Shown here: one piece after another, positions 1-64,000 of the stretch
How positions within the stretch are numbered: position 1 is the stretch's first letter
Layout: every line of letters begins with the position of its first letter
Source: Heliocidaris erythrogramma
Lineage: Eukaryota; Echinodermata; Echinoidea; Camarodonta; Echinometridae
Direction of reading: 5' to 3'
Assembly (NCBI GenBank): GCA_025617745.1
Contig: CM046853.1
Location: forward strand, 14,069,323 to 14,133,322
DNA: 64,000 nt
The notes under the pieces: model-generated
Seen by the model: only the letters and a program-made list of their open reading frames with translations
What the model was told of the DNA's origin: nothing
Databases searched by the model: none
Translations under genes and position numbers: made by a program

Positions 1-517
1 ATCTGCGTTGTTTGACCTGCGTAGAAAAAAGATCGAAACCTTCTTTGAAAACACTAAATGATATTTTTCAATGTTTCCAGTCTGACATTTTAAATAGATT
101 TTATAATAATTATACATGATTCTATGAATCCTGTTAGTCTTACTTATACTGAATAATGGTGACTTGCACTGAGCTATGAAATTCCAATGCCTTTTATAAT
201 CTACCATACTCAACTACTAAGTCTTTATCACCATAAATTAATTTTGTAAAAGCACATTCTCTCAAACATTTTGGTAGAAACTACAAAAGTCTGATTGTTC
301 TTGGGATCGTCGGATTTTCAAATTCAAGTCTGTTTTCTCTTGGCCAGTATCTTACGGAAATTGATACTTTGACGTCCATCTTGATTAAGCTATATGCTGC
401 AATTGATCATGGTGATGAGACAACTTAATTGATTCGAGATTTAAAGTGCAAGAAAAGCACACATGAGGACGAGGCTGATCCAAGATGCACCTAGGCGGTC
501 TGCAGCAGCGGTTGTCA

Positions 518-1751
518 TCAAACATCAGTTGGTTCAACTGGTCCAGACGGGAGCCAAGGGGAGAAGTTGAGCCATACATCCTTGTCCAGTGAAGACTCGA
601 TCAGCTATTGGCGAGAACGGGTTGTCAATGAAAATTTTAAGTTTTTCACTTTAATACGACATGAACTGTGAATGTAAAAAAATATAGCTGATAAATACAG
701 TCTCAAATTTTGAAAATAGCCCTTCCCCACAAAATACTGTAATGCATGGTAACAATTGGCGGATCCATGGGGGTGGGGCATTCCGACCCGTGCCCCCCCC
801 CCCCCCTTTAGAATGAAAACCCTTTTTTGTTTTGTTTTGTTTTTTTGCTTGTCAGAGAATTATGGAGGGAAACTGGACCCCATACCCCCACACTGAGCGA
901 ATTTTGGGGGTCTGGCGAAAAAAAAATTGTCGCCACAACCTCCCCCCCCCCCTCCCCCACTGAGCGATTTTTCGATAAGCTGGCAAGACGAAAAAATACG
1001 GGTCTACCTTTTCCAAAAGTTGACAAACCTGTGTGCCCCCTTATACTAAATACTGGATCCGCCCCTGATGGTAACTATGAGCTTCACACTATATTTTCCA
1101 ACACGTTTCTTTCTACAAAAGGGATCTTTCATAATTTTAATGTAAAAAATGATACTAACCAAAATAAATAACAGGTAGAAGATCGAAACGCATTCCACAG
1201 CCTTGTGAATAGTGCAGTGAAATTTTGAACATTTTACATGCTATGTGTGTATTTTTTCCCGGATTATTTATGTACGTCAGTGTATGTAATTCCGACCTGT
1301 TTTACTGAAGATGTGATTCATGACCCTTACCTTTTGTTTCCGGTATCCATTGTGCGGAATACTGAAGGAGTAACCCTGAGGACACACATCGCCCGTGGCC
1401 GTGTACGGTCCCGCCTCATCACTCACTATCCACACTTCATGATCGGTGTCGTGCTGGCAGCCCATAATAATGGTTCCCGGAGCAGTCCGAAGATACGTAC
1501 CAACGCTGGTCAGAGCCTCTGTCAGGGTAGAAATGAAGAGGGTATTGAGGTATATCTAACGGGTATATATATCAAATTAAATTGGGATAATTCTTAACGA
1601 CCTGTTTCTTAAAGACCTGTTTGAAAAACCACAACAATGGTAATCGTCATCATTATCATCTACATTATTATCATCGTTGTCATCATTGACACGATCATCA
1701 TCATTTTATTATCATTTCCACCCCACCACCACCACCACCACCACCACCACC

Positions 1752-1806
<55 letters not shown>

Positions 1807-4800
1807 CTAAAGCCATTATGTAATAATCATCTTCATAATCTTCCCATTGAACATAACAGATGAATAAAACATTTTAATATCGCACCCATGAATCTCCATT
1901 ATTTGGTATTCTAATTGTGAAAAATATGAACATCATCCTTAAAAAATGTTTTTAAGATGTTAGCTTACTTGAGCATAACACACGAGTCATAGGGGAGGTC
2001 TCCACTTGGTTGACCCTCAGCCCAGGTCCAGACTCCAGTCTTGATAAGGTCTGGGTTAATCATGTCCATGCTAGGGTACTGGATACGACATTTTACATAC
2101 TCAGTCAAATCTTTGATGGATCCTACAGTGTCCTCACCGTTGTAATAACTACAAATTCATAAAAAGAAATAAAGAAGAGATACAGAAATACATGTATAGA
2201 AAAATAGATAAATATATAAGTAGATAGATAGATAGATAGATAGATAAATCTACATGGTTTATGGGGTCGCCAAACATGTCGTCTATATAATTATGTAAGG
2301 CATAATGGATGTAGAAAATTACAATAAATTGAATGGTTTTGTCAGAATTTCTAACAATACATTATCTTCCACAAACTAAAGAACATTTTGATACAAATTG
2401 TAAGAGGGTAAGTGGCGGCTTCGGGTATGTATATTTTTGCCCGCATTTCCTTCTCTGTAATCCTGAAATGAAGTACCAATTGGTATTTTTTTTAAATAAA
2501 AAAAAGGGTACAATTTTGCACCCTTCAAATGCAACATAAGTTGCACCTTTTTGGGTGCAACTTTGCACACTAAGAAGCTTTAGAAAAGGTACAAATTTGC
2601 ACCTTTTAGGGTGCAAACTGGCATTAAAGGGTGCAAACAAGAACAAAGAGGTGCATTTTTGCATCCTTTTCATGGAGGGTGCAAGATTGCACCCAAAAAG
2701 GTGCTGCCAGTGTTGCATTTAGGGTGCAAACTTGAACTTTTGTTTCTTAATGTGTACAAAGAATCGCCTGCAGCAGAACATGAAAAGAATAATTAATTAC
2801 ATACACTTTCTCGACGAGTGGAAACATGGGCAGAATGTTGGTGTCTTTTGGACTTCTGCAGTCGGGATAATTTGGCATGAACTGGAAAGAGAACAGATAA
2901 AAAACGTTTTAACGGAATAGACATTAAACAAATGAAAATTAGGAATCAAGAGAGAGGGAGGGAAAAGAGGGAGGGAGGGAGAGAGAGGGAGAGAGAGAGA
3001 GAGGGGGGGGGGGGACCTTACATAGAAAGAGATGACAGTAGAATGACCCGATGTTATTATATCATGATTATTTAAATCGACATGCAAATAGAAAGAGATG
3101 AAGTCGATATTCAGTTCATAATCTTAGGTGACCAGCTCAAAACACATCATCAATAAATTGTTATCACTCTTTTCTCTCTAATCAAAAGAGATGAAACCTT
3201 AACCACTAATTAATTTTGATAAAAGTAAAAGAAAGAAAGAGCACTTTTAAGATTGGCAGCTCAAAATATACCCCCATTGGGTATCACTATCTTGTATCTA
3301 AACAATGCAGATTTAGCATAACCACCTGCAGAAAGAGATTAAAAATACAACGAATCTCACCAGGTTAGTTCTTAGATCAACATCAAAATAAAGTGGATGA
3401 ATGTAGACGTCACCATGAGTAAAGAACCCGTATATACCACCTGCTGCAATCAGAACATGCTTACCATCCTGTTGGTATGATAAAGAAAACACATTAGAAA
3501 ATTAATAAATTAATACATGAATTTAAAAAGGTATTCAGTTGATTAAGGATATGTAGATTAGGTTTAATTGAACATGTGAGATGAGTCCACGATAAAAACT
3601 ACTTTCGAAAAATAAACTCAAGACAATTTCAATAGCCCTGCCTATCACCTTTAGAAATGTGCGAACATTACAATGGTGTACATGTATTACATAATCCGAA
3701 CCTGATTTCTATGGCCAGTACAAAGGCCTTTGAAATTGCCGTTGAGTTTATTTTTCGAAAGTAGTTCTTATCGTGTTTGACGAATAGAAAGGATGAGTGA
3801 TCAGAGTTACTAAAAAAGCTCTGGTTGTGATCTTGATGTTCAACTACAAAACTAAATACCACTAATTAAAAATACAACGAGGGAGAGTATAAGGTGATAA
3901 TGTGAGGGGAGGTGTGGGAGAGAGAGAGAGAGAGAGGGAGAGAGTGGTGAAGTTAAGAGCGACTATTATCATAAACAAACATGATTATGAATAGGAGGAA
4001 ACATTAGAAAAGATCATTTGTCTAATCATGTATATATTTGTGAATTTTATTACTTGTCTTGATTTTTACCAATAAAAACTAAAAGAAAAATAAGTATTAT
4101 AATAATAATAATACGCAGTTCTTGTAAAGCGCAAATCACATATTTATCAATGTGCGCTTCCAAAGAACTTTGGACTATTACCCCGGCTCGGCCTATAGCT
4201 GAAGCTTCAAGGATTACTCCTGGGTCGAGAGTGGCAAATGCAGATTAATGTATTGCCCAAGGACGTTAGTGCCGAGCTGGGATTCGAACCCCGTACCTTG
4301 TGATCTACAGTCTGGCGACTTATCCACTACGCCAAAATACCTCGTAGTACTTCATATCTACCCTCAGCTCAAGACACTCCATCTCCCTGTATTCACACCT
4401 CTCTCATCTTCCTGATGGTAGCCATGAACCACCATATTTACGTATCCCTTAGGTCTGATGGTGTAAGGACCCGTGTACCGAACGCTTCCTGGATGATCGC
4501 ATTCACTTCATCATCATGGCCTTGGTCTTCCTTCTCCTGCGAGGGAATAAAATAGAAACAATAAAACACGCAAAAATAAAATTCAGATTATACCAAGAAA
4601 TTGAATTTCGGTGGCGGAATAATGAGAGTTCCCCAACTCCTCTATATTATTACGGTAATTTTAATTCGGAAACGATGACAACGATGTGGCATAAAAATGA
4701 CATGAAGGATACATTCCCGCAACTGATAATGTAATTTCATCTAGGATTATTCCATCAATATTTCCATTGCTATACTCCAGTCGCGGATCATTAATTTCGA

Positions 4801-7800
4801 AATGGAGAAGGGGGGGGGGGGGTGGGGGGGGGGGGCGTATACCTGCATACTGATTCGAGTTACCCCAAAACAGAAGGGTGCGCATCGCTTACGCCATCCT
4901 GGATCCGCCAATTTAATGTATAATAATACAAATTACTGTTATATTGTTTCTTGTTCAGTTCCTGTATCCTCGTTATCATAATATAAATTTAGGAAAAGTA
5001 CAGTTTAGTTGTCTGCAATGAACAAATAACATAATTTAAAAGAACTGATTTCATCTTGGTTCTCATGTTGATCTATCCAATCTCCTATGTCACTGATGAG
5101 ATCAGCAAACAACATGTGATCAGGTTCACATACACCCATATACTCATGGGTACCCAAGTGACACACTCGCATGTGCAATAAAGTCGACTTTTCCCATTAT
5201 AAGGGAGGTTGGTACAAGTCATTTTGTAATGCTTTTCTAATGTATTTCTCCATTCCCCCTCCCAACAGTATATTTTTGGGCGGAATACTTTTTGGCGGAG
5301 CCTCAAAGAAGTATAGGCCTAATCATAAAACAATGGAATTGGATAAAGAAAATGAGGAAGGTGTTCTATTTTCACAATAACATACTGTGTGTCCATTTTC
5401 GGGGTATGACTATTACAGCTTACGGCATGATTATATATTTCATTATCTGATAATAAATCCTCATTTATCATGATAATCCATTCTTTTCACAAACGTTCCT
5501 TTAGATTGCATACCATTACTTAGTAGGTGATATCAAGATTCAAGACAATATCAAAAACCTTTATAGAACAAAAAAAAAGTAGTCCGGGTTGCGTCTGGGT
5601 TCATCGAGTATAATATAGTTGATTTCGAGTAATTTGTTACATACCTGCGTGATAACCTGATGAGTGCAGGTCGAAAAGCTTCGTTATCATGTCTCTTTTT
5701 CGTGCCATATTGATATTAAGGAGAAATGCAGAAAGGGAACTATTGAGTAAAAATAGACGAAAAACTATCAAATCCTTGATGAATGAAATCTTTATGATAA
5801 ATCAACAAAAATATTAAGCAAGTTATTTGCACCATAGCAGTACCAGTTATCAATCTCGATACCGAGGTTGAGCTGGTCGACGATCGTGAATTCATGGTTT
5901 GCAATCGACGTGCAGTTCTCAGGGTAAGGTGGCGGCCACACACACGTATCACTGGCTAGAGAGAGCCAATGAAAACATTTTTGAATGAATGAATGAATGA
6001 GTTTATTACCAAAAACAAACAAGTTAAAATACACATGAGAGAGTTGTTTTACATTTGTTTGGAAATAGGACTCTACGGAAATAGCAAATTCTGCTAGTGA
6101 AATGTAGAGCCTCTGTTCAACACGTCAATAAATTGATTACATGCACTGCATAAAACAAGCACCAAGTGGAATACAAATTATAAACAAAGTAAATGAAATA
6201 CATATAATTATATATCAATATTCTTGTATGAAGATATTTTTAAGCTCCGTGCGAAAAGACTGGACAGTTTTAAGCTGTCTTACATTATCTGGAAGATTAT
6301 TCCAGATTTGCGATCCCAAGTATGAAATTGAGGTTTTACCGTGCTCTGTTTTCACCCTCGGTAAAATTAAAGTTTTTGACTCTTTTTGTCTTGTACTATA
6401 ACAATTTTCAAACAAATTATAATATTCATACCCTGAATGAGGGAGTTTATTATGTATGAGCCTAAAAATAAAAAACGCTACAGAATGCTTGTACAGCTTG
6501 AATATGTTCAGAATACCTAAAGATCGAAACAAGGGTGATGATGGAGTCATTCTTGTACTGAATGTAATGGCTCTCACTGCCATTTTTCGTATAATATGTA
6601 TCTTATGCAATATTGTCATTGGGGCACATCCCGAGACTTCCAGTCCATTTGAAATGTGAGATTGAATAAAAGAGTGAAGTAACAATACAAGCACTCGTTT
6701 TGGAACAAAATGTCTCAATCGATATAATCCCTACCTTCTTACGAATTACGCTACTTTCGTGATTAACATGTTCTCTCCAGTTTAAATATTCATCAATATA
6801 TATTCCAACAAATAAAATATTACGTACTTCAGTTAACTTATCATTTTTTATCTTTACCTCACCAACCACACTTACTATCTTTCTCTTGGGATTTATCACC
6901 AAAAAATTAGTTTTCTTTATTATTAAGAGTGATTTTATTTGCATCACACCATTCACTAACTGGTTTTAAATTATCTGTTATTTCTGATAAATCAATTTGT
7001 TTTTGCTCTGATGGAAAAGAATGAAAGATATTGGAATCGTCAGCAAACAACCTAAAATTAAAATAATCTGAAGACTGGGGTAAATCATTAATATATATCA
7101 AAAATAATGTAGGACCTAACACGGAACCCTGAGGCACACCACAAACAATTGATGAAAGGGAAGATGTTACTCTATTGTGTTGAACAAATTGGAGGCGATT
7201 ACTTAGGTAATCACAAAACCAATCCAATTGTATGCTTCGGACACCGTAGTTTCTTAACTTTTTAAATAAAATATCATGATTTATTGTGGCAAAAGCTTTG
7301 GCAAAATCTAAAAAAAAAACCCTATTGTTACTTGTCCTTCATCTTGATATTGAATCAGTTGATTAACTAAAACTAATCAGTGATAATTTTGTGCTATGTT
7401 TTCCCTAAAACCATATTGGTGCTTATATAACAAATGATATTTGTTCAAAAATTTCATCAAACGAGTATTTACCAATTTTTCAAACACTTTACTTAAAACT
7501 GGTAAAACGGAAATAGGTCTATAATTACCTGGATCAAGTTTATTGCCCTTTTTATAAATATGACTCACCTTAGCTACCTTCATAGAATCGGGGAAGACAC
7601 CCGATTGTAGAGACAAATTAATTATGTAGGCGAGAGGTTGTGATAAATAATGAGCACCATCTGCTATGAGTTTTACTGGGATATTGTCATTCCCACAAGA
7701 TTTTCTCTTATCAGATTTCAATAGTATATAGTTTAAATTTCTTCACTTAAAATTGGAACCCAATGAAAAGACTCTTCTACAGGGGTACCTAAGTATTTCT

Positions 7801-9409
7801 CATAAGTGTGAGTAACCTTGGACATGTCTATCTTCCCAGCTAGCTGTGGGCCAATGGACACAAAAAAATATTAAATACCTCAACAATGTCATCAGGTGCA
7901 CTCCAGAAGCATCTGCTACTTGCAATTTCTCAACTAATCCTTTGGGATTTTTCTGTTTGCCCAATAACTCATTTACAGTTTGCCATGTTTTGCTTGAATT
8001 ACCATCATATACTTTAAACAACTGGCCATAATACAGTCTCTTTGCATTTCTAAGAACAGATGTCAATACATTCCTATATTTCTTATATTTACTGTACACA
8101 TTAGTCTCAAAATTGGATGATAAAACCCTTGAATAAAGTTTATGTTTTTGCTTAATACTTTTCCTTATTGATCTTGAAATCCAAGGTTTACTCTTTCCTT
8201 GTCTAGTAGACCTTTCTATTTATGGAGCATGTATCTCACATACATTTTCTAAAAGTGTTAAAAAACTTTGCATATCCAGCATTAACATCTGTGCAACTAT
8301 AAATTTCATTCCAAGATAAATTAGCAAGATCATTAATATACTCAACTTTTTGATATCTCCTATAATCTCTGAACCTGATCTTGTTACCATGCAGGTGTTT
8401 ATAATGTGTATGTGTAAGCAATGCACAAATGGGGAAATGTATAACACCTGCATAATTATTGTCTACCTGTAAATGTTATTAACAATAAAGTCAGTAGGCG
8501 ATTCTATGACCCATTATTGATATGAGATGTGTATAAAGTATATTACCATTGTTTTTTGTTGTTGAAAATATCATACTTTGGGGGCAAATGTTTCAAATCA
8601 TTTTTTCCATGCAATAAAAGGAGACCTTAGTTGGGTGTTTCAAAGGAGACAATAATTATGCTGTCATCGTAATTCATTTCAGTTGCAGAAAAAATAATTC
8701 ATTTAACGACTCTTATTCATTTCTGAAGCAGTCCAGGTACATCATTTATCAATCTTTCAGCATTCTTCCTATTAGTACATGTAATTAAGTAAAATATATG
8801 CATATAATTATGTGTCTATATATGTGTATATAAGGTTTGTTTGAATGAAGGGTGCAAAAAGTATTACTCGACCAAAGAATGTAATCAATTAATGAACACC
8901 AATTGTTGCCAAAACTCCACCATCCGAATATCGGTTTATCATTGCAAAATAATATGACTGCAGGCTTTACCATGTTAGCCTCGACATTGCATTACCAAAA
9001 AGAAAAAAAAAATGCAACACAGAAGCATGCATTAAAGGCTACTTACCTCCGTATCTCAATCCATATGATCGAACCTATAACTATTGTGAGACTGCATGAA
9101 ATAATTATTTATGAAAAACAAACGTTATAATAGACATAAATCTATTCATTTATCTGTATTTATATGAATATTTAGGATTAAAATTGAAATAGAACAGTTA
9201 CACAGAATGTGAAGTATTTTCTTTTCTATTGAATTCAGCTAAAAACATAATGTACTATATTAAAAGTGACTTTCCTTTCGCCAGCAATGCCTCCGATTAA
9301 AATAATGAAGGGTAATTGTTGCTGGAATCGAAATCATTGTAACAAACTAAAATAATCACCTTACAAAAATATATAACACCAGGAAGACGAGCGCCCGTGA
9401 AATTGCCAT
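518..9409 (-). CDS. Secreted PI-PLC-like phosphodiesterase, spliced
   Basis: Exons on the minus strand: 9409-9360 (ATG and hydrophobic signal peptide [15 protein letters not shown]), 5951 to about 5835, about 5172-5045, 4545-4442, a putative 25-nt exon 4386-4362, 3468-3361, 2881-2805, 2148-1969, 1518-1331 and 604-518 (stop). From 4545 onward the splice phases agree at every junction. Visible motifs are [11 protein letters not shown], a VCH segment with [61 protein letters not shown] and [12 protein letters not shown]. This order resembles calcium-dependent PI-specific phospholipase C / PLC-like TIM-barrel phosphodiesterases, with the histidines near NHEF and VCH as candidate catalytic residues. 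Such enzymes cleave phosphoinositides or GPI-type lipids; here secretion is inferred from the signal peptide. Boundaries of exons 2-3 are approximate and a small exon may be missing between 5045 and 4545. Exon 1518-1331 needs a one-base shift to stay open (see findings). The family call is from motif memory, not a search. Confidence 0.55.
754..1067. mobile_element. hAT-like non-autonomous element (314 bp)
   Basis: The right end reads GGATCCGCCCCTG and the left end AATTGGCGGATCC, giving inverted termini built on GGCGGATCCA. They are flanked by the 8-bp direct repeat ATGGTAAC at 746-753 and 1068-1075. An 8-bp duplication with CAGGGGCGGATCC-type ends is characteristic of hAT transposons; here the left end has drifted. 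The interior is C-rich and has no transposase. A related fragment sharing AATTGGCGGATCCA ends at about 4913 on the opposite strand. Confidence 0.6.
1710..1806 (+). repeat. (CCA)n-(TCA)n trinucleotide microsatellite
   Basis: An uninterrupted CCA repeat runs directly into a TCA repeat, within the last intron of the PLC-like gene (604-1331). The preceding 90 bases are an imperfect TCA/ATT version of the same repeat. It is non-coding. Confidence 0.9.
2517..2730. repeat. Cluster of GGTGCAA / TTGCACC hairpin motifs
   Basis: About a dozen copies of GGTGCAA, or its complement TTGCACC, occur in about 210 bases in both orientations, often as back-to-back hairpins with short spacers. The cluster lies in the PLC-like gene's intron between exons 2881-2805 and 3468-3361 downstream of 2805. 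No coding or known RNA structure is recognised. Confidence 0.7.
2949..3014 (+). repeat. GA/GGGA-rich simple repeat
   Basis: An imperfect purine repeat (GAGA, GGGA) ends in a run of G. A similar GA tract lies at about 3908-3946 and another at 10384-10460. All are in introns or flanks of the PLC-like gene. Confidence 0.8.
4096..4340 (-). mobile_element. tRNA-derived SINE, minus orientation
   Basis: On the minus strand a pol III A-box-like GGCGTAGTGGATAAGTCGCC (4333-4314) is followed by a near-perfect B box, GGTTCGAATCCC, around 4292-4281. A unique body and an (ATT)n tail (4113-4096) follow. A copy of the same family is at 23881-24235. The element sits in an intron of the PLC-like gene, just downstream of its putative 25-nt exon. 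Confidence 0.85.
5977..8520 (-). mobile_element. 5'-truncated LINE (CR1/L2-like), broken ORF2
   Basis: Minus-strand frames read, in order, the end of an endonuclease-like domain (HFPICALL near 8440), an RT fingers segment ([18 protein letters not shown], about 7530-7450), [10 protein letters not shown] (about 7140), the catalytic FADD at 7047-7036, and a C-terminal [10 protein letters not shown] segment near 6300. Several frameshifts split the ORF, so it is not functional. The 3' end carries a (TTCA)n tail at about 6000-5980, typical of CR1/L2-group elements. It lies in the first intron of the PLC-like gene, about 25 bases from the acceptor of exon 2. Confidence 0.85.
9360..9409 (-). CDS. Signal-peptide exon of the PLC-like gene
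   Basis: The minus strand reads ATG then 15 mostly hydrophobic codons ([16 protein letters not shown]) and ends in AAG followed by GTGA, a good donor. The exon leaves two bases of a codon. The acceptor at 5952 (tagccag) supplies the third base and gives S-D-T-C-V-W in the open frame. The phase match across a 3.4-kb intron, and the position at the N-terminus, support this as the first coding exon. A LINE fragment fills most of that intron. Confidence 0.6.
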
Positions 9410-9612
9410 TCTCGGATCGTTCCAATCCGTCTCCTTATGATAGTGATTATTAAAATAAGTTCCTCTATGCAGCTGCTGGATAGGAACTTTAACAAACTGT
9501 CACGAATGTGGCAGTTGGAGCACTCCAAAGATTATAAAGGATTAAAATTTGTATCTATTCCGTAGTGTTTGCGAACATCATGGGTACCTGTGGCAAATTG
9601 GTCCTTCGAAAG

Positions 9613-9815
9613 GGGTGTATCCAGGCACCTGGGAACGATTTTGTTACTGGGGGTGCTGTGGGCAAAAAAAAAGGGTCCTCAGCATTTCAGGGTCTCTTTT
9701 TGAAAATCTCTGACAAGCAAAAAAAAAATTAAAAAATAAATAAAAGGTCCTCAACCTTTTGGGGTCTCCCTTTGACAACTTTTTAGCTACAGCACCCCCA
9801 TCACCCCAGCACCGG
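9613..9815. repeat. Imperfect inverted-repeat element
   Basis: GGGGGTGCTGT at about 9649 faces ACAGCACCCCC at about 9790. The segments between are two related GGTCCTCA...GGGTCTC blocks separated by an A-rich stretch. No clear target duplication was found and it has no coding potential. Confidence 0.4.
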
Positions 9816-12620
9816 CTCTCAGGGGCCTGAGTGTATCTTGCTTTCCTCGAGGCTTGGGCTGGAGGGTTTAGTTTAGTGATACGCAGCATACCAACGCAGA
9901 TAAGATAACGACAAAACTAGCAATAAAAATGAACTAGATGAAATATATACTTCCTGATGAATCTTCGGAGTCGCTTTTCTCACTAATAGATTTATATATA
10001 GAGAGAGTGTTGCGCATTTTAGTAAAGAACCAAGAAAACGTTAATTGGGAAACTTCCCATGGTAAATTCTCGTACCTGAAGATCAAGAAATCAGCTATGC
10101 GTTGCCGTGATACAACCATAGTGAACAGTTGTATTGTCTACATAATTATCATCGTAAAAGAGTGACTTTCCATCTGCATTAACTAATTAACTATTTTATA
10201 GCATGAACATATATTTTTAAATTCCAGTAATATAGATATCCATAAAAAGGTGGGCGAGAGCGCTTCATTTTTACCACAAAGTAGTATTTCTATATGCTCC
10301 AAATTGCTGCAGAACAAACGAAGGATTGATTACTAAGTGAAAATACATGTAAGATAGGAAAACGAGACTATTAAAATATAGATCGAGAGAGGATGGAGAT
10401 GAGAGGATGAGAGGTCGAGAGGAGGAGAGGGGGAGAGGGAAAGAGGGGGGGGGGGGGGGAGAAGAGAAATGTATCTAGATAAAAGGGGTGGGTACTTTTA
10501 ACACGGGTCCTACCCACTGAAATCTACACTACGTCGTGTAGAGTTCAGTGGTCCTACAAATTACTAGTATACTACCTTGTCCCGCTTTGAGGGGGCGCTC
10601 TTCTTGGCATGAGTGTTGCTTGGCATGAGTGTTGCTTTGCACGAGTGGAAGTCAAAAGATGTGAATGTTTGAGAAAAATCGAACAGGGAGTAAAAAGATT
10701 CATTTTTAAAACTAGAGATCACTTGAGAGATCCAACTTTTGCTGTAAACTAAAATATTCAAGTTCCCTTTTTCATTTAAAAAAAAAATCTCGAATAGACA
10801 TATTTTCAAGAGAGAACATGTTAAAAGTTAATGAAAATATTATATCACCATAATTTTCACGAGTTCAAATAACTTGTAGGGCTTCTATTTTATGACATAC
10901 ATGTACTAAAAAAAATTAATTTAAGAAAATTCACTCACATCCCACTTGAAAACGTTCCCCATTTTAAAAGATTAGTTTTAGATTTATGCACAATTTATCC
11001 CCTTTTATTTTAATTTAAAAGATTAAAAATTTAAAATCATACATGGATTGAAGGTAGCTAAAACTCTACACTAATGCAATTGCTTCCATTATTCTGAGAG
11101 TAACACATTTCAAAAAGTCAGTCAAAAGCCACACTACATGACTACAAAAATATGTAATAAATGAAACAGCGACGCAGTTGTATTTGACTATTACATAATT
11201 TTATTTAATCCAGATTTATACATCCTCCCTGTGTATACAAAGCAAGTAAGCAAAATGTTGCTGCCATATTGTCAGAGGCATTGGGTAAGGACAGCTTGGG
11301 GCAATCACGGACTTTGGGAACATATTTCCAATCACATTTTTAAAATCGATTCAAAACTGGTTCCTCAGTAACACAGGGCCTCAACTGCAATTTTGTATAA
11401 AGTTCTTGTTATGCTTTTCCATCTCGACAAAGGCTCATAAATTATGTTTGTTTTTTTACATCAGATGCACATGTTCTTTATAGTCCCCCTTAAAGTGTAC
11501 CAACCACCTAAAAAATTAATTTGTATCCAGCTAGAAAGTACACAATCAACCTCAAAACAATTTTATCTGGCATTCTATAGGTCAACAGTTACGGATTATG
11601 AAGGAAATAAAAGATAACACGGAACCGAACTCCAAGTTGGGTTCTGCGCGATCTTGGCGAGCGTGTACATGTGGGTTGTGTAGTCTACTAACGAGTCGCT
11701 TTTACGCTTATAGAGAGTGTAATTAAACTTGCAATATCTCTTTATAGAAGTAACATTTGAAGCCATATTTTGAATATAGTATAATGACATGGAACCTCTA
11801 ACATACAGAGCAAAATATTTTTTGGTGACTGGTACCCTTTAATATACAACAAAATTTCAACTTTAAACATGAGGCAATTTGAAGTAGTGTGTGTAAAGCA
11901 CAGGAAAAGTACAAACATAGAAATTAAATTTTCATTTGTTGTAAGTATACAATATAGCACATTATCTGTACACAGCATAGTAAGATGAATTTCTACATAT
12001 CAGTACATTCTATAGCTCTCAAAACCGTAGCAATGTTAGACAGACTTGGTATGCTTGCTTTACATTAACCATACTACTGCAAAATATAGGGGTTTCTCTT
12101 TATCAAAAAGGATATATGTAGAACCTTTACATCTTTCATTAGGTCATTTTCAATGCGGAGAAGATTTCTAATAAGATTTCAATTTGAGTGAGCACTATTT
12201 TGTTAGAGATTGTAATTCCGTTTCATATCAAAGCCAAAACTGTATCTTTAATTGATAACCCTAATTACTGTTTTAATCAGTTGTTTTTTTATGGCATATT
12301 GTTTGTACAATTGAAATTGAATTTGAATAAGAACATATGATTTTCTTTAACATTTTAATTGGAATGTTAATTTATATAACTATTTTTGCTCATAACTACA
12401 GTCATTAAATCTCAAATATTCTCTGCATAATAATAAAACATTACCAAATCATAAACAGCAAATTATTTCATAAAAAGCAATCTTTCAATGATTTAACTGA
12501 ATAGTTCATCACATCTTAACTTCTTCAATACGAACAGTTTAAGAGTCTGTTTCCACTGCTTGCACATGTATTGCACCACTTTTCAGTCAAAGGTACCCAA
12601 TTCTGAGTAGCAAGTACCAA
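9816..12620. other. Intergenic DNA without a recognised gene
   Basis: This is the region upstream of the PLC-like signal exon and beyond the Rab7 stop. It contains a GA/G-rich repeat (10384-10460) and a short hairpin, CCACTGAAATCTACAC facing GTGTAGAGTTCAGTGG, at 10513-10550. The rest is A+T-rich sequence with only short shadow ORFs. Nothing else is supported. Confidence 0.6.
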
Positions 12621-12622
12621 TA

Positions 12623-12850
12623 GACCGCTTCGGTAATGTATGCAAATTTTATGCATACATTTCAAACAAAGGTTGTTCTTGACAACCTGAAAGCTTGCCA
12701 GAGGCTTGCCAGGCATAGCAACAAATAATGTATGCAGACTGGATTTCAAGCATTGAGGCTCATTTATAAAAAGCATGTTCATGGAATAGCTCATCACTAG
12801 GTGCTCAGAGAATATAAGTGCATAAATTTGTATACATTACTAAAGCGGTC
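12623..12850. mobile_element. TA-target MITE (228 bp)
   Basis: Imperfect inverted termini GACCGCTTCGGTAATGTATG and the complementary right end (ATACATTACTAAAGCGGTC) are flanked by TA on both sides (12621-12622, 12851-12852). There is no transposase, so this is a Tc1/mariner-type non-autonomous element by target choice. It lies downstream of Rab7. Confidence 0.65.
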
Positions 12851-13773
12851 TATTAGGAGTACGCTAATTTGATAAAGAACTAAGATTCCATGTCAAAATT
12901 TAAAAAAAAAACACAAAAAAACAATGACAGAGACAGAAAAAAGCTCATCTACTGACATAACAGCAATCATCAGTGTACTGAGCAAAAATGGTGCATTCAA
13001 TCTTGATTTATATTTCTACCAACTTGCCCGAATTGGGAACATATTTTTCCTTGTGATCTTTCATTTTTTTTTTAAACATCAAATGTAACTTATTTTATTT
13101 ACATTCAGACTGCAGTCTTATTTCATAAACAGATACCAGCATGTATTTCCTTATAAAATCAAGACAGTAACATTGGCTTAAACCAGTCCATGAATGCTAG
13201 AGAACTATGCTAGGAAAATATCCACAACATAAATAATTTGACAAATTCTTCTTCTTCGATAAAACGTGCAAGGGAAATAACATAGAACATAAAACATTTG
13301 AGTATTCTTTCAAAGAATGGAAATATAGTGGCCTTGTGGTAATGCTGTACAGTAAAGCTACATATATACCTTACAATTGATAGTCAAGGTATTGCTTGAG
13401 TTGGACTATACTTCTGTTACTTGAACTTTCCTCTTGGTTTAAATTCAACCATGAAAATGAAAATTTATAAAGAGCAATCCAACCTTTGTAAAAAGCTGAT
13501 TTTGTGTGAAAGCAAAAAAATAAGAGAAACAGGAAAGTGAAAGTTTGAAAGAATCGGACAAAGAAGGAATTGATTGTGACGTATTCACGGTCAACTCTCA
13601 ATTAGCTAACATGATACACAAAACTGTGTTGCTCAAATAATAGCCTCTTTTGGAATTGGAAGGCATACTTTGATAAAGAGTACCCCCATACAGTGAGTAT
13701 GCAGAATAATTCAACAGAGTAAGCCAATACATGTTAACACATTGCCTACAGGATAGTACCGGGTAGTTCCTTA

Positions 13774-14194
13774 TTAACCCTTTCAAGACAATTGACCACA
13801 TTTTGGGTTTTGGCTCAATAACTTTTGATTCACAAGTCTAAAACATATACCAGAAGCATTAGTAGAAAGAGAAAAAAAAAATTCTGTAAAATTTATGTCC
13901 ATTTTTGTTGCATGACCATATTGCTTTTGATGCCAGGAATTATAAAAGCGAGAATAAGCTTTAAAATCCTTAAATTGGCAACACATTGAGAGGTTCAAAA
14001 TCATTGTTTTTTTATCAAAATTCGCAATTTTTTCTAACTTTTCGTCAAAATTCCTAACCATGTTTGTTGTTATCAAAGACATTACACATTATAAGAACCA
14101 TGTAGCACTAAAAGATAGATACTATTGTTGCCAATTTGAAGAACAAAATATGATCAATTTAGCTCTTAAATAATTCCTGTCCTGAAAGGGTTAA
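13774..14194. mobile_element. piggyBac-like MITE (TTAA target)
   Basis: The left end reads TTAACCCTTTCAAGACA and the right end TGTCCTGAAAGGGTTAA, near-perfect inverted repeats including the TTAA target at both edges. The 5'-CCCTTT start next to TTAA is typical of piggyBac ends. The interior of about 400 bases has no transposase. Confidence 0.7.
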
Positions 14195-15604
14195 GTGTAT
14201 GGGAATAAGAGAATTCAGCAGTCAACGGCTCAATAATCCATGTAAGTTAGGATTATATCTTTAAATACAAATGTATGCCATTTGCTTGTAAACGTACCTT
14301 ATTAAGTATTTAGTCTCAATTGCTTCTCATCTAATAATGTACATAACAATTGATTGGATAAATTTGTTTACAACCTCCACCGTTTTGTATTCCTCAAACT
14401 GTTGGCAGGATTAAAGGGTGGATAAAGGGGTAGATTAAAGGAGGCAGGAAGGGAGTGATTGATTGACTGATATCTACACTCAAATATACAAGTTTATCTT
14501 CTGCCATAAAATCGCACCACTTAATACTTCTCTCCTCCAATAATACACTCTGCACTGTCATGGTGCAGACATAGAACTGAGGAAGAGTGGAAATAATATC
14601 TGGCAAATCCCTTTACAAATGTACTTACATGTACTTGATATAAATGTTATTCTGTTTTTTGCAGTCATTCACTTTTAACACATTATTCATTCATGTACAT
14701 ATTGTAAAGAGTGCTTTGTACAACCTATCAGCAATATTAATTACATTATCACAACACAATCCTCATAATATAATTTGCCTATTTTTTTCTTCTTGTTTTA
14801 TAACAATTTTTTTTTTCTCATTCTGTTCAATTCCCATTGAATGAGGATTTCTCTCAAAAAACATTTTACATGAGTATACATTTCTTCTACAATATAACAT
14901 GTAATCATACAAAAGGACATAATAAATTGGGTAAAATAAACAAACATTTCACATGCCACAGTAACAACGCATGTAAATGCTTCCCCAGCTGTAAATATGC
15001 TTCCCAACACATACTACAAAAACAAAACACAAACATCATCAAAATATAGATTAAAATTAAACTCTGGAAATGTAGGCCTAACTGCCCCTGGACATCCACA
15101 ACTCCTGACTTAATGCTATAGCAACTGACATAATCATTTAGAAGTAGTCATTCTTTAATCACCATTTCATGTTGCTTTAAGAAACGGTCTATTTGCAGAG
15201 TTACAATATTACGTAATAATTACGAACACAAACCACCCAAAGGCAAAAATAAAGTGATATAGATGCAAAAAGAAATGCCGATCCCTAAAACCTATTTACT
15301 ATTTGTTTTTGGACTTGAGAGTCGAGACATGTAATGAAACAAAGTGACAAAGATACATGTATAGAGGATATGGGAGAATGAAAAAAGATATTAAAATGAT
15401 TGAACACAGACCTGGCACATCAGGGTGGTCAAATGGGAAGCTACTATTTACAGCTGGGACAAATCTTCATGAAATGCCTTATATTCTCCAAATTTAAATA
15501 TCAAACATTTCAAAAAAATAAAAAAAGAAGATAGAAAAATAATTACCAGGAATAAAGAAATAAAGATAAAATAGGGGGACAAAATCATATGATGTACACA
15601 GTCC
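14195..15604 (-). other. Probable Rab7 3' UTR / downstream flank
   Basis: The sequence immediately downstream of the Rab7 stop has no repeat with clear ends and no exon. No AATAAA on the minus strand was seen close to the stop; an ATTAAA occurs near 15158-15153. The transcript end cannot be set from the sequence. Confidence 0.35.
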
Positions 15605-18600
15605 TCAGCATGCACAGCCTTCTGTCTTTCCCTTGCTGTCATTATCAAGTTTGATCTGGCTGGGGAAATCTTGGTACGTTGAATCATCTGGTTCTTGTGC
15701 AAGGGCGTTCTTGGCTATTGTTTGGAAGGCCTGCTCCACGTTGATGCTCTCTTTTGCACTTGTCTCAAAGTATGGGATGCAGTTTTTGCTATCACACCAG
15801 CTTTGAGCTCTCTTTGCAGATACCTGATGAACATGACATAGAAAACAGAAAGCACAATAGCAATACCTGGCTCTAAGAAAGGGACAGTGAAAGGGCATTG
15901 GTTGTACAGCACATGCTCAGAATTGCATGCTCCACAGTCAATCCCCTATGTTAATCAAATTCCTGGAATAGACAATGTAACTAACCCTAACATGAAACCC
16001 AAATCTAAAGTTACTTTCAAACAACTACAAAATTTCTTTGTCATGATCATTGCAAATTTTCAAATAATAAACACTGTATACAAATAGCTCTTTAGAGTTA
16101 AAGGTAATCCCTTTGCACTTATCCATTTTTGCATAAATCTTACAGAAAGACAGATTACTTTAAGAAAGCATTCTATCAAAAATTCATCTGGTAATTTGTG
16201 ATAAAAATTTAGAACTAAAGGATGAGTACAAGCAGATAATGAACTTAATAAATAGCACATCTCACCAACATCTTATGACCATTTTTTACAGATTACACAT
16301 GCAGGATTTTTTTTTTCTATACTCTTTAAAGATGTAACCATATAAAGTTCAGTATGAAGTGTTTTTCCATGAGGCAGATCTATAGAAAGACGTCACAGAT
16401 ATGCCATATACTTACAATTCTGTTATCCAAGTCAACCTTGTTGCCTAGTACGACAAAGGGGAAATGCTCAGGGTCTCTTGGGCTGGCCTGGATAAGGAAC
16501 TCATCTCTCCAGCTGTCTAGTGACTTGAAAGAATTGGGTGATGTGACATCAAAGACCAGTACACAGCAGTCTGCCCCCCTGTAGAAAGCCACTCCCAAGC
16601 TCTGAAACCTCTCCTGACCAGCAGTATCCCATATCTGGATTGAACAAGAATAGCAATGTACAGTAAAACTGTAAGCAATGTACAGATACTGTAAGCGCTT
16701 TGGTCGGTTACGTTGTAAGAAACAGTCAGTATCATTATCATTACAAGAGCAAACAGGTGAACAATGCTATGCCTGCACTTGTACATTCATGAATGTCTTC
16801 ATTCATTATTCTATCCCTACCACAGCAATATAAATGCTAATACCTAACATCAGTCACATCAACAAGACGGACTGCAGCCCTACAGCAGACAAATAAAGAA
16901 AGTACATCTCTGGGAATGGCTACGAATTGGTCAGTTTCAACTATGGAGTCGGTTTAGTTTGGCCATGTGACTGAATTATCACCCCATAAAAAGACACCAA
17001 TCATTTATCAATCATTTTCGCATGTTAACAACATTGAAAAATTCAAACATTTAGTGTAATAGTAAACTAATCCTTGGTATTCAGAATTATTGCCAAAATT
17101 CCTATGTAATTTTGTTACTGTCCATGTGGAATAGCTCATTTGCTATATGGGTCATCCTGTTTAACATGAAAAGTTTGCTGGAATTTACCTACATGTATAC
17201 TAAAAAGGAGAAGACTCCGAGCACTAAAAATGAGAAAGTTTACAAGGACCACATATCAATGACTACACATTACACAAGCACATTTTCAGCCTTCACAAGA
17301 CTTTGTACCCCACATGAATGTTTGATTTTATGTCTCGAGCCTCTACTGTTTCAAAGAAAGAAAGATATTAATAAATTTACCTGCATTGTAACAAATCTGT
17401 CATCAACCATGACTTCTTTTGTGAGGAAATCTGCTCCGATTGTTGCTTTGTACTGATTGCTGAACTTCTTGTTGACATATTGATTCATGAGTGACGTCTT
17501 GCCAACACTGAAAAGTTGTAAGAAACATCTCAGAATTAAGCAATACTTATTACTGTATTTACATTTTTACCTTTTCTAAATGTAGAAACTGAATTTCATT
17601 TGGTCAGAAAAAGGGTTCACTTTTACTCCAAAGTCTCTCAGTGGTGTACTGTAGACTTCAAAATTAGTTTTTCAATGACTGCTCAGAATCTCCCATTTGT
17701 CACAGATTATAGCTGGAATCCTGATTCTGGTAGAATGTTGGGAAAATTTAATATAACAGTCCAATCAATTATCATATGCTTGTACACACATTCACGATTC
17801 TAGGACAACTACCCCCTGGAAAATTCCCCCCCAGACTACCGCAGAATCCGGGGATGGTTTTCTTGGGGGGGGGGGGGGGTACTTGTCCTGGGGGGTACTT
17901 GTCCTGGGGGGTAATTGTCCTAAGGGGGTAGTTGTCGGCGGGGGGGGGGGGGGGAATTGTCCAGATACGACATTCACAATTTAAAATTTGGTATTCTTAT
18001 ACATGTTTATTGTTTCTTGTGAAAATGACATCATCCTTCTAAATAAAACATGAAATATTCTTAAAGGAGAATGAAACCCTGGGGAAAAATCAATTTTAAG
18101 GAAAAGAGAGGATAGAAAGATGCAATTTAAAAAAAGTTCCATCAAAATCGGTTACGAAATGAGAAAGCTATGGAAGTTTGAAAAGTCTCAATTTACTTTC
18201 TATGGCCATCCTCAAATTGGCAATGTTGCTTCAAAGTGACGGGTTTAGTAGTACAACTTTCCATATATTTTGTACATAAAATTTCATATTTTCCCCATTA
18301 TCTCTCAAGGTGCAGCTTGTCTCCTACATGTACTTAACTCAAGATATATCATGGGAAAATGTATTTGACACAACATATATGTTGAATTCACAAAACGACA
18401 AGCAGCATCTTGAGAGATAACAGAAAATATGAAACTTTGTGTACAAAACATATTGCGAGTTGTACTACTAAACCTGCTATTTTGAAGCAACACTGCCAAT
18501 TTGAGGATTGCCATAGAAAGTGAAATTGAGACTTATCCAACTTACATAACTTTTTCATTTCGTAACGATTTTGATGGAACTTTTTTTTAATTGCTTTTCT

Positions 18601-18742
18601 CTATCCTCTCTTTTCATTAAAATGGATATTTCCCCAGGGTTTGTTTCATTCTCGTTTAAGTTTAAACACATTGGAACAATTGCACTGACCCACTGTCACC
18701 AAGTATGATGACTTTGAGAAGAACCTTCTTTCTTGAAGTCAT
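15605..18742 (-). CDS. rab7: Rab7 small GTPase, complete coding sequence
   Basis: Coding exons on the minus strand are 18742-18690, 17507-17381, 16634-16416 and 15823-15605. Phases fit at every junction and give 205 residues, close to the family's usual 207. It begins [18 protein letters not shown]. The nucleotide-binding motifs are all present: GDSGVGKTS (P-loop), YKATIGADF (switch I), WDTAGQERF (switch II), NKVD (guanine specificity) and SAK. The C-terminus is CAC, a CXC site for double geranylgeranylation. Rab7 controls late endosome and lysosome traffic and fusion. A 5' UTR segment (18777-18743) follows a splice acceptor, so an upstream non-coding exon exists. No broken or missing residue was seen. 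Intron 1 hosts a 599-bp foldback element and a G-rich array. Confidence 0.96.
17801..17965. repeat. GGACAAxTACCCCC inverted/tandem G-rich array
   Basis: AGGACAACTACCCCC at the left faces tandem copies of a 16-base unit, GGGGGGTACTTGTCCT, to the right. The array is closed by long G runs (17866-17880, 17938-17954). It lies in Rab7 intron 1. It could form hairpins and G-quadruplexes and is not coding. Confidence 0.7.
18061..18659. mobile_element. 599-bp foldback MITE with TTAA ends
   Basis: The two halves are inverted copies along almost the whole length. The left begins TTAAAGGAGAATGAAACCCT and the right ends with the complement, AGGGTTTGTTTCATTCTCG plus TTTAA. Central segments also pair (for example CTCAAATTGGCAATGTTGC facing GCAACACTGCCAATTTGAG). 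It lies in Rab7 intron 1. No coding capacity was seen. Confidence 0.85.
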
Positions 18743-18903
18743 ATTTTGTGCTGTGTTGTACTATCAAGTTGTGAAATCTGGAATGGAAGCAAAGTAAATA
18801 CAAAAGAAAAGATTAGCTGTTAAATTCATACAAATGGGATGTACGTTGGCCTATACTACATTTTCATTCAGGGAAAGTTTATTAATGTAAACAATATGCA
18901 GCT

Positions 18904-19295
18904 TTAAAGGCCAAGTATATATAAAATATAGAATATTTTAATTTCTGCAGATTTCACAATTAGGAAGCTCTCATTGAATTGTGTATAGGTTGCAACAATG
19001 GCAATTACACATGTTCAGCGAGGAATCAAACCTTGTTTCACATTATAACAAGGAAAAATTAAAATATTTCGTATTTCATGTAATAAAATACAAAAGAAAT
19101 AGTGAGTGGGTGACGTCACTGGTTCCCTCATTTGCATACTGAGCAGGATGTGCATACAACTGTTTTGCGAAACTTTAAAATACCATAACTTTCTTATTTT
19201 ACATCCTATTTTGATGAAATTTTCAGTGTTATGCTTGTTGGATATTTCTCTATTTATTCAAATCAACTTTTTGTTAGGGTGGACTTGGCCTTTAA
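18904..19295. mobile_element. MITE with TTAAAGGCCAAGT termini
   Basis: Perfect 13-base inverted ends: TTAAAGGCCAAGT at the left and ACTTGGCCTTTAA at the right, including a TTAA at each edge. The interior of about 365 bases is unique and non-coding. The first seven bases are shared with the elements at 18061 and 22732. It lies upstream of the Rab7 coding start. Confidence 0.75.
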
Positions 19296-20335
19296 TGAAG
19301 AGCAATGGAAGAAATAATTCCATGAAATGTTTCATTTAATGCATTACACTGTAATGTACATCATACATAACATATTATTCAACATTTTTAGTGCAGGTAG
19401 TTGACATCTGCATAAACTACCAGACAAAAGTTATTGGGAAATTTCCAGCATTTCTCTGTCTATACAGTCGATCCCAGAACCGCTTTTCGTATCTATTCCA
19501 TTTGCATGTTGTGACTGTTCTGAGTCCTAACATATCCTATGATGTAACTAAAAATCAGATATTTTACTCTACATGTATTACAAAACATTTTACTCTACAT
19601 GTATGACAAAACATTTCACTCTGTTTTTCCAGGATGGAATTTCATCTCAGCCCTACAATATTATTCCTTGAACACTGAAACACATGTTCTTGTTCCAAAT
19701 TTGACCTTTACTAGGAAATAAAGCATTTCTTATGATAGGTGTGTGTACTTCCTCCTGTATACACACAATGTAGACATGTATGTAAGGATTAATGTTCACT
19801 GGTATGCACAACAGACATATTCAAATTACTGTAAAACCATAAACTTTCGTGACATAAAACATTCGTGAATTGTTACTGACAGCCAATTTTGCGAGAAACT
19901 TTCACGAATTGCAATCAATTTATATTGTTTTTAATTATGATTTGATTTTTTTGCGGCATCCGTGTATCCACATTATTAGCACGAATTTTGCACCTATTTT
20001 GTGCATGGACTATATATAGTGTACTGTACATAAACAGCAGTCAGTTTTTCAGTTTTTTGATTGTTTCATCCTCCAAGTGTCATCACATATTTACCTACAA
20101 ATTTAAATGTATTGACCTACATGTAAGAAAATTACAACAAATTTGCAGATAAATTTCCAATTTGAGTTGCTTCAGGAAGATAATATCATTGTAACAACAT
20201 GCAGCGCTGCACAATTAATGTAATTTTAAAAACCCTTAAACTGCAGAATTTTGTAGTAATATTGTATTCAACTATTAGTAAAGAGCACAATACATACAGG
20301 TTACAGAAGAAATGAGAAAATCATTGACAAAATCA
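19296..20335. other. Non-coding, upstream of Rab7
   Basis: A+T-rich DNA with TACATGTA-type palindromes and a possible repeat around 19827-19920 (TTTCGTGA/TTCACGAA motifs in both orientations). No exon or transcription start is recognised. Confidence 0.4.
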
Positions 20336-21358
20336 GGCGCGGCTCTACACCCCAATTAACGTCTTTGTAAAGTCGTCAAAGCTTTTGAATTCCTAACGGC
20401 TATCGAAGCCCTCCGCTGAGCGAGGAGCAGAAATCCTCGAAAATTCACATTCTCGTATCTCCCCCATTCGGGCCTTAAATATCATGAAAATTCCAGAGTA
20501 GATAGGAAATGAGGATATTATGCTTCTTATTAATTTTCACTGAAAACGGATGAGTATTTTTTGAGATACAAGTATTTTTCTGTTTCGGAGGGCCGAGAAA
20601 TGAGGTTTTGTTTTTTTCCCGACACAAGTCTGGGACGAAATGAATATGCAAACTTTTAACATATTGCTAAACTTTAAACTCCAGTCTCACTCCCTGGGCA
20701 GTTTCAAGTTTGCGCAGTTAGTAGTTTTGTGTAAAACTGCCATCAAAAATCGAAGACTTAACGTGAAAAATACTTAAATCCTTGCAATCTGATTGGCTGA
20801 GAACAAATTTGTCGGTAACAATCACTGACAAGACACGCCCCCTGTTTAGCGTACACTCCAGTTGAAACCATCCTGCATGCACCGCTATACGTGGGACTAC
20901 ACGCGAAGAACGGTAGAGGGTTCATGAATGCATTGCCTTCGATTTTTTTCCCGACATAACCGTTCGACGGATGATTATGGAAAGATATTTCGAGGATCCC
21001 CTCAATATACTTTGATTTTTCATATGTGAAAGTTTTGATCTTGCGCAATGAGAGCAAATGTGAAAAATAATGCTACATTTTCAGACTTAAAAAAAAATAA
21101 TATGGCTCCTCATTTCTCCAAGTTTTCACAAATTAAAAAATGATTTGACTACGAGTGATACTAATTATGGGTGAGAGCAACTCTTATTCTGGAATTTGAC
21201 GTTTAGTTCATTTCATTTGGTTGTTTCTCGGGCGAGATTTCACAATTTAGCTGAGACTCTTCGGTAGCGGTTTTACGTAAACAACTTGTTTATTTTATGC
21301 AAATTAAGCAGGAAGGAGCGAAAGCTTTTGGGCAGTTAATCCCAGTGTAGAGCCGCGA
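20336..21358. mobile_element. Approx. 1-kb DNA element with GCGGCTCTACAC ends
   Basis: The left end GCGCGGCTCTACACCCCAAT is mirrored by the right end, whose complement reads CGCGGCTCTACACTGGGATT. AAAGCTTTTG also recurs inside each end. No transposase ORF was found. The target duplication is unclear. Confidence 0.55.
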
Positions 21359-22731
21359 CTGAAATGACATAATTTGGCAGCATACACTTATATTAAATAC
21401 ATACAAATTGAGTCTAATATGCAAACATTTCATTATTGATGGACCTTGGGAACCAAATGAGAGTATAGAACTCATACATTTTATTTTTAATTACTTGTGT
21501 ATACTACATTGTATTAATTCATCTGTAGGTGTCTCATTCTATTTTTAATGAATAAATGAATGTACGCCCATTCCACCTACTGCATAAACTATTTTTGAAC
21601 TTTGTCCGAAAGACATAATGTGCTACTGCATCAAACTGAACCTTTTTACTAGAAAAATTTTGTCATTATGAATAAGTTCTGTGTCCCAATAAGCCTTCTG
21701 AATTGCATTATGGCAAAGTATGGAAACTGAAAGTAATGATATAGGTCTGTACATAAAAACTATTTGCACATATTGTATGTAAATATAAAAAGGCTGAATT
21801 TGCTTTGCTTTGCTTTGCTCTTGTATACAATTACAAGCAAACAATGTGAAATTTGATGACAATACAATTATACACATACAATGTGCATCGTTTGAACCAG
21901 GCACATTCAACGCACCACATATTGGCATATAACTGTATGGTTTGGATATTTTTGTTGTTGCTGTAGTGTGTTTTAGTGTTGTTTGACATGTGTGATTGAT
22001 ATATTTTGTAGCACAAAATTGTCAAGATTCTGCACCACTTGTAAAATCTGCAAAACATTCTGGTTTTACAGTAGCCTTTGGCATGACTTGTGAAATATTA
22101 CAGATTTCGTAAATTCCATGTACAATGTCATGTACAGTGTACATGTACTGTACTCAGAGATTTTTATGACAGTAAAGTTGACCTCCTTTCTATTGTAGTA
22201 GAGTGGACTTTGCACAAGAAGCATTATACAATGTACATGTACTACTCTGAAAACAATTTTTGCTTGTTTACTCTAGGATTCAGCAATGAGCAGCAACTTG
22301 TGAGTCACTTTTGTCCAGCATTCATGTTAAATGAGAACTGATCAAACTTTACTTTACATGTACCTTTTACATGAAAAATGCTCTGTGTACAGTAGATAGC
22401 AAGGGTTATTTACACCTTGCAGTTTTCCTGTACATCAATTTTCCAACATCGTACTACATATACATGTACCAGTCAGTGGTATTACGAGGTACATGTACGT
22501 GTATTCTCTGTAATATAGGAAGAAAAGTGCTCTCCTGTACACTCACATATTTTTTATTTGACATTGGACAAAAGAACAGAAACAACAGTCATCTACATGT
22601 ATGCTGTCAAACTTGAAATAAATGATTTTGGAATGATTTTGGAATGATTTTAGGATGAGTAATACAGTGACAATTTTAAAAAAAAATTATGCTTTGCTAT
22701 TTCCTACAGTATAATGCTCACATCATAAAGA
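21359..22731. other. Non-coding, rich in ACATGTAC motifs
   Basis: Many short palindromes of the type TACATGTA and GTACATGTAC occur, especially 22100-22500. No gene, repeat boundary or RNA is recognised. Confidence 0.4.
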
Positions 22732-23031
22732 TTAAAGGGATATGCCACCGGGCGGCCGTGGGGAAAGTCAGGATTGCGTAAGCCCCATTCACTCGTACAC
22801 AAAGTTTGTGCGTTGAACGCGTCCGTTGGACTAAGTGGGACTACATTTCGACTGCACGAAGCCGACCGAATCTCGCACGAAAGCTCGAGTCAGGCGCAGC
22901 GTGCATGTTTGTGCGGCGACCAGTCTATCTGAGGTTTGCGCCCCGCGGGGCAACGGCATGATCAGGTAACGATCACGGTGCCCTCTCGCAGCATTAAAAC
23001 GTCCACAATCTGCGATTGAGTATCCCTTTAA
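22732..23031. mobile_element. GC-rich MITE with TTAAAGGGATA ends (300 bp)
   Basis: The left end is TTAAAGGGATATG and the right end TATCCCTTTAA, inverted and including TTAA. The interior is markedly GC-rich and CpG-rich compared with flanks. This looks like a CpG island but has no exon or motif of a promoter. The end sequence links it to the 18061 and 18904 elements. Confidence 0.65.
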
Positions 23032-23269
23032 AATTCAGTATTGTGAAAGTAATAATATCCATTGCATGTAAACCTTTTTCTTGGAATATTGCATAATTAT
23101 TCCTAATGTTTTACATAATATCAATCTAAAACGTGTCAGTGATTGTTTTGTCAAGTACTTAAGAGGTCTATTGAATCATGTGTTCAATGGGAATTATAAT
23201 TAGTACGTTGTGTACAGATGCTATCTAACATGAGCAATCAGAGAATTCTTCACCATATTGTCAACCTTA

Positions 23270-23876
23270 CTAAAGTGTTTGAAACCATGACAAGGGCAGG
23301 TCCCTGGAAGATTTTTTAACAGCTCGGCTGCCCACCAAAATGCCTTAAAATGATCATCCAGAAGACCAGTGAGGCCAGGTCAGACATGGCAATGACCTCT
23401 CACAGCCCTTCCCCATTGTGAATGGTGTGAAACAATCTATTTTCGGACAGATGGTAGCCTGTTTAACCTGAAAAGACTACAATCCCACACCAAGGCAATA
23501 GCAAATTTTATCAGAGAGCCACTTTTTGCTGCTAATGCTGCTCTTGTTGCTCATTCAGAGACAGCTCTACAGTTTATAACAAGCTGTTTTGCAAAGGCTC
23601 CTGAACTTTTCAGGTCTTGAGGTCAGCTTAAAGTTTTTCATCAGCCTACCGCTGAGGGAACTACCACTCTCCCACTATTTCAATCAGAACAGACAGAGTT
23701 GATAAATGTCCAACAGTTCACATACTTGGGCTGCGTCATTTCCTCTGAAGCTAAGATAGACAAAAATGTGGACAACAGACTTTCCAAGGCAAACAGTGCA
23801 TTTGACAGACTCCAAAAATGTGTCTGGAAAAAAGGATGGAAACTAAAATCAAGGTCCAGGGTGCTGACCACCCTCC

Positions 23877-23908
<32 letters not shown>

Positions 23909-24600
23909 TTCTTATATAGCGCTATATCTAGTTACAAACTACTCAGAGCGCTTTATATTGTTACCCCGGTCATTGGATTCTAGCACGCCCGCACACAGTG
24001 TATGCACATTCTCCACTCCCTGGGGAGCATTCCAGCCAGTCGCCTGTTAAGCGCACACATGCTAAGCAAAGGACATTACCTTTCGCCATCCTACCGGGTA
24101 CCCATTTAACACCTGGGTGGAGAGTGGCACATGTAGATTAACGTCTTGCCAAAGGACGCTAGTGCTGTGGTGGGATTCGAACCCCGGACCTCGTGGTTCA
24201 CAGTCCGGGGACTTATCCACTGATCCACAACACCTCTACAAAATATGGGCAGAGTCTTGGGCTACATACCATCACCCGTTGGTCCTTCATAAACCTTTCA
24301 TCAGTGTTATCTCCACACCATCCCAAACATCTACTGGTGTAGTGGTACACACGCACATCCCAATCAGTTATACCAGGAGGAGAAACCTGAGGGTTACAGT
24401 GATTCAGTTCACTTTTCCCCTGCACAGGTGATATCAAATACCTTAATAATAACCCTCACCTCCTGTGGTAGAGACCACTGTCAGTGGACAACACTAGCCT
24501 TTGATACATGTAGGAATCCCTGGCCCCAACAGTCTTTCAAAGAGGTCAGACACTGTCACAGACTACAATGAAATTCAGTGGAAATACACCAGAGACATCC
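23270..24600 (+). pseudogene. Dead LINE reverse transcriptase, split by a SINE
   Basis: Plus-strand frames carry RT-like pieces: VNGVKQ (about 23420), SLFNLKRLQSHTKAI (about 23455), and FAANAALVAHSE with FAAN at 23525-23536 in place of the catalytic F-A-D-D. Next comes FTYLGCVISSEAKIDKNVDN (23720-23780), then VLTTLLYN at 23880. After the SINE (23881-24235) the frame resumes with ESWATYHHPL. Many stops and shifts, plus loss of both catalytic Asp, make it non-functional. Confidence 0.8.
23881..24235 (-). mobile_element. tRNA-derived SINE inserted in a LINE relic
   Basis: On the minus strand the A-box region GTGGATAAGTCCCCGGACTG (about 24220-24200) and the B box GGTTCGAATCC (24183-24174) precede a body ending in a long (ATT)n tail (23908-23881). 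Same family as 4096-4340. The flanking LINE reading frame continues on both sides, so the insertion is younger than the LINE. Confidence 0.88.
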
Positions 24601-25209
24601 CTAAAACTAAAAAAAGCTGAATTCTAGACCAAAAATGTGATGTTCGGAAATCTGAAAGCCCACAGTGATAAGTCAGGTGGTAACAATTGGGTTGACAAGA
24701 ATGTGATATAAACTGAAAACCAGATGTTTTACTTCATTTTTTATAATAGTTAAGCACATTCACTGAAAGCATTTCATAACACACATCACATGATACATGT
24801 ATACAGGGGAAATATACAGGGGAGAAGGGCGATTTCACCCTCATCAGCCCCTAAATTGCCCCAATAAATGCTGGTAACGTTGCACTTGCGGGCGACCGTT
24901 TTTCTCATGAGTCACCCCCCCATCAGTGATTCAAAAAGAAGTCACTATTATGCTAAAAAAGCAGCTAAATTTAACCTTTCATCTCGTACTTGATACATCG
25001 CGAATGTGTAGCATCGTGAATGCCAGACCAAATGACAATTATGCGATGCATAACCAGATAGCGGGATATCGATGCGGAAACTAAAGTGCTTTTTTCACAC
25101 ATACTACACACATTCAAAATCAGGATTGTATAAGTTCATTGAGAGCTTCATTTTACTTAATCTTTGCGCCGCACCTTTTGTGAAAATTTCCTTTCCACAA
25201 CGCATCACT
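24601..25209. other. Non-coding flank of an hAT-like element
   Basis: Short shadow ORFs only. Nothing recognisable between the LINE relic and the element starting at 25218. Confidence 0.4.
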
Positions 25210-25217
25210 GTTACAAT

Positions 25218-26076
25218 TAAGCCTGAGTCGAATCGATTGGTTAGGCGGTGTTCGATCGAAGACATCGAATCCCGAATACGTTTTGGCAAATTCGGTGCAT
25301 CGATTTGTAGTCCGCCAGATTTTTGACTACCGTAGCCACCATGAAAAAATCAAATAAAAAAAGAAACTCCGTAACGTACAGCATATATACTGGCAGAGAA
25401 CGTGAAGGCGACTTCAAAGTTCAAACTGTTGGCTAACTTTCGCTAATTCGCTCGCGGAGGACGTCGCGCTTTACCTGTGCTTTCTCTATGGAAAAATCGT
25501 TTTGTCGTTACGAACTGAAGTTTACGATAATTTTCTTGCACTCTCTCTGCATTGTCAATTTGACAATTGTATAATTGAACATGATAAATACGGGCATGAG
25601 TACGAGTGTTCCTACTTAATTCGCAATAACTAATATCACACTCTCATCAAATTGGCAATTACTTCTGAATGATCTCTGAAGCTGAATGAAGTCGAGTCTA
25701 TATATATTGAGCGACGAAAAGTTAATTTCGTATTGTTTTTTTTTTTTGGCATCGAACAAACGTGTTCCATTCAGCTCTCCAAAGACAAAGTAAGATTATT
25801 AATTCTTTGAATTTGAATCATTGTCGGGTCGGGTGTGTCGACAATGAGCATCACTTCGTGCGACACTAGTGATATTTTGGCTAGCCATACGGACTAGAAA
25901 CTTAAGATTTTGGCTCGTCCGCTGTGATTTTTAGTAGCCATTGGCTAACGGGCTATCGTTAATTTCGAGCAGCGAACTCTGTTTTCACCGCCCATCAATT
26001 ATCGATGCACCGGTATTCGATCGAATCAAAGCCGTCGAATCCCGGTTTATGAAATATTCGATATGACTCAGGCTTA
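25218..26076. mobile_element. 859-bp element with 8-bp target duplication
   Basis: Perfect 12-base inverted ends TAAGCCTGAGTC / GACTCAGGCTTA are flanked by the direct repeat GTTACAAT at 25210-25217 and 26077-26084. Subterminal segments also mirror each other (TTCGATCGAA near 25251 and ATTCGATCGAAT near 26018). An 8-bp duplication points to hAT-type insertion. No transposase is present. Confidence 0.8.
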
Positions 26077-26084
26077 GTTACAAT

Positions 26085-26780
26085 GAGGTCTAAAATTACC
26101 ATCATCTGTGTATGAGACTATCACTACACTATGACCGGATACACAACACAGAGAAATTGTCCCTCACCACATTAAGTCGATAGTCACCTCAAAAAATCAA
26201 TCTGAAAAGCCAAAGCCTGCCTCAAAAATGTGAAATTGGTGCCAATTTTCAAAGCATGCGGCACATATGTCAGGTTGTGAGAAAGAGTCACCGAAAACGC
26301 GCTATAAATTAAGAAATTCATGCATTTATGACAGGTTTTTTTGCTTATTGCACGCAAGCTGCTCATCAAGTGAGATGGTATCAGTAAAAAAGAAATCAAA
26401 AAAAAAAATGGCATGGAACTGTGCGCATTTAGAGGGTATGTCCTGGCGAATAATTATGTGCGAGAAAAAAATCCCACCGAGCCTAGCAGGCCTTTTTGCT
26501 TAAATACACCTATTAACAGCAAATTAGGGTGAAATTAACCTACATGTATTGTTGATTTATTCCTTCAAATTAAAAAAAAAAGAAGAATATTCTGATTGTG
26601 GGGGGGTTGAAGTTAAAATTTAAAAAACCTGAATTTTCCAATGAAATTGAGCAATACGAAGTAAAGTAAACCTGTGCATTAGATTGTACGATTAGTACAA
26701 ATGTAACAGCAATCGCAATATCACAAAAAACCTAAATTGATAACCAATCTGCACTTTTCATTAAAATGGTAGCCCCTTAA
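26085..26780. other. Non-coding intergenic DNA
   Basis: A+T-rich with poly-A stretches. Small ORFs on both strands have no recognisable similarity. Confidence 0.4.
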
Positions 26781-28062
26781 TATAATAATAATAAATGTAA
26801 CTTATATAGTGCCAAATGCACTCTGTGGTGTGCTCAAGGCGCTTGTAGAAATAAATTAAGTATTAAACAGAAATGTTTTTACATGATTTTATACACTTTT
26901 TGATGTCTTTAGGAAGGCTATTCCATAATTTAAGACACGCGTGGGCAAATGATCTTTTACGTATTTGGTACCTAACTGATATGCAGATATTTGAAATTTG
27001 GTTAGACATTGTCATATGTGAGTCAAACATAACACCAAGATTGTGACAAGTTTGTGACAAATATATTGTGTGGCCAGAAAATGATATGCAAATTTTACTA
27101 AGCTGCACTTTAGAACCAAACACAGTGGAACCTTGTTATAAAGAACACTGTTATAACAAACTCTCATTATAACAAGGTCATTTTTCTGGTCCTAGTTCTT
27201 TGTATTCTCTTGTTTTTTAGCCCTGATGTAACAAGGTTTTGATATAAAGAGGTAATTTCCTTGGTCCCAGGGAGTTTGTTATAAAGAGGTTCCCCTGTAT
27301 AAGGAATTATCTGAATTCAGTTTCAGCGAAAGTGTTAGCATCCAATCGTGAACATCAACCGTGCATGATTCAAGGTGATGAACGGCCCTTTCCGCAGCAG
27401 ATTGATCTGAATTAAAGGAAATCGTAAGTTGAATATCGTCTGCATAAATATGATAATCTATGCCATGTTGTAACACAACTTGTCGGAATCCAATTAAATT
27501 GAAAAAAGAGTCGGCCCGCCCACAGAACCCTGTGACTCCACAAGAGAGAGGCAAAGCAAGTGATTTGCAAGTGATTTATACAAACGATCTGAGAGTGGTA
27601 TGAGAGATAGGACTCGAACCATTTGTATGCCTCACCCTTGACACCAAAAGAACTAAGTGTGTTCAAAAGAATAGTATGACTGAGAGTGTCGAAGGCGGAG
27701 GACAAGTCTAGGAGCTGGCGAGGAGTTGAGTTCCCTCTATCCATCCCTTGCAGGATGTGGTTGGACACATTCACAAGCAGTGCTTCCATGCTATGATGGG
27801 ATCTGTAAGCCGATTGGAACGGGTCAAACAAATCACTGGCCAGGAAATAATCATTCTTTTGGCACTTCCTCCACTTTTGGCAGAGATCAGCAAAAGAATG
27901 TGTAAACATGTGACCAGCTGCTTTATTAGGTAATTTCCAGTTATGCCTTTCAATCCAGTTTTTTTTTTGTTCCTTCTTTTTCTCATTTTGTTGGCTTTCC
28001 TTTTTTGCTGAAGATCCAATCCAATCCAATCCAATCCAATCAGGGTATTTATATAGCGCCAA
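26781..28062 (-). mobile_element. LINE fragment (CR1/L2-like), interrupted by a MITE
   Basis: Minus-strand frames read FQSAYRSHHSMEALLVNVSN and DLSSAFDTLSHTILLNTL (about 27870-27650), then the catalytic YADDIQLTISF around 27465-27430 and WMLTLSLKLNSDN (about 27340). After a 175-bp insertion come FGSKVQLSKI and HNLGVMFDSHMTMSN, then SLPKDIK near the end, followed by an (ATT)n tail at 26797-26783. Frames shift repeatedly, so it is a relic. The order is that of a CR1/L2-type RT. Confidence 0.85.
27123..27298. mobile_element. CAGTGGAACC-type MITE inside the LINE
   Basis: The left end is CAGTGGAACCTTGTTATAAA and the right end reads AGAGGTTCCCCTG, an inverted match. A TA follows the right end. The interior repeats TTATAACAA/TTGTTATAA motifs. 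CAGT-starting ends at TA targets are typical of pogo/Tigger-like non-autonomous elements. A degraded relative lies at about 40805-40985. Confidence 0.7.
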
Positions 28063-28460
28063 TATCTAGTTGCCTAATCAAAGGCGCTGTTGAGACTGAA
28101 AAACTACCAAAATGTCTGTTCATGATTCTACCTGGGAAAGACAAGAATGTATAACTAGTTCTAAGCAATCTGAAATAGGTATGTCTTGAGTTGAGTTCTG
28201 AAAGTGGATAGCTGGTCACAGGAGCGAAGAATTTGAGGAAGACCGTACCACAACCTTGACCAACAAGCAGTAAATGATCGATCACCTATAGATCGTGTTC
28301 GAGGACTCTCAGGCAGATATTAACCTGCAGATCACAAATTAGTTCGAAGATTATAAGGGGTCAGCAAGTCTGAAATGTACACAGGGGCAGATCCATGCAT
28401 TGCCTCCCATGTTAACAAAATAATTTTGGAACGGTGGAAATATACAGAGCTGAGCGAAAA
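28011..28460 (-). repeat. Retroelement 3' end with (CCAAT)n tail
   Basis: A short (CCAAT)n array (28015-28040) adjoins TTATATAGCGCCAATATCT, a 3'-end motif also seen beside the SINE tail at 23915 and near 26800. The minus-strand body (28060-28460) carries frames reading LNSRHTYFRLLRTSYTFLSF, without a complete domain. It is interpreted as a LINE/SINE 3' fragment. Confidence 0.5.
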
Positions 28461-28550
28461 AACATGGTCTAAGGAACTACGGCACTTAGTGTGGGAATTC
28501 TATAGTGCATGCATATATGCAATTGCGCACACAAGTGAACGGATGTACGT

Positions 28551-28735
28551 ACGCGAGAGCTAGGGAACAGGGTGTGCTAGAGGGAACGGAGAGAGATGAG
28601 CGCTTTCGTTCCAGCCAGGTACGAATCTTGAGAATTTTGTACCGGAGAGCTAGGGAATGGGGCGCACCAGGGGAAACAGAAAGAGACAAGCACTTTTATT
28701 CCGGCCGGGTATCTTGAGAACATGTGAGAACGGCA
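28551..28735 (+). repeat. Two diverged copies of a ~90-bp unit
   Basis: GAGAGCTAGGGAA...GGGAAC...GAGA...TATCTTGAGAA occurs twice in tandem (about 28553-28641 and 28644-28730). Frames across it look repetitive (RAREQGVLEGTERDER, RAREWGAPGETERDK), but this is the DNA repeat, not a gene. Confidence 0.6.
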
Positions 28736-29791
28736 GTTCATGGAAATTTGGGTATCTTGAGAACTGCAACCGGAAGCCAAATAAGGGAGTTTTCAAAGCA
28801 GCACGTCACCGTACTACAACATACACGGGTGCCCCCCCAGGATATACATGTATCTTGGTTGAGGAAACCACTCTTTCATCAGCACGCAAACGCTTGGACA
28901 GGGACGGGGAAGGAGGACACCATACATGTGATGTAAAGAAGCGCTTCTGAAGTTTGGTACCCTCATCCAACACGAGAAGGCGCATTCTCCGTGTTCATTT
29001 CAGCTGTACAAAAGTTGCGACACGCTACATGTAGATCGGTCACCTGTCCATTCCCTATGATGCACACCCCTCTCAAAGTTCCCATTCTAGGGGTAGTCTA
29101 AAAATCAGTGGTTAAAAGAAATATGCCGCCATTTTCCTTGCGACTTCCGCTTTACAATGTATTTTTCGGCGATGACATCATAATTGATACAATTGCATCT
29201 GAATCTATCTGTAAGTACCACTTTTGCTTCAATTCGTCCGATTATGTGATTTTAATTAAGTATCAGACCTAATACATCAACAGTACATAATCCACTATAA
29301 AATTTAAATTGTAACCATCGATTTGATACCAAATTCATGATGGTCCTTTCTGCCATTAACTGGCAAGACGGCCAAAAAAAAAAACCCTTGTTAGCCAGGG
29401 GCAGATTCATCAAATCAACTCCATGACAGTCATAACTCGGCGGTGATCTACGGAAATGTCATGGACGTGACAAACTGTTTCACGAAGACATGATAAACGA
29501 CAACTCAACGATCAATATTCATCGGCTAAAAACAATCTATATCACAGTCCAATGGATATATCGTCATTATCCAACATGTCCAAACAGACTTCAAGGGCCA
29601 AGGCTGAATTTTTTGTATTTCATGTTTATCATTTTCTTTCCATGTAAATCTATATAATTTTCTCTCTTCATCATACCTTAATGTATATGTTAAAATACTC
29701 TATAAAGTATGCACCAGATCACACAATTTCACCTTGAAAACTAAAAAAGCTCCACACGGTGGGAGGGGGGAACGCCCCCTCCCACGCTTAC

Positions 29792-30356
29792 CAGTCAAAA
29801 CGTCCCCGCGTAAAAACATCCTCGGGTGATACCAAAACGTCCCCTTGTTAGACCAAAACGTCCCCGGGTCAAAACGTCCTCGGGTCAAAACGTCCCCGGG
29901 CTGTTTTTGTTAAAAAATATGTCGAATTCTCACCGTTATTACATCATATTTTGAAGTAAATGAAATCTTTAACCAACAAGAATAGTTTTGTGTCATTTAC
30001 CATCCACCACACGACTGAATTACCGCTGCATTCACGGCATGAAAATCATCAAGCTTGTTATTAATTGAGCATATTGGCGAGGTTACCCGATGCAATGTGC
30101 GCATGTGTGGCCGAGTTTTCCAGTTTTGTGGAGGCATGCACTCGGTTTTAGGGGTTTTAAAGCAAGTTCACTCGTGAGTCAAACTTTATATAGTTATACT
30201 TTGCAGAAGAAAAAAAATAAGAGTAAGCAGTCTACCAACCGACCATAGAAAGAGCGAATGACGCAAAAATTGAGCCAGAGGCAGGGCGGGGGAAAAGGGC
30301 GGGGACGTTTTGGTACGCTACACGGGGACGTTTAGACGCGGGGACGTTTTGACACA
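29792..30356. mobile_element. Element flanked by inverted AAAACGTCCCCG arrays
   Basis: Five to six copies of CAAAACGTCCCCGGGT-like units at 29797-29905 face three complementary units (CGGGGACGTTTTG) at 30298-30352. The 390 bases between are unique. The arrangement is that of an inverted-repeat element with repetitive arms. No target duplication was confirmed. Confidence 0.6.
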
Positions 30357-30436
30357 CGCTGCGCTTGGTTGGGCTTGGCCGCTTTGCTCCGTCGCGCTTT
30401 GCTGCTCGCATAATCTCACTCTCAACTATTATCCAA

Positions 30437-30650
30437 TATTGGCAGCCCTGACGTGGTTGAGGAAACCACTTGTTAGCACGGGAAAATAAAGTGCAGAGTC
30501 TATAGACAGATGGGGAATGAGGAAACCAATCATGCCAACGCAAGTTGCAATGGCTGCAAACGTAATGAAACGCTTCTGTTCTGTCAATGTCTGTGCGGAC
30601 ATGAGGAGTGAATCAATGGTGGTTTCCTCAACCACGATAATGCCCAATAC
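30437..30650. mobile_element. Small inverted-repeat element
   Basis: CGTGGTTGAGGAAACCAC (30452-30469) has a perfect inverted copy at 30619-30636, and the outer flanks TATTGGCA / TGCCCAATA also mirror. A 72-codon hydrophobic minus-strand frame lies inside but has no recognised family. Another single GGTTGAGGAAACCACT is at 28857. Confidence 0.5.
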
Positions 30651-33600
30651 TTAGAACAACTTTAAATCTAACTGTACTGCTGTAAGATCAAGACTTGCAG
30701 TTGTATGGCAATGGACAACATCACCCACTGACTGGCACGTAATTGTCCATTCATAATCACGTCACATCACTTTACTAAACTATATGTGTATATCGCAGGC
30801 TATTGCAGCGCAGTTGCACAGTTTGAGAGCAAAAAACAATGATCTTCGAAATCCGAATCTCACTTTTACAAGTAAAATTAAATAACATTCAGGATATTGG
30901 TCAACATATTATCACATTAAATCCATTTCATATTTACCTAGAATACCATAGAAATAAACAGCGAATGTTGGTGCGCTTTGTCGCTATTCTGTTCGCGATA
31001 TTTTGCCAGAAGATTTATTACGATTCGCTTCGCAGTTGCATCAATATGTCTGCAAATGGAGGTCATAAGATCTGTGACGTCATGGGTATTGTGGGCTCCG
31101 CCATATGCTAGTCTTTACCAAAGGATCTCAACACTCAACATAACAGTGTGCTATAATTTTCGAGAACAATTTCTTCCTAAGGAAATCTCATTTTAACAAA
31201 AATAATTGATATTTACAAAAAAGCATGTTACAATATAGTTTTTAAAACACACTTTTGATTATTTAGATATCAAAATTAATATAATACATGAATCTAAATA
31301 AGTACTTATTACTACAAAATCTTGGTACGAAGGTCAATAAATGTTCAATTTAAAGATTTTGAATCAAAATCATGCCTTTGGAGAAAGGGCAATGGATTTT
31401 TTCCTGTAAACCTGGCATAATATGGAAAATTGCATCTCAAGCAACGATATGTACAACATATCTACTATCAAAATTTTGGCTTTGTGAGTAGATTTGTATC
31501 CCGAAAATTACTAACGAAGTTATTGTGCAGTCCCATGTATTCAAATATTTGTGCACGGTATTCGGCTAATTTTGCCACGGCGAACAAATGAACTCGACTA
31601 GTAATAGGCCTACTAGTATAGACAAATAGTATTAGTATTAGTAACAAGCTCGCGCAAACTAGTAGTAGCCTTGGGTTACGCACAGGATGGCTTCGGCGAA
31701 GCGACCCCGGCACGAACGCTGAAACTGAAAGTCGGGTAGTGGAAGGGGAGGGGAGGGGGCGGGGGAGGGGGAGGGGGGGGGGGGGGGCAGGGGGGAGGGG
31801 GGGGGGGGCAGGGGGAGGGGGGGCAGGGGGGAGGGGGGGGGGGCAGGGCTAGCCAGGATTAGCTTCGTGTGACTGACATGACTGACTGGGACTAAAATTT
31901 AAAAAAAACAACTGAACTGGCTAAACGCCTTTTTTACATCACAAAGCCAGGCGTTTATCCCCAGCAATCTAAATTGCGCACGGGTAAAATAGCAGGACAT
32001 GATGAAATAGACCAAAAGCTTCGCCTTCAGTCTCTCTGTATCGCTGTATCCGCTGAGACTTCGTCTGGCTCCACTAGACCTCCGTACATAGAGGAAGGTT
32101 GAGAAATGTCAGAAATATTAAAGATTTCCCCATAACTTAAGGCATAACACTTTAACAGACGGTTATTTCTGTCTAGACATGAAAATGCCCTGAAATAATA
32201 CTTTTCTGATAACTCCCACGACTGACAGGCCATTCCCCACAGCGTTTCCTCCTAGGGAAACATTTGGAATGAGAAAAAATAATAGAAATAGAATGTCTTT
32301 TTGTCCTTTTTTTAAGGGGTCCAAAAACGCTGATTTTCAACAAAAAGGGGTGCTTTTGACTAATCTGGCCGAAGTCAAACCTGTTTAGGGGGGGTTGGAT
32401 GATGAAAAACCATGCAAAAATCCTCGTTTAGGGGTCTTTTTTCATCCAAGTATAAAACCTGTTTAGGGGTTATTTTCAAAACCCATGGACACGCATGTGT
32501 ACACCCATAGATTTGAGTCACTGAGTGGCACCCTCCCCCCCCCCCCCCCCCCCCCCCCCCCCGGGATCCGGTCTCACAATTTACATGGGCAAATGACAAT
32601 GTATGTATAGTTGTATCGTAGGGACTATTTTTAAAATTAAAGTATCATAATTATGCCACTTACCCAAACAGACCTTTCGCAGATCAGCTCTTCCTTAGAA
32701 ATGTATAGAATCAATCAAATGTCACTTTTTTCACTCAATAAGCCACTTCGGGATGCAATCTGAGCATGAGCAGATAAAGGTCATCTGTACCAAATTCTAA
32801 AACCCACTGACACTAATATTCGATATGTGCTCATGAACGTCATGTAATCATTATTCAATTATGCACTAATGGTGCATTCCATGATATCCAGGTGGAAGTA
32901 TTCTTTTTAAAGGGGGAAACAAAAGCTATTCATGAGGCACCTCTATCACTCCCAGAGTTATTTTTCTGAAGTGCACATAAAGGGACCCTCCATGTCTAAA
33001 ATATCTGTGGATATTTGGGGTCATTTGTACAAATCTCAGTACAAATCTCAGTACCATGCGCTAACCCCGAACTGGCTTATTGTAATCCTCCCTCTCGTCT
33101 CTCGCAAGCGAGAATACGAACGTATGTAAAAAATATACTGACACGCATTGCAAACTATACATCGGCCTCCGAAAATTTTTAGTACAGGACTACAGGAGCC
33201 CGGCAATTAATAGGCCTTTTTTATATCATCCTCATCGAAAAGAAAGACGACAGTTATTCGGAAAGTATTGTAAGTACCTAAAGCATCCTCAAATGAAGTT
33301 GTGTCATATTTCATGGTATAATTTTGACATACGAGCTTGGATTTAAGAGGCATCCAACCTTTCAAAGGACTGCTGATCGCAGCCCGAACGCTACGTGTTC
33401 AGGCTGCCGCAGTAAGGGTGCATGTATGATTCAATATTTTCTTTAGACAACATGGAAATATAGGATTTTTTTAAGTACAGAGCAATTGGGATATCACAAG
33501 ATATGTCACGGAGTTGCCGATATGTGTTTGAATACAATTTCAAAAATTCATAACTTTCTTATAATCTTATTTCTTATCGGATTTTGCTTTAACTTTCATT

Positions 33601-33745
33601 TAACTGTTTCTTTAATTTTTGTTCTTCTTTATGTTTTGCAGCCAAGTTGATTCCCTTCATTATTAATGATTTTATCTTGTAGTATCAGCAGAGTATCTGC
33701 TGAAATGAAAAACATTTAGCTATATTTTGTCCATTTTTTATTCAG
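30651..33745. other. Region upstream of the visible tafazzin exons
   Basis: It holds a G-rich tract (31733-31852), a poly-C run (32535-32562) and otherwise unique DNA. The N-terminal tafazzin exon, which should end one base into a codon, was looked for and not recognised. Confidence 0.4.
31733..31852 (+). repeat. G-rich tract with quadruplex potential
   Basis: About 120 bases that are almost only G with scattered A and C (GGGGAGGGG, GGGGGCAGGGGG). Many runs of four or more G could form intramolecular G-quadruplexes. It lies about 1.9 kb upstream of the first visible tafazzin exon; a regulatory role is speculation. Confidence 0.8.
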
Positions 33746-36700
33746 GTTGGGTTAATCAAGTCCAGATCCACCAGAAGGAAATTCTCCAAGAACAAGTTGA
33801 TCAATTGCCCTTGCACAAGCGACCTTTGATTACTGTATCAAACCATACGTCATCTGTGGATGATGCAGTTCTTTGTGGTATGGTTTCTTTGTTCAAAATT
33901 TAATTTTTAAAGATAATGAACAATATCAAAAGCATTCAAATTTTGATAGTAGATGCACATTCATCAAAAATGAGATAGAATGTACATTGTTAGCTAGGGC
34001 TTGTAGTTGTACACTTTATTTTTCAAATCTATTTTTATTGTTTGTTTTGGGGTGGGTTGGTTTTTTTTTCCCAGGGGGGGGGGGGGGGGGGGTAGTGAGA
34101 AAGGGGATGTAGGTCCATTTGTCTCCCCCTTTTTGTCTCGCCCACCGGAGGTGAAGGCGAGACTAAGGTATCCAAATGGCGTCCGTCCGTCACAATTAAA
34201 CGTTAAAGTTTACCTGCAAGACTCTCTTATGATGCATTACTTGGCAACTGTTACTGCATTGGCAGCCACACTTGGGTGATAGAAGCACTAGGGGCATCTC
34301 CATGTTATTGTGTTGTCGGAGGTCACATGATGTCAAAGGTCATTTGAGGTCATATGTTAAAGTTTACCTGCAAGACTCTCTTGCGAAATAACTTCACATC
34401 AGTTGCTTGGATTACAACCTAACTTGGGTCATATTTGCACTGAGGGTACCTTGACGTTATGTTGCCGTTGGAGGTCACATGATAGGGTCAAAGGCCATTT
34501 GAGGTCATACGTTACAGTTTACCTGCAAGACTTTCTTTTGACAAATAAATTCACATCAGTTGCTTGGATTACAACCTAACTTGGGTTATGTTGCCGTTGG
34601 AGGTCACATGATAGGGTCAAAGGTCATTTGAGGTCATACATTAAAGTTTACCTGCAAGACACTCTTTTGACAAATAAATTCACATCAGTTGCTTGGATTA
34701 CAGCCTAACTTGGGTCATATTTGCACTGAGGGTACCTTCACGTTATGTTGCTGTTGGAGGTCACACGATAGGGTCAAAGGCCATTTGAGGTCATATGTTA
34801 AAGTTTACCTGCAAGACTCTCTTTTGACAAATAACTTCACACCAGTTGCTTTGATTACAACCTAACTTGGGTCTATTTGCACTGAGGGTACCTTCACGTT
34901 ATGTTGCCTTTGGAGTTTGGATGTCACATGATATGCTCAAAGGTCATTTGAGGCTATACGTTAAAGTTTACCTGCAAGACTCTCTTGTGACAAATAGTAT
35001 TTTGTGAATAGTCCTTCTCATTAATGGGATATTACATTCTGTGGCAGATACTCAGAGATACAATTCTTCTGCATGGCAACGGAGATCACGATATTTCCAG
35101 TTTTCGCAAGTGGGCGAGACACAATCTTGCTAATGCCTTGTTTCGATGAAGAGAGGGTTAATTAATTGACTTAATATTTGTAAATCATTTTTCTAGTTCA
35201 AAATTTTGATTGATAATTGATTCACACTTCTTTTTCTACATTATCTTAATGACATATTTCTTTATATAAAGCGTTACCATTTACAGAGAATTTGTGCTTC
35301 AAGAAGTATTGTTTCTGTGTTTCTGTGTAAGACTTGAGAACAGTCATAGATATGAAGTCAACAATAGTTTTTAACCTTACTTTTTGTAAAGTAAATTGAT
35401 TGAACGATGATTACAATGTTACTAAGTGATGATAAAAAGGTATTGTAATTTTTTTAAATATGAAATAAACATACTTTATATGATATTGTTTGCTTTTTCT
35501 TCAAATTTCAAAGTAAAGTAGAAAAAAATATGATTTGTACCTTTGAAAAAGTAAGGATGAAATTATATGTGTATGACACAATCAAGTTACTTTGCATGAG
35601 AGAAATGTTGGATAGACAATGATGAAGTAAAGCTATTATGTTTTGTTGTTTCTGTTCAATATTGTATTTCCATCATTACAAATTAGCGTAACATTTTTAT
35701 ATTCTCATTCTTGTCATTGACACAGGACTTCTCAAGTTTACCAGTTTTTGCAGCTTGAAAACAGCAAGATGGTATGCTAGATAAGTAAATGAAATGAATA
35801 TATGATTAATCACATATTATATATTAGGCAAACAATAGTGATTCGAAGGAACAGTTACAAACATAATGAATGATATAGACATAAAGATTTGAGTGATTAA
35901 ATGCATTTGGAAATATTACTAAATTTTTTTGATGACAAGATGCAAATTTAGTAGAGTGTAGGATAAGACTAAAACACAAATACCAAGAAAAAATATCTTC
36001 AGAAGTGATTATTCATAGTTCCAATTTCCAAACAGACTCAGAACAAAATATGGCAAAATTCACAAGTGATGATCTGTATGAAATTTACTGTCATGTTTGT
36101 AACTGTAAAATACATTTTGAATACATGTGCTGGAGGAGACATTAAATATTTTTAAAGAAAATGTACATATTTATTTGTGTGGTTTATAAGTAGTCTATGC
36201 AAAGTTTGATAATTGCTCTATTTTTGATTGACATCAATTTCCATGCATAATTTTACTATATACTTTATATCTGGTTTTGATATTTAAAGGACCCCGGGGG
36301 CAAGTGAGATAGCCTTCATTTCAAAAAGATACAACTACTACTTCTCACTAGGCCAAGTGGTGCCAGTCTTAAGAGGTAAGGTGGATAGTTAACCCATATC
36401 CGCCTAGGGCACAAAGAACCGTATATTCCCGTGCTGCCTGAGGCCAAATCACACACATTCATCCATTCAAGCATTGCCAACTTCAAACGGTCCTCATTCA
36501 CAATAATAAAAATTAAAAAGTGGCAAATTATGTACCAGTTTAAAGATTAAAAATTGGTCTTTATTGTGAGTTTTGTATCAGGTCTATTCTGACATTTGTC
36601 ATTTATTTCATCTTCACATAAATCCTATATGAACTATGAAAATATGAAAATTTTTCTTAATATCATATAATAAATCACAATTAAAAAATATAAATTTCAA

Positions 36701-39700
36701 GTTTATTGAAAAACAACTAGAATTTCCTAAAAGTTCAGAATGTGTACTTTCCAGTGGTATAGAACTCATTGAGCAAAACATTTGGGAAATTATGAAATTA
36801 TACAATTGAAATTGATATTTACTTATTCAGTCTATTATGCTTTGTACTACAACACACAGAATTGCTATTCAAAAATGTGCCTGTATGTAAAATAAGAACT
36901 GAAAAAAATCTTCATCTTAGGAAATTTGAAATGTGTTTCATGTTACATAGTATAAGTTCTGTCCAAATATTGATGAAACACATATTTTTTATGTTCAAAC
37001 CCCGTAGCGATGATAATGATGCGTTGTTCCTGGTAACGTGATGTGATCGCGTGAATGATGGTGTGAAAATCAAGAAAGCTAACTGATACAAATGTTGGCT
37101 TTTCCGTATCTAGTAAAATGAACTGAACGCTGAAAGTGTAAACAAAAGTGATAGGAACGAGTGCAAAGCATTGCGGGATGTCAGGTCACGGTTCGTGGGT
37201 TATAAAAAGATTGGAAAATGACGTTATTGTGAAAGTTCTCTTCGCTACGGGATATTCCGTAGATCGGCGGATATGGGTTAAATGCCAGCAGTAACACAAT
37301 CATATAGTTTGGAATATGTAATTTTTAACATAGTGCAACTGATGTTTCTATCGTATGGCATGAAAATTCAGGTTTCACTGATATATAGTGTATATATTTT
37401 TTACAAAGTCAGGTGATTCACTTGCTACATGTACAGAATAAATATAGAAAAGGTGATTAACTTATGCAAGTAGAATATTATGTTGTATTGGAGCATTCAC
37501 CAAGTATTGAGTTTAATAGAACTAGGATTTCTTCTCCATATTTAAATCTTTATCAGGTGATGGTGTTTATCAGCGAGGTATGGACCTCTGTTTAGAAAAA
37601 CTCAACAAGGGAGGATGGACTCACATATATGCAGAAGGTAAAAACTTTTTTTTTTCTTCAGTCCATTGTGTGACGGGATCAGTACTTGGAAAATAAGACT
37701 GATACAGTGTAGTTACTGTCTGTTCCCTGGTTTCCAACATGGGGAATAAATGATTAACTCCATAGTTTAAAAAAAAAATACAATTTTCCCGAAATATACA
37801 TCACAAGATTTATATGCTTTAACGCCAATGGTGCTGGTTGATATTCTAGATGATTCGTAGTGCAGATATGAAATTATCACAAAGTGATTAGGAATAACAT
37901 AGGTGCAGGCTATATTCATTCTATGTGCATAAAATATGTGAAAGTTTTTGATCTGAGCAGTAATCACTCTATGACTTATATCACATGCTTGATGGGAGAG
38001 TACATGCATACCCCTATATTATTTTAATATCTCATGATTTAGTTGAGGCAATATTATTCCCATGTTTTTTCCTTTTATGAGTGAAGGCATAAAAAGTGAA
38101 AATGAGTTTATGTAAGTGAAGGCTCAGGCAATGAATTTCATGCATGGGCCTTTGCAAACTATGTGTACCTTGATAAGAACAAATCCACATCTCTTTGCTC
38201 TAATTGATTTCAATTTTGAACAAAATATATGACTATGAACACGAAACAGAAAATAACGGTAAGTTTCATACAATTGATAATAATGCTGTTGTATGACTGT
38301 TCTTCCATGTGATCATAGATATATTTCACTCTCTGAAATTGTTCACTTGTCGTTTCCCACTTTTGAAATATGCTCACTGCTTTTGCAAAATACCCTTGTA
38401 ATCCCACTGAAGGCCATTTGATATTACCTGCATCTAAATCTACTAGTCAGCCTTTTATGCAGCCATACATAAGGTTCAGCTCAAGGAGTTAGTCTAAACA
38501 GACTTTCCTGCTGCTACTCTAGCTATTACAGCCACTCTCGCCAAGGAGGCATTAGCTTGCCTAGTATCGCCTTGCTCTCGCTTTTGTTGAGCAGCTTGTG
38601 TGCATACATCCTTGCAATCTTGTTCACAACATTATTAAATGTGAGCTTTGTATTTTGACACTTACCAGGTATTAATTTCATTCTTTCACTTTCAGTACTG
38701 ACTATGTAGTGCACGTAATATAATAATTTCTCATTGCTCTCAATTTTTTCATTTCAGGCAAAGTAAATATGACCAATGAGTTTCTCAGATTTAAATGGGG
38801 TAAGTAATGAATAATATATATATACACATGTAATTGCTCTAACATGCATGTATGAAGGATTGATTGATTAACAAAACTTTAGAAATGAAGCTTCTCAAGG
38901 GATCAAGGGAGATTAATTCAGAGAAAATATAGAAGCAAAGCATTACTAGCAACAACTCTGGATGTGTGCATGACCCAATAACCCCATTTTTCTGTTATGA
39001 AATGCATGTACTGAATTTTTTAAAGATCCCCAATTTTCTACAAGATCCAGTATGATTATGATCACATGAAGACCTAGAAGTACATTTCATTATCAGTGAA
39101 TTGTATGTAATAATGAAAGTCAGACAGATGTAAAAATTAAGTCTTTAAAAACCTGCATAGTGAAACATTCTGGCCTAATTGTGGAATAAGTCTCCTCTCA
39201 GTGTGTCCGCACACATTTGTGTGTTATGTCAATTGAGGTGGAATGATGTCACCATAGTGTTGCACGCAATACACCGATACTGTGCTGAGTGAATGAGGGG
39301 TGACATATTTGACGATAATGCCAACATTCTTTTTGTCATATATCAGATGTTAATTGAAAACAAGTTTGGATAATGAACATAATTTGTAATGTATATTTGA
39401 TTAGAAAATTTATATGTATTGCTTAGGTTCTACACTTATAGTTACCATAAAAGTTAACGAAATATAATGAAATGCCCAAGAATTTGACATTTTAAGTTGT
39501 GTTTTAAAGATATCCAACGTATCTTGTAGTGTTGGGTACCTCGAGATCTATTTTGATCTCGAGACCAGTCTCAAGATCGGCATCAGTAACCTTGATCTCG
39601 AAGGTGTTGGTCTTGACCTTGATCTTGGAGCTTCTGTTCTCTAAATTTTCACTCGAGATCACTCAAGATCAACATTGTTATTACGTAATTATCAAACAAA

Positions 39701-41207
39701 AAAGCTTTTAAAATCGTTGAAAACCCGACTCAGTGTTGGGTACCTCGAGATCGATCTTGATCTCGAGATCGGCATCAGTAACCTTGATCTTGATCTTGAT
39801 CTCAGACACATCTGATCTTGATCTTAGATGTTCTAATCTCGATCTTGAGCTGCGGATCTTGATCTGGATATCGGACTGTCTGATCTTGATCTTGAGCTCG
39901 GACCCTCTGGTCTTGGACCCGACACTGGTATCTTGCGAGCTCCTCTCCTATTTGCTCAGTAACGAAAATCTCATGAATTTTAATTTTCTTAGTTTTTGAT
40001 GAAGAAATATATTTGTTTCATACAGGTTTTGTGTAAAAAAATATGAGCAATGATTATATCTATAAGATGCATGTATGATTAAATATTTTCTTATTTCTTA
40101 TCGGATTTTGCTCAAATCTTCACTGATCTGTTTCTTTAGTTTTTCTGCTTCTTTTAAAACCAACTTGATATCAGGTTGGATTTTCCTTTTATGTTCTAAA
40201 ATCATTTTCAGGTTTTTGAATTGCTCTTCTCGATGCTTTGAAATAATGGCAGTGGCTGAAGTTTATCCATATTTACAGTCTTTTTTAAAAGGAATTTAAG
40301 CCCATGTTTTTTGTAATCACTAATTATCCTCATTTCTCGTAAGGTGTTGGTCGTTTGATCAGTGAATGCAAGATGGTACCCACAGTCATTCCGATATGGC
40401 ACATAGGAATGGATGATATCCTACCAAATTACCCTCCGTACATTCCATGTACCGATAAGAAAGTGACGGTCATCGTTGGTCAACCGTTGGACCTCAGAGA
40501 ATCTGTGGCAAAGATGAAAGCAGAACTTCTATCTCCTGTAAGTACTTGCCAGCTTATTTAAATCTTGCTGTACATAGTTGCCAATTTGCTGCAGGTTAGA
40601 GTGGATCTTTAGAAAAGAGTTCCCTCAGTATAGTTGAAAGGTCATGAAGTGTTTGGGACAAATATCATTTAACTGTGAAATGTAGGCATACTGTTGAATT
40701 CTTCCATGACTGCCATTGTATTGTTTTAGAAACTGGGTACTGGGTAGCTTCATATGTTGAATACCCTGTGCTAAAGAGAGCTTAGAGTAAATCGTTGTTT
40801 CAAGCTAAGATGGAAACTGACTATAACTAGGACCTTGGGACCATGAAAATGACCTTGTTATATCAGGAATCTCCTTATCAGGGTAAAAAAATCAACAAAG
40901 AACATAAAGACCTGGGTCCAGCAAAATTACTTGTTATATCAGGAATCTCATTATATCAGAGCTCTTTATCACGAGTTTCCACTGCATTTCATCCATTTGA
41001 TATCCACGAAATCATTTAAATTGTTAATTTAAGTTAAAAATGGCCTGAGTATTCTGTCCCTCGAGAATAACCACCTCTGTATTTCTGTTTTTTCTTTTTT
41101 CATAGATCGAGATGAGAAAGAAAATAACAGATGCAATCCAAGAAGAGATGAAACTTTTAAAAGCCAAAGCAGAAGCCTTGCATGCCCTCCATATACAGCA
41201 GAGGTAA
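33746..41207 (+). CDS. taz: Tafazzin, cardiolipin transacylase (5' incomplete)
   Basis: Exons 33746-33877, 35726-35771, 36290-36375, 37557-37637, 38758-38799, 40344-40537 and 41106-41207 (stop TAA) join in phase throughout and encode about 227 residues. The order of segments is that of tafazzin: [13 protein letters not shown] (HX4D acyltransferase motif), [76 protein letters not shown], and an Ala/Lys-rich helical C-terminus. Tafazzin remodels acyl chains of cardiolipin on mitochondrial membranes. The usual FPEGKVN motif reads YAEGKVN here, so the Pro is Ala. The membrane-anchoring N-terminus (about 30-50 residues) is not seen. A canonical AATAAA follows at 41481-41486. Introns host a tandem-repeat element (34134-35121) and a GATCTT repeat (39529-39925). 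Confidence 0.92.
34134..35121. mobile_element. Element with TGTCTCGCCCAC ends and internal 155-bp repeats
   Basis: Perfect 12-base inverted termini TGTCTCGCCCAC / GTGGGCGAGACA bound a 988-bp element. Inside are six tandem units beginning GTTAAAGTTTACCTGCAAGA at 34202, 34356, 34511, 34640, 34798 and 34960 (spacing 129-162). Units also share GGTCAAAGGTCATTTGAGG. There is no ORF of note. It lies in a tafazzin intron. Confidence 0.85.
39529..39925 (+). repeat. Degenerate GATCTTGATCTC repeat array
   Basis: Hexamer-based repeats (GATCTT, GATCTC, GAGATC) in two blocks, each starting GTGTTGGGTACCTCGAGATC (about 39529 and 39733). Apparent ORFs rich in Ser/Ile/Leu across it are products of the repeat. 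It lies in a tafazzin intron. Confidence 0.75.
40805..40985. mobile_element. Degraded relative of the 27123 MITE
   Basis: The right end ACTCGTGATAAAGAGC in reverse reads toward CGAGTTTCCACTG, and the interior shares ACTTGTTATATCAGGAATCTC and GGTCC...AGTTCTTTG-type blocks with 27123-27298. The left end is poorly preserved. It lies in the last tafazzin intron. Confidence 0.5.
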
Positions 41208-41480
41208 CATAGTGGAAGCACATAATTGCCACAGGGTAAACTCGACAGATTATCTTGATACCATTGTGTGAATATCTGTGATATACATCTTAATTCATTT
41301 TTACCATGAACATCTAGTGAACATTGATAATGTACTTCTAAATTGATTTGTACTGTTCTATTAGTGTTCATGATCACATTTGACACTGGCCAACCAGAGA
41401 GAAAACGAATGGACCAGTGACATTAGAATCTGTTATTTTCTGACAGCTTGTTTGATTGTCTCTTGACATTTTCAGTTGGA

Positions 41481-41486
41481 AATAAA
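41481..41486 (+). terminator. Tafazzin polyadenylation signal AATAAA
   Basis: The first AATAAA after the tafazzin stop, 274 bases downstream, followed by a GT-containing stretch. A likely transcript end near 41500 is inferred. Confidence 0.55.
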
Positions 41487-41509
41487 GCACTCTGTTGATT
41501 AAACACAAT

Positions 41510-43670
41510 ATATTTTGAAAGGAAATTTCCAACTAGCAAACTTCTCCTTTATTGTGCACATATCAGTGACCTGATTTAAATGACCCATTATGGGCAGTAT
41601 TCCATTTCATGGTGTTATGAAAGATAAATTCTGACTTTTATCAAGGAAACATGATGTACTGTCATTAGAAAATGTTGAGATTTCGTAACAGGTCATTGTA
41701 ATGTAAGCACATTTCCAAAGATTCACAAGGCTGTTGAAATGCCTTAGGTTGATTTATTGAAAGTTTAAAGTTAGGCCAAGATTTTACTGAAAAAATACAT
41801 ATCAGTCTATTCTTACTAAAAATGACTGTTCTCAGGTAGCTGATTTCTAAGCAGAGATAATGTGTGTGATGATGAGGTCTTATCCACTTATCTTAGACTG
41901 AAGTTCTAGGAAAAAAAATCACTTTTCTAGCTCAGAGATATTGTTTATAAGTTTTTTCAAGATTTTTTTTTCAAGTTTGGAATATCTTCAGGTACATGTA
42001 CATATAATACCATCAGAGAATGTATTTTTGTGGCCATTTGGATGCAATCCTGTCGTGTAACTTTCAGTAGGTTTAGTCTAAAAAATATGCTACTGCTGGT
42101 AAATTCTTTCAGTCTCACCATTCTGTAGGATATATGCTTTTTTTATTTTGTCCTTTAATATTGGATTCCAATTTATAGATTTCGTGGAATATGATTCAAA
42201 ATCGTACAATAAAATTGAACTTGCTCAACTTTCAGATGCGGACGACTTTTAAATGGACAATAACTCAAAATCCACGGTGAAGATATGATAGGAGTTACCA
42301 AAATATATAAAACACAAACGTTTTATTCATAGTACAGCCAGGTGTTGTGAATTATTGTTCATCCCCTTTTTGCTTTTACTCTAATTTGTATTAAACACAA
42401 GTTTGTAGCTGTGTTTGTAATTGTTATGCGTTATTTATCATCTAAAATCATGGAAATCTTACAAACTGAATTTTGTGACCTACCATTTCTGTACTTGGAG
42501 TCTAATGAAGTTTGGTGAAAAAATTATGTTGTGGTCATTGAATCAACAACATATTTTATGCAATATAAATCAATTATTATGCCTTGAACGACAGTATTGC
42601 TATTCACAAAGTGTTTTTAATGCAAACATTGCTAGGGATTGTGTCCTGTGAATCTTATGCTGCATTTTCTTACTCTCTTCTGTGTGCCATACATGTATAT
42701 CTTTATTTTGATTTTAAACCCGCTATACTTATTTTTATACGTTCATTTTATTATAACTGGGAAAATTGTTCGGAGTAATCTTAATGAGACTTTAAGTAGG
42801 ATTGAATTATTTTTATGAATGAAAGCAAAACAAAATTTTAAATGAAAGCTTCAAATTTCCCTCATGAGATACATTGGTATTCAGTGTGAAACCATGACTT
42901 CCATCTTGCCTATTAGTTGAACCTATTTTATTTTATTGATTCACCTTTATTGTAACATATAAGACACATAAAACATGTATTACATAATAATAAAGATGTT
43001 GACAAAACCCAGGTCAGGGATGGTCATAGCCATTACGGCATCGCCTGCAGGGTGTACAAGAACAAGAACAGTATACAATAGCACAAATAGATTATATAAA
43101 GCCTCTCCATACATAATGGGAGTAATCGAATAAAGTATAATTATAAATTATTACATAGAAATCCATTATACCTTTCGTCTAGTGGCAGTATTTAGACAAG
43201 AGAGAAAAAAAAAAAGACCTGTATTTATTTTCTAATAGAGTGTAAAATGTTTAACATTAAACTATTTCCAGTGAGTAATTAATAAATTTGTAATCATCAT
43301 TATGTTACTCAAGTATCAATAAATAATAGAGAACCATAAAGACAATCAATATACAGTTCATGTATATGTGCCCTAATATAAATATCCAAGCATGAACATA
43401 GTCACTCACATACACAGCCACCCACATACACACACACACACCACCCACACACACCCACCCGCGCACATACACAGGCACACACATGCTTGGAATGGGCGTG
43501 ACGCGCCAGTACACATGTTAGGAGATGCCTACGTACACGAATTAAAACTATAACTTTTATGCAATCGAAATTGTTATATCAACATTATTTTCATTGAATT
43601 TGCCATATATCTATAAAATATCTTTAAAAATAACTGTCAATTACAGTGCATGCGTTTATCCTAACTTGTT
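41510..43670. other. Non-coding DNA between tafazzin and the nested LINE
   Basis: Contains further AATAAA motifs, a CA-rich simple repeat (43420-43480) and possibly the LINE 3' UTR in its last few hundred bases. No exon is recognised. Confidence 0.4.
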
Positions 43671-43673
43671 GCC

Positions 43674-44185
43674 TTAAATCTCCAGGTAACGTGGGGACTG
43701 CCAAACTTGTTCCATTCTACTATAAAATATGACGTACGATCCAAACAGAACAGTTTTCAGGAGATCAGATTTCAATTGCGAGTATCTAGTTTTACATTTG
43801 CATTGTTTCAACATATCCGTTTATCTTTTTTTAATTTTCTGGTGTCATCAGGCCACGGGATCCAATTTCAATGCATAGTAGTTTGGGTTTCCAGCCGGCA
43901 TGGGCGATGTCGTGCATGAGGCTTGCTTATCTAATCTTGTTTCCTCTGGTGTGCCTTATCTATGTTTACCTCAAAAGGGATAGTGAGCTCAACCAAAGTT
44001 ATTTCCTTTTTGTTGCGATTGATAAAACACAGGTCAGGCCTTTGCTGTGTGGGAACAATATCAGGAGGGACGGTCCCTCCATTTACCATACATTCACCAT
44101 ACATTCACCCTCTACATCTGCATAGACCCGTCGGTCATCACACAAACCATTTTGTTTGATATACTTCAGAAATGTATAGATGACA
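43674..44185 (-). pseudogene. LINE endonuclease domain, downstream half
   Basis: The frame resumes immediately after the gypsy element and reads IYTFLKYIKQNGLCDDRRVY, then RPDLC with ELTIPFE (the PD-(D/E)XK-like active-site arrangement), HDIAHAGWKP and EIGSRGL, ending with SPRYLE and a stop. At least two in-frame stops or shifts (near 44070 and 43950) break it. The partner half lies beyond 52622. Confidence 0.75.
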
Positions 44186-44189
44186 TTAC
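44186..44189. repeat. Target-site duplication TTAC (left)
   Basis: TTAC directly precedes the LTR start TGTCGCAG. The same four bases follow the LTR end at 52619-52622. Joining the flanks with one copy gives a continuous LINE reading frame. Confidence 0.85.
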
Positions 44190-45886
44190 TGTCGCAGTCT
44201 AGGTATGGGGGGGGGGGGCGCGTTGTCAGGACACCACAATGTAAGCAGCACAACAAGGAGTAGGGTGAGTGGTAGTTTATTATGTACTACAATCTGTGAC
44301 AATTGGAAGAAAAACCCCTGCAAAATACAAAGAAAATCAAAATACAAAGATGAATAAATGATCGTACACAATTCTTGATCATCCCTATTCCAACTGAGTA
44401 GTCAAGTACTTTTTTCAAAGTTCAACTAATCCAATCATGGATAATTCGCATATATGTATATATATGATACTCTCGTCTAAGAAAACAGTTATTTAAACCC
44501 ATCGATCGACTTGCACCCTGATTTTAGAATATGAACGCATTTACAAGTATTAACACATTATCCAAAACACTACGCATGTATCATCAGTTTAACAATCCTG
44601 TATCTATATCGATATAGTACATTTAAAAAATGTATGTAACTCCAAAACACAATCGATATGCATGTAACTTGGCCATCCTGACTGACTCACTCACCCAGCT
44701 GAGGTTAGCCACAACGTCGTACGGAAGCTAGACGTCTTATCCACGCCCTCGTTCTGGACAATCTCTATAAACGAGAACACAATAACCCTCCAATTGTAAA
44801 TAACGATCCTGCTACACATAACTCAAATAATCATCTTGATCTCGACAATGTATCCATATCAGTATCGAAATCTCATTAGTGGAATATCTTGATAAATGTT
44901 CGCTTTCCAACACAACAGATACAGAGATATGCTTGTCACTTGCACATTGTCTATCTACACATAGCGAACAATAATATGAATATTATTTGTCAGGACTGTT
45001 CATGCAACAATTTAGTACATGTAATGATTTATACCCACTGGAAAATCATCAATAGTAAATATATGCATGCAACATCTGATCATAATTGAACAACAATAGT
45101 TATTCACCCTGACTTCAGAATAACTCCAAAATATAATTGTCATCAAACTTGTCTCTGACCCCTTACATGTATGAAAACATATTTACATTCATAGAAACTT
45201 AATCATACCTTGGCTTCTCCTCGATCTGGACAGCTATATTCCAGCTCAACAGCTCATGTAACAGCTCACTGTACACCTATAAAGTTGAGACATACAGTAT
45301 GGGTTTTGATATCACTGTAGTCTATTATTTCAAAATACACTAAAATCAATCGTTGTGAACTAATGATATCATATCGTATAATCATAATGACTATTGTAAA
45401 TATGATTTGTGATAATAAATCTACTCTCATTCATATATGCAATCTGTCATTTAACATATTTGTATAATTATTGTCTTATCCCATACAATCTACTCCGACC
45501 ATTAGGGTCTGACACCTAGACAAGCCCATTCCCAAAATGTACACAAAATGTTCAACAAATTCCACTGTACGTGCGCTTCATTATAGACTCTCTAATCACT
45601 GAATCAATGAGCTCTTTCTCATGCCCAAATACTAAATTGTCACCCTATTTATATGATAAATATCCCTCATATAATGACAGCATTGTTTCCCTGATTATTT
45701 ACTGATTTGTTACATCTCGTTATACAATATCAAAACGCCAAATCTTCAGACCAAAAGTCTTATCGATACATGTTAGCTATTCTTTCATCGACACTCTCAC
45801 TGTGTAACTCTTTGTCTGTGTGCAGTTAAGTACGCACGGTATGAACAATACGATACAATTATCAACCACTCATAGCGAAGTAAGCT
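44190..45886 (-). repeat. 3' LTR, truncated at its U3 start
   Basis: Matches 50491-52206 of the other LTR nearly base for base, then stops abruptly at AAGTAAGCT, where the integrase frame begins. It lacks the 412 bases 52207-52618. The polypurine tract and U3 start are therefore gone. Confidence 0.9.
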
Positions 45887-46799
45887 GTAAGTTTATCCCA
45901 GTTGTCATTTACTCTAGAAATCAACTGATCAACTGGAATGAAGGGCTCACGACCATGCATCAATCGATATGGACTGTAGCCTGTGCTCCGATGTGGGGTA
46001 CTATTATACATGAAGACTAGATGCGGCAACATCTCTGGCCATCGTCTTCTCTCAGCTGGCTCCATAGACATGATCACTTTGCAAAGAGTCTGGTTGAACC
46101 TTTCCGTTTGCCCATTTGATTCTGGGTGATACGGCGTCGTTCTTGAGTTCTTGATTTCTTGATATTGTAGAGATGGCATAATTCTCTGATCAGGTCACTT
46201 ACAAAATCTCTACCTTGGTCGGAATGAAGTCTCAAAGGTGTGCCATAATGAGAGAACCAGTTATCCCTCAGCACCCTGGCTACTGAGATAGCTGTCCTTG
46301 CAGGCCACCGCTTGGGCATACTTGGTGTATACAGTTGAAACACTTCTGAATGTGCCTTCTCACATCTCCTTGTAGTCCAGGCCAGAAGCATCTCCCACGG
46401 AGTAGGCCGATAGTCCTCGTCACCCCTTGGTGACCCCATCCATCATGTACAGCCTGAAGTATTGTTGATCGGAGACTCCTCGGCACAAGCAGTTGCATTA
46501 CAACCTCATCTTGTATAACAGCTTGTCGATACAATACCCCATCCCTCTCGATGATGTGGGACCATTCCTGCCGTCTCACCACCAACAGGCACCTTCTCCA
46601 TTGGACGCCAACCTGTACTCCAACATTCCCAAATGACGGTCAGGGACTGATCCTCTCTTTGGAACTCTGCAAGCTGTCTCCGACTGAAGGAAGGAAATAT
46701 CGATGGCGTCACATAGTCCTTGACGACGGTAGTATTCCCATCAGAGTCTTCACTTCTTGATGTCTCACTGGGCATTACAGGGGTAGTACGACACTTCAC
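45862..46799 (-). pseudogene. gypsy integrase remnants
   Basis: Pieces in different frames show the HHCC zinc domain (HDGWGHQG...CFNC, about 46460-46340), RLHSDQGRDF with a catalytic Asp (about 46235), YHPESNGQTERFNQTL with the catalytic Glu (about 46130) and STGYSPYRLMHGREP. The protein stops after NWDKLTAYF, where it runs into LTR sequence. Several frameshifts and the missing C-terminal domain make it inactive. Confidence 0.88.
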
Positions 46800-49195
46800 T
46801 ATTCTAAGGTATCCTGTACTTCCTCGCTTGTCATCGTTCCTGGGTATCTACTAAGTGCATCCGCACATCGTTTACTTCGTCCAGACCGATAAACTACTTC
46901 AATGTCAAATGCAGCCAGTTGCGCAACCCACCGTTGTTCTGTAGCTCCCAGCTTTGCCGTTCCCAGATGTGCCAGGGGATTATGGTCTGTGAAAACAATT
47001 GTGTGACCTCCAATCAGATATTCCAGGAACTTGTCTGTAACAGCCCATTTGAGCCCGAGTAACTCAAGTTTGAAACTCGAGTAGTCTGGGTAATTCCGCT
47101 CGACGTTCCTCAGTCCTCGGCTTGCGTAAGCAATTGGGTGTAATCGTCCTTCCTCGTTATGTTGCGCCAGGCAAGCCCCTAGTCCTTTCAGGGATGCATC
47201 GATCTCGACTACGAAGTCCTTGTCAAATTGTGGATACCCCAAGACTGGTGCTTTTGTCAATAATTGCTTGAGTTCCTCGAAAGATTTCCCGGCTTCTTCT
47301 GTCCAATTGAATGGATTGGCCAATCCAGTATGCCTCTTGGCCTTCTTTGAGGACTTTCGGGAGCCGCCAACAATGCAATGTAAGGGTGCTGCTATGAAGG
47401 CAAACCCTGGCACAAAACGACGGTAGTAAGATGCCAGGCCTAGAAAGGATCTTAGTTCTTCTACTGATGTTGGGGTGGGCCAGTTGATAATCTTACCTAC
47501 CTTTCCCGGATCAGCAGCGATTCCTTCTGAGGTAATGACATGTCCAAGATGATTTACCTCCTCCTGCAAGAATTTGCACTTCTTCCCTTTGAGCTTCAAG
47601 CCATAATTCTTGAGCCGTCTAAACACCTCTTGCAGCCTACTGGTGTGTTCCTCAATTGTGTCCGAAAATACAAGTATGTCATCTAGGTAGATGATAACTG
47701 CCATGTGGTTCAGGTCTCCAAATACGAGTTCCATGACACGTTGGAAGGTACTGGGACTGTTCACAAGTCCCTGGGGCATACAAAGAAATTCGAATAGTCC
47801 CCAGGGTACTCTAAAGGCCGTCTTCTCTATTCCCTTCTGCTCCATTGCGATCTGAAAATAACCATTTGCCAGGTCAAGGGAAGAGAAATACCTTGCTCCT
47901 CCTAGTGCTTCTAAGGTCTGTTCTATGCGGGGAAGTGGAAAGGAATCCCGGATGGTCCTGGCATTGAGCTGGCGATAGTCAATGGAGACGCGGAGCGAGC
48001 CGTCCTTCTTTCGCACTGGGACAACCGGACTTGCGTAAGGGCTGTGCGATCGTTGGATTATCCTCTTCTCAAGCATCTCTTGTAAGAGCCTTTTAATCTC
48101 TGGGGCTTGAGTAGGTGGAACACGTCTGTAGGGGAGGCGGATTGGTGGTCCCTCAGTGGTTCGAATTTCATGGGGGATTACGTCACAATATCCGAGGTCC
48201 ATGTCAGTCTCAGCGAACGCTTCCTTATTGTCATGAATCAGCTGAGCAATTACATCTGCATCAATTGGCTTGACATGGTTGAGCTCGACACCACTTGGTA
48301 GTTGAAATCTTCTTCCATCCCCACATTGATATTCTTTTCCTGGACCCATCTCTATCACTTTTGGTTCATAGGTACCTAGCTCAATCCCCTCTTCTGCTAC
48401 AACATCAGCTATCATGACTTGAGCCACGCCATCTCGCTCTTGTATGACGACTTCTTCTTGAACTTCAATGGCCGAGGCCAACACGGAGCCTTGTGATATC
48501 TTCATCTCTTTAGAAGACCTATTAGCAACAGTGACCTGTAGCTTGTCACCATCTACCTTCATACATCCATCATAGATGTCAAGGTTGACTTGCTCATCTC
48601 CAGGTTGGCTGGATCTTGTTGCCATGCCCACGAGGACATCACTCCCCTGGAAAAGTTCTGCATCTACCAACTTGCATTGAACCCTTCTGATAGTGAATGG
48701 CGGGACCACCTCGTCATCCCCTGACATCAGTACGGAAGATGTCTTCTTTCTCTCGGCTTGCCTCCTTGCAAGCTTGAGAGTTTCCCTGACCAGGCGCCAA
48801 GCACTCTTCTCTCTGATGCCATCCTCCCGTTCCTCTCCAACAATACTCCAAAGGGCATTAGTTCCCAAAATGATGGGGTATTGACCTCGGCGGTGAGTAC
48901 AAATTTCATCGCTTACAACCAGGAATCCCACTTGTACTTGTTTGCCCTCTACCGTCACTGGTGCACGGACATATCCAATGATTGGCACGACATTTTCCAT
49001 GACTCCAACCACTTTCACTCCTAGGCTGCTGCCATCCAGCGGGCCTAGTGCCGGTTCAAGTTTACGCTTGTAAAATGACACTGGGATTAGACTAGCTTCA
49101 GCCCCAGTATCAAGTACACATCCAACTAAGACACCAGCTATGTCAATCTCGGTCGTGGGGCTTGATTCAACGAAGTCCACTGCTGGGTGTTCCAC
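46799..49195 (-). CDS. gypsy Pol: protease, reverse transcriptase, RNase H
   Basis: A 798-residue open frame. The retropepsin motif is DTGAEASLIP at residues 29-38. The RT begins near residue 355, includes SIDYRQLNARTI, LDLANGYFQI and the catalytic YLDD at residues 503-506 (47689-47678), and is intact. RNase H follows with EIDASLKGLGACLA and FTDHNPLAHL. A tether-like DALSRYPG precedes the stop. The frame is complete for these three activities, whereas integrase downstream is broken; it would copy element RNA into cDNA. Confidence 0.93.
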   Translation of the reverse strand: MEHPAVDFVESSPTTEIDIAGVLVGCVLDTGAEASLIPVSFYKRKLEPALGPLDGSSLGVKVVGVMENVVPIIGYVRAPVTVEGKQVQVGFLVVSDEICTHRRGQYPIILGTNALWSIVGEEREDGIREKSAWRLVRETLKLARRQAERKKTSSVLMSGDDEVVPPFTIRRVQCKLVDAELFQGSDVLVGMATRSSQPGDEQVNLDIYDGCMKVDGDKLQVTVANRSSKEMKISQGSVLASAIEVQEEVVIQERDGVAQVMIADVVAEEGIELGTYEPKVIEMGPGKEYQCGDGRRFQLPSGVELNHVKPIDADVIAQLIHDNKEAFAETDMDLGYCDVIPHEIRTTEGPPIRLPYRRVPPTQAPEIKRLLQEMLEKRIIQRSHSPYASPVVPVRKKDGSLRVSIDYRQLNARTIRDSFPLPRIEQTLEALGGARYFSSLDLANGYFQIAMEQKGIEKTAFRVPWGLFEFLCMPQGLVNSPSTFQRVMELVFGDLNHMAVIIYLDDILVFSDTIEEHTSRLQEVFRRLKNYGLKLKGKKCKFLQEEVNHLGHVITSEGIAADPGKVGKIINWPTPTSVEELRSFLGLASYYRRFVPGFAFIAAPLHCIVGGSRKSSKKAKRHTGLANPFNWTEEAGKSFEELKQLLTKAPVLGYPQFDKDFVVEIDASLKGLGACLAQHNEEGRLHPIAYASRGLRNVERNYPDYSSFKLELLGLKWAVTDKFLEYLIGGHTIVFTDHNPLAHLGTAKLGATEQRWVAQLAAFDIEVVYRSGRSKRCADALSRYPGTMTSEEVQDTLE

Positions 49196-49224
49196 CGGTC
49201 CACTTGGATATATGGTTCACACAT

Positions 49225-50259
49225 TTACCTGCGTTTGAGTGTTATCATGGGTTTGCTGTTGTTGTTGTTGTTGACGACCAGCATCTGGACAATCCTTGCG
49301 ATAATCTTGTTACATCCATAACAAACAGTTGGTAGGGTGCAATCCTTCTTCAAATGGCCCTTTCTGCCACGGTTGTAACATGGCGGGTCTGACTTACGCT
49401 TGAAGGAGGGAACTGATGTTTGACGCATCGTGTTCATTGCCTGTACAACTTCCTTCAGAGTTTCTCTCAAATCTGACAACTCGCTCTTCACTGACGCGAG
49501 TGTTGGATCTTCAGGCGTTGCCTGCACTCTCATGGCCTCTACTTCACATCCTCTTACTCTTGCTCTTGGTTCAAAGTCTTCATCTTGGAACAATTCCATG
49601 ACTTCCTTTCTTAACTCTGCGAAAGACATTGCAGGCCTAGAAAGAGCAGCATGTCTGAGCTCACGCTGAATGCTGCGGTCTCTCACCCCAGTGATGAATC
49701 TCTCCTTCAACGTGTTATCCTTCAGCCTTTGAAGTGCCTCTTTCTCTCCTCTTATCACTACGCTCTCCATCCGGTCATACAATCGGGGCAGTTCCCCGCT
49801 AAACTCTGCAAGCGTCTCACTTGGCTTCTGGACAAGCATATGGAGTTGCCTGGTTAAAGCTTGAACACTCTCCTTCCGTCCAAACCTGGCTACTAATATG
49901 GCCTTCACAACACTAGACTGTTCCCCTGGCCCAAGTTCATGGCACCTCAACTCGTCCTTAGCTCCATCTGCGAGATGAGCTATCAATACACGCGTCTGCT
50001 CTCTACATGCCAACTGGTAGTACTGGCAGTACTCTTCATACTCTTCTAACCACTCATGTATGGTGGGGTCTCTGGATTTCTGAGGAAACCCGTGGAACTT
50101 AGACAGTTTCATTGAGGGCATTCCCCTAGGTGTAGCCATGTTCCTGAATGCGTCAGTTAATGCTGACACCATGTCATTCAACCCTCCGTTTGACGCAGCC
50201 CCACCAGTTGGTAGATCATCATTATCAGGATCTCGCTGTCTCCTTCTTCGATTCGACAT
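49225..50259 (-). pseudogene. gypsy Gag, damaged zinc knuckles
   Basis: 344 residues starting MSNRRRRQRDPDNDDLPTGG, with a capsid-like helical middle (KLSKFHGF, EWLEEYEEY) and a C-terminal nucleic-acid-binding part. The first knuckle reads CYNRGRKGHLKKDC, where the second Cys of CX2CX4HX4C is Arg. The second knuckle starts CYGCNK but lacks the G-H step, and its frame shifts. The continuation RKDCPDAGRQQQQ is in another frame and ends near 49210. Confidence 0.85.
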
Positions 50260-50473
50260 CCTTCTTGACTATTAAGGAACCTGCTGGTTTACATAGGAGG
50301 CAATTCTATGTTCAAAGGTATTACAATATTATATGTTTACTAAATACCCATACTCTTACAACACTATTTATGATATATTCCCTCGTTGACCCAGTCGGGG
50401 GTTTACTTCCTTGCGTCTCAACTTCTCTCCATCGATGTCGGTTCTGCACATCGATGAACTTCATAGATGAAAT

Positions 50474-50489
50474 CCCACTCCTGACACCA
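50474..50489 (-). other. Primer-binding site, tRNA-Leu type
   Basis: Immediately inside the 5' LTR the minus strand reads TGGTGTCAGGAGTGGG, complementary to a tRNA 3' end ending ...CCTGACACCA, as in tRNA-Leu. There is one base between the LTR end (GACA) and this site. Confidence 0.75.
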
Positions 50490-50490
50490 C

Positions 50491-52618
50491 TGTCGCAGTC
50501 TAGGTATGGGGGGGGGGGGGGGCGCGTTGTCAGGACACCACAATGTAAGCAGCACACCAAGGAGTAGGGTGAGTGGTAGTTTATTATGTACTACAATCTG
50601 TGACAATTGGAAGAAAAACCCCTGCAAAATACAAAGAAAATCAAAATACAAAGATGAATAAATGATCGTACACAATTCTTGATCATCCCTATTCCAACTG
50701 AGTATTAACAAGTACTTTTTTCAAAGTTCAACTAATCCAGTCATGGATAATTCGCATATATGTATATATATATGATACTCTCGTCTAAGAAAACAGTTAT
50801 TTAAACCCATCGATCGACTTGCACCCTGATTTTAGAATATGAACGCATTTACAAGTATTAACACATTATCCAAAACACTACGCATGTATCATCAGTTTAA
50901 CAATCCTGTATCTATATCGATATAGTACATTTAAAAAATGTATGTAACTCCAAAACACAATCGATATGCATGTAACTTGGCCATCCTGACTGACTCACTC
51001 ACCCAGCTGAGGTTAGCCACAACGTCGTACGGAAGCTAGACGTCTTATCCACGCCCTCGTTCTGGACAATCTCTATAAACGAGAACACAATAACCCTCCA
51101 ATTGTAAATAACGATCCTGCTACACATAACTCAAATAATCATCTTGATCTCGACAATGTATCCATATCAGTATCGAAATCTCATTAGTGGAATATCTTGA
51201 TAAATGTTCGCTTTCCAACACAACAGATACAGAGATATGCTTGTCACTTGCACATTGTCTATCTACACATAGCGAACAATAATATGAATATTATTTGTCA
51301 GGACTGTTCATGCAACAATTTAGTACATGTAATGATTTATACCCACTGGAAAATCATCAATAGTAAATATATGCATGCAACATCTGATCATAATTGAACA
51401 ACAATAGTTATTCACCCTGACTTCAGAATAACTCCAAAATATAATTGTCATCAAACTTGTCTCTGACCCCTTACATGTATGAAAACATATTTACATTCAT
51501 AGAAACTTAATCATACCTTGGCTTCCCCTCGATCTGGACAGCTATATTCCAGCTCAACAGCTCATGTAACAGCTCACTGTACACCTATAAAGTTGAGACA
51601 TACAGTATGGGTTTTGATATCACTGTAGTCTATTATTTCAGAATACACTAAAATCAATCGTTGTGAACTAATGATATCATATCGTATAATCATAATGACT
51701 ATTGTAAATATGATTTGTGATAATAAATCTACTCTCATTCATATATGCAATCTGTCATTTAACATATTTGTATAATTATTGTCTTATCCCATACAATCTA
51801 CTCCGACCATTAGGGTCTGACACCTAGACTAGCCCATACCCAAAATGTACTCAACCCAATGCGGTTCAACAAATTCCACTGTACGTGCGCTTCATTATAC
51901 ACTCTCTAATCACTGAATCAATGAGCTCTTTCTCATGCCCAAATACTAAATTGTCACCCTATTTATATGATAAATATCCCTCATATAATGACAGCATTGT
52001 TTCCCTGATTATTTACTGATTTGTTACATCTCGTTATACAATATCAAAGCGCCAAATCTTCAGACCCAAAGTCTTATCGATACATGTATGTTATAGCTAT
52101 TCTTTCATCGACACTCTCACTGTGTAACTCTTTGTCTGTGTGCAGTTAAGTACGCACGGTATGAACAATACGATACAACTATCAACCACTCATAGCGAAG
52201 TAAGCTTGACCTGACCCCTTTAAAACTGCTATAATACATCTGTGGTTCTTGTAACTTCACAAGCTCTAATTTGATACTTAAATAAACACAATTATAAATC
52301 CACATACCTTAGAATCACAGTAACTTCACTGTAATTTCCCTCTCAATAAGGAGCATTCCCAAACCTTCCTCCTACTGACATCTTCAGTATCAGGTCCTTT
52401 TCCTTATCAAACTTTCAATCTTCACCAAACCCAATATACATATTCATCCACTTTGTTTGTTATACGTGTATTCCTAGCAATGCACAATAAATCTTCACAA
52501 GGTAAAAAGTATGTGTATGCTCATCATGATACATATTCCAACGTCTGATTCTCTGTTTACAACAAGGGTGGAAATTCCACAATACTACATTACTGTGCCT
52601 CCACTCATCTTCTTAGCA
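50491..52618 (-). repeat. 5' LTR, full length (2128 bp)
   Basis: In plus orientation it begins TGTCGCAGTC and ends TTCTTAGCA, so on the minus strand it is TG...CA. It is followed by TTAC (52619-52622). It includes 412 bases missing from the other LTR. A 15-G run near the start is 12 G in the other copy. Confidence 0.9.
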
Positions 52619-53677
52619 TTACTTCACAATTAAAGTATATGGTGTAAAGTACATTTAGCGTGGCACAGGCTGCACAAGTCATTCAACCGTTTCCCCCATC
52701 GATACAGGTTTTTGTTGCTGGGGAGACTGTCAATACCTGCATTGACAGCAAATTTCGAAACATATTATTGGGGCATATATCGTATATGATTGACTTCCAA
52801 GATAGGTCAGATTTCTCCTTCTCAAGGACCTTCATGAACTTACCCTAGACCAGGAGGGTTTCTATTTCCTTTACCCACTTCTCTCTATTTTCAAGTTTCA
52901 AATTCACTTTGATTGCCTTCTTGGTGTTTGGTGTTTTTCCAGTTGTTTTGAAAGCTACTTTCGTGCATTTGGTGTGCGGATTGAGTTATCGAGGACTTTC
53001 TGGTCCAAGTTCCCTCTCTTATCAGACGCTCGTTGAGAGCGTGTACTACACTTCATCGCCTTTGCATTTAGATGTACTATATCCTAAACAATGACAAGCC
53101 CGATACAATTCCGATATTGTTGGAATGTCAAGCCCAGCGGGGGTATGAACTATCGCTATGTTACCCCCCTGTCGGGGGATACCAAGCCATATCTTTATAT
53201 GTTTATCAAGGAGCTTATCGAGAAGTCTAAGGTGAGTATTATGAAGGTCATGTACAGTATACCTCATCGAGGGGGAGACAGTAAGCCGGAAGTATTTTCA
53301 GTTTATATTCGTTTCTTATATTCACTTGATCTATGTTAGTCAGAATGGTGTTCAGTTTATCATTTATGATCTCGTATATCTCGGTGGTTTTCATAGTGAA
53401 TGTGATGTGAGAGCCTAAAAACTTTACGGGGTCGTCATGTACCGAAATAATCTTATCATTTCCTATAAAAAAAATCGACTACGGTAGGTTTACCATTTAA
53501 GAGAGACATAGAGCGGCTTTTTCTAGGTTTTATTTTCAGACCCATGCTACCCAAAAGCTCATCCAGATCGTTCATTATCTTTTGATGGTGCCGTTTATTC
53601 CCTGTTATTAAGTTGAAGTCATCTGCGTATGGTGTGATTATCCTGTCGCCTGCGAAGTCGTATCCTCGTTGTGTCTT

Positions 53678-54275
53678 GAGACTCTCTAACTCCAGGGAGC
53701 TCCAACGCGCAGCGTTGGAGCTCCAGGTACAACTATCCAAAGTCGACCTCGCCCATTTTATGGCTAATCGCATCGCTTAATTTCGGCAGGTAAGATAGAA
53801 ATGTGTACTTACACTTCAAGAGAATTAATGTAACTATGTAGCAGGCTCCTTCAATTTACGATTTAACGATTGTTTCGATGAAAAAAATGGAATTTCCTCG
53901 CAGAGCCGATCTTTTCCCCGATACTGTACCGTCGATTCAAATGACTCGATCGCACTGTGTGATCGAGTCAGCGACGTATATACGGTACATTACACACAGT
54001 GCGATCGAGTCATTTGAATCGACGGTACAGTACGGGGAAAAGATCGGCTCGGCGAGGAAATTCCATTTTTTTCATCGAAACAATCGTTAAATCGTAAAAT
54101 CAAAGAGCCTGCTACATAGTTACAGTAATTCTCTTGAAGTGTAAGTACAAATTTCTATCTTACCTGCCGAAATTAAGCGATGCTTTTAGCCATAAAATGG
54201 GCTAGGTCGACTTTGGATAGTTGTACCTGGAGCTCCAACGCTGCGCGTTGGAGCTCCCTGGAGTTAGAGACTCTC
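53678..54275. mobile_element. 580-bp foldback element with 9-bp duplication (53687-54266)
   Basis: GAGACTCTC occurs at 53678-53686 and 54267-54275. Between them is a near-perfect palindrome: arms 53687-53961 and 53993-54266 with a 31-base spacer. The ends are TAACTCCAGGGAGCTCC and its complement, and each arm also contains a small palindrome (GGAGCTCCAACGC...GCGTTGGAGCTCC). A 9-bp duplication with long inverted arms is typical of Mutator-like elements. It splits the LINE RT between LEYLESL and KTQRGYDF. Confidence 0.9.
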
Positions 54276-54282
54276 CAGATAC

Positions 54283-55470
54283 TCAAGGACTGGATGGAAG
54301 CAAATCATAAACACAATCGGGGACAGGGGATCCCCCTGGAATACTCCTTTCTTAAACGTGAATTGTTTAGAATGCCATCTCGTGAAGAACTTGGTTGTGT
54401 TCTATACAGCAATTGACACCGTTAATGAATGCCTTTTGTATACCCGTTTATCAATGAATCCGTTGGCGGTCAGGTACAGAGTTAATCGCTCTGACAAAAT
54501 CTGGTTAAAAACTTTACCAATGCAAGATGTTAACGAAATCATGCGAAAGTTTTCTGGCTTTGTCGTTTCTCCTGCTTTGTGAATAAGAATTACTTTTGAT
54601 TCAGACCACGTTTCGGGGGGGGGGGGGGGGGGGGTCGCCGCTTTCCAGGACTCTGTTAAACAATGTGGCCAGAAATGATGCGTGCAATTTAAATGTTTTA
54701 ACACATACATCAGGCCATCTTCGCCAGGTGCCGATTTGGCATTTTTCCGTTTCAGAATCGCTTTCACATCTTTAGGTTTGAACCAACGAACTCAAACAAA
54801 GGTTTTAGTTCGGTGGTTTGAACGCGCTCATGTCGAACTTTTGGTGCTCTTCCGAACTCACTGATATAATTATACGGGAACCAGTTAAGCGAAGCCGGGT
54901 CAATGACATTGGGGACACTGTATTTAGAACAAAAGTACTCATCTGCCTCACTCTGGGAAAACGATGGCTTGGGCGAATCAGAATGCAGCGATCCGTTACA
55001 CGCTTTTTTGGAGAAATCATAGAAATTATTACGGAATCTCTTTTCTAAATGGGCTCTTGATTTCTCGTTTTCCGATTCTTTCGCTTTTTTCTTCAAATCA
55101 GTGCTAGTTGAAATTGTTTCGGCCGTCATCAGTTGCAGTTTTACCAAATGCCTTTTTGCGTAGTATGGTTTTGCGTTTTCTGGCCTGGGAAAGCGTTTTG
55201 GGTTCATGATCTATGTACATTTCATTAGATTTACTATCTAAAAACTCGCTGTACTTTTCAAAGTGCTCCGTCAAATATACAAGAGAGTTAGCTGCAATTT
55301 TAGGATTAATCGCGTTTGAACCGAGGTCGAAATGCAAGAGACTAATCCGTTCTTTAACTGCGTCGTTGTGGGAAGCCCATTCATCGTTACTAAGGAATGG
55401 AACGGTGAATCTTCTGGCATCCGTTCCAAAGTTGCGATAAGTGACAGTACGTACCTGGACTTCATGGTTA
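54283..55470 (-). pseudogene. LINE RT, N-terminal part
   Basis: Frames read DEWASHNDAVK (about 55380), KRFPRPENAKPYYAKRH, then ILKRKNAKSAPGEDGLMY, SESKVILIHKAGETTKPENF, RMISLTSCIGKVFNQILSER and FTFKKGVFQGDPLSPIVFM up to the foldback boundary. A poly-G run at 54617-54632 and frameshifts interrupt it. The 5' end of the LINE lies between about 55440 and 55690. Confidence 0.8.
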
Positions 55471-55690
55471 GGTAGGTGGGTTCATGGCATGCGAATAATC
55501 AAGCCGAAACTGCATGTCGGTGCGAAAAAAGAGAGCGTTCCGCTAGAGATCTTGGGGCGGTTCCACCTAAACTTCCACTAGATTCTACTTACAGGTTGCA
55601 AACTTTATTTCTCTTCCACTGGTGGTTAGTGGCTATACACATTAACAAACAACAGTTACAAGACATGCACAGGTTCCAAAAACGTGATTT

Positions 55691-56910
55691 GGGGTGAGGC
55701 AGCCAAATAACAAAAGTGCAAATTTGCAGTGGTGTCAAGAGACCGTGTTAATGGCGCCGTGCTTCATGCAAAATTGACGTTTTAAGAAGAGATGCTTATT
55801 AGGATGCAATGTATTTTTATTTGATTTTTTTTTTCATTTTTGTGTAAATCTCTCCTTTTTCTTTGTAGTGAATTGACAAAAACTCTTCTTAAAACACACA
55901 TATATCTTTTTTGCTTTATTACATTGCAACATCAGCCATTTGGAATGATGTGTGCTTGCTTATAGATATCATATATTCATTAGTTGTGACATTGATTTAT
56001 TATGTCTAGCAAAATACGTTAATAGGAGAAGAAATTAAGTATTTCTTGATTTGAATGGCAATTATGTATATTGCAGATATATTTCCATAATTCAATGATT
56101 CCCTCGGATTCTTATTGTCAGTATAGTGAATTCTATAACTTTGCAAATTTATTTGTCAAAATAATGTAAATGTTTCACTACTAAAGATTTTAAAGAAGTC
56201 TATGCCAATAAAGTTCCAATGAAATAATGATTGCAGCACATATGCATTTTTTCTTGAGGAGGTTTATAGACGTATACTACTTGAAGCAATTCTATACATG
56301 TATAGCTTGATTCTATGCAATATTTTCTCATCCATTTACTTCATCTAAAATGGAAACTATTGACTCGCCATTAGTCGATGGTCATTTAAGAAAAAAAATT
56401 TTTTTTTAATGATATAAATGGATAAAAGATAATATGTTGTAATGGACACATTGCGCTGAAACACCCTGATGTATTTGATTTACTATGACTTTTTTCAGTT
56501 AAAGCTAACCTTCCATGTCTGATAATGGAATGTCATGTCGAAGAATTTGATGTAGATTGACTGAATTGTTAACCACGGTGTTAATGGGTTATTTTGAAAA
56601 GCAAAATACATGTATAAGCAAAGTGAGGAAAACTTGATGGGAATCATATTCATGAAAGAGCACAACTCGATACATGTTATGCTCATGGTTGAGACTGGTC
56701 TTATTTTTCTCTGCTTGTTACTGTACTCAGCTAATTTACGTTTTCTACCCATACTAATTTAATTCCTTTTGCAGATGGTTCACCACGTGAACTATATTTC
56801 ATTCAACGTGTTTCTTAGTCATCTTGCTGTTCATTATTAGTTTCTTCAGAATATCGTCTCGTATTATAAGACCATGACTTGCACACAGACAAAAATTACA
56901 AGAGTAGGTC
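55691..56910. other. Non-coding DNA
   Basis: A+T-rich DNA with no repeat boundary, exon or RNA recognised. Confidence 0.4.
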
Positions 56911-56916
56911 CGTGTA

Positions 56917-57033
56917 AAGAGAGAGAGAGAGAGAGAGAGCGGGAGATAGAGTGTGTGTGTGTGTGTATGGGGGTGTGTGTGTGTGTGTGTGTGAATGGGG
57001 GTGTGTGTGTGTGTGTGTGTGACAGAGAGAGGG
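56917..57033 (+). repeat. (GA)n and (GT)n microsatellite
   Basis: A GAGA run, then two GT runs separated by ATGGGGGT, then GAGAGAGGGGAGGGG. The small ORF across it is repeat-derived. Confidence 0.9.
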
Positions 57034-57325
57034 GAGGGGGAATATTACAGAAAACCTTTATAGACCTTGTTGCGTCATTTGGTCCCGCATTTGGTATGGG
57101 GAATTTTTAAAGGGGAAATCTAGTAAATGTGTAAGTTTTGATGCATCATTTGCTACATGTATATGGAAAGGGATATCACAGAATTGGGTAAAAAATTGCA
57201 TCCAGCAGACTTTTTCTCCGAATATCTTCCCCTTACTTTTGAAAACGCACGCAGTTATTGTGACTCATAATAGTTTGAGTCTCTCATCACCACCTGTGGC
57301 TCAGCTGTAACTTTCCTGAACGCTG

Positions 57326-57453
57326 ATTGGTCGAATGCCTTGGAGACAACACCAGTGTTACCTCCAATCACCATTTCAGCTCCCCCTCCCATTTCTCACT
57401 TCAGAATATGATTGGTTGATGTATGTATGCATAAAGAGACGTTATGTGATTGG
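57326..57453. promoter_or_regulatory. Cluster of four CCAAT boxes
   Basis: ATTGG at 57326-57330, 57411-57415 and 57449-57453 (CCAAT on the minus strand), plus CCAATCA at 57364-57370 on the plus strand. Such spacing is common in NF-Y-bound promoters, but no exon was found on either side. Confidence 0.35.
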
Positions 57454-57499
57454 TGGATTAGGTAGGAAGCAGGACTCTCTATTGTGTTTGTGATGCATT

Positions 57500-60400
57500 A
57501 TTTTTTACATTAGACTAAAAAATCATCATTTCGGTACTTGTTGCGGGGTTTTTTTGTGTCGTTTCTGAAATTATTTGTACGTCGGTTACAAAAATATTCC
57601 TTATCATATTATGTTAATATTCGTGGCAAAGATAAATTTGAATGGTATTAAATTGACTGGGCCGTGGCCTTCACCATACCTTAATTAATTTTGAATAACA
57701 ACTTCGTCAAATACGAATTTACACAAGTTTCCCGTTTCTCATTGATATCAATTAGTTCTTTTCAGTTGTCAAGACCCAGAATGCGAACAACTGCCTTTTA
57801 GTAGATGAGGATGCAAGCACAACTCCAATCACTTCGGTTAAAGATCACATTGCAAGAAAATTCAATCACAATAAATATTGGCTTAATACTTATTATTGCA
57901 TAGATGGCATAAATTTTACAAGGTTATCCAAATTCAACGCTTGGAAACATTTGAATTAATGATTATTATCAATTATAAAACGGTAAAATACAGCCCCCGA
58001 TATAGCAGCTGAAGAGCTCCTTGAACGCTGCTGAGATGTGTGACGACACACGAAGGACCAGTCCTGTCTAAGCAGACGATGTCCCATAACATCTTACACA
58101 TTTTTCAGTGCCTGTTTTGTCATCTCCTCTTCACTTATTTCTCTTACTTGACTGTAAGTCTGTTGCCTCACTCTTAACTTCGTGTATGGTATTATTTTGA
58201 TGAAAAATGCAGCGTTAAAAAAATAAAAGAATCAGTCACTTGTAAACAAAATAAGACGCCATTGTATTTTCAGCTGCTTGCACCGGGGCATGTTCGGCGT
58301 TTCAAGAGGGAACGAATACAATCTGTGATATTATTCGGAGGGCTTTTCAATTTGAAAGTGGGGTTTATTTCATTGATCATTGACCCTTCTCCTGTGTATT
58401 TACTATCAAACGGTTTTAGTTATCAGAATCAGTTCACTTTCCCTTTTAGAATGGTGTGAAATAAGGTCATGTTAAATATAGCAAACTCTTTATAATTTGA
58501 TAAATAATTGCATTGCAATTACGTTCATTCATTATAGGACGTCGTCTGCTTAAGCAGGATCGATCCCTTGTGTGACGACATCAAAACATCGCTATATTTC
58601 TGGCGAATCCTCGGATATTCCAGATGCTTAGAAGAGCTTTTATTTATGTTGTTTTTATAATCATCAGATACGCAGTTGACATAAAACTTATACGATTGCC
58701 ATCTGTAAGCTTCCCAGTTTCTAGTGATACATTAATTGCCATATTTGTGATTTTCTTGCAATGTGATCTTTAACTACAATATAAGTATACGAGATCCTTC
58801 ATAAGATACCCGACATCCACGGTTGATGCACATTTAGGTTCAGGGTTCGAGCCCTATGTGATCATGCTCACTTTGCCATCTCTTCCTATTTCTGATTTTC
58901 AATTTCTGATTTCATTTTTACCTTTTCTTTTTTATATACTAAATTGATACCAATTTAGCTCTATCAAATTACCATAAAGTCTTTATAGAACAAACCCCAT
59001 ACAGTTTTTCAAATTGAAATTTATCACCTGTTGGCATAAAAATCAAAACGATTTAACTTTTAAATGGCTGAGTGCCTTCTGGCGTCGTTCAAAATCAGTG
59101 AGATTGCAGGGGTTTCTTTTAATTAAAAGACAGGTTAATCTTTGAATATGTAACAACTCCTGTGAATATTCCACTTTTGTGATGCCTGTTATTGCATCTG
59201 TGATTCTTAAGAATTTATACGGAGAGGCAAGTGTAAAAAACTGTAATTCATTTCAACATGAATAAGGTAAAAATAAAAACCCTTTAAAAGTAAAAAGTCT
59301 ATCGTGCGTGCCTTCGTGGCTTACATAATATTTGCGTATTCGTGGATCTGAGCAAGGAATTTTCAACTCTTGACTATGCAATATTTCTGCATAGGGAATA
59401 TTGTAGACTGAGCGGTACGTTTTACTATACAATGGTTTCAGAATTATTCAACAAATAAAAAACAGTATATTATGTATATTTATGCGATTCGGGTAAATCA
59501 GAATTATTATCTATAAAATGTGGGGATTCCGAAGTGTCAGTCCTTGGCCCGTTGTTTAAATTTGACAGATGAAAATGATATTTGTAATTCATCAAAGGCA
59601 TTGCACTATGTTTTATGTGCTGATAAAACCAATGCATATAGTTTACTACAGATTTTTAATACCATTAATAATCAAAATAGTTCAAAAGCAATAAAATGAC
59701 CTGAAGCTTTAAAATTATAATTATACTTTTAGAGGAGGGAAAACAAGAACGATTTATCACATATTGAAATTGCTTTGGTTTGTGAACCATTAGGGGGCGG
59801 GGATAGTACCAAACAGGGGCAGCGGAGTGTTTTGGAAAGTTGGGGAGGGGGGGGGGGGGGTGGCTCCCGGGGGCTGCGATGTGATTGTGGTGCAAGCATG
59901 ACAAGTTATATCCCTTTTCCCCTTTTTTTATTTTGGTCATGACAGAGGGAATGCAATATTCCAGGAAACGTAGTGGCTGAACGGGGAACATGTATATTTA
60001 TACTTATATAAAATTATGTGTGACTGTGCGTGCGTGTGCTGAGCTGTGTATTATTTGCAAACGTTTGTTATCTCTAGTCATCCCAGTATATAAATCCTTT
60101 GCTTTGACTATCATTGCAGTTTATGGTTGTTATTTTTTATCAAAAGAACACTGTAAGCTGAATGTTATAGTGGAATAAACTTTCTTTCAAGGGAGACCAA
60201 GACATAATGAATACAGGCAATAGTATGTTGATTCTGTATAGCTGAACAATTTAGGAGATAACTTTATTTTAATTTCATTTGAAATAATCATTTGAATAGG
60301 CACATGAGGAAATTTTCTTCGGACCAAAATGCATTAATTTTCATACAGACTCGCCAACCTAATAATATCTACACAAAAATAACGATACATCAGTCCATGA

Positions 60401-60800
60401 ATAAAGATTCAATTCAGAAAATAATAAATGACTCTGCAATCTTGATAGCAAGGTGTGTCCATGCAGGGTCTGCATTGTATTAGGACATGATATCGCATGG
60501 TCGGATAATCAGCATCAAGATGTCTAATGTAACTTGTTGGAAATGTGAGGTTAAATATAATTACGACTGACCTTATATTTACTCAGCATAAGTGATACTA
60601 TATTAAGAGATATTTGGTTGCACGATGACATTAATGAAGTTGTTCAAATTCTTTGATCGTAGTAGCTATGTATACTTTACTTGTTCAAAAATTATTATTG
60701 AATTGCGGTTGCTAAGTTATGAAGCCGCTAACGCTAAATATAATCGTTTTAACATCTTTATAATGTAAGTTTCAACAAATCATATGATCCCCATTACAAT
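57500..60800. other. Non-coding region downstream of the subtilase
   Basis: Contains an inverted-repeat pair (58034-58083 and 58536-58583) and a poly-G run (59845-59860). Otherwise no gene, RNA or repeat boundary is supported. Confidence 0.4.
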
Positions 60801-60807
60801 ACATTAA

Positions 60808-60813
60808 TTTATT
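60808..60813 (-). terminator. Subtilase polyadenylation signal
   Basis: TTTATT on the plus strand is AATAAA on the minus strand, 44 bases past the subtilase stop codon. It is a plausible poly(A) signal for a short 3' UTR. Confidence 0.6.
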
Positions 60814-60856
60814 GATATTTCTACACAGGCAATTTTGAGATTGTCAGTTGGCGGGT

Positions 60857-63800
60857 TTAATCGAGGTAGGCTAGCAGATTTGGGGTTCCATTAGGGTTTG
60901 CAATCTTGCCGAAGGTTGCAGAACTGACGATCTTGTCATAAACCTCTTGAGGTGAGTACCCCTGGCCGAGCAGGACGGCTGCAATGCCTGATGGTGGAAC
61001 AAAATAGTGTAACGAAGAGTTATATGCATTTTAATTAACAAGGTATATAGTGAATGTATAATAATCAATTTCCAACAAAGACAATCAAGTATGGTTTATG
61101 ACGAAAATGGCCATGAAGTTTAAGGACTATATAGCAAGCGAAACCTCTTCTGAATGAACTGTTACTGAACTCGTTTATTTGGCGATCCTCCTTATAAGAA
61201 GAGGCTGGAACTGATAATATATTTCATTTATAAAGCGCATGTTCCTGAAATACACAGAAGAACTCAGCTAGTGTGTGGCAACACAATAATATTTAAACAA
61301 ATGGCAATATTACACCCCCCCCCCCCAAAAAAAAAAAAAAAAAAATGCTTGGATTGGTAATAATATTAATTTTGAAGATTTATTTTACAGGAAATCTAAG
61401 GGCTCACCAGCAACATGTGGGCATGCCATGCTTGTCCCGCTGTAGGTTTTGGTTCCATCGTTCGAGTCATGGGCCAGACTAGTGATGCTGGAACCTGGGG
61501 CGAAGAGCTGGACGCACCTACCATAATTGGAGAAGGACGAACGTTGATCTTGACTGTCCGAGGAACCAACAGTAATCACCTGATATGAAAAGAAAAGGCG
61601 GTGTGAAAGAATTGAGAAGGATTGAGAAGAACAACGGGAAACAAGGAAGAACTTTATTTGCATAATACACTCAGTATAACATACCTGTGTATTATAGGGG
61701 AGAAATTATTTGTAAATGAAACATAAATAAGAATGTAAGAAATAGAGGGAATTGCTGTTAAAGTGTTGATTATTATGTGAAGTATGTGGATAGGTATTCA
61801 AAGTACAAAACTTCCTACTCTAAAGGATTTGTTTAAAAAAAGGAAACAGAAGCAAACGTCTAGGAAATGGTCCCACCATTCTAAACACGGCCCCTAAACA
61901 ATTACATCCACATTCACACTACAAAATAATAAGATGGAAAGAAGACTTTCAGAACTATAACAATTAAACCTGGTAAAATACAGTAGTGCTCGGATCCTTC
62001 AGTCATGGATCTGCTAGGTCCATGCTTCCGATGATTGGATGAAAGTAATAGGTCAATGATAAGACTTGGGTCTGCATGGAAAACAATATGATAAAACAAA
62101 TCTTGATATCGACAACTTACATCAGGACTTCCAGCTGGTGATGTTAAACAGGCATCGCTATTACTATTGCCAGCGGCAGCCACCAGAACCACACCCATTT
62201 CCTTGGCCCTCTCCGCCGCTTTCATCTCGGTTGGAGCGTAGAACCCTCCATACGACATTGATGCTACCGCTGGTCTCTTCCCCTCTACGGCCAGCCAATC
62301 CAAAGCTTTTCGTATTTAGCAAGAAAAAAAGAGAAAACAATAATGATAAAATGAACTTACATCTGGACTACCCGCGGGGGATTGAGTACATGCATCTGCG
62401 TTGCTGTTCCCTGCTGACGTCACAAGGACCACGCCCATTTCTTTGGCTCTCTTTGCCGCCCTCATCTCACTGGGCGAATAGAACCCTCCGTATGACATTG
62501 ATGCCACAGTTGGTCTCTTTCCTTCAGCTGCCAGCCAATCCATTGCTGGATACAATAAATATACATGTATGCCATATTTCAAAATGAAGTTTAAAGGATC
62601 GTTACTATACACTTTAAATGTAAACTATCAGCGCGTGAAGAATAATAATTGTTCATTGGTGATGCAGTGTGAAGGCTATAGTCCTTGTAGTCCTGTAGTA
62701 ACTGCAAATTCATCTTATAAGGTGGCATAGTATGATTTTCTACATCTTCGTGTATATACTAGGTGTTACGAAAAAAAAAATCAGTGGACACTTTTGATCT
62801 TTATTATAACTCAAAAATTATACTTCGTATCAGACTAAGGTTTTTACATTGTAAAGTTGAAGGATGTAAAATTTGTTGGGAGCAAGTTTTATTACATTTC
62901 TCAGAATACTTTTCTTAAAATATTGCTCAGAATATTTAATTAGATTTTTCGCTTTTTGAAAAATCAAGGCCACAAATCTGTGTGTATTAGTAATTAATTC
63001 AGAACGCAACAATTGCCATTTTGTGTTGCAGCTTTCATTTCTGCCAACCTTTTGCTGTCCAGTGTCATTAATGATACATGACTCTTGGTTTAAAAGGTTT
63101 TTCTGGAATTTCAGCTGCAATGCACAATGGCAATTTTTTATCCTGAATTAATTACTAATACACAGAGAAAAGTGAAAAATCTAATTAAATATTCAGAGCA
63201 ATATTTTAAGAACAGTATTCAGAGAAATGTCATGAAGCTCCCAATAAATTTTACATCCTTCAACTTTACAATGTACATGATGTGAAAACCTCAGTCTGAA
63301 ATGATGTATAATTTTTTTTAATCATTAACGATAAAAAGTGTCAACTGTATTTTTAACACCTAGTACGATGTACTGCACTCTAAAGGACGCATTTCAATAT
63401 TGATATAATTGTTTATCACGCATCGCCCTTTTCCCTGGAATTTTTCACAGCATACGCTCATTTGCAACAAGGGCATGCAAGTAATTGCAAATCTGCATTA
63501 AGCTGGTCTTTTCCCCTGCATTTGATGCATAAATCAGTTTTCAGTTAAAGTCATCAATATTTTCTCAATGTAACAAGCATCATTTTCAGTTCCTTTTTAA
63601 CTGAAATTTATCACAGCATATACCCATTGCCCAACAAGTGCATGCAAGTATCGAATCTGGTCTTTCCCCCTAAATTTTGAGGCCATGTTGCATAAATCAG
63701 TTTTCAGTTATATAATGCAAGGAACATATTCAGTTACTTGCAGCAAAATAGTTCGGTATAGCTCAAGTGATTATTTTGTATGTATACCTGCGACCGATGA

Positions 63801-63929
63801 ACTGATGGCGCCAGAGCCACTGCAGCTGAGGATTCTGATACCATATAGGTTGGCTTCTCGTGCGATACCATAGGTGTTGCTACCCACCGTACCTGCGCAG
63901 TGGGTTCCATGTCCGTTACAGTCAATACC
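60857..63929 (-). CDS. Proteinase-K-like subtilase (peptidase S8), 5' part off window
   Basis: Minus-strand exons are 63929-63788, then one of two alternatives (62545-62361 or 62305-62121), then 61579-61408 and 60987-60857 (stop). Phases fit with either alternative. The first exon holds the catalytic His in [14 protein letters not shown]. The alternative exon holds the oxyanion Asn in SAGNSN or AAGNSN. The third holds the catalytic Ser in [11 protein letters not shown]. The last encodes a C-terminal helix and PNLLAYLD, without extra domains. About 209 residues are visible; the catalytic Asp, propeptide and signal peptide should lie beyond the right edge. S8A enzymes of this type are secreted or lysosomal endopeptidases. 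All visible catalytic residues are intact. Confidence 0.93.
62121..62305 (-). CDS. Subtilase alternative exon, downstream copy
   Basis: 185 nt, encoding [20 protein letters not shown] through [20 protein letters not shown]. It has the same length, phases and boundaries as the copy at 62361-62545, and 50 of 62 residues are the same. Its acceptor (AAATACGAAAAG) is weak although preceded by a T/C-rich stretch. Its donor is GTAAGT. Confidence 0.88.
62361..62545 (-). CDS. Subtilase alternative exon, upstream copy
   Basis: 185 nt, encoding [20 protein letters not shown] through [20 protein letters not shown], with acceptor TTGTATCCAG and donor GTAAGT. Only 55 bases separate it from the second copy. 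Because 185 is not a multiple of three, splicing both copies into one mRNA breaks the frame. Confidence 0.9.
62759..63363. mobile_element. 605-bp foldback MITE, TA target
   Basis: Ends CTAGGTGTTA and TAACACCTAG are perfect inverted repeats flanked by TA. The arms pair over most of their length (for example TTTACATCCTTCAACTTTAC near 63252 with its complement near 62855, and AATTAATTACTAATACACA near 63150). It lies in the intron between the His exon and the alternative exons. No ORF. Confidence 0.85.
63447..63720 (+). repeat. Local duplication of a ~165-bp segment
   Basis: CACAGCATACGCTCATTTGC (63447) and CACAGCATATACCCATTGCC (63611) begin two diverged copies, each ending ATGCATAAATCAGTTTTCAGTTA or similar. 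The pair is intronic in the subtilase gene. Confidence 0.6.
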
Positions 63930-64000
63930 CTGTAGAACAATGTACAGAAAGGCAATCGTCAACAATTCATCGTCTTTGTGATGATATTCACGACGTCGCC

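Follow-up and report, generated by a model that had tools for sequence, protein, structure and literature searches.

A probable mutually exclusive exon pair across the S1 pocket and oxyanion hole of a proteinase K-like protease gene in Heliocidaris erythrogramma

At the right end of the 64,000-nt window analysed here (C1:14069323-14133322), a minus-strand protease gene carries two adjoining exons, A and B, that very probably form a functional mutually exclusive pair, by which one secreted proteinase K-like gene would make two proteins. We infer exclusive splicing, a steric block, decay of faulty messages, and products that differ in activity or in the substrates they prefer. Specifically, the exon encoding the catalytic His would be spliced to either A or B, which in turn would be joined to the catalytic Ser exon, yielding two proteases 12 residues apart, with all differences in the segment that has the S1 walls, the oxyanion Asn and the S4 rim. 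Joining of A to B would be disfavoured by the 55-nt intron between them, which leaves little room between the A donor and any branch point, and messages that contain both exons or neither, carrying an early stop, would be removed by decay.

Gene layout and reading frames of the exon pair

The exons concerned, in window positions, are:

63788..63929, minus strand: exon with the catalytic His and the S2–S4 strand (142 nt; its last base is the first base of a codon)
62361..62545, minus strand: putative alternative exon A, with both S1 pocket walls and the oxyanion Asn (185 nt)
62306..62360, minus strand: A–B intron (55 nt; GTAAGT donor, weak acceptor ACGAAAAG)
62121..62305, minus strand: putative alternative exon B (185 nt)
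61408..61579, minus strand: exon with the catalytic Ser (starts at 61579, atatcag/GTGATT)
60857..60987, minus strand: last coding exon (terminal AYLD-stop)

The His exon, one of 66 places matched by a composed His-exon peptide in the genome search, ends at its donor (63929-63788) in GCAG/gtatac. Exon A is bordered by tatccag/CAATGG on the acceptor side and CCAGAT/gtaagt on the donor side, and exon B by cgaaaag/CTTTGG and CCTGAT/gtaagt respectively. The Asp motif VIDTG lies in frame starting at C1:14133660, just upstream and outside the window, and a frame reading MRFLALLSFLLTVGVTMATHFYKADVDAIDDQFIVVLK within C1:14136786-14136923, also outside it, looks by eye like a signal peptide that leads into a prodomain of I9 type. 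In a profile search PF00082 (Peptidase_S8) was above cut-off for both isoform segments, and this domain, the Asp/His/Ser triad motifs and AGN in both A and B are those of a proteinase K-like subtilase of family S8. The best matches among sequences of solved structures were aqualysin-1, 2b6n ('proteinase K') and VPR for the exon A form, and 2b6n, VPR and 8c4z for the exon B segment, with proteinase K 1ic6 further down in both cases. Aqualysin-1 (4dzt), VPR (1s2n) and proteinase K (1ic6), which we take to be microbial enzymes, are homologous to the window gene over His-to-Ser and share its His and Ser motifs and oxyanion Asn; they serve as sequence references, from which the window gene differs in having introns and a doubled exon.

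The original prediction of two exons of exactly 185 nt, with common boundaries and phase and with 50 of 62 residues identical, was confirmed base for base, as were the 55 bases that separate them and the retention of the AGN oxyanion Asn in both. A and B are also identical at 135 of 185 bases, and their likeness (self-BLASTP E 2e-37) rules out chance similarity. Each begins with the second base of a codon and ends with a complete codon (phase 1 to 0), and either alone gives one open product, in frame with both neighbours, through to the stop. Joint inclusion of A and B meets a stop 6 codons past the junction, skipping of both leads to one after 20 codons, and retention of the 55-nt intron leaves B in frame but with a TAA inside the intron (ORF 62624-62316). 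Thus, all three arrangements encounter a premature stop and none gives a full protein, which bears out by computed stops the claim that the flanking exons are in frame with either copy, and that both or neither would be unproductive.

A mutually exclusive exon cluster is recognized from sequence as adjoining homologous internal exons of similar length and the same phase, whose joint inclusion and joint exclusion are unproductive, and this is what we find here, both events giving early stops. Homology, equal length, phase, GT–AG sites, frame incompatibility, the 55-nt intron and purifying selection (see below) together favour the mutually exclusive reading that had been predicted. An assembly artefact or haplotype copy can be dismissed, given that A–B third positions are saturated and that the 425-base stretch is found once, at 100%, in the genome searched (the window's own assembly, 1.06 Gb in 26 contigs).

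Among other features of the window, the intron before exon A contains a long imperfect inverted repeat (62775-63354; its arms pair in pieces 26-72 nt long at 83-97% complementarity) that resembles a palindromic transposon. At about 44.1-52.3 kb lies an LTR retrotransposon-like element, named from its reading frames: self-comparison revealed near-identical direct repeats, one at about 44.1-46.0 kb and the other at about 50.3-52.3 kb, and between them are long minus-strand gag/pol-like frames (46802-49216 and 49228-50268). Self-comparison also showed open segments repeated in tandem on the plus strand at 34.2-35.0 kb, and minus-strand exons at 15608-16766 read like what we take to be a Rab7 GTPase.

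Age, constraint and family context

Codons of A and B differ at 9 first, 6 second and 35 third positions (of 62 codons), with dN 0.15 and dS 1.22 by YN00; dS by NG86 is undefined, that is, saturated. We simulated divergence until 35 third-position differences had accrued, counting as matches those runs that stayed free of stops and changed no more than 12 residues. With one copy neutral and the other at omega 0.1, none of 300 simulations matched, the mean being 44 residue differences and a stop arising in 257 of the 300, so that an unconstrained copy is ruled out. Setting omega to 0.5 for one copy and to 0.05 for the other likewise gave no match in 300, and a value of 0.1 for both gave 49 in 300. 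This outcome implies that selection at the protein level has very probably acted on both A and B over a long period. In a tree built from 22 exons of the family and three microbial ones of solved structure, A and B come out as sisters (support 100/99) and the paralog L004 is the neighbour of the pair (91/84), most other forks being weak. As read from its sequence, the pair is an old tandem duplication of one exon.

The aqualysin/proteinase K-like family, best known from bacteria and fungi, has undergone a large expansion in this genome. Genome searches returned 66 Ser-exon, 63 pocket-exon (the counterpart of A and B) and 66 His-exon matches, which clustered into 66 loci, although these searches overlooked two C6 pocket exons that came to light later, so that the loci and exon counts are working numbers. 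Fifty-six loci have the order His–pocket–Ser, one has two pocket exons, three have two His exons, and the rest are His–Ser (three), pocket–Ser (two) and Ser only (one). Two pocket-exon matches occur only in the window gene among the 66 clustered loci, of which 37 were covered over the full His-to-Ser span; further copies, above all decayed ones, may exist. Genome-wide, 60 loci have His, pocket and Ser exons (near-identical copies counted), many of them clustered on C15, C16, C18, C19 and C20. The pocket exon was read in 28 paralog loci (near-identical copies L006/L007, L009/L018, L011/L012 and L029/L030 included), where the AG keeps its position in 26, the GT likewise in 26, and both do in 24; in L029 and L030 the acceptor is displaced by one base, in L018 the end is shifted, and L026 has a GC donor. 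The best identity to B of any listed paralog exon is 49%, as against 81% for A. In L017 and L026 the oxyanion motif of the pocket exon is AAMN and AASN respectively, not AAGN, and these enzymes may be altered or inactive.

Two further candidates for a doubled pocket exon were rejected. In L008 (C4:3614182-3614241 and C4:3613030-3613202), the extra copy is a partial, recent and broken tandem copy of the pocket-exon end that includes following intron sequence; partial extra Ser-exon matches were seen in this locus as well. The second match in L027 (E 0.59 and 0.086) sits in its last coding exon.

Doubling of the His exon is found in genes on C16, at 19.28 Mb and 19.18 Mb, with two intact catalytic-His exons each (L011, L012, L070):

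C16:19281757-19282616 and C16:19184716-19185558: His-exon pairs of the two paralogous genes
C16:19282616-19282469 and 19281904-19281757: the two His exons of the 19.28-Mb gene (148 nt each)

The two genes are 99.6% identical over 3163 aligned bases and, being either a recent duplication or two assembly copies of one region, were counted once. The paired His exons share 41 of 49 residues and differ at 5, 6 and 33 first, second and third codon positions, the third being saturated, and they group together in the His-exon tree (94/94; few columns, 18 of 35 inner forks open). Their joint inclusion leads to a stop within three codons of the junction, and the intron between them has 564 nt, so that sterics cannot explain their exclusion. 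Numbered by motif, they differ at 67 (the residue before GHG) and 99, among others; position 67 is placed at the S2 rim by PMC1890553. We regard them as a second, independent candidate exclusive pair. Decayed extra His-exon copies lie just upstream of the intact one in L005 (C16:37909645-37909743, with the frame broken at the His motif) and in L017 (C16:37921224-37921292, with the front part missing). Together with the C16 pair and the broken copy in L008, these indicate that exon duplication is recurrent in the family, with two intact survivors known. More tentatively, and as a prospect that we rate a little short of even, the His exon (S2–S4) and the pocket exon (S1 and oxyanion hole) may each have been doubled in an independent event, in different genes, and retained as mutually exclusive pairs, with splicing swapping subsites as modules, S1 in the window gene and the S2 side in the C16 genes.

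Active-site positions and splicing control

For numbering by proteinase K, exon residue 12 was set to position 126 (an end point of the alignment) and a gap-free extension places residue 47 at Asn161. A and B then differ at 116, 121, 127, 138, 140, 143, 146, 157, 158, 164, 168 and 169. According to PMC1890553, the S1 site of proteinase K is made up mainly of 132-135 and 158-161, its rim including 162 and its bottom end 169; in S4b, 141 lies at the bottom, and the rim is occupied by 135-136. By these S1 positions, the alternative exon holds both S1 walls in addition to the oxyanion Asn. By alignment offset, A and B differ at the S1 positions 158 (Ser in A, Ala in B) and 169 (Gln in A, Thr in B), and also at 138 and 140, which lie in the loop that follows 132-136, and at 146 (K/E). 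Most of the 12 changes are conservative (S/A, S/T, R/K, A/V, M/L), SYGG and AGN are kept in both exons, and Ser 158 is not unique to A, being present in paralogs L004 and L025 as well; for the 169 substitution studied in PMC1890553, its authors expected little effect. The differences had been described as clustering beside the oxyanion Asn and in a surface helix. The two residues before AGN and the helix do differ, but the 12 differences are spread over the whole exon, and the 164-169 loop, where the S1 pocket ends, differs too, beyond the regions then named. That the isoforms would differ in P1 preference or rate is a reasonable prediction, and on balance we lean towards a real difference between A and B in specificity or activity.

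Gaps between matches in the family, which approximate introns within a few bases, are never shorter than 219 nt among the 62 that follow the pocket exon, or than 224 nt among the 60 that precede it; the A–B intron has 55 nt. A steric block of A-to-B splicing by this intron is plausible. Some invertebrates splice introns of about 55 nt, and for this reason such a block may fail here. Candidate branch A motifs occur in the A–B intron at +9, +14 and +45 from the A donor. Exclusion is enforced, according to PMC7969005, where the branch point is less than ~50 nt from the donor, and all three motifs lie within this distance, a vertebrate threshold that may not fit this species. The acceptor of B is weak, so that B could be rarely used. 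Among human clusters of mutually exclusive exons, PMC5740500 gives 57 (9%) with such a short distance and 377 (60%) with exons not divisible by three; by these human figures, steric block plus frame incompatibility would be an ordinary combination.

The introns after A and after B have a pyrimidine-rich element in common:

62333..62351, minus strand: copy in the A–B intron, from sequence comparison (19 nt, TTTTATCATTATTGTTTTC)
62079..62096, minus strand: copy after B, at +25 to +42 past exon B (TTTTATCATATTGTTTTC)

The score of this 19-nt element, 31, was reached by none of 2000 shuffles, and among 378 comparisons of the same intron stretch across the 28 paralog loci, 374 scored 27 or less and four, between near-identical copies, at least 194. 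Since the element is shared although third positions are saturated, it may be a kept splicing signal. No common sequence was found in the upstream exon flanks of A and B (score reached by 205 of 1000 shuffles). A CAG 49 nt into the intron after B, behind the shared element, looked like a ghost acceptor, and a lost third exon at this place was considered and found unsupported, its score being reached by 20 of 300 shuffles in comparison with A and by 299 of 300 with B.

Alternative explanations, precedents and meaning

It would be surprising if only one copy were used, with the other a silent but well-preserved duplicate, recent or a lucky relic. Unused copies do arise in the family, as the decayed duplicates in L005, L017 and L008 attest, and a weak acceptor for B would suit this explanation. 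Those decayed copies, however, have visibly lost their frame or parts, unlike A and B, which are both open, both have GTAAGT donors and AG acceptors, and have changed at 35 of 62 third positions as opposed to 12 of 62 residues, an outcome that no neutral simulation (0/300) reproduced. We find it just as improbable that the exons are alternative but not strictly exclusive, with joint inclusion or skipping deliberately truncating the message, so as to make an on/off switch rather than an isoform switch. The early stops that follow from either event fit such a switch, as do reads joining mutually exclusive exons, reported for 83 (22%) of the human clusters with exons not divisible by three in PMC5740500, but a switch alone has no need for two divergent, separately constrained coding copies, and A–B joining is disfavoured by the 55-nt intron.

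Rather unlikely, though with more in its favour, is exclusive use of two functionally equivalent isoforms, whose differences would be drift and whose retention would serve expression control. This shares its splicing claim with the preferred reading, an exclusive pair with distinct products, and its probability overlaps with that of the pair. The conservative nature of most of the 12 differences, the conservation of SYGG and AGN and the small effect that the authors of PMC1890553 expect of their own 169 substitution are all consistent with equivalence; the differences at 158 and 169, S1 positions in that same source, those at 138 and 140 in the loop after 132-136 and the K/E exchange at 146 argue against it.

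Both an active-site pair of exclusive exons (COQ-2) and a change of specificity by splicing (CYP4F3) are already known from PMC7434440, whose authors call active-site splice switches rare and name few others. Helminth coq-2 exons 6a/6e are likewise two mutually exclusive internal exons at the core of an enzyme active site; substrate choice switches, and one of the two decisive substitutions replaces Ala by Ser next to the substrate (PMC7434440). That enzyme is a polyprenyltransferase, for which transcripts and removal of the exon give proof and which shows conservation across species, whereas the window gene is a protease known from sequence. Human CYP4F3 (cited in PMC7434440), in which splicing switches the substrate specificity of one gene, is a cytochrome P450. 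The exon pairs of alpha-tropomyosin and OGDH, as presented in PMC7969005, are kept exclusive by a branch point less than ~50 nt from the upstream donor; they are not in proteases and their branch points are far from the acceptor, whereas here the whole intron is 55 nt. In the parasitoid wasp, PpSerpin-1 (PMC10513286) is a protein of the protease system diversified by splicing and gene duplication, but it is an inhibitor and not a protease. Among the titles and abstract openings listed by searches of open-licence literature, none described a mutually exclusive exon pair in a protease.

Proteases are thought to diversify specificity mainly through gene duplication. If the preferred reading of A and B is true, one gene could make two enzymes that cut different proteins through the choice of an S1 pocket exon, and splicing would be a direct route to new protease specificity, with the His exon doubled instead in another gene of the family.
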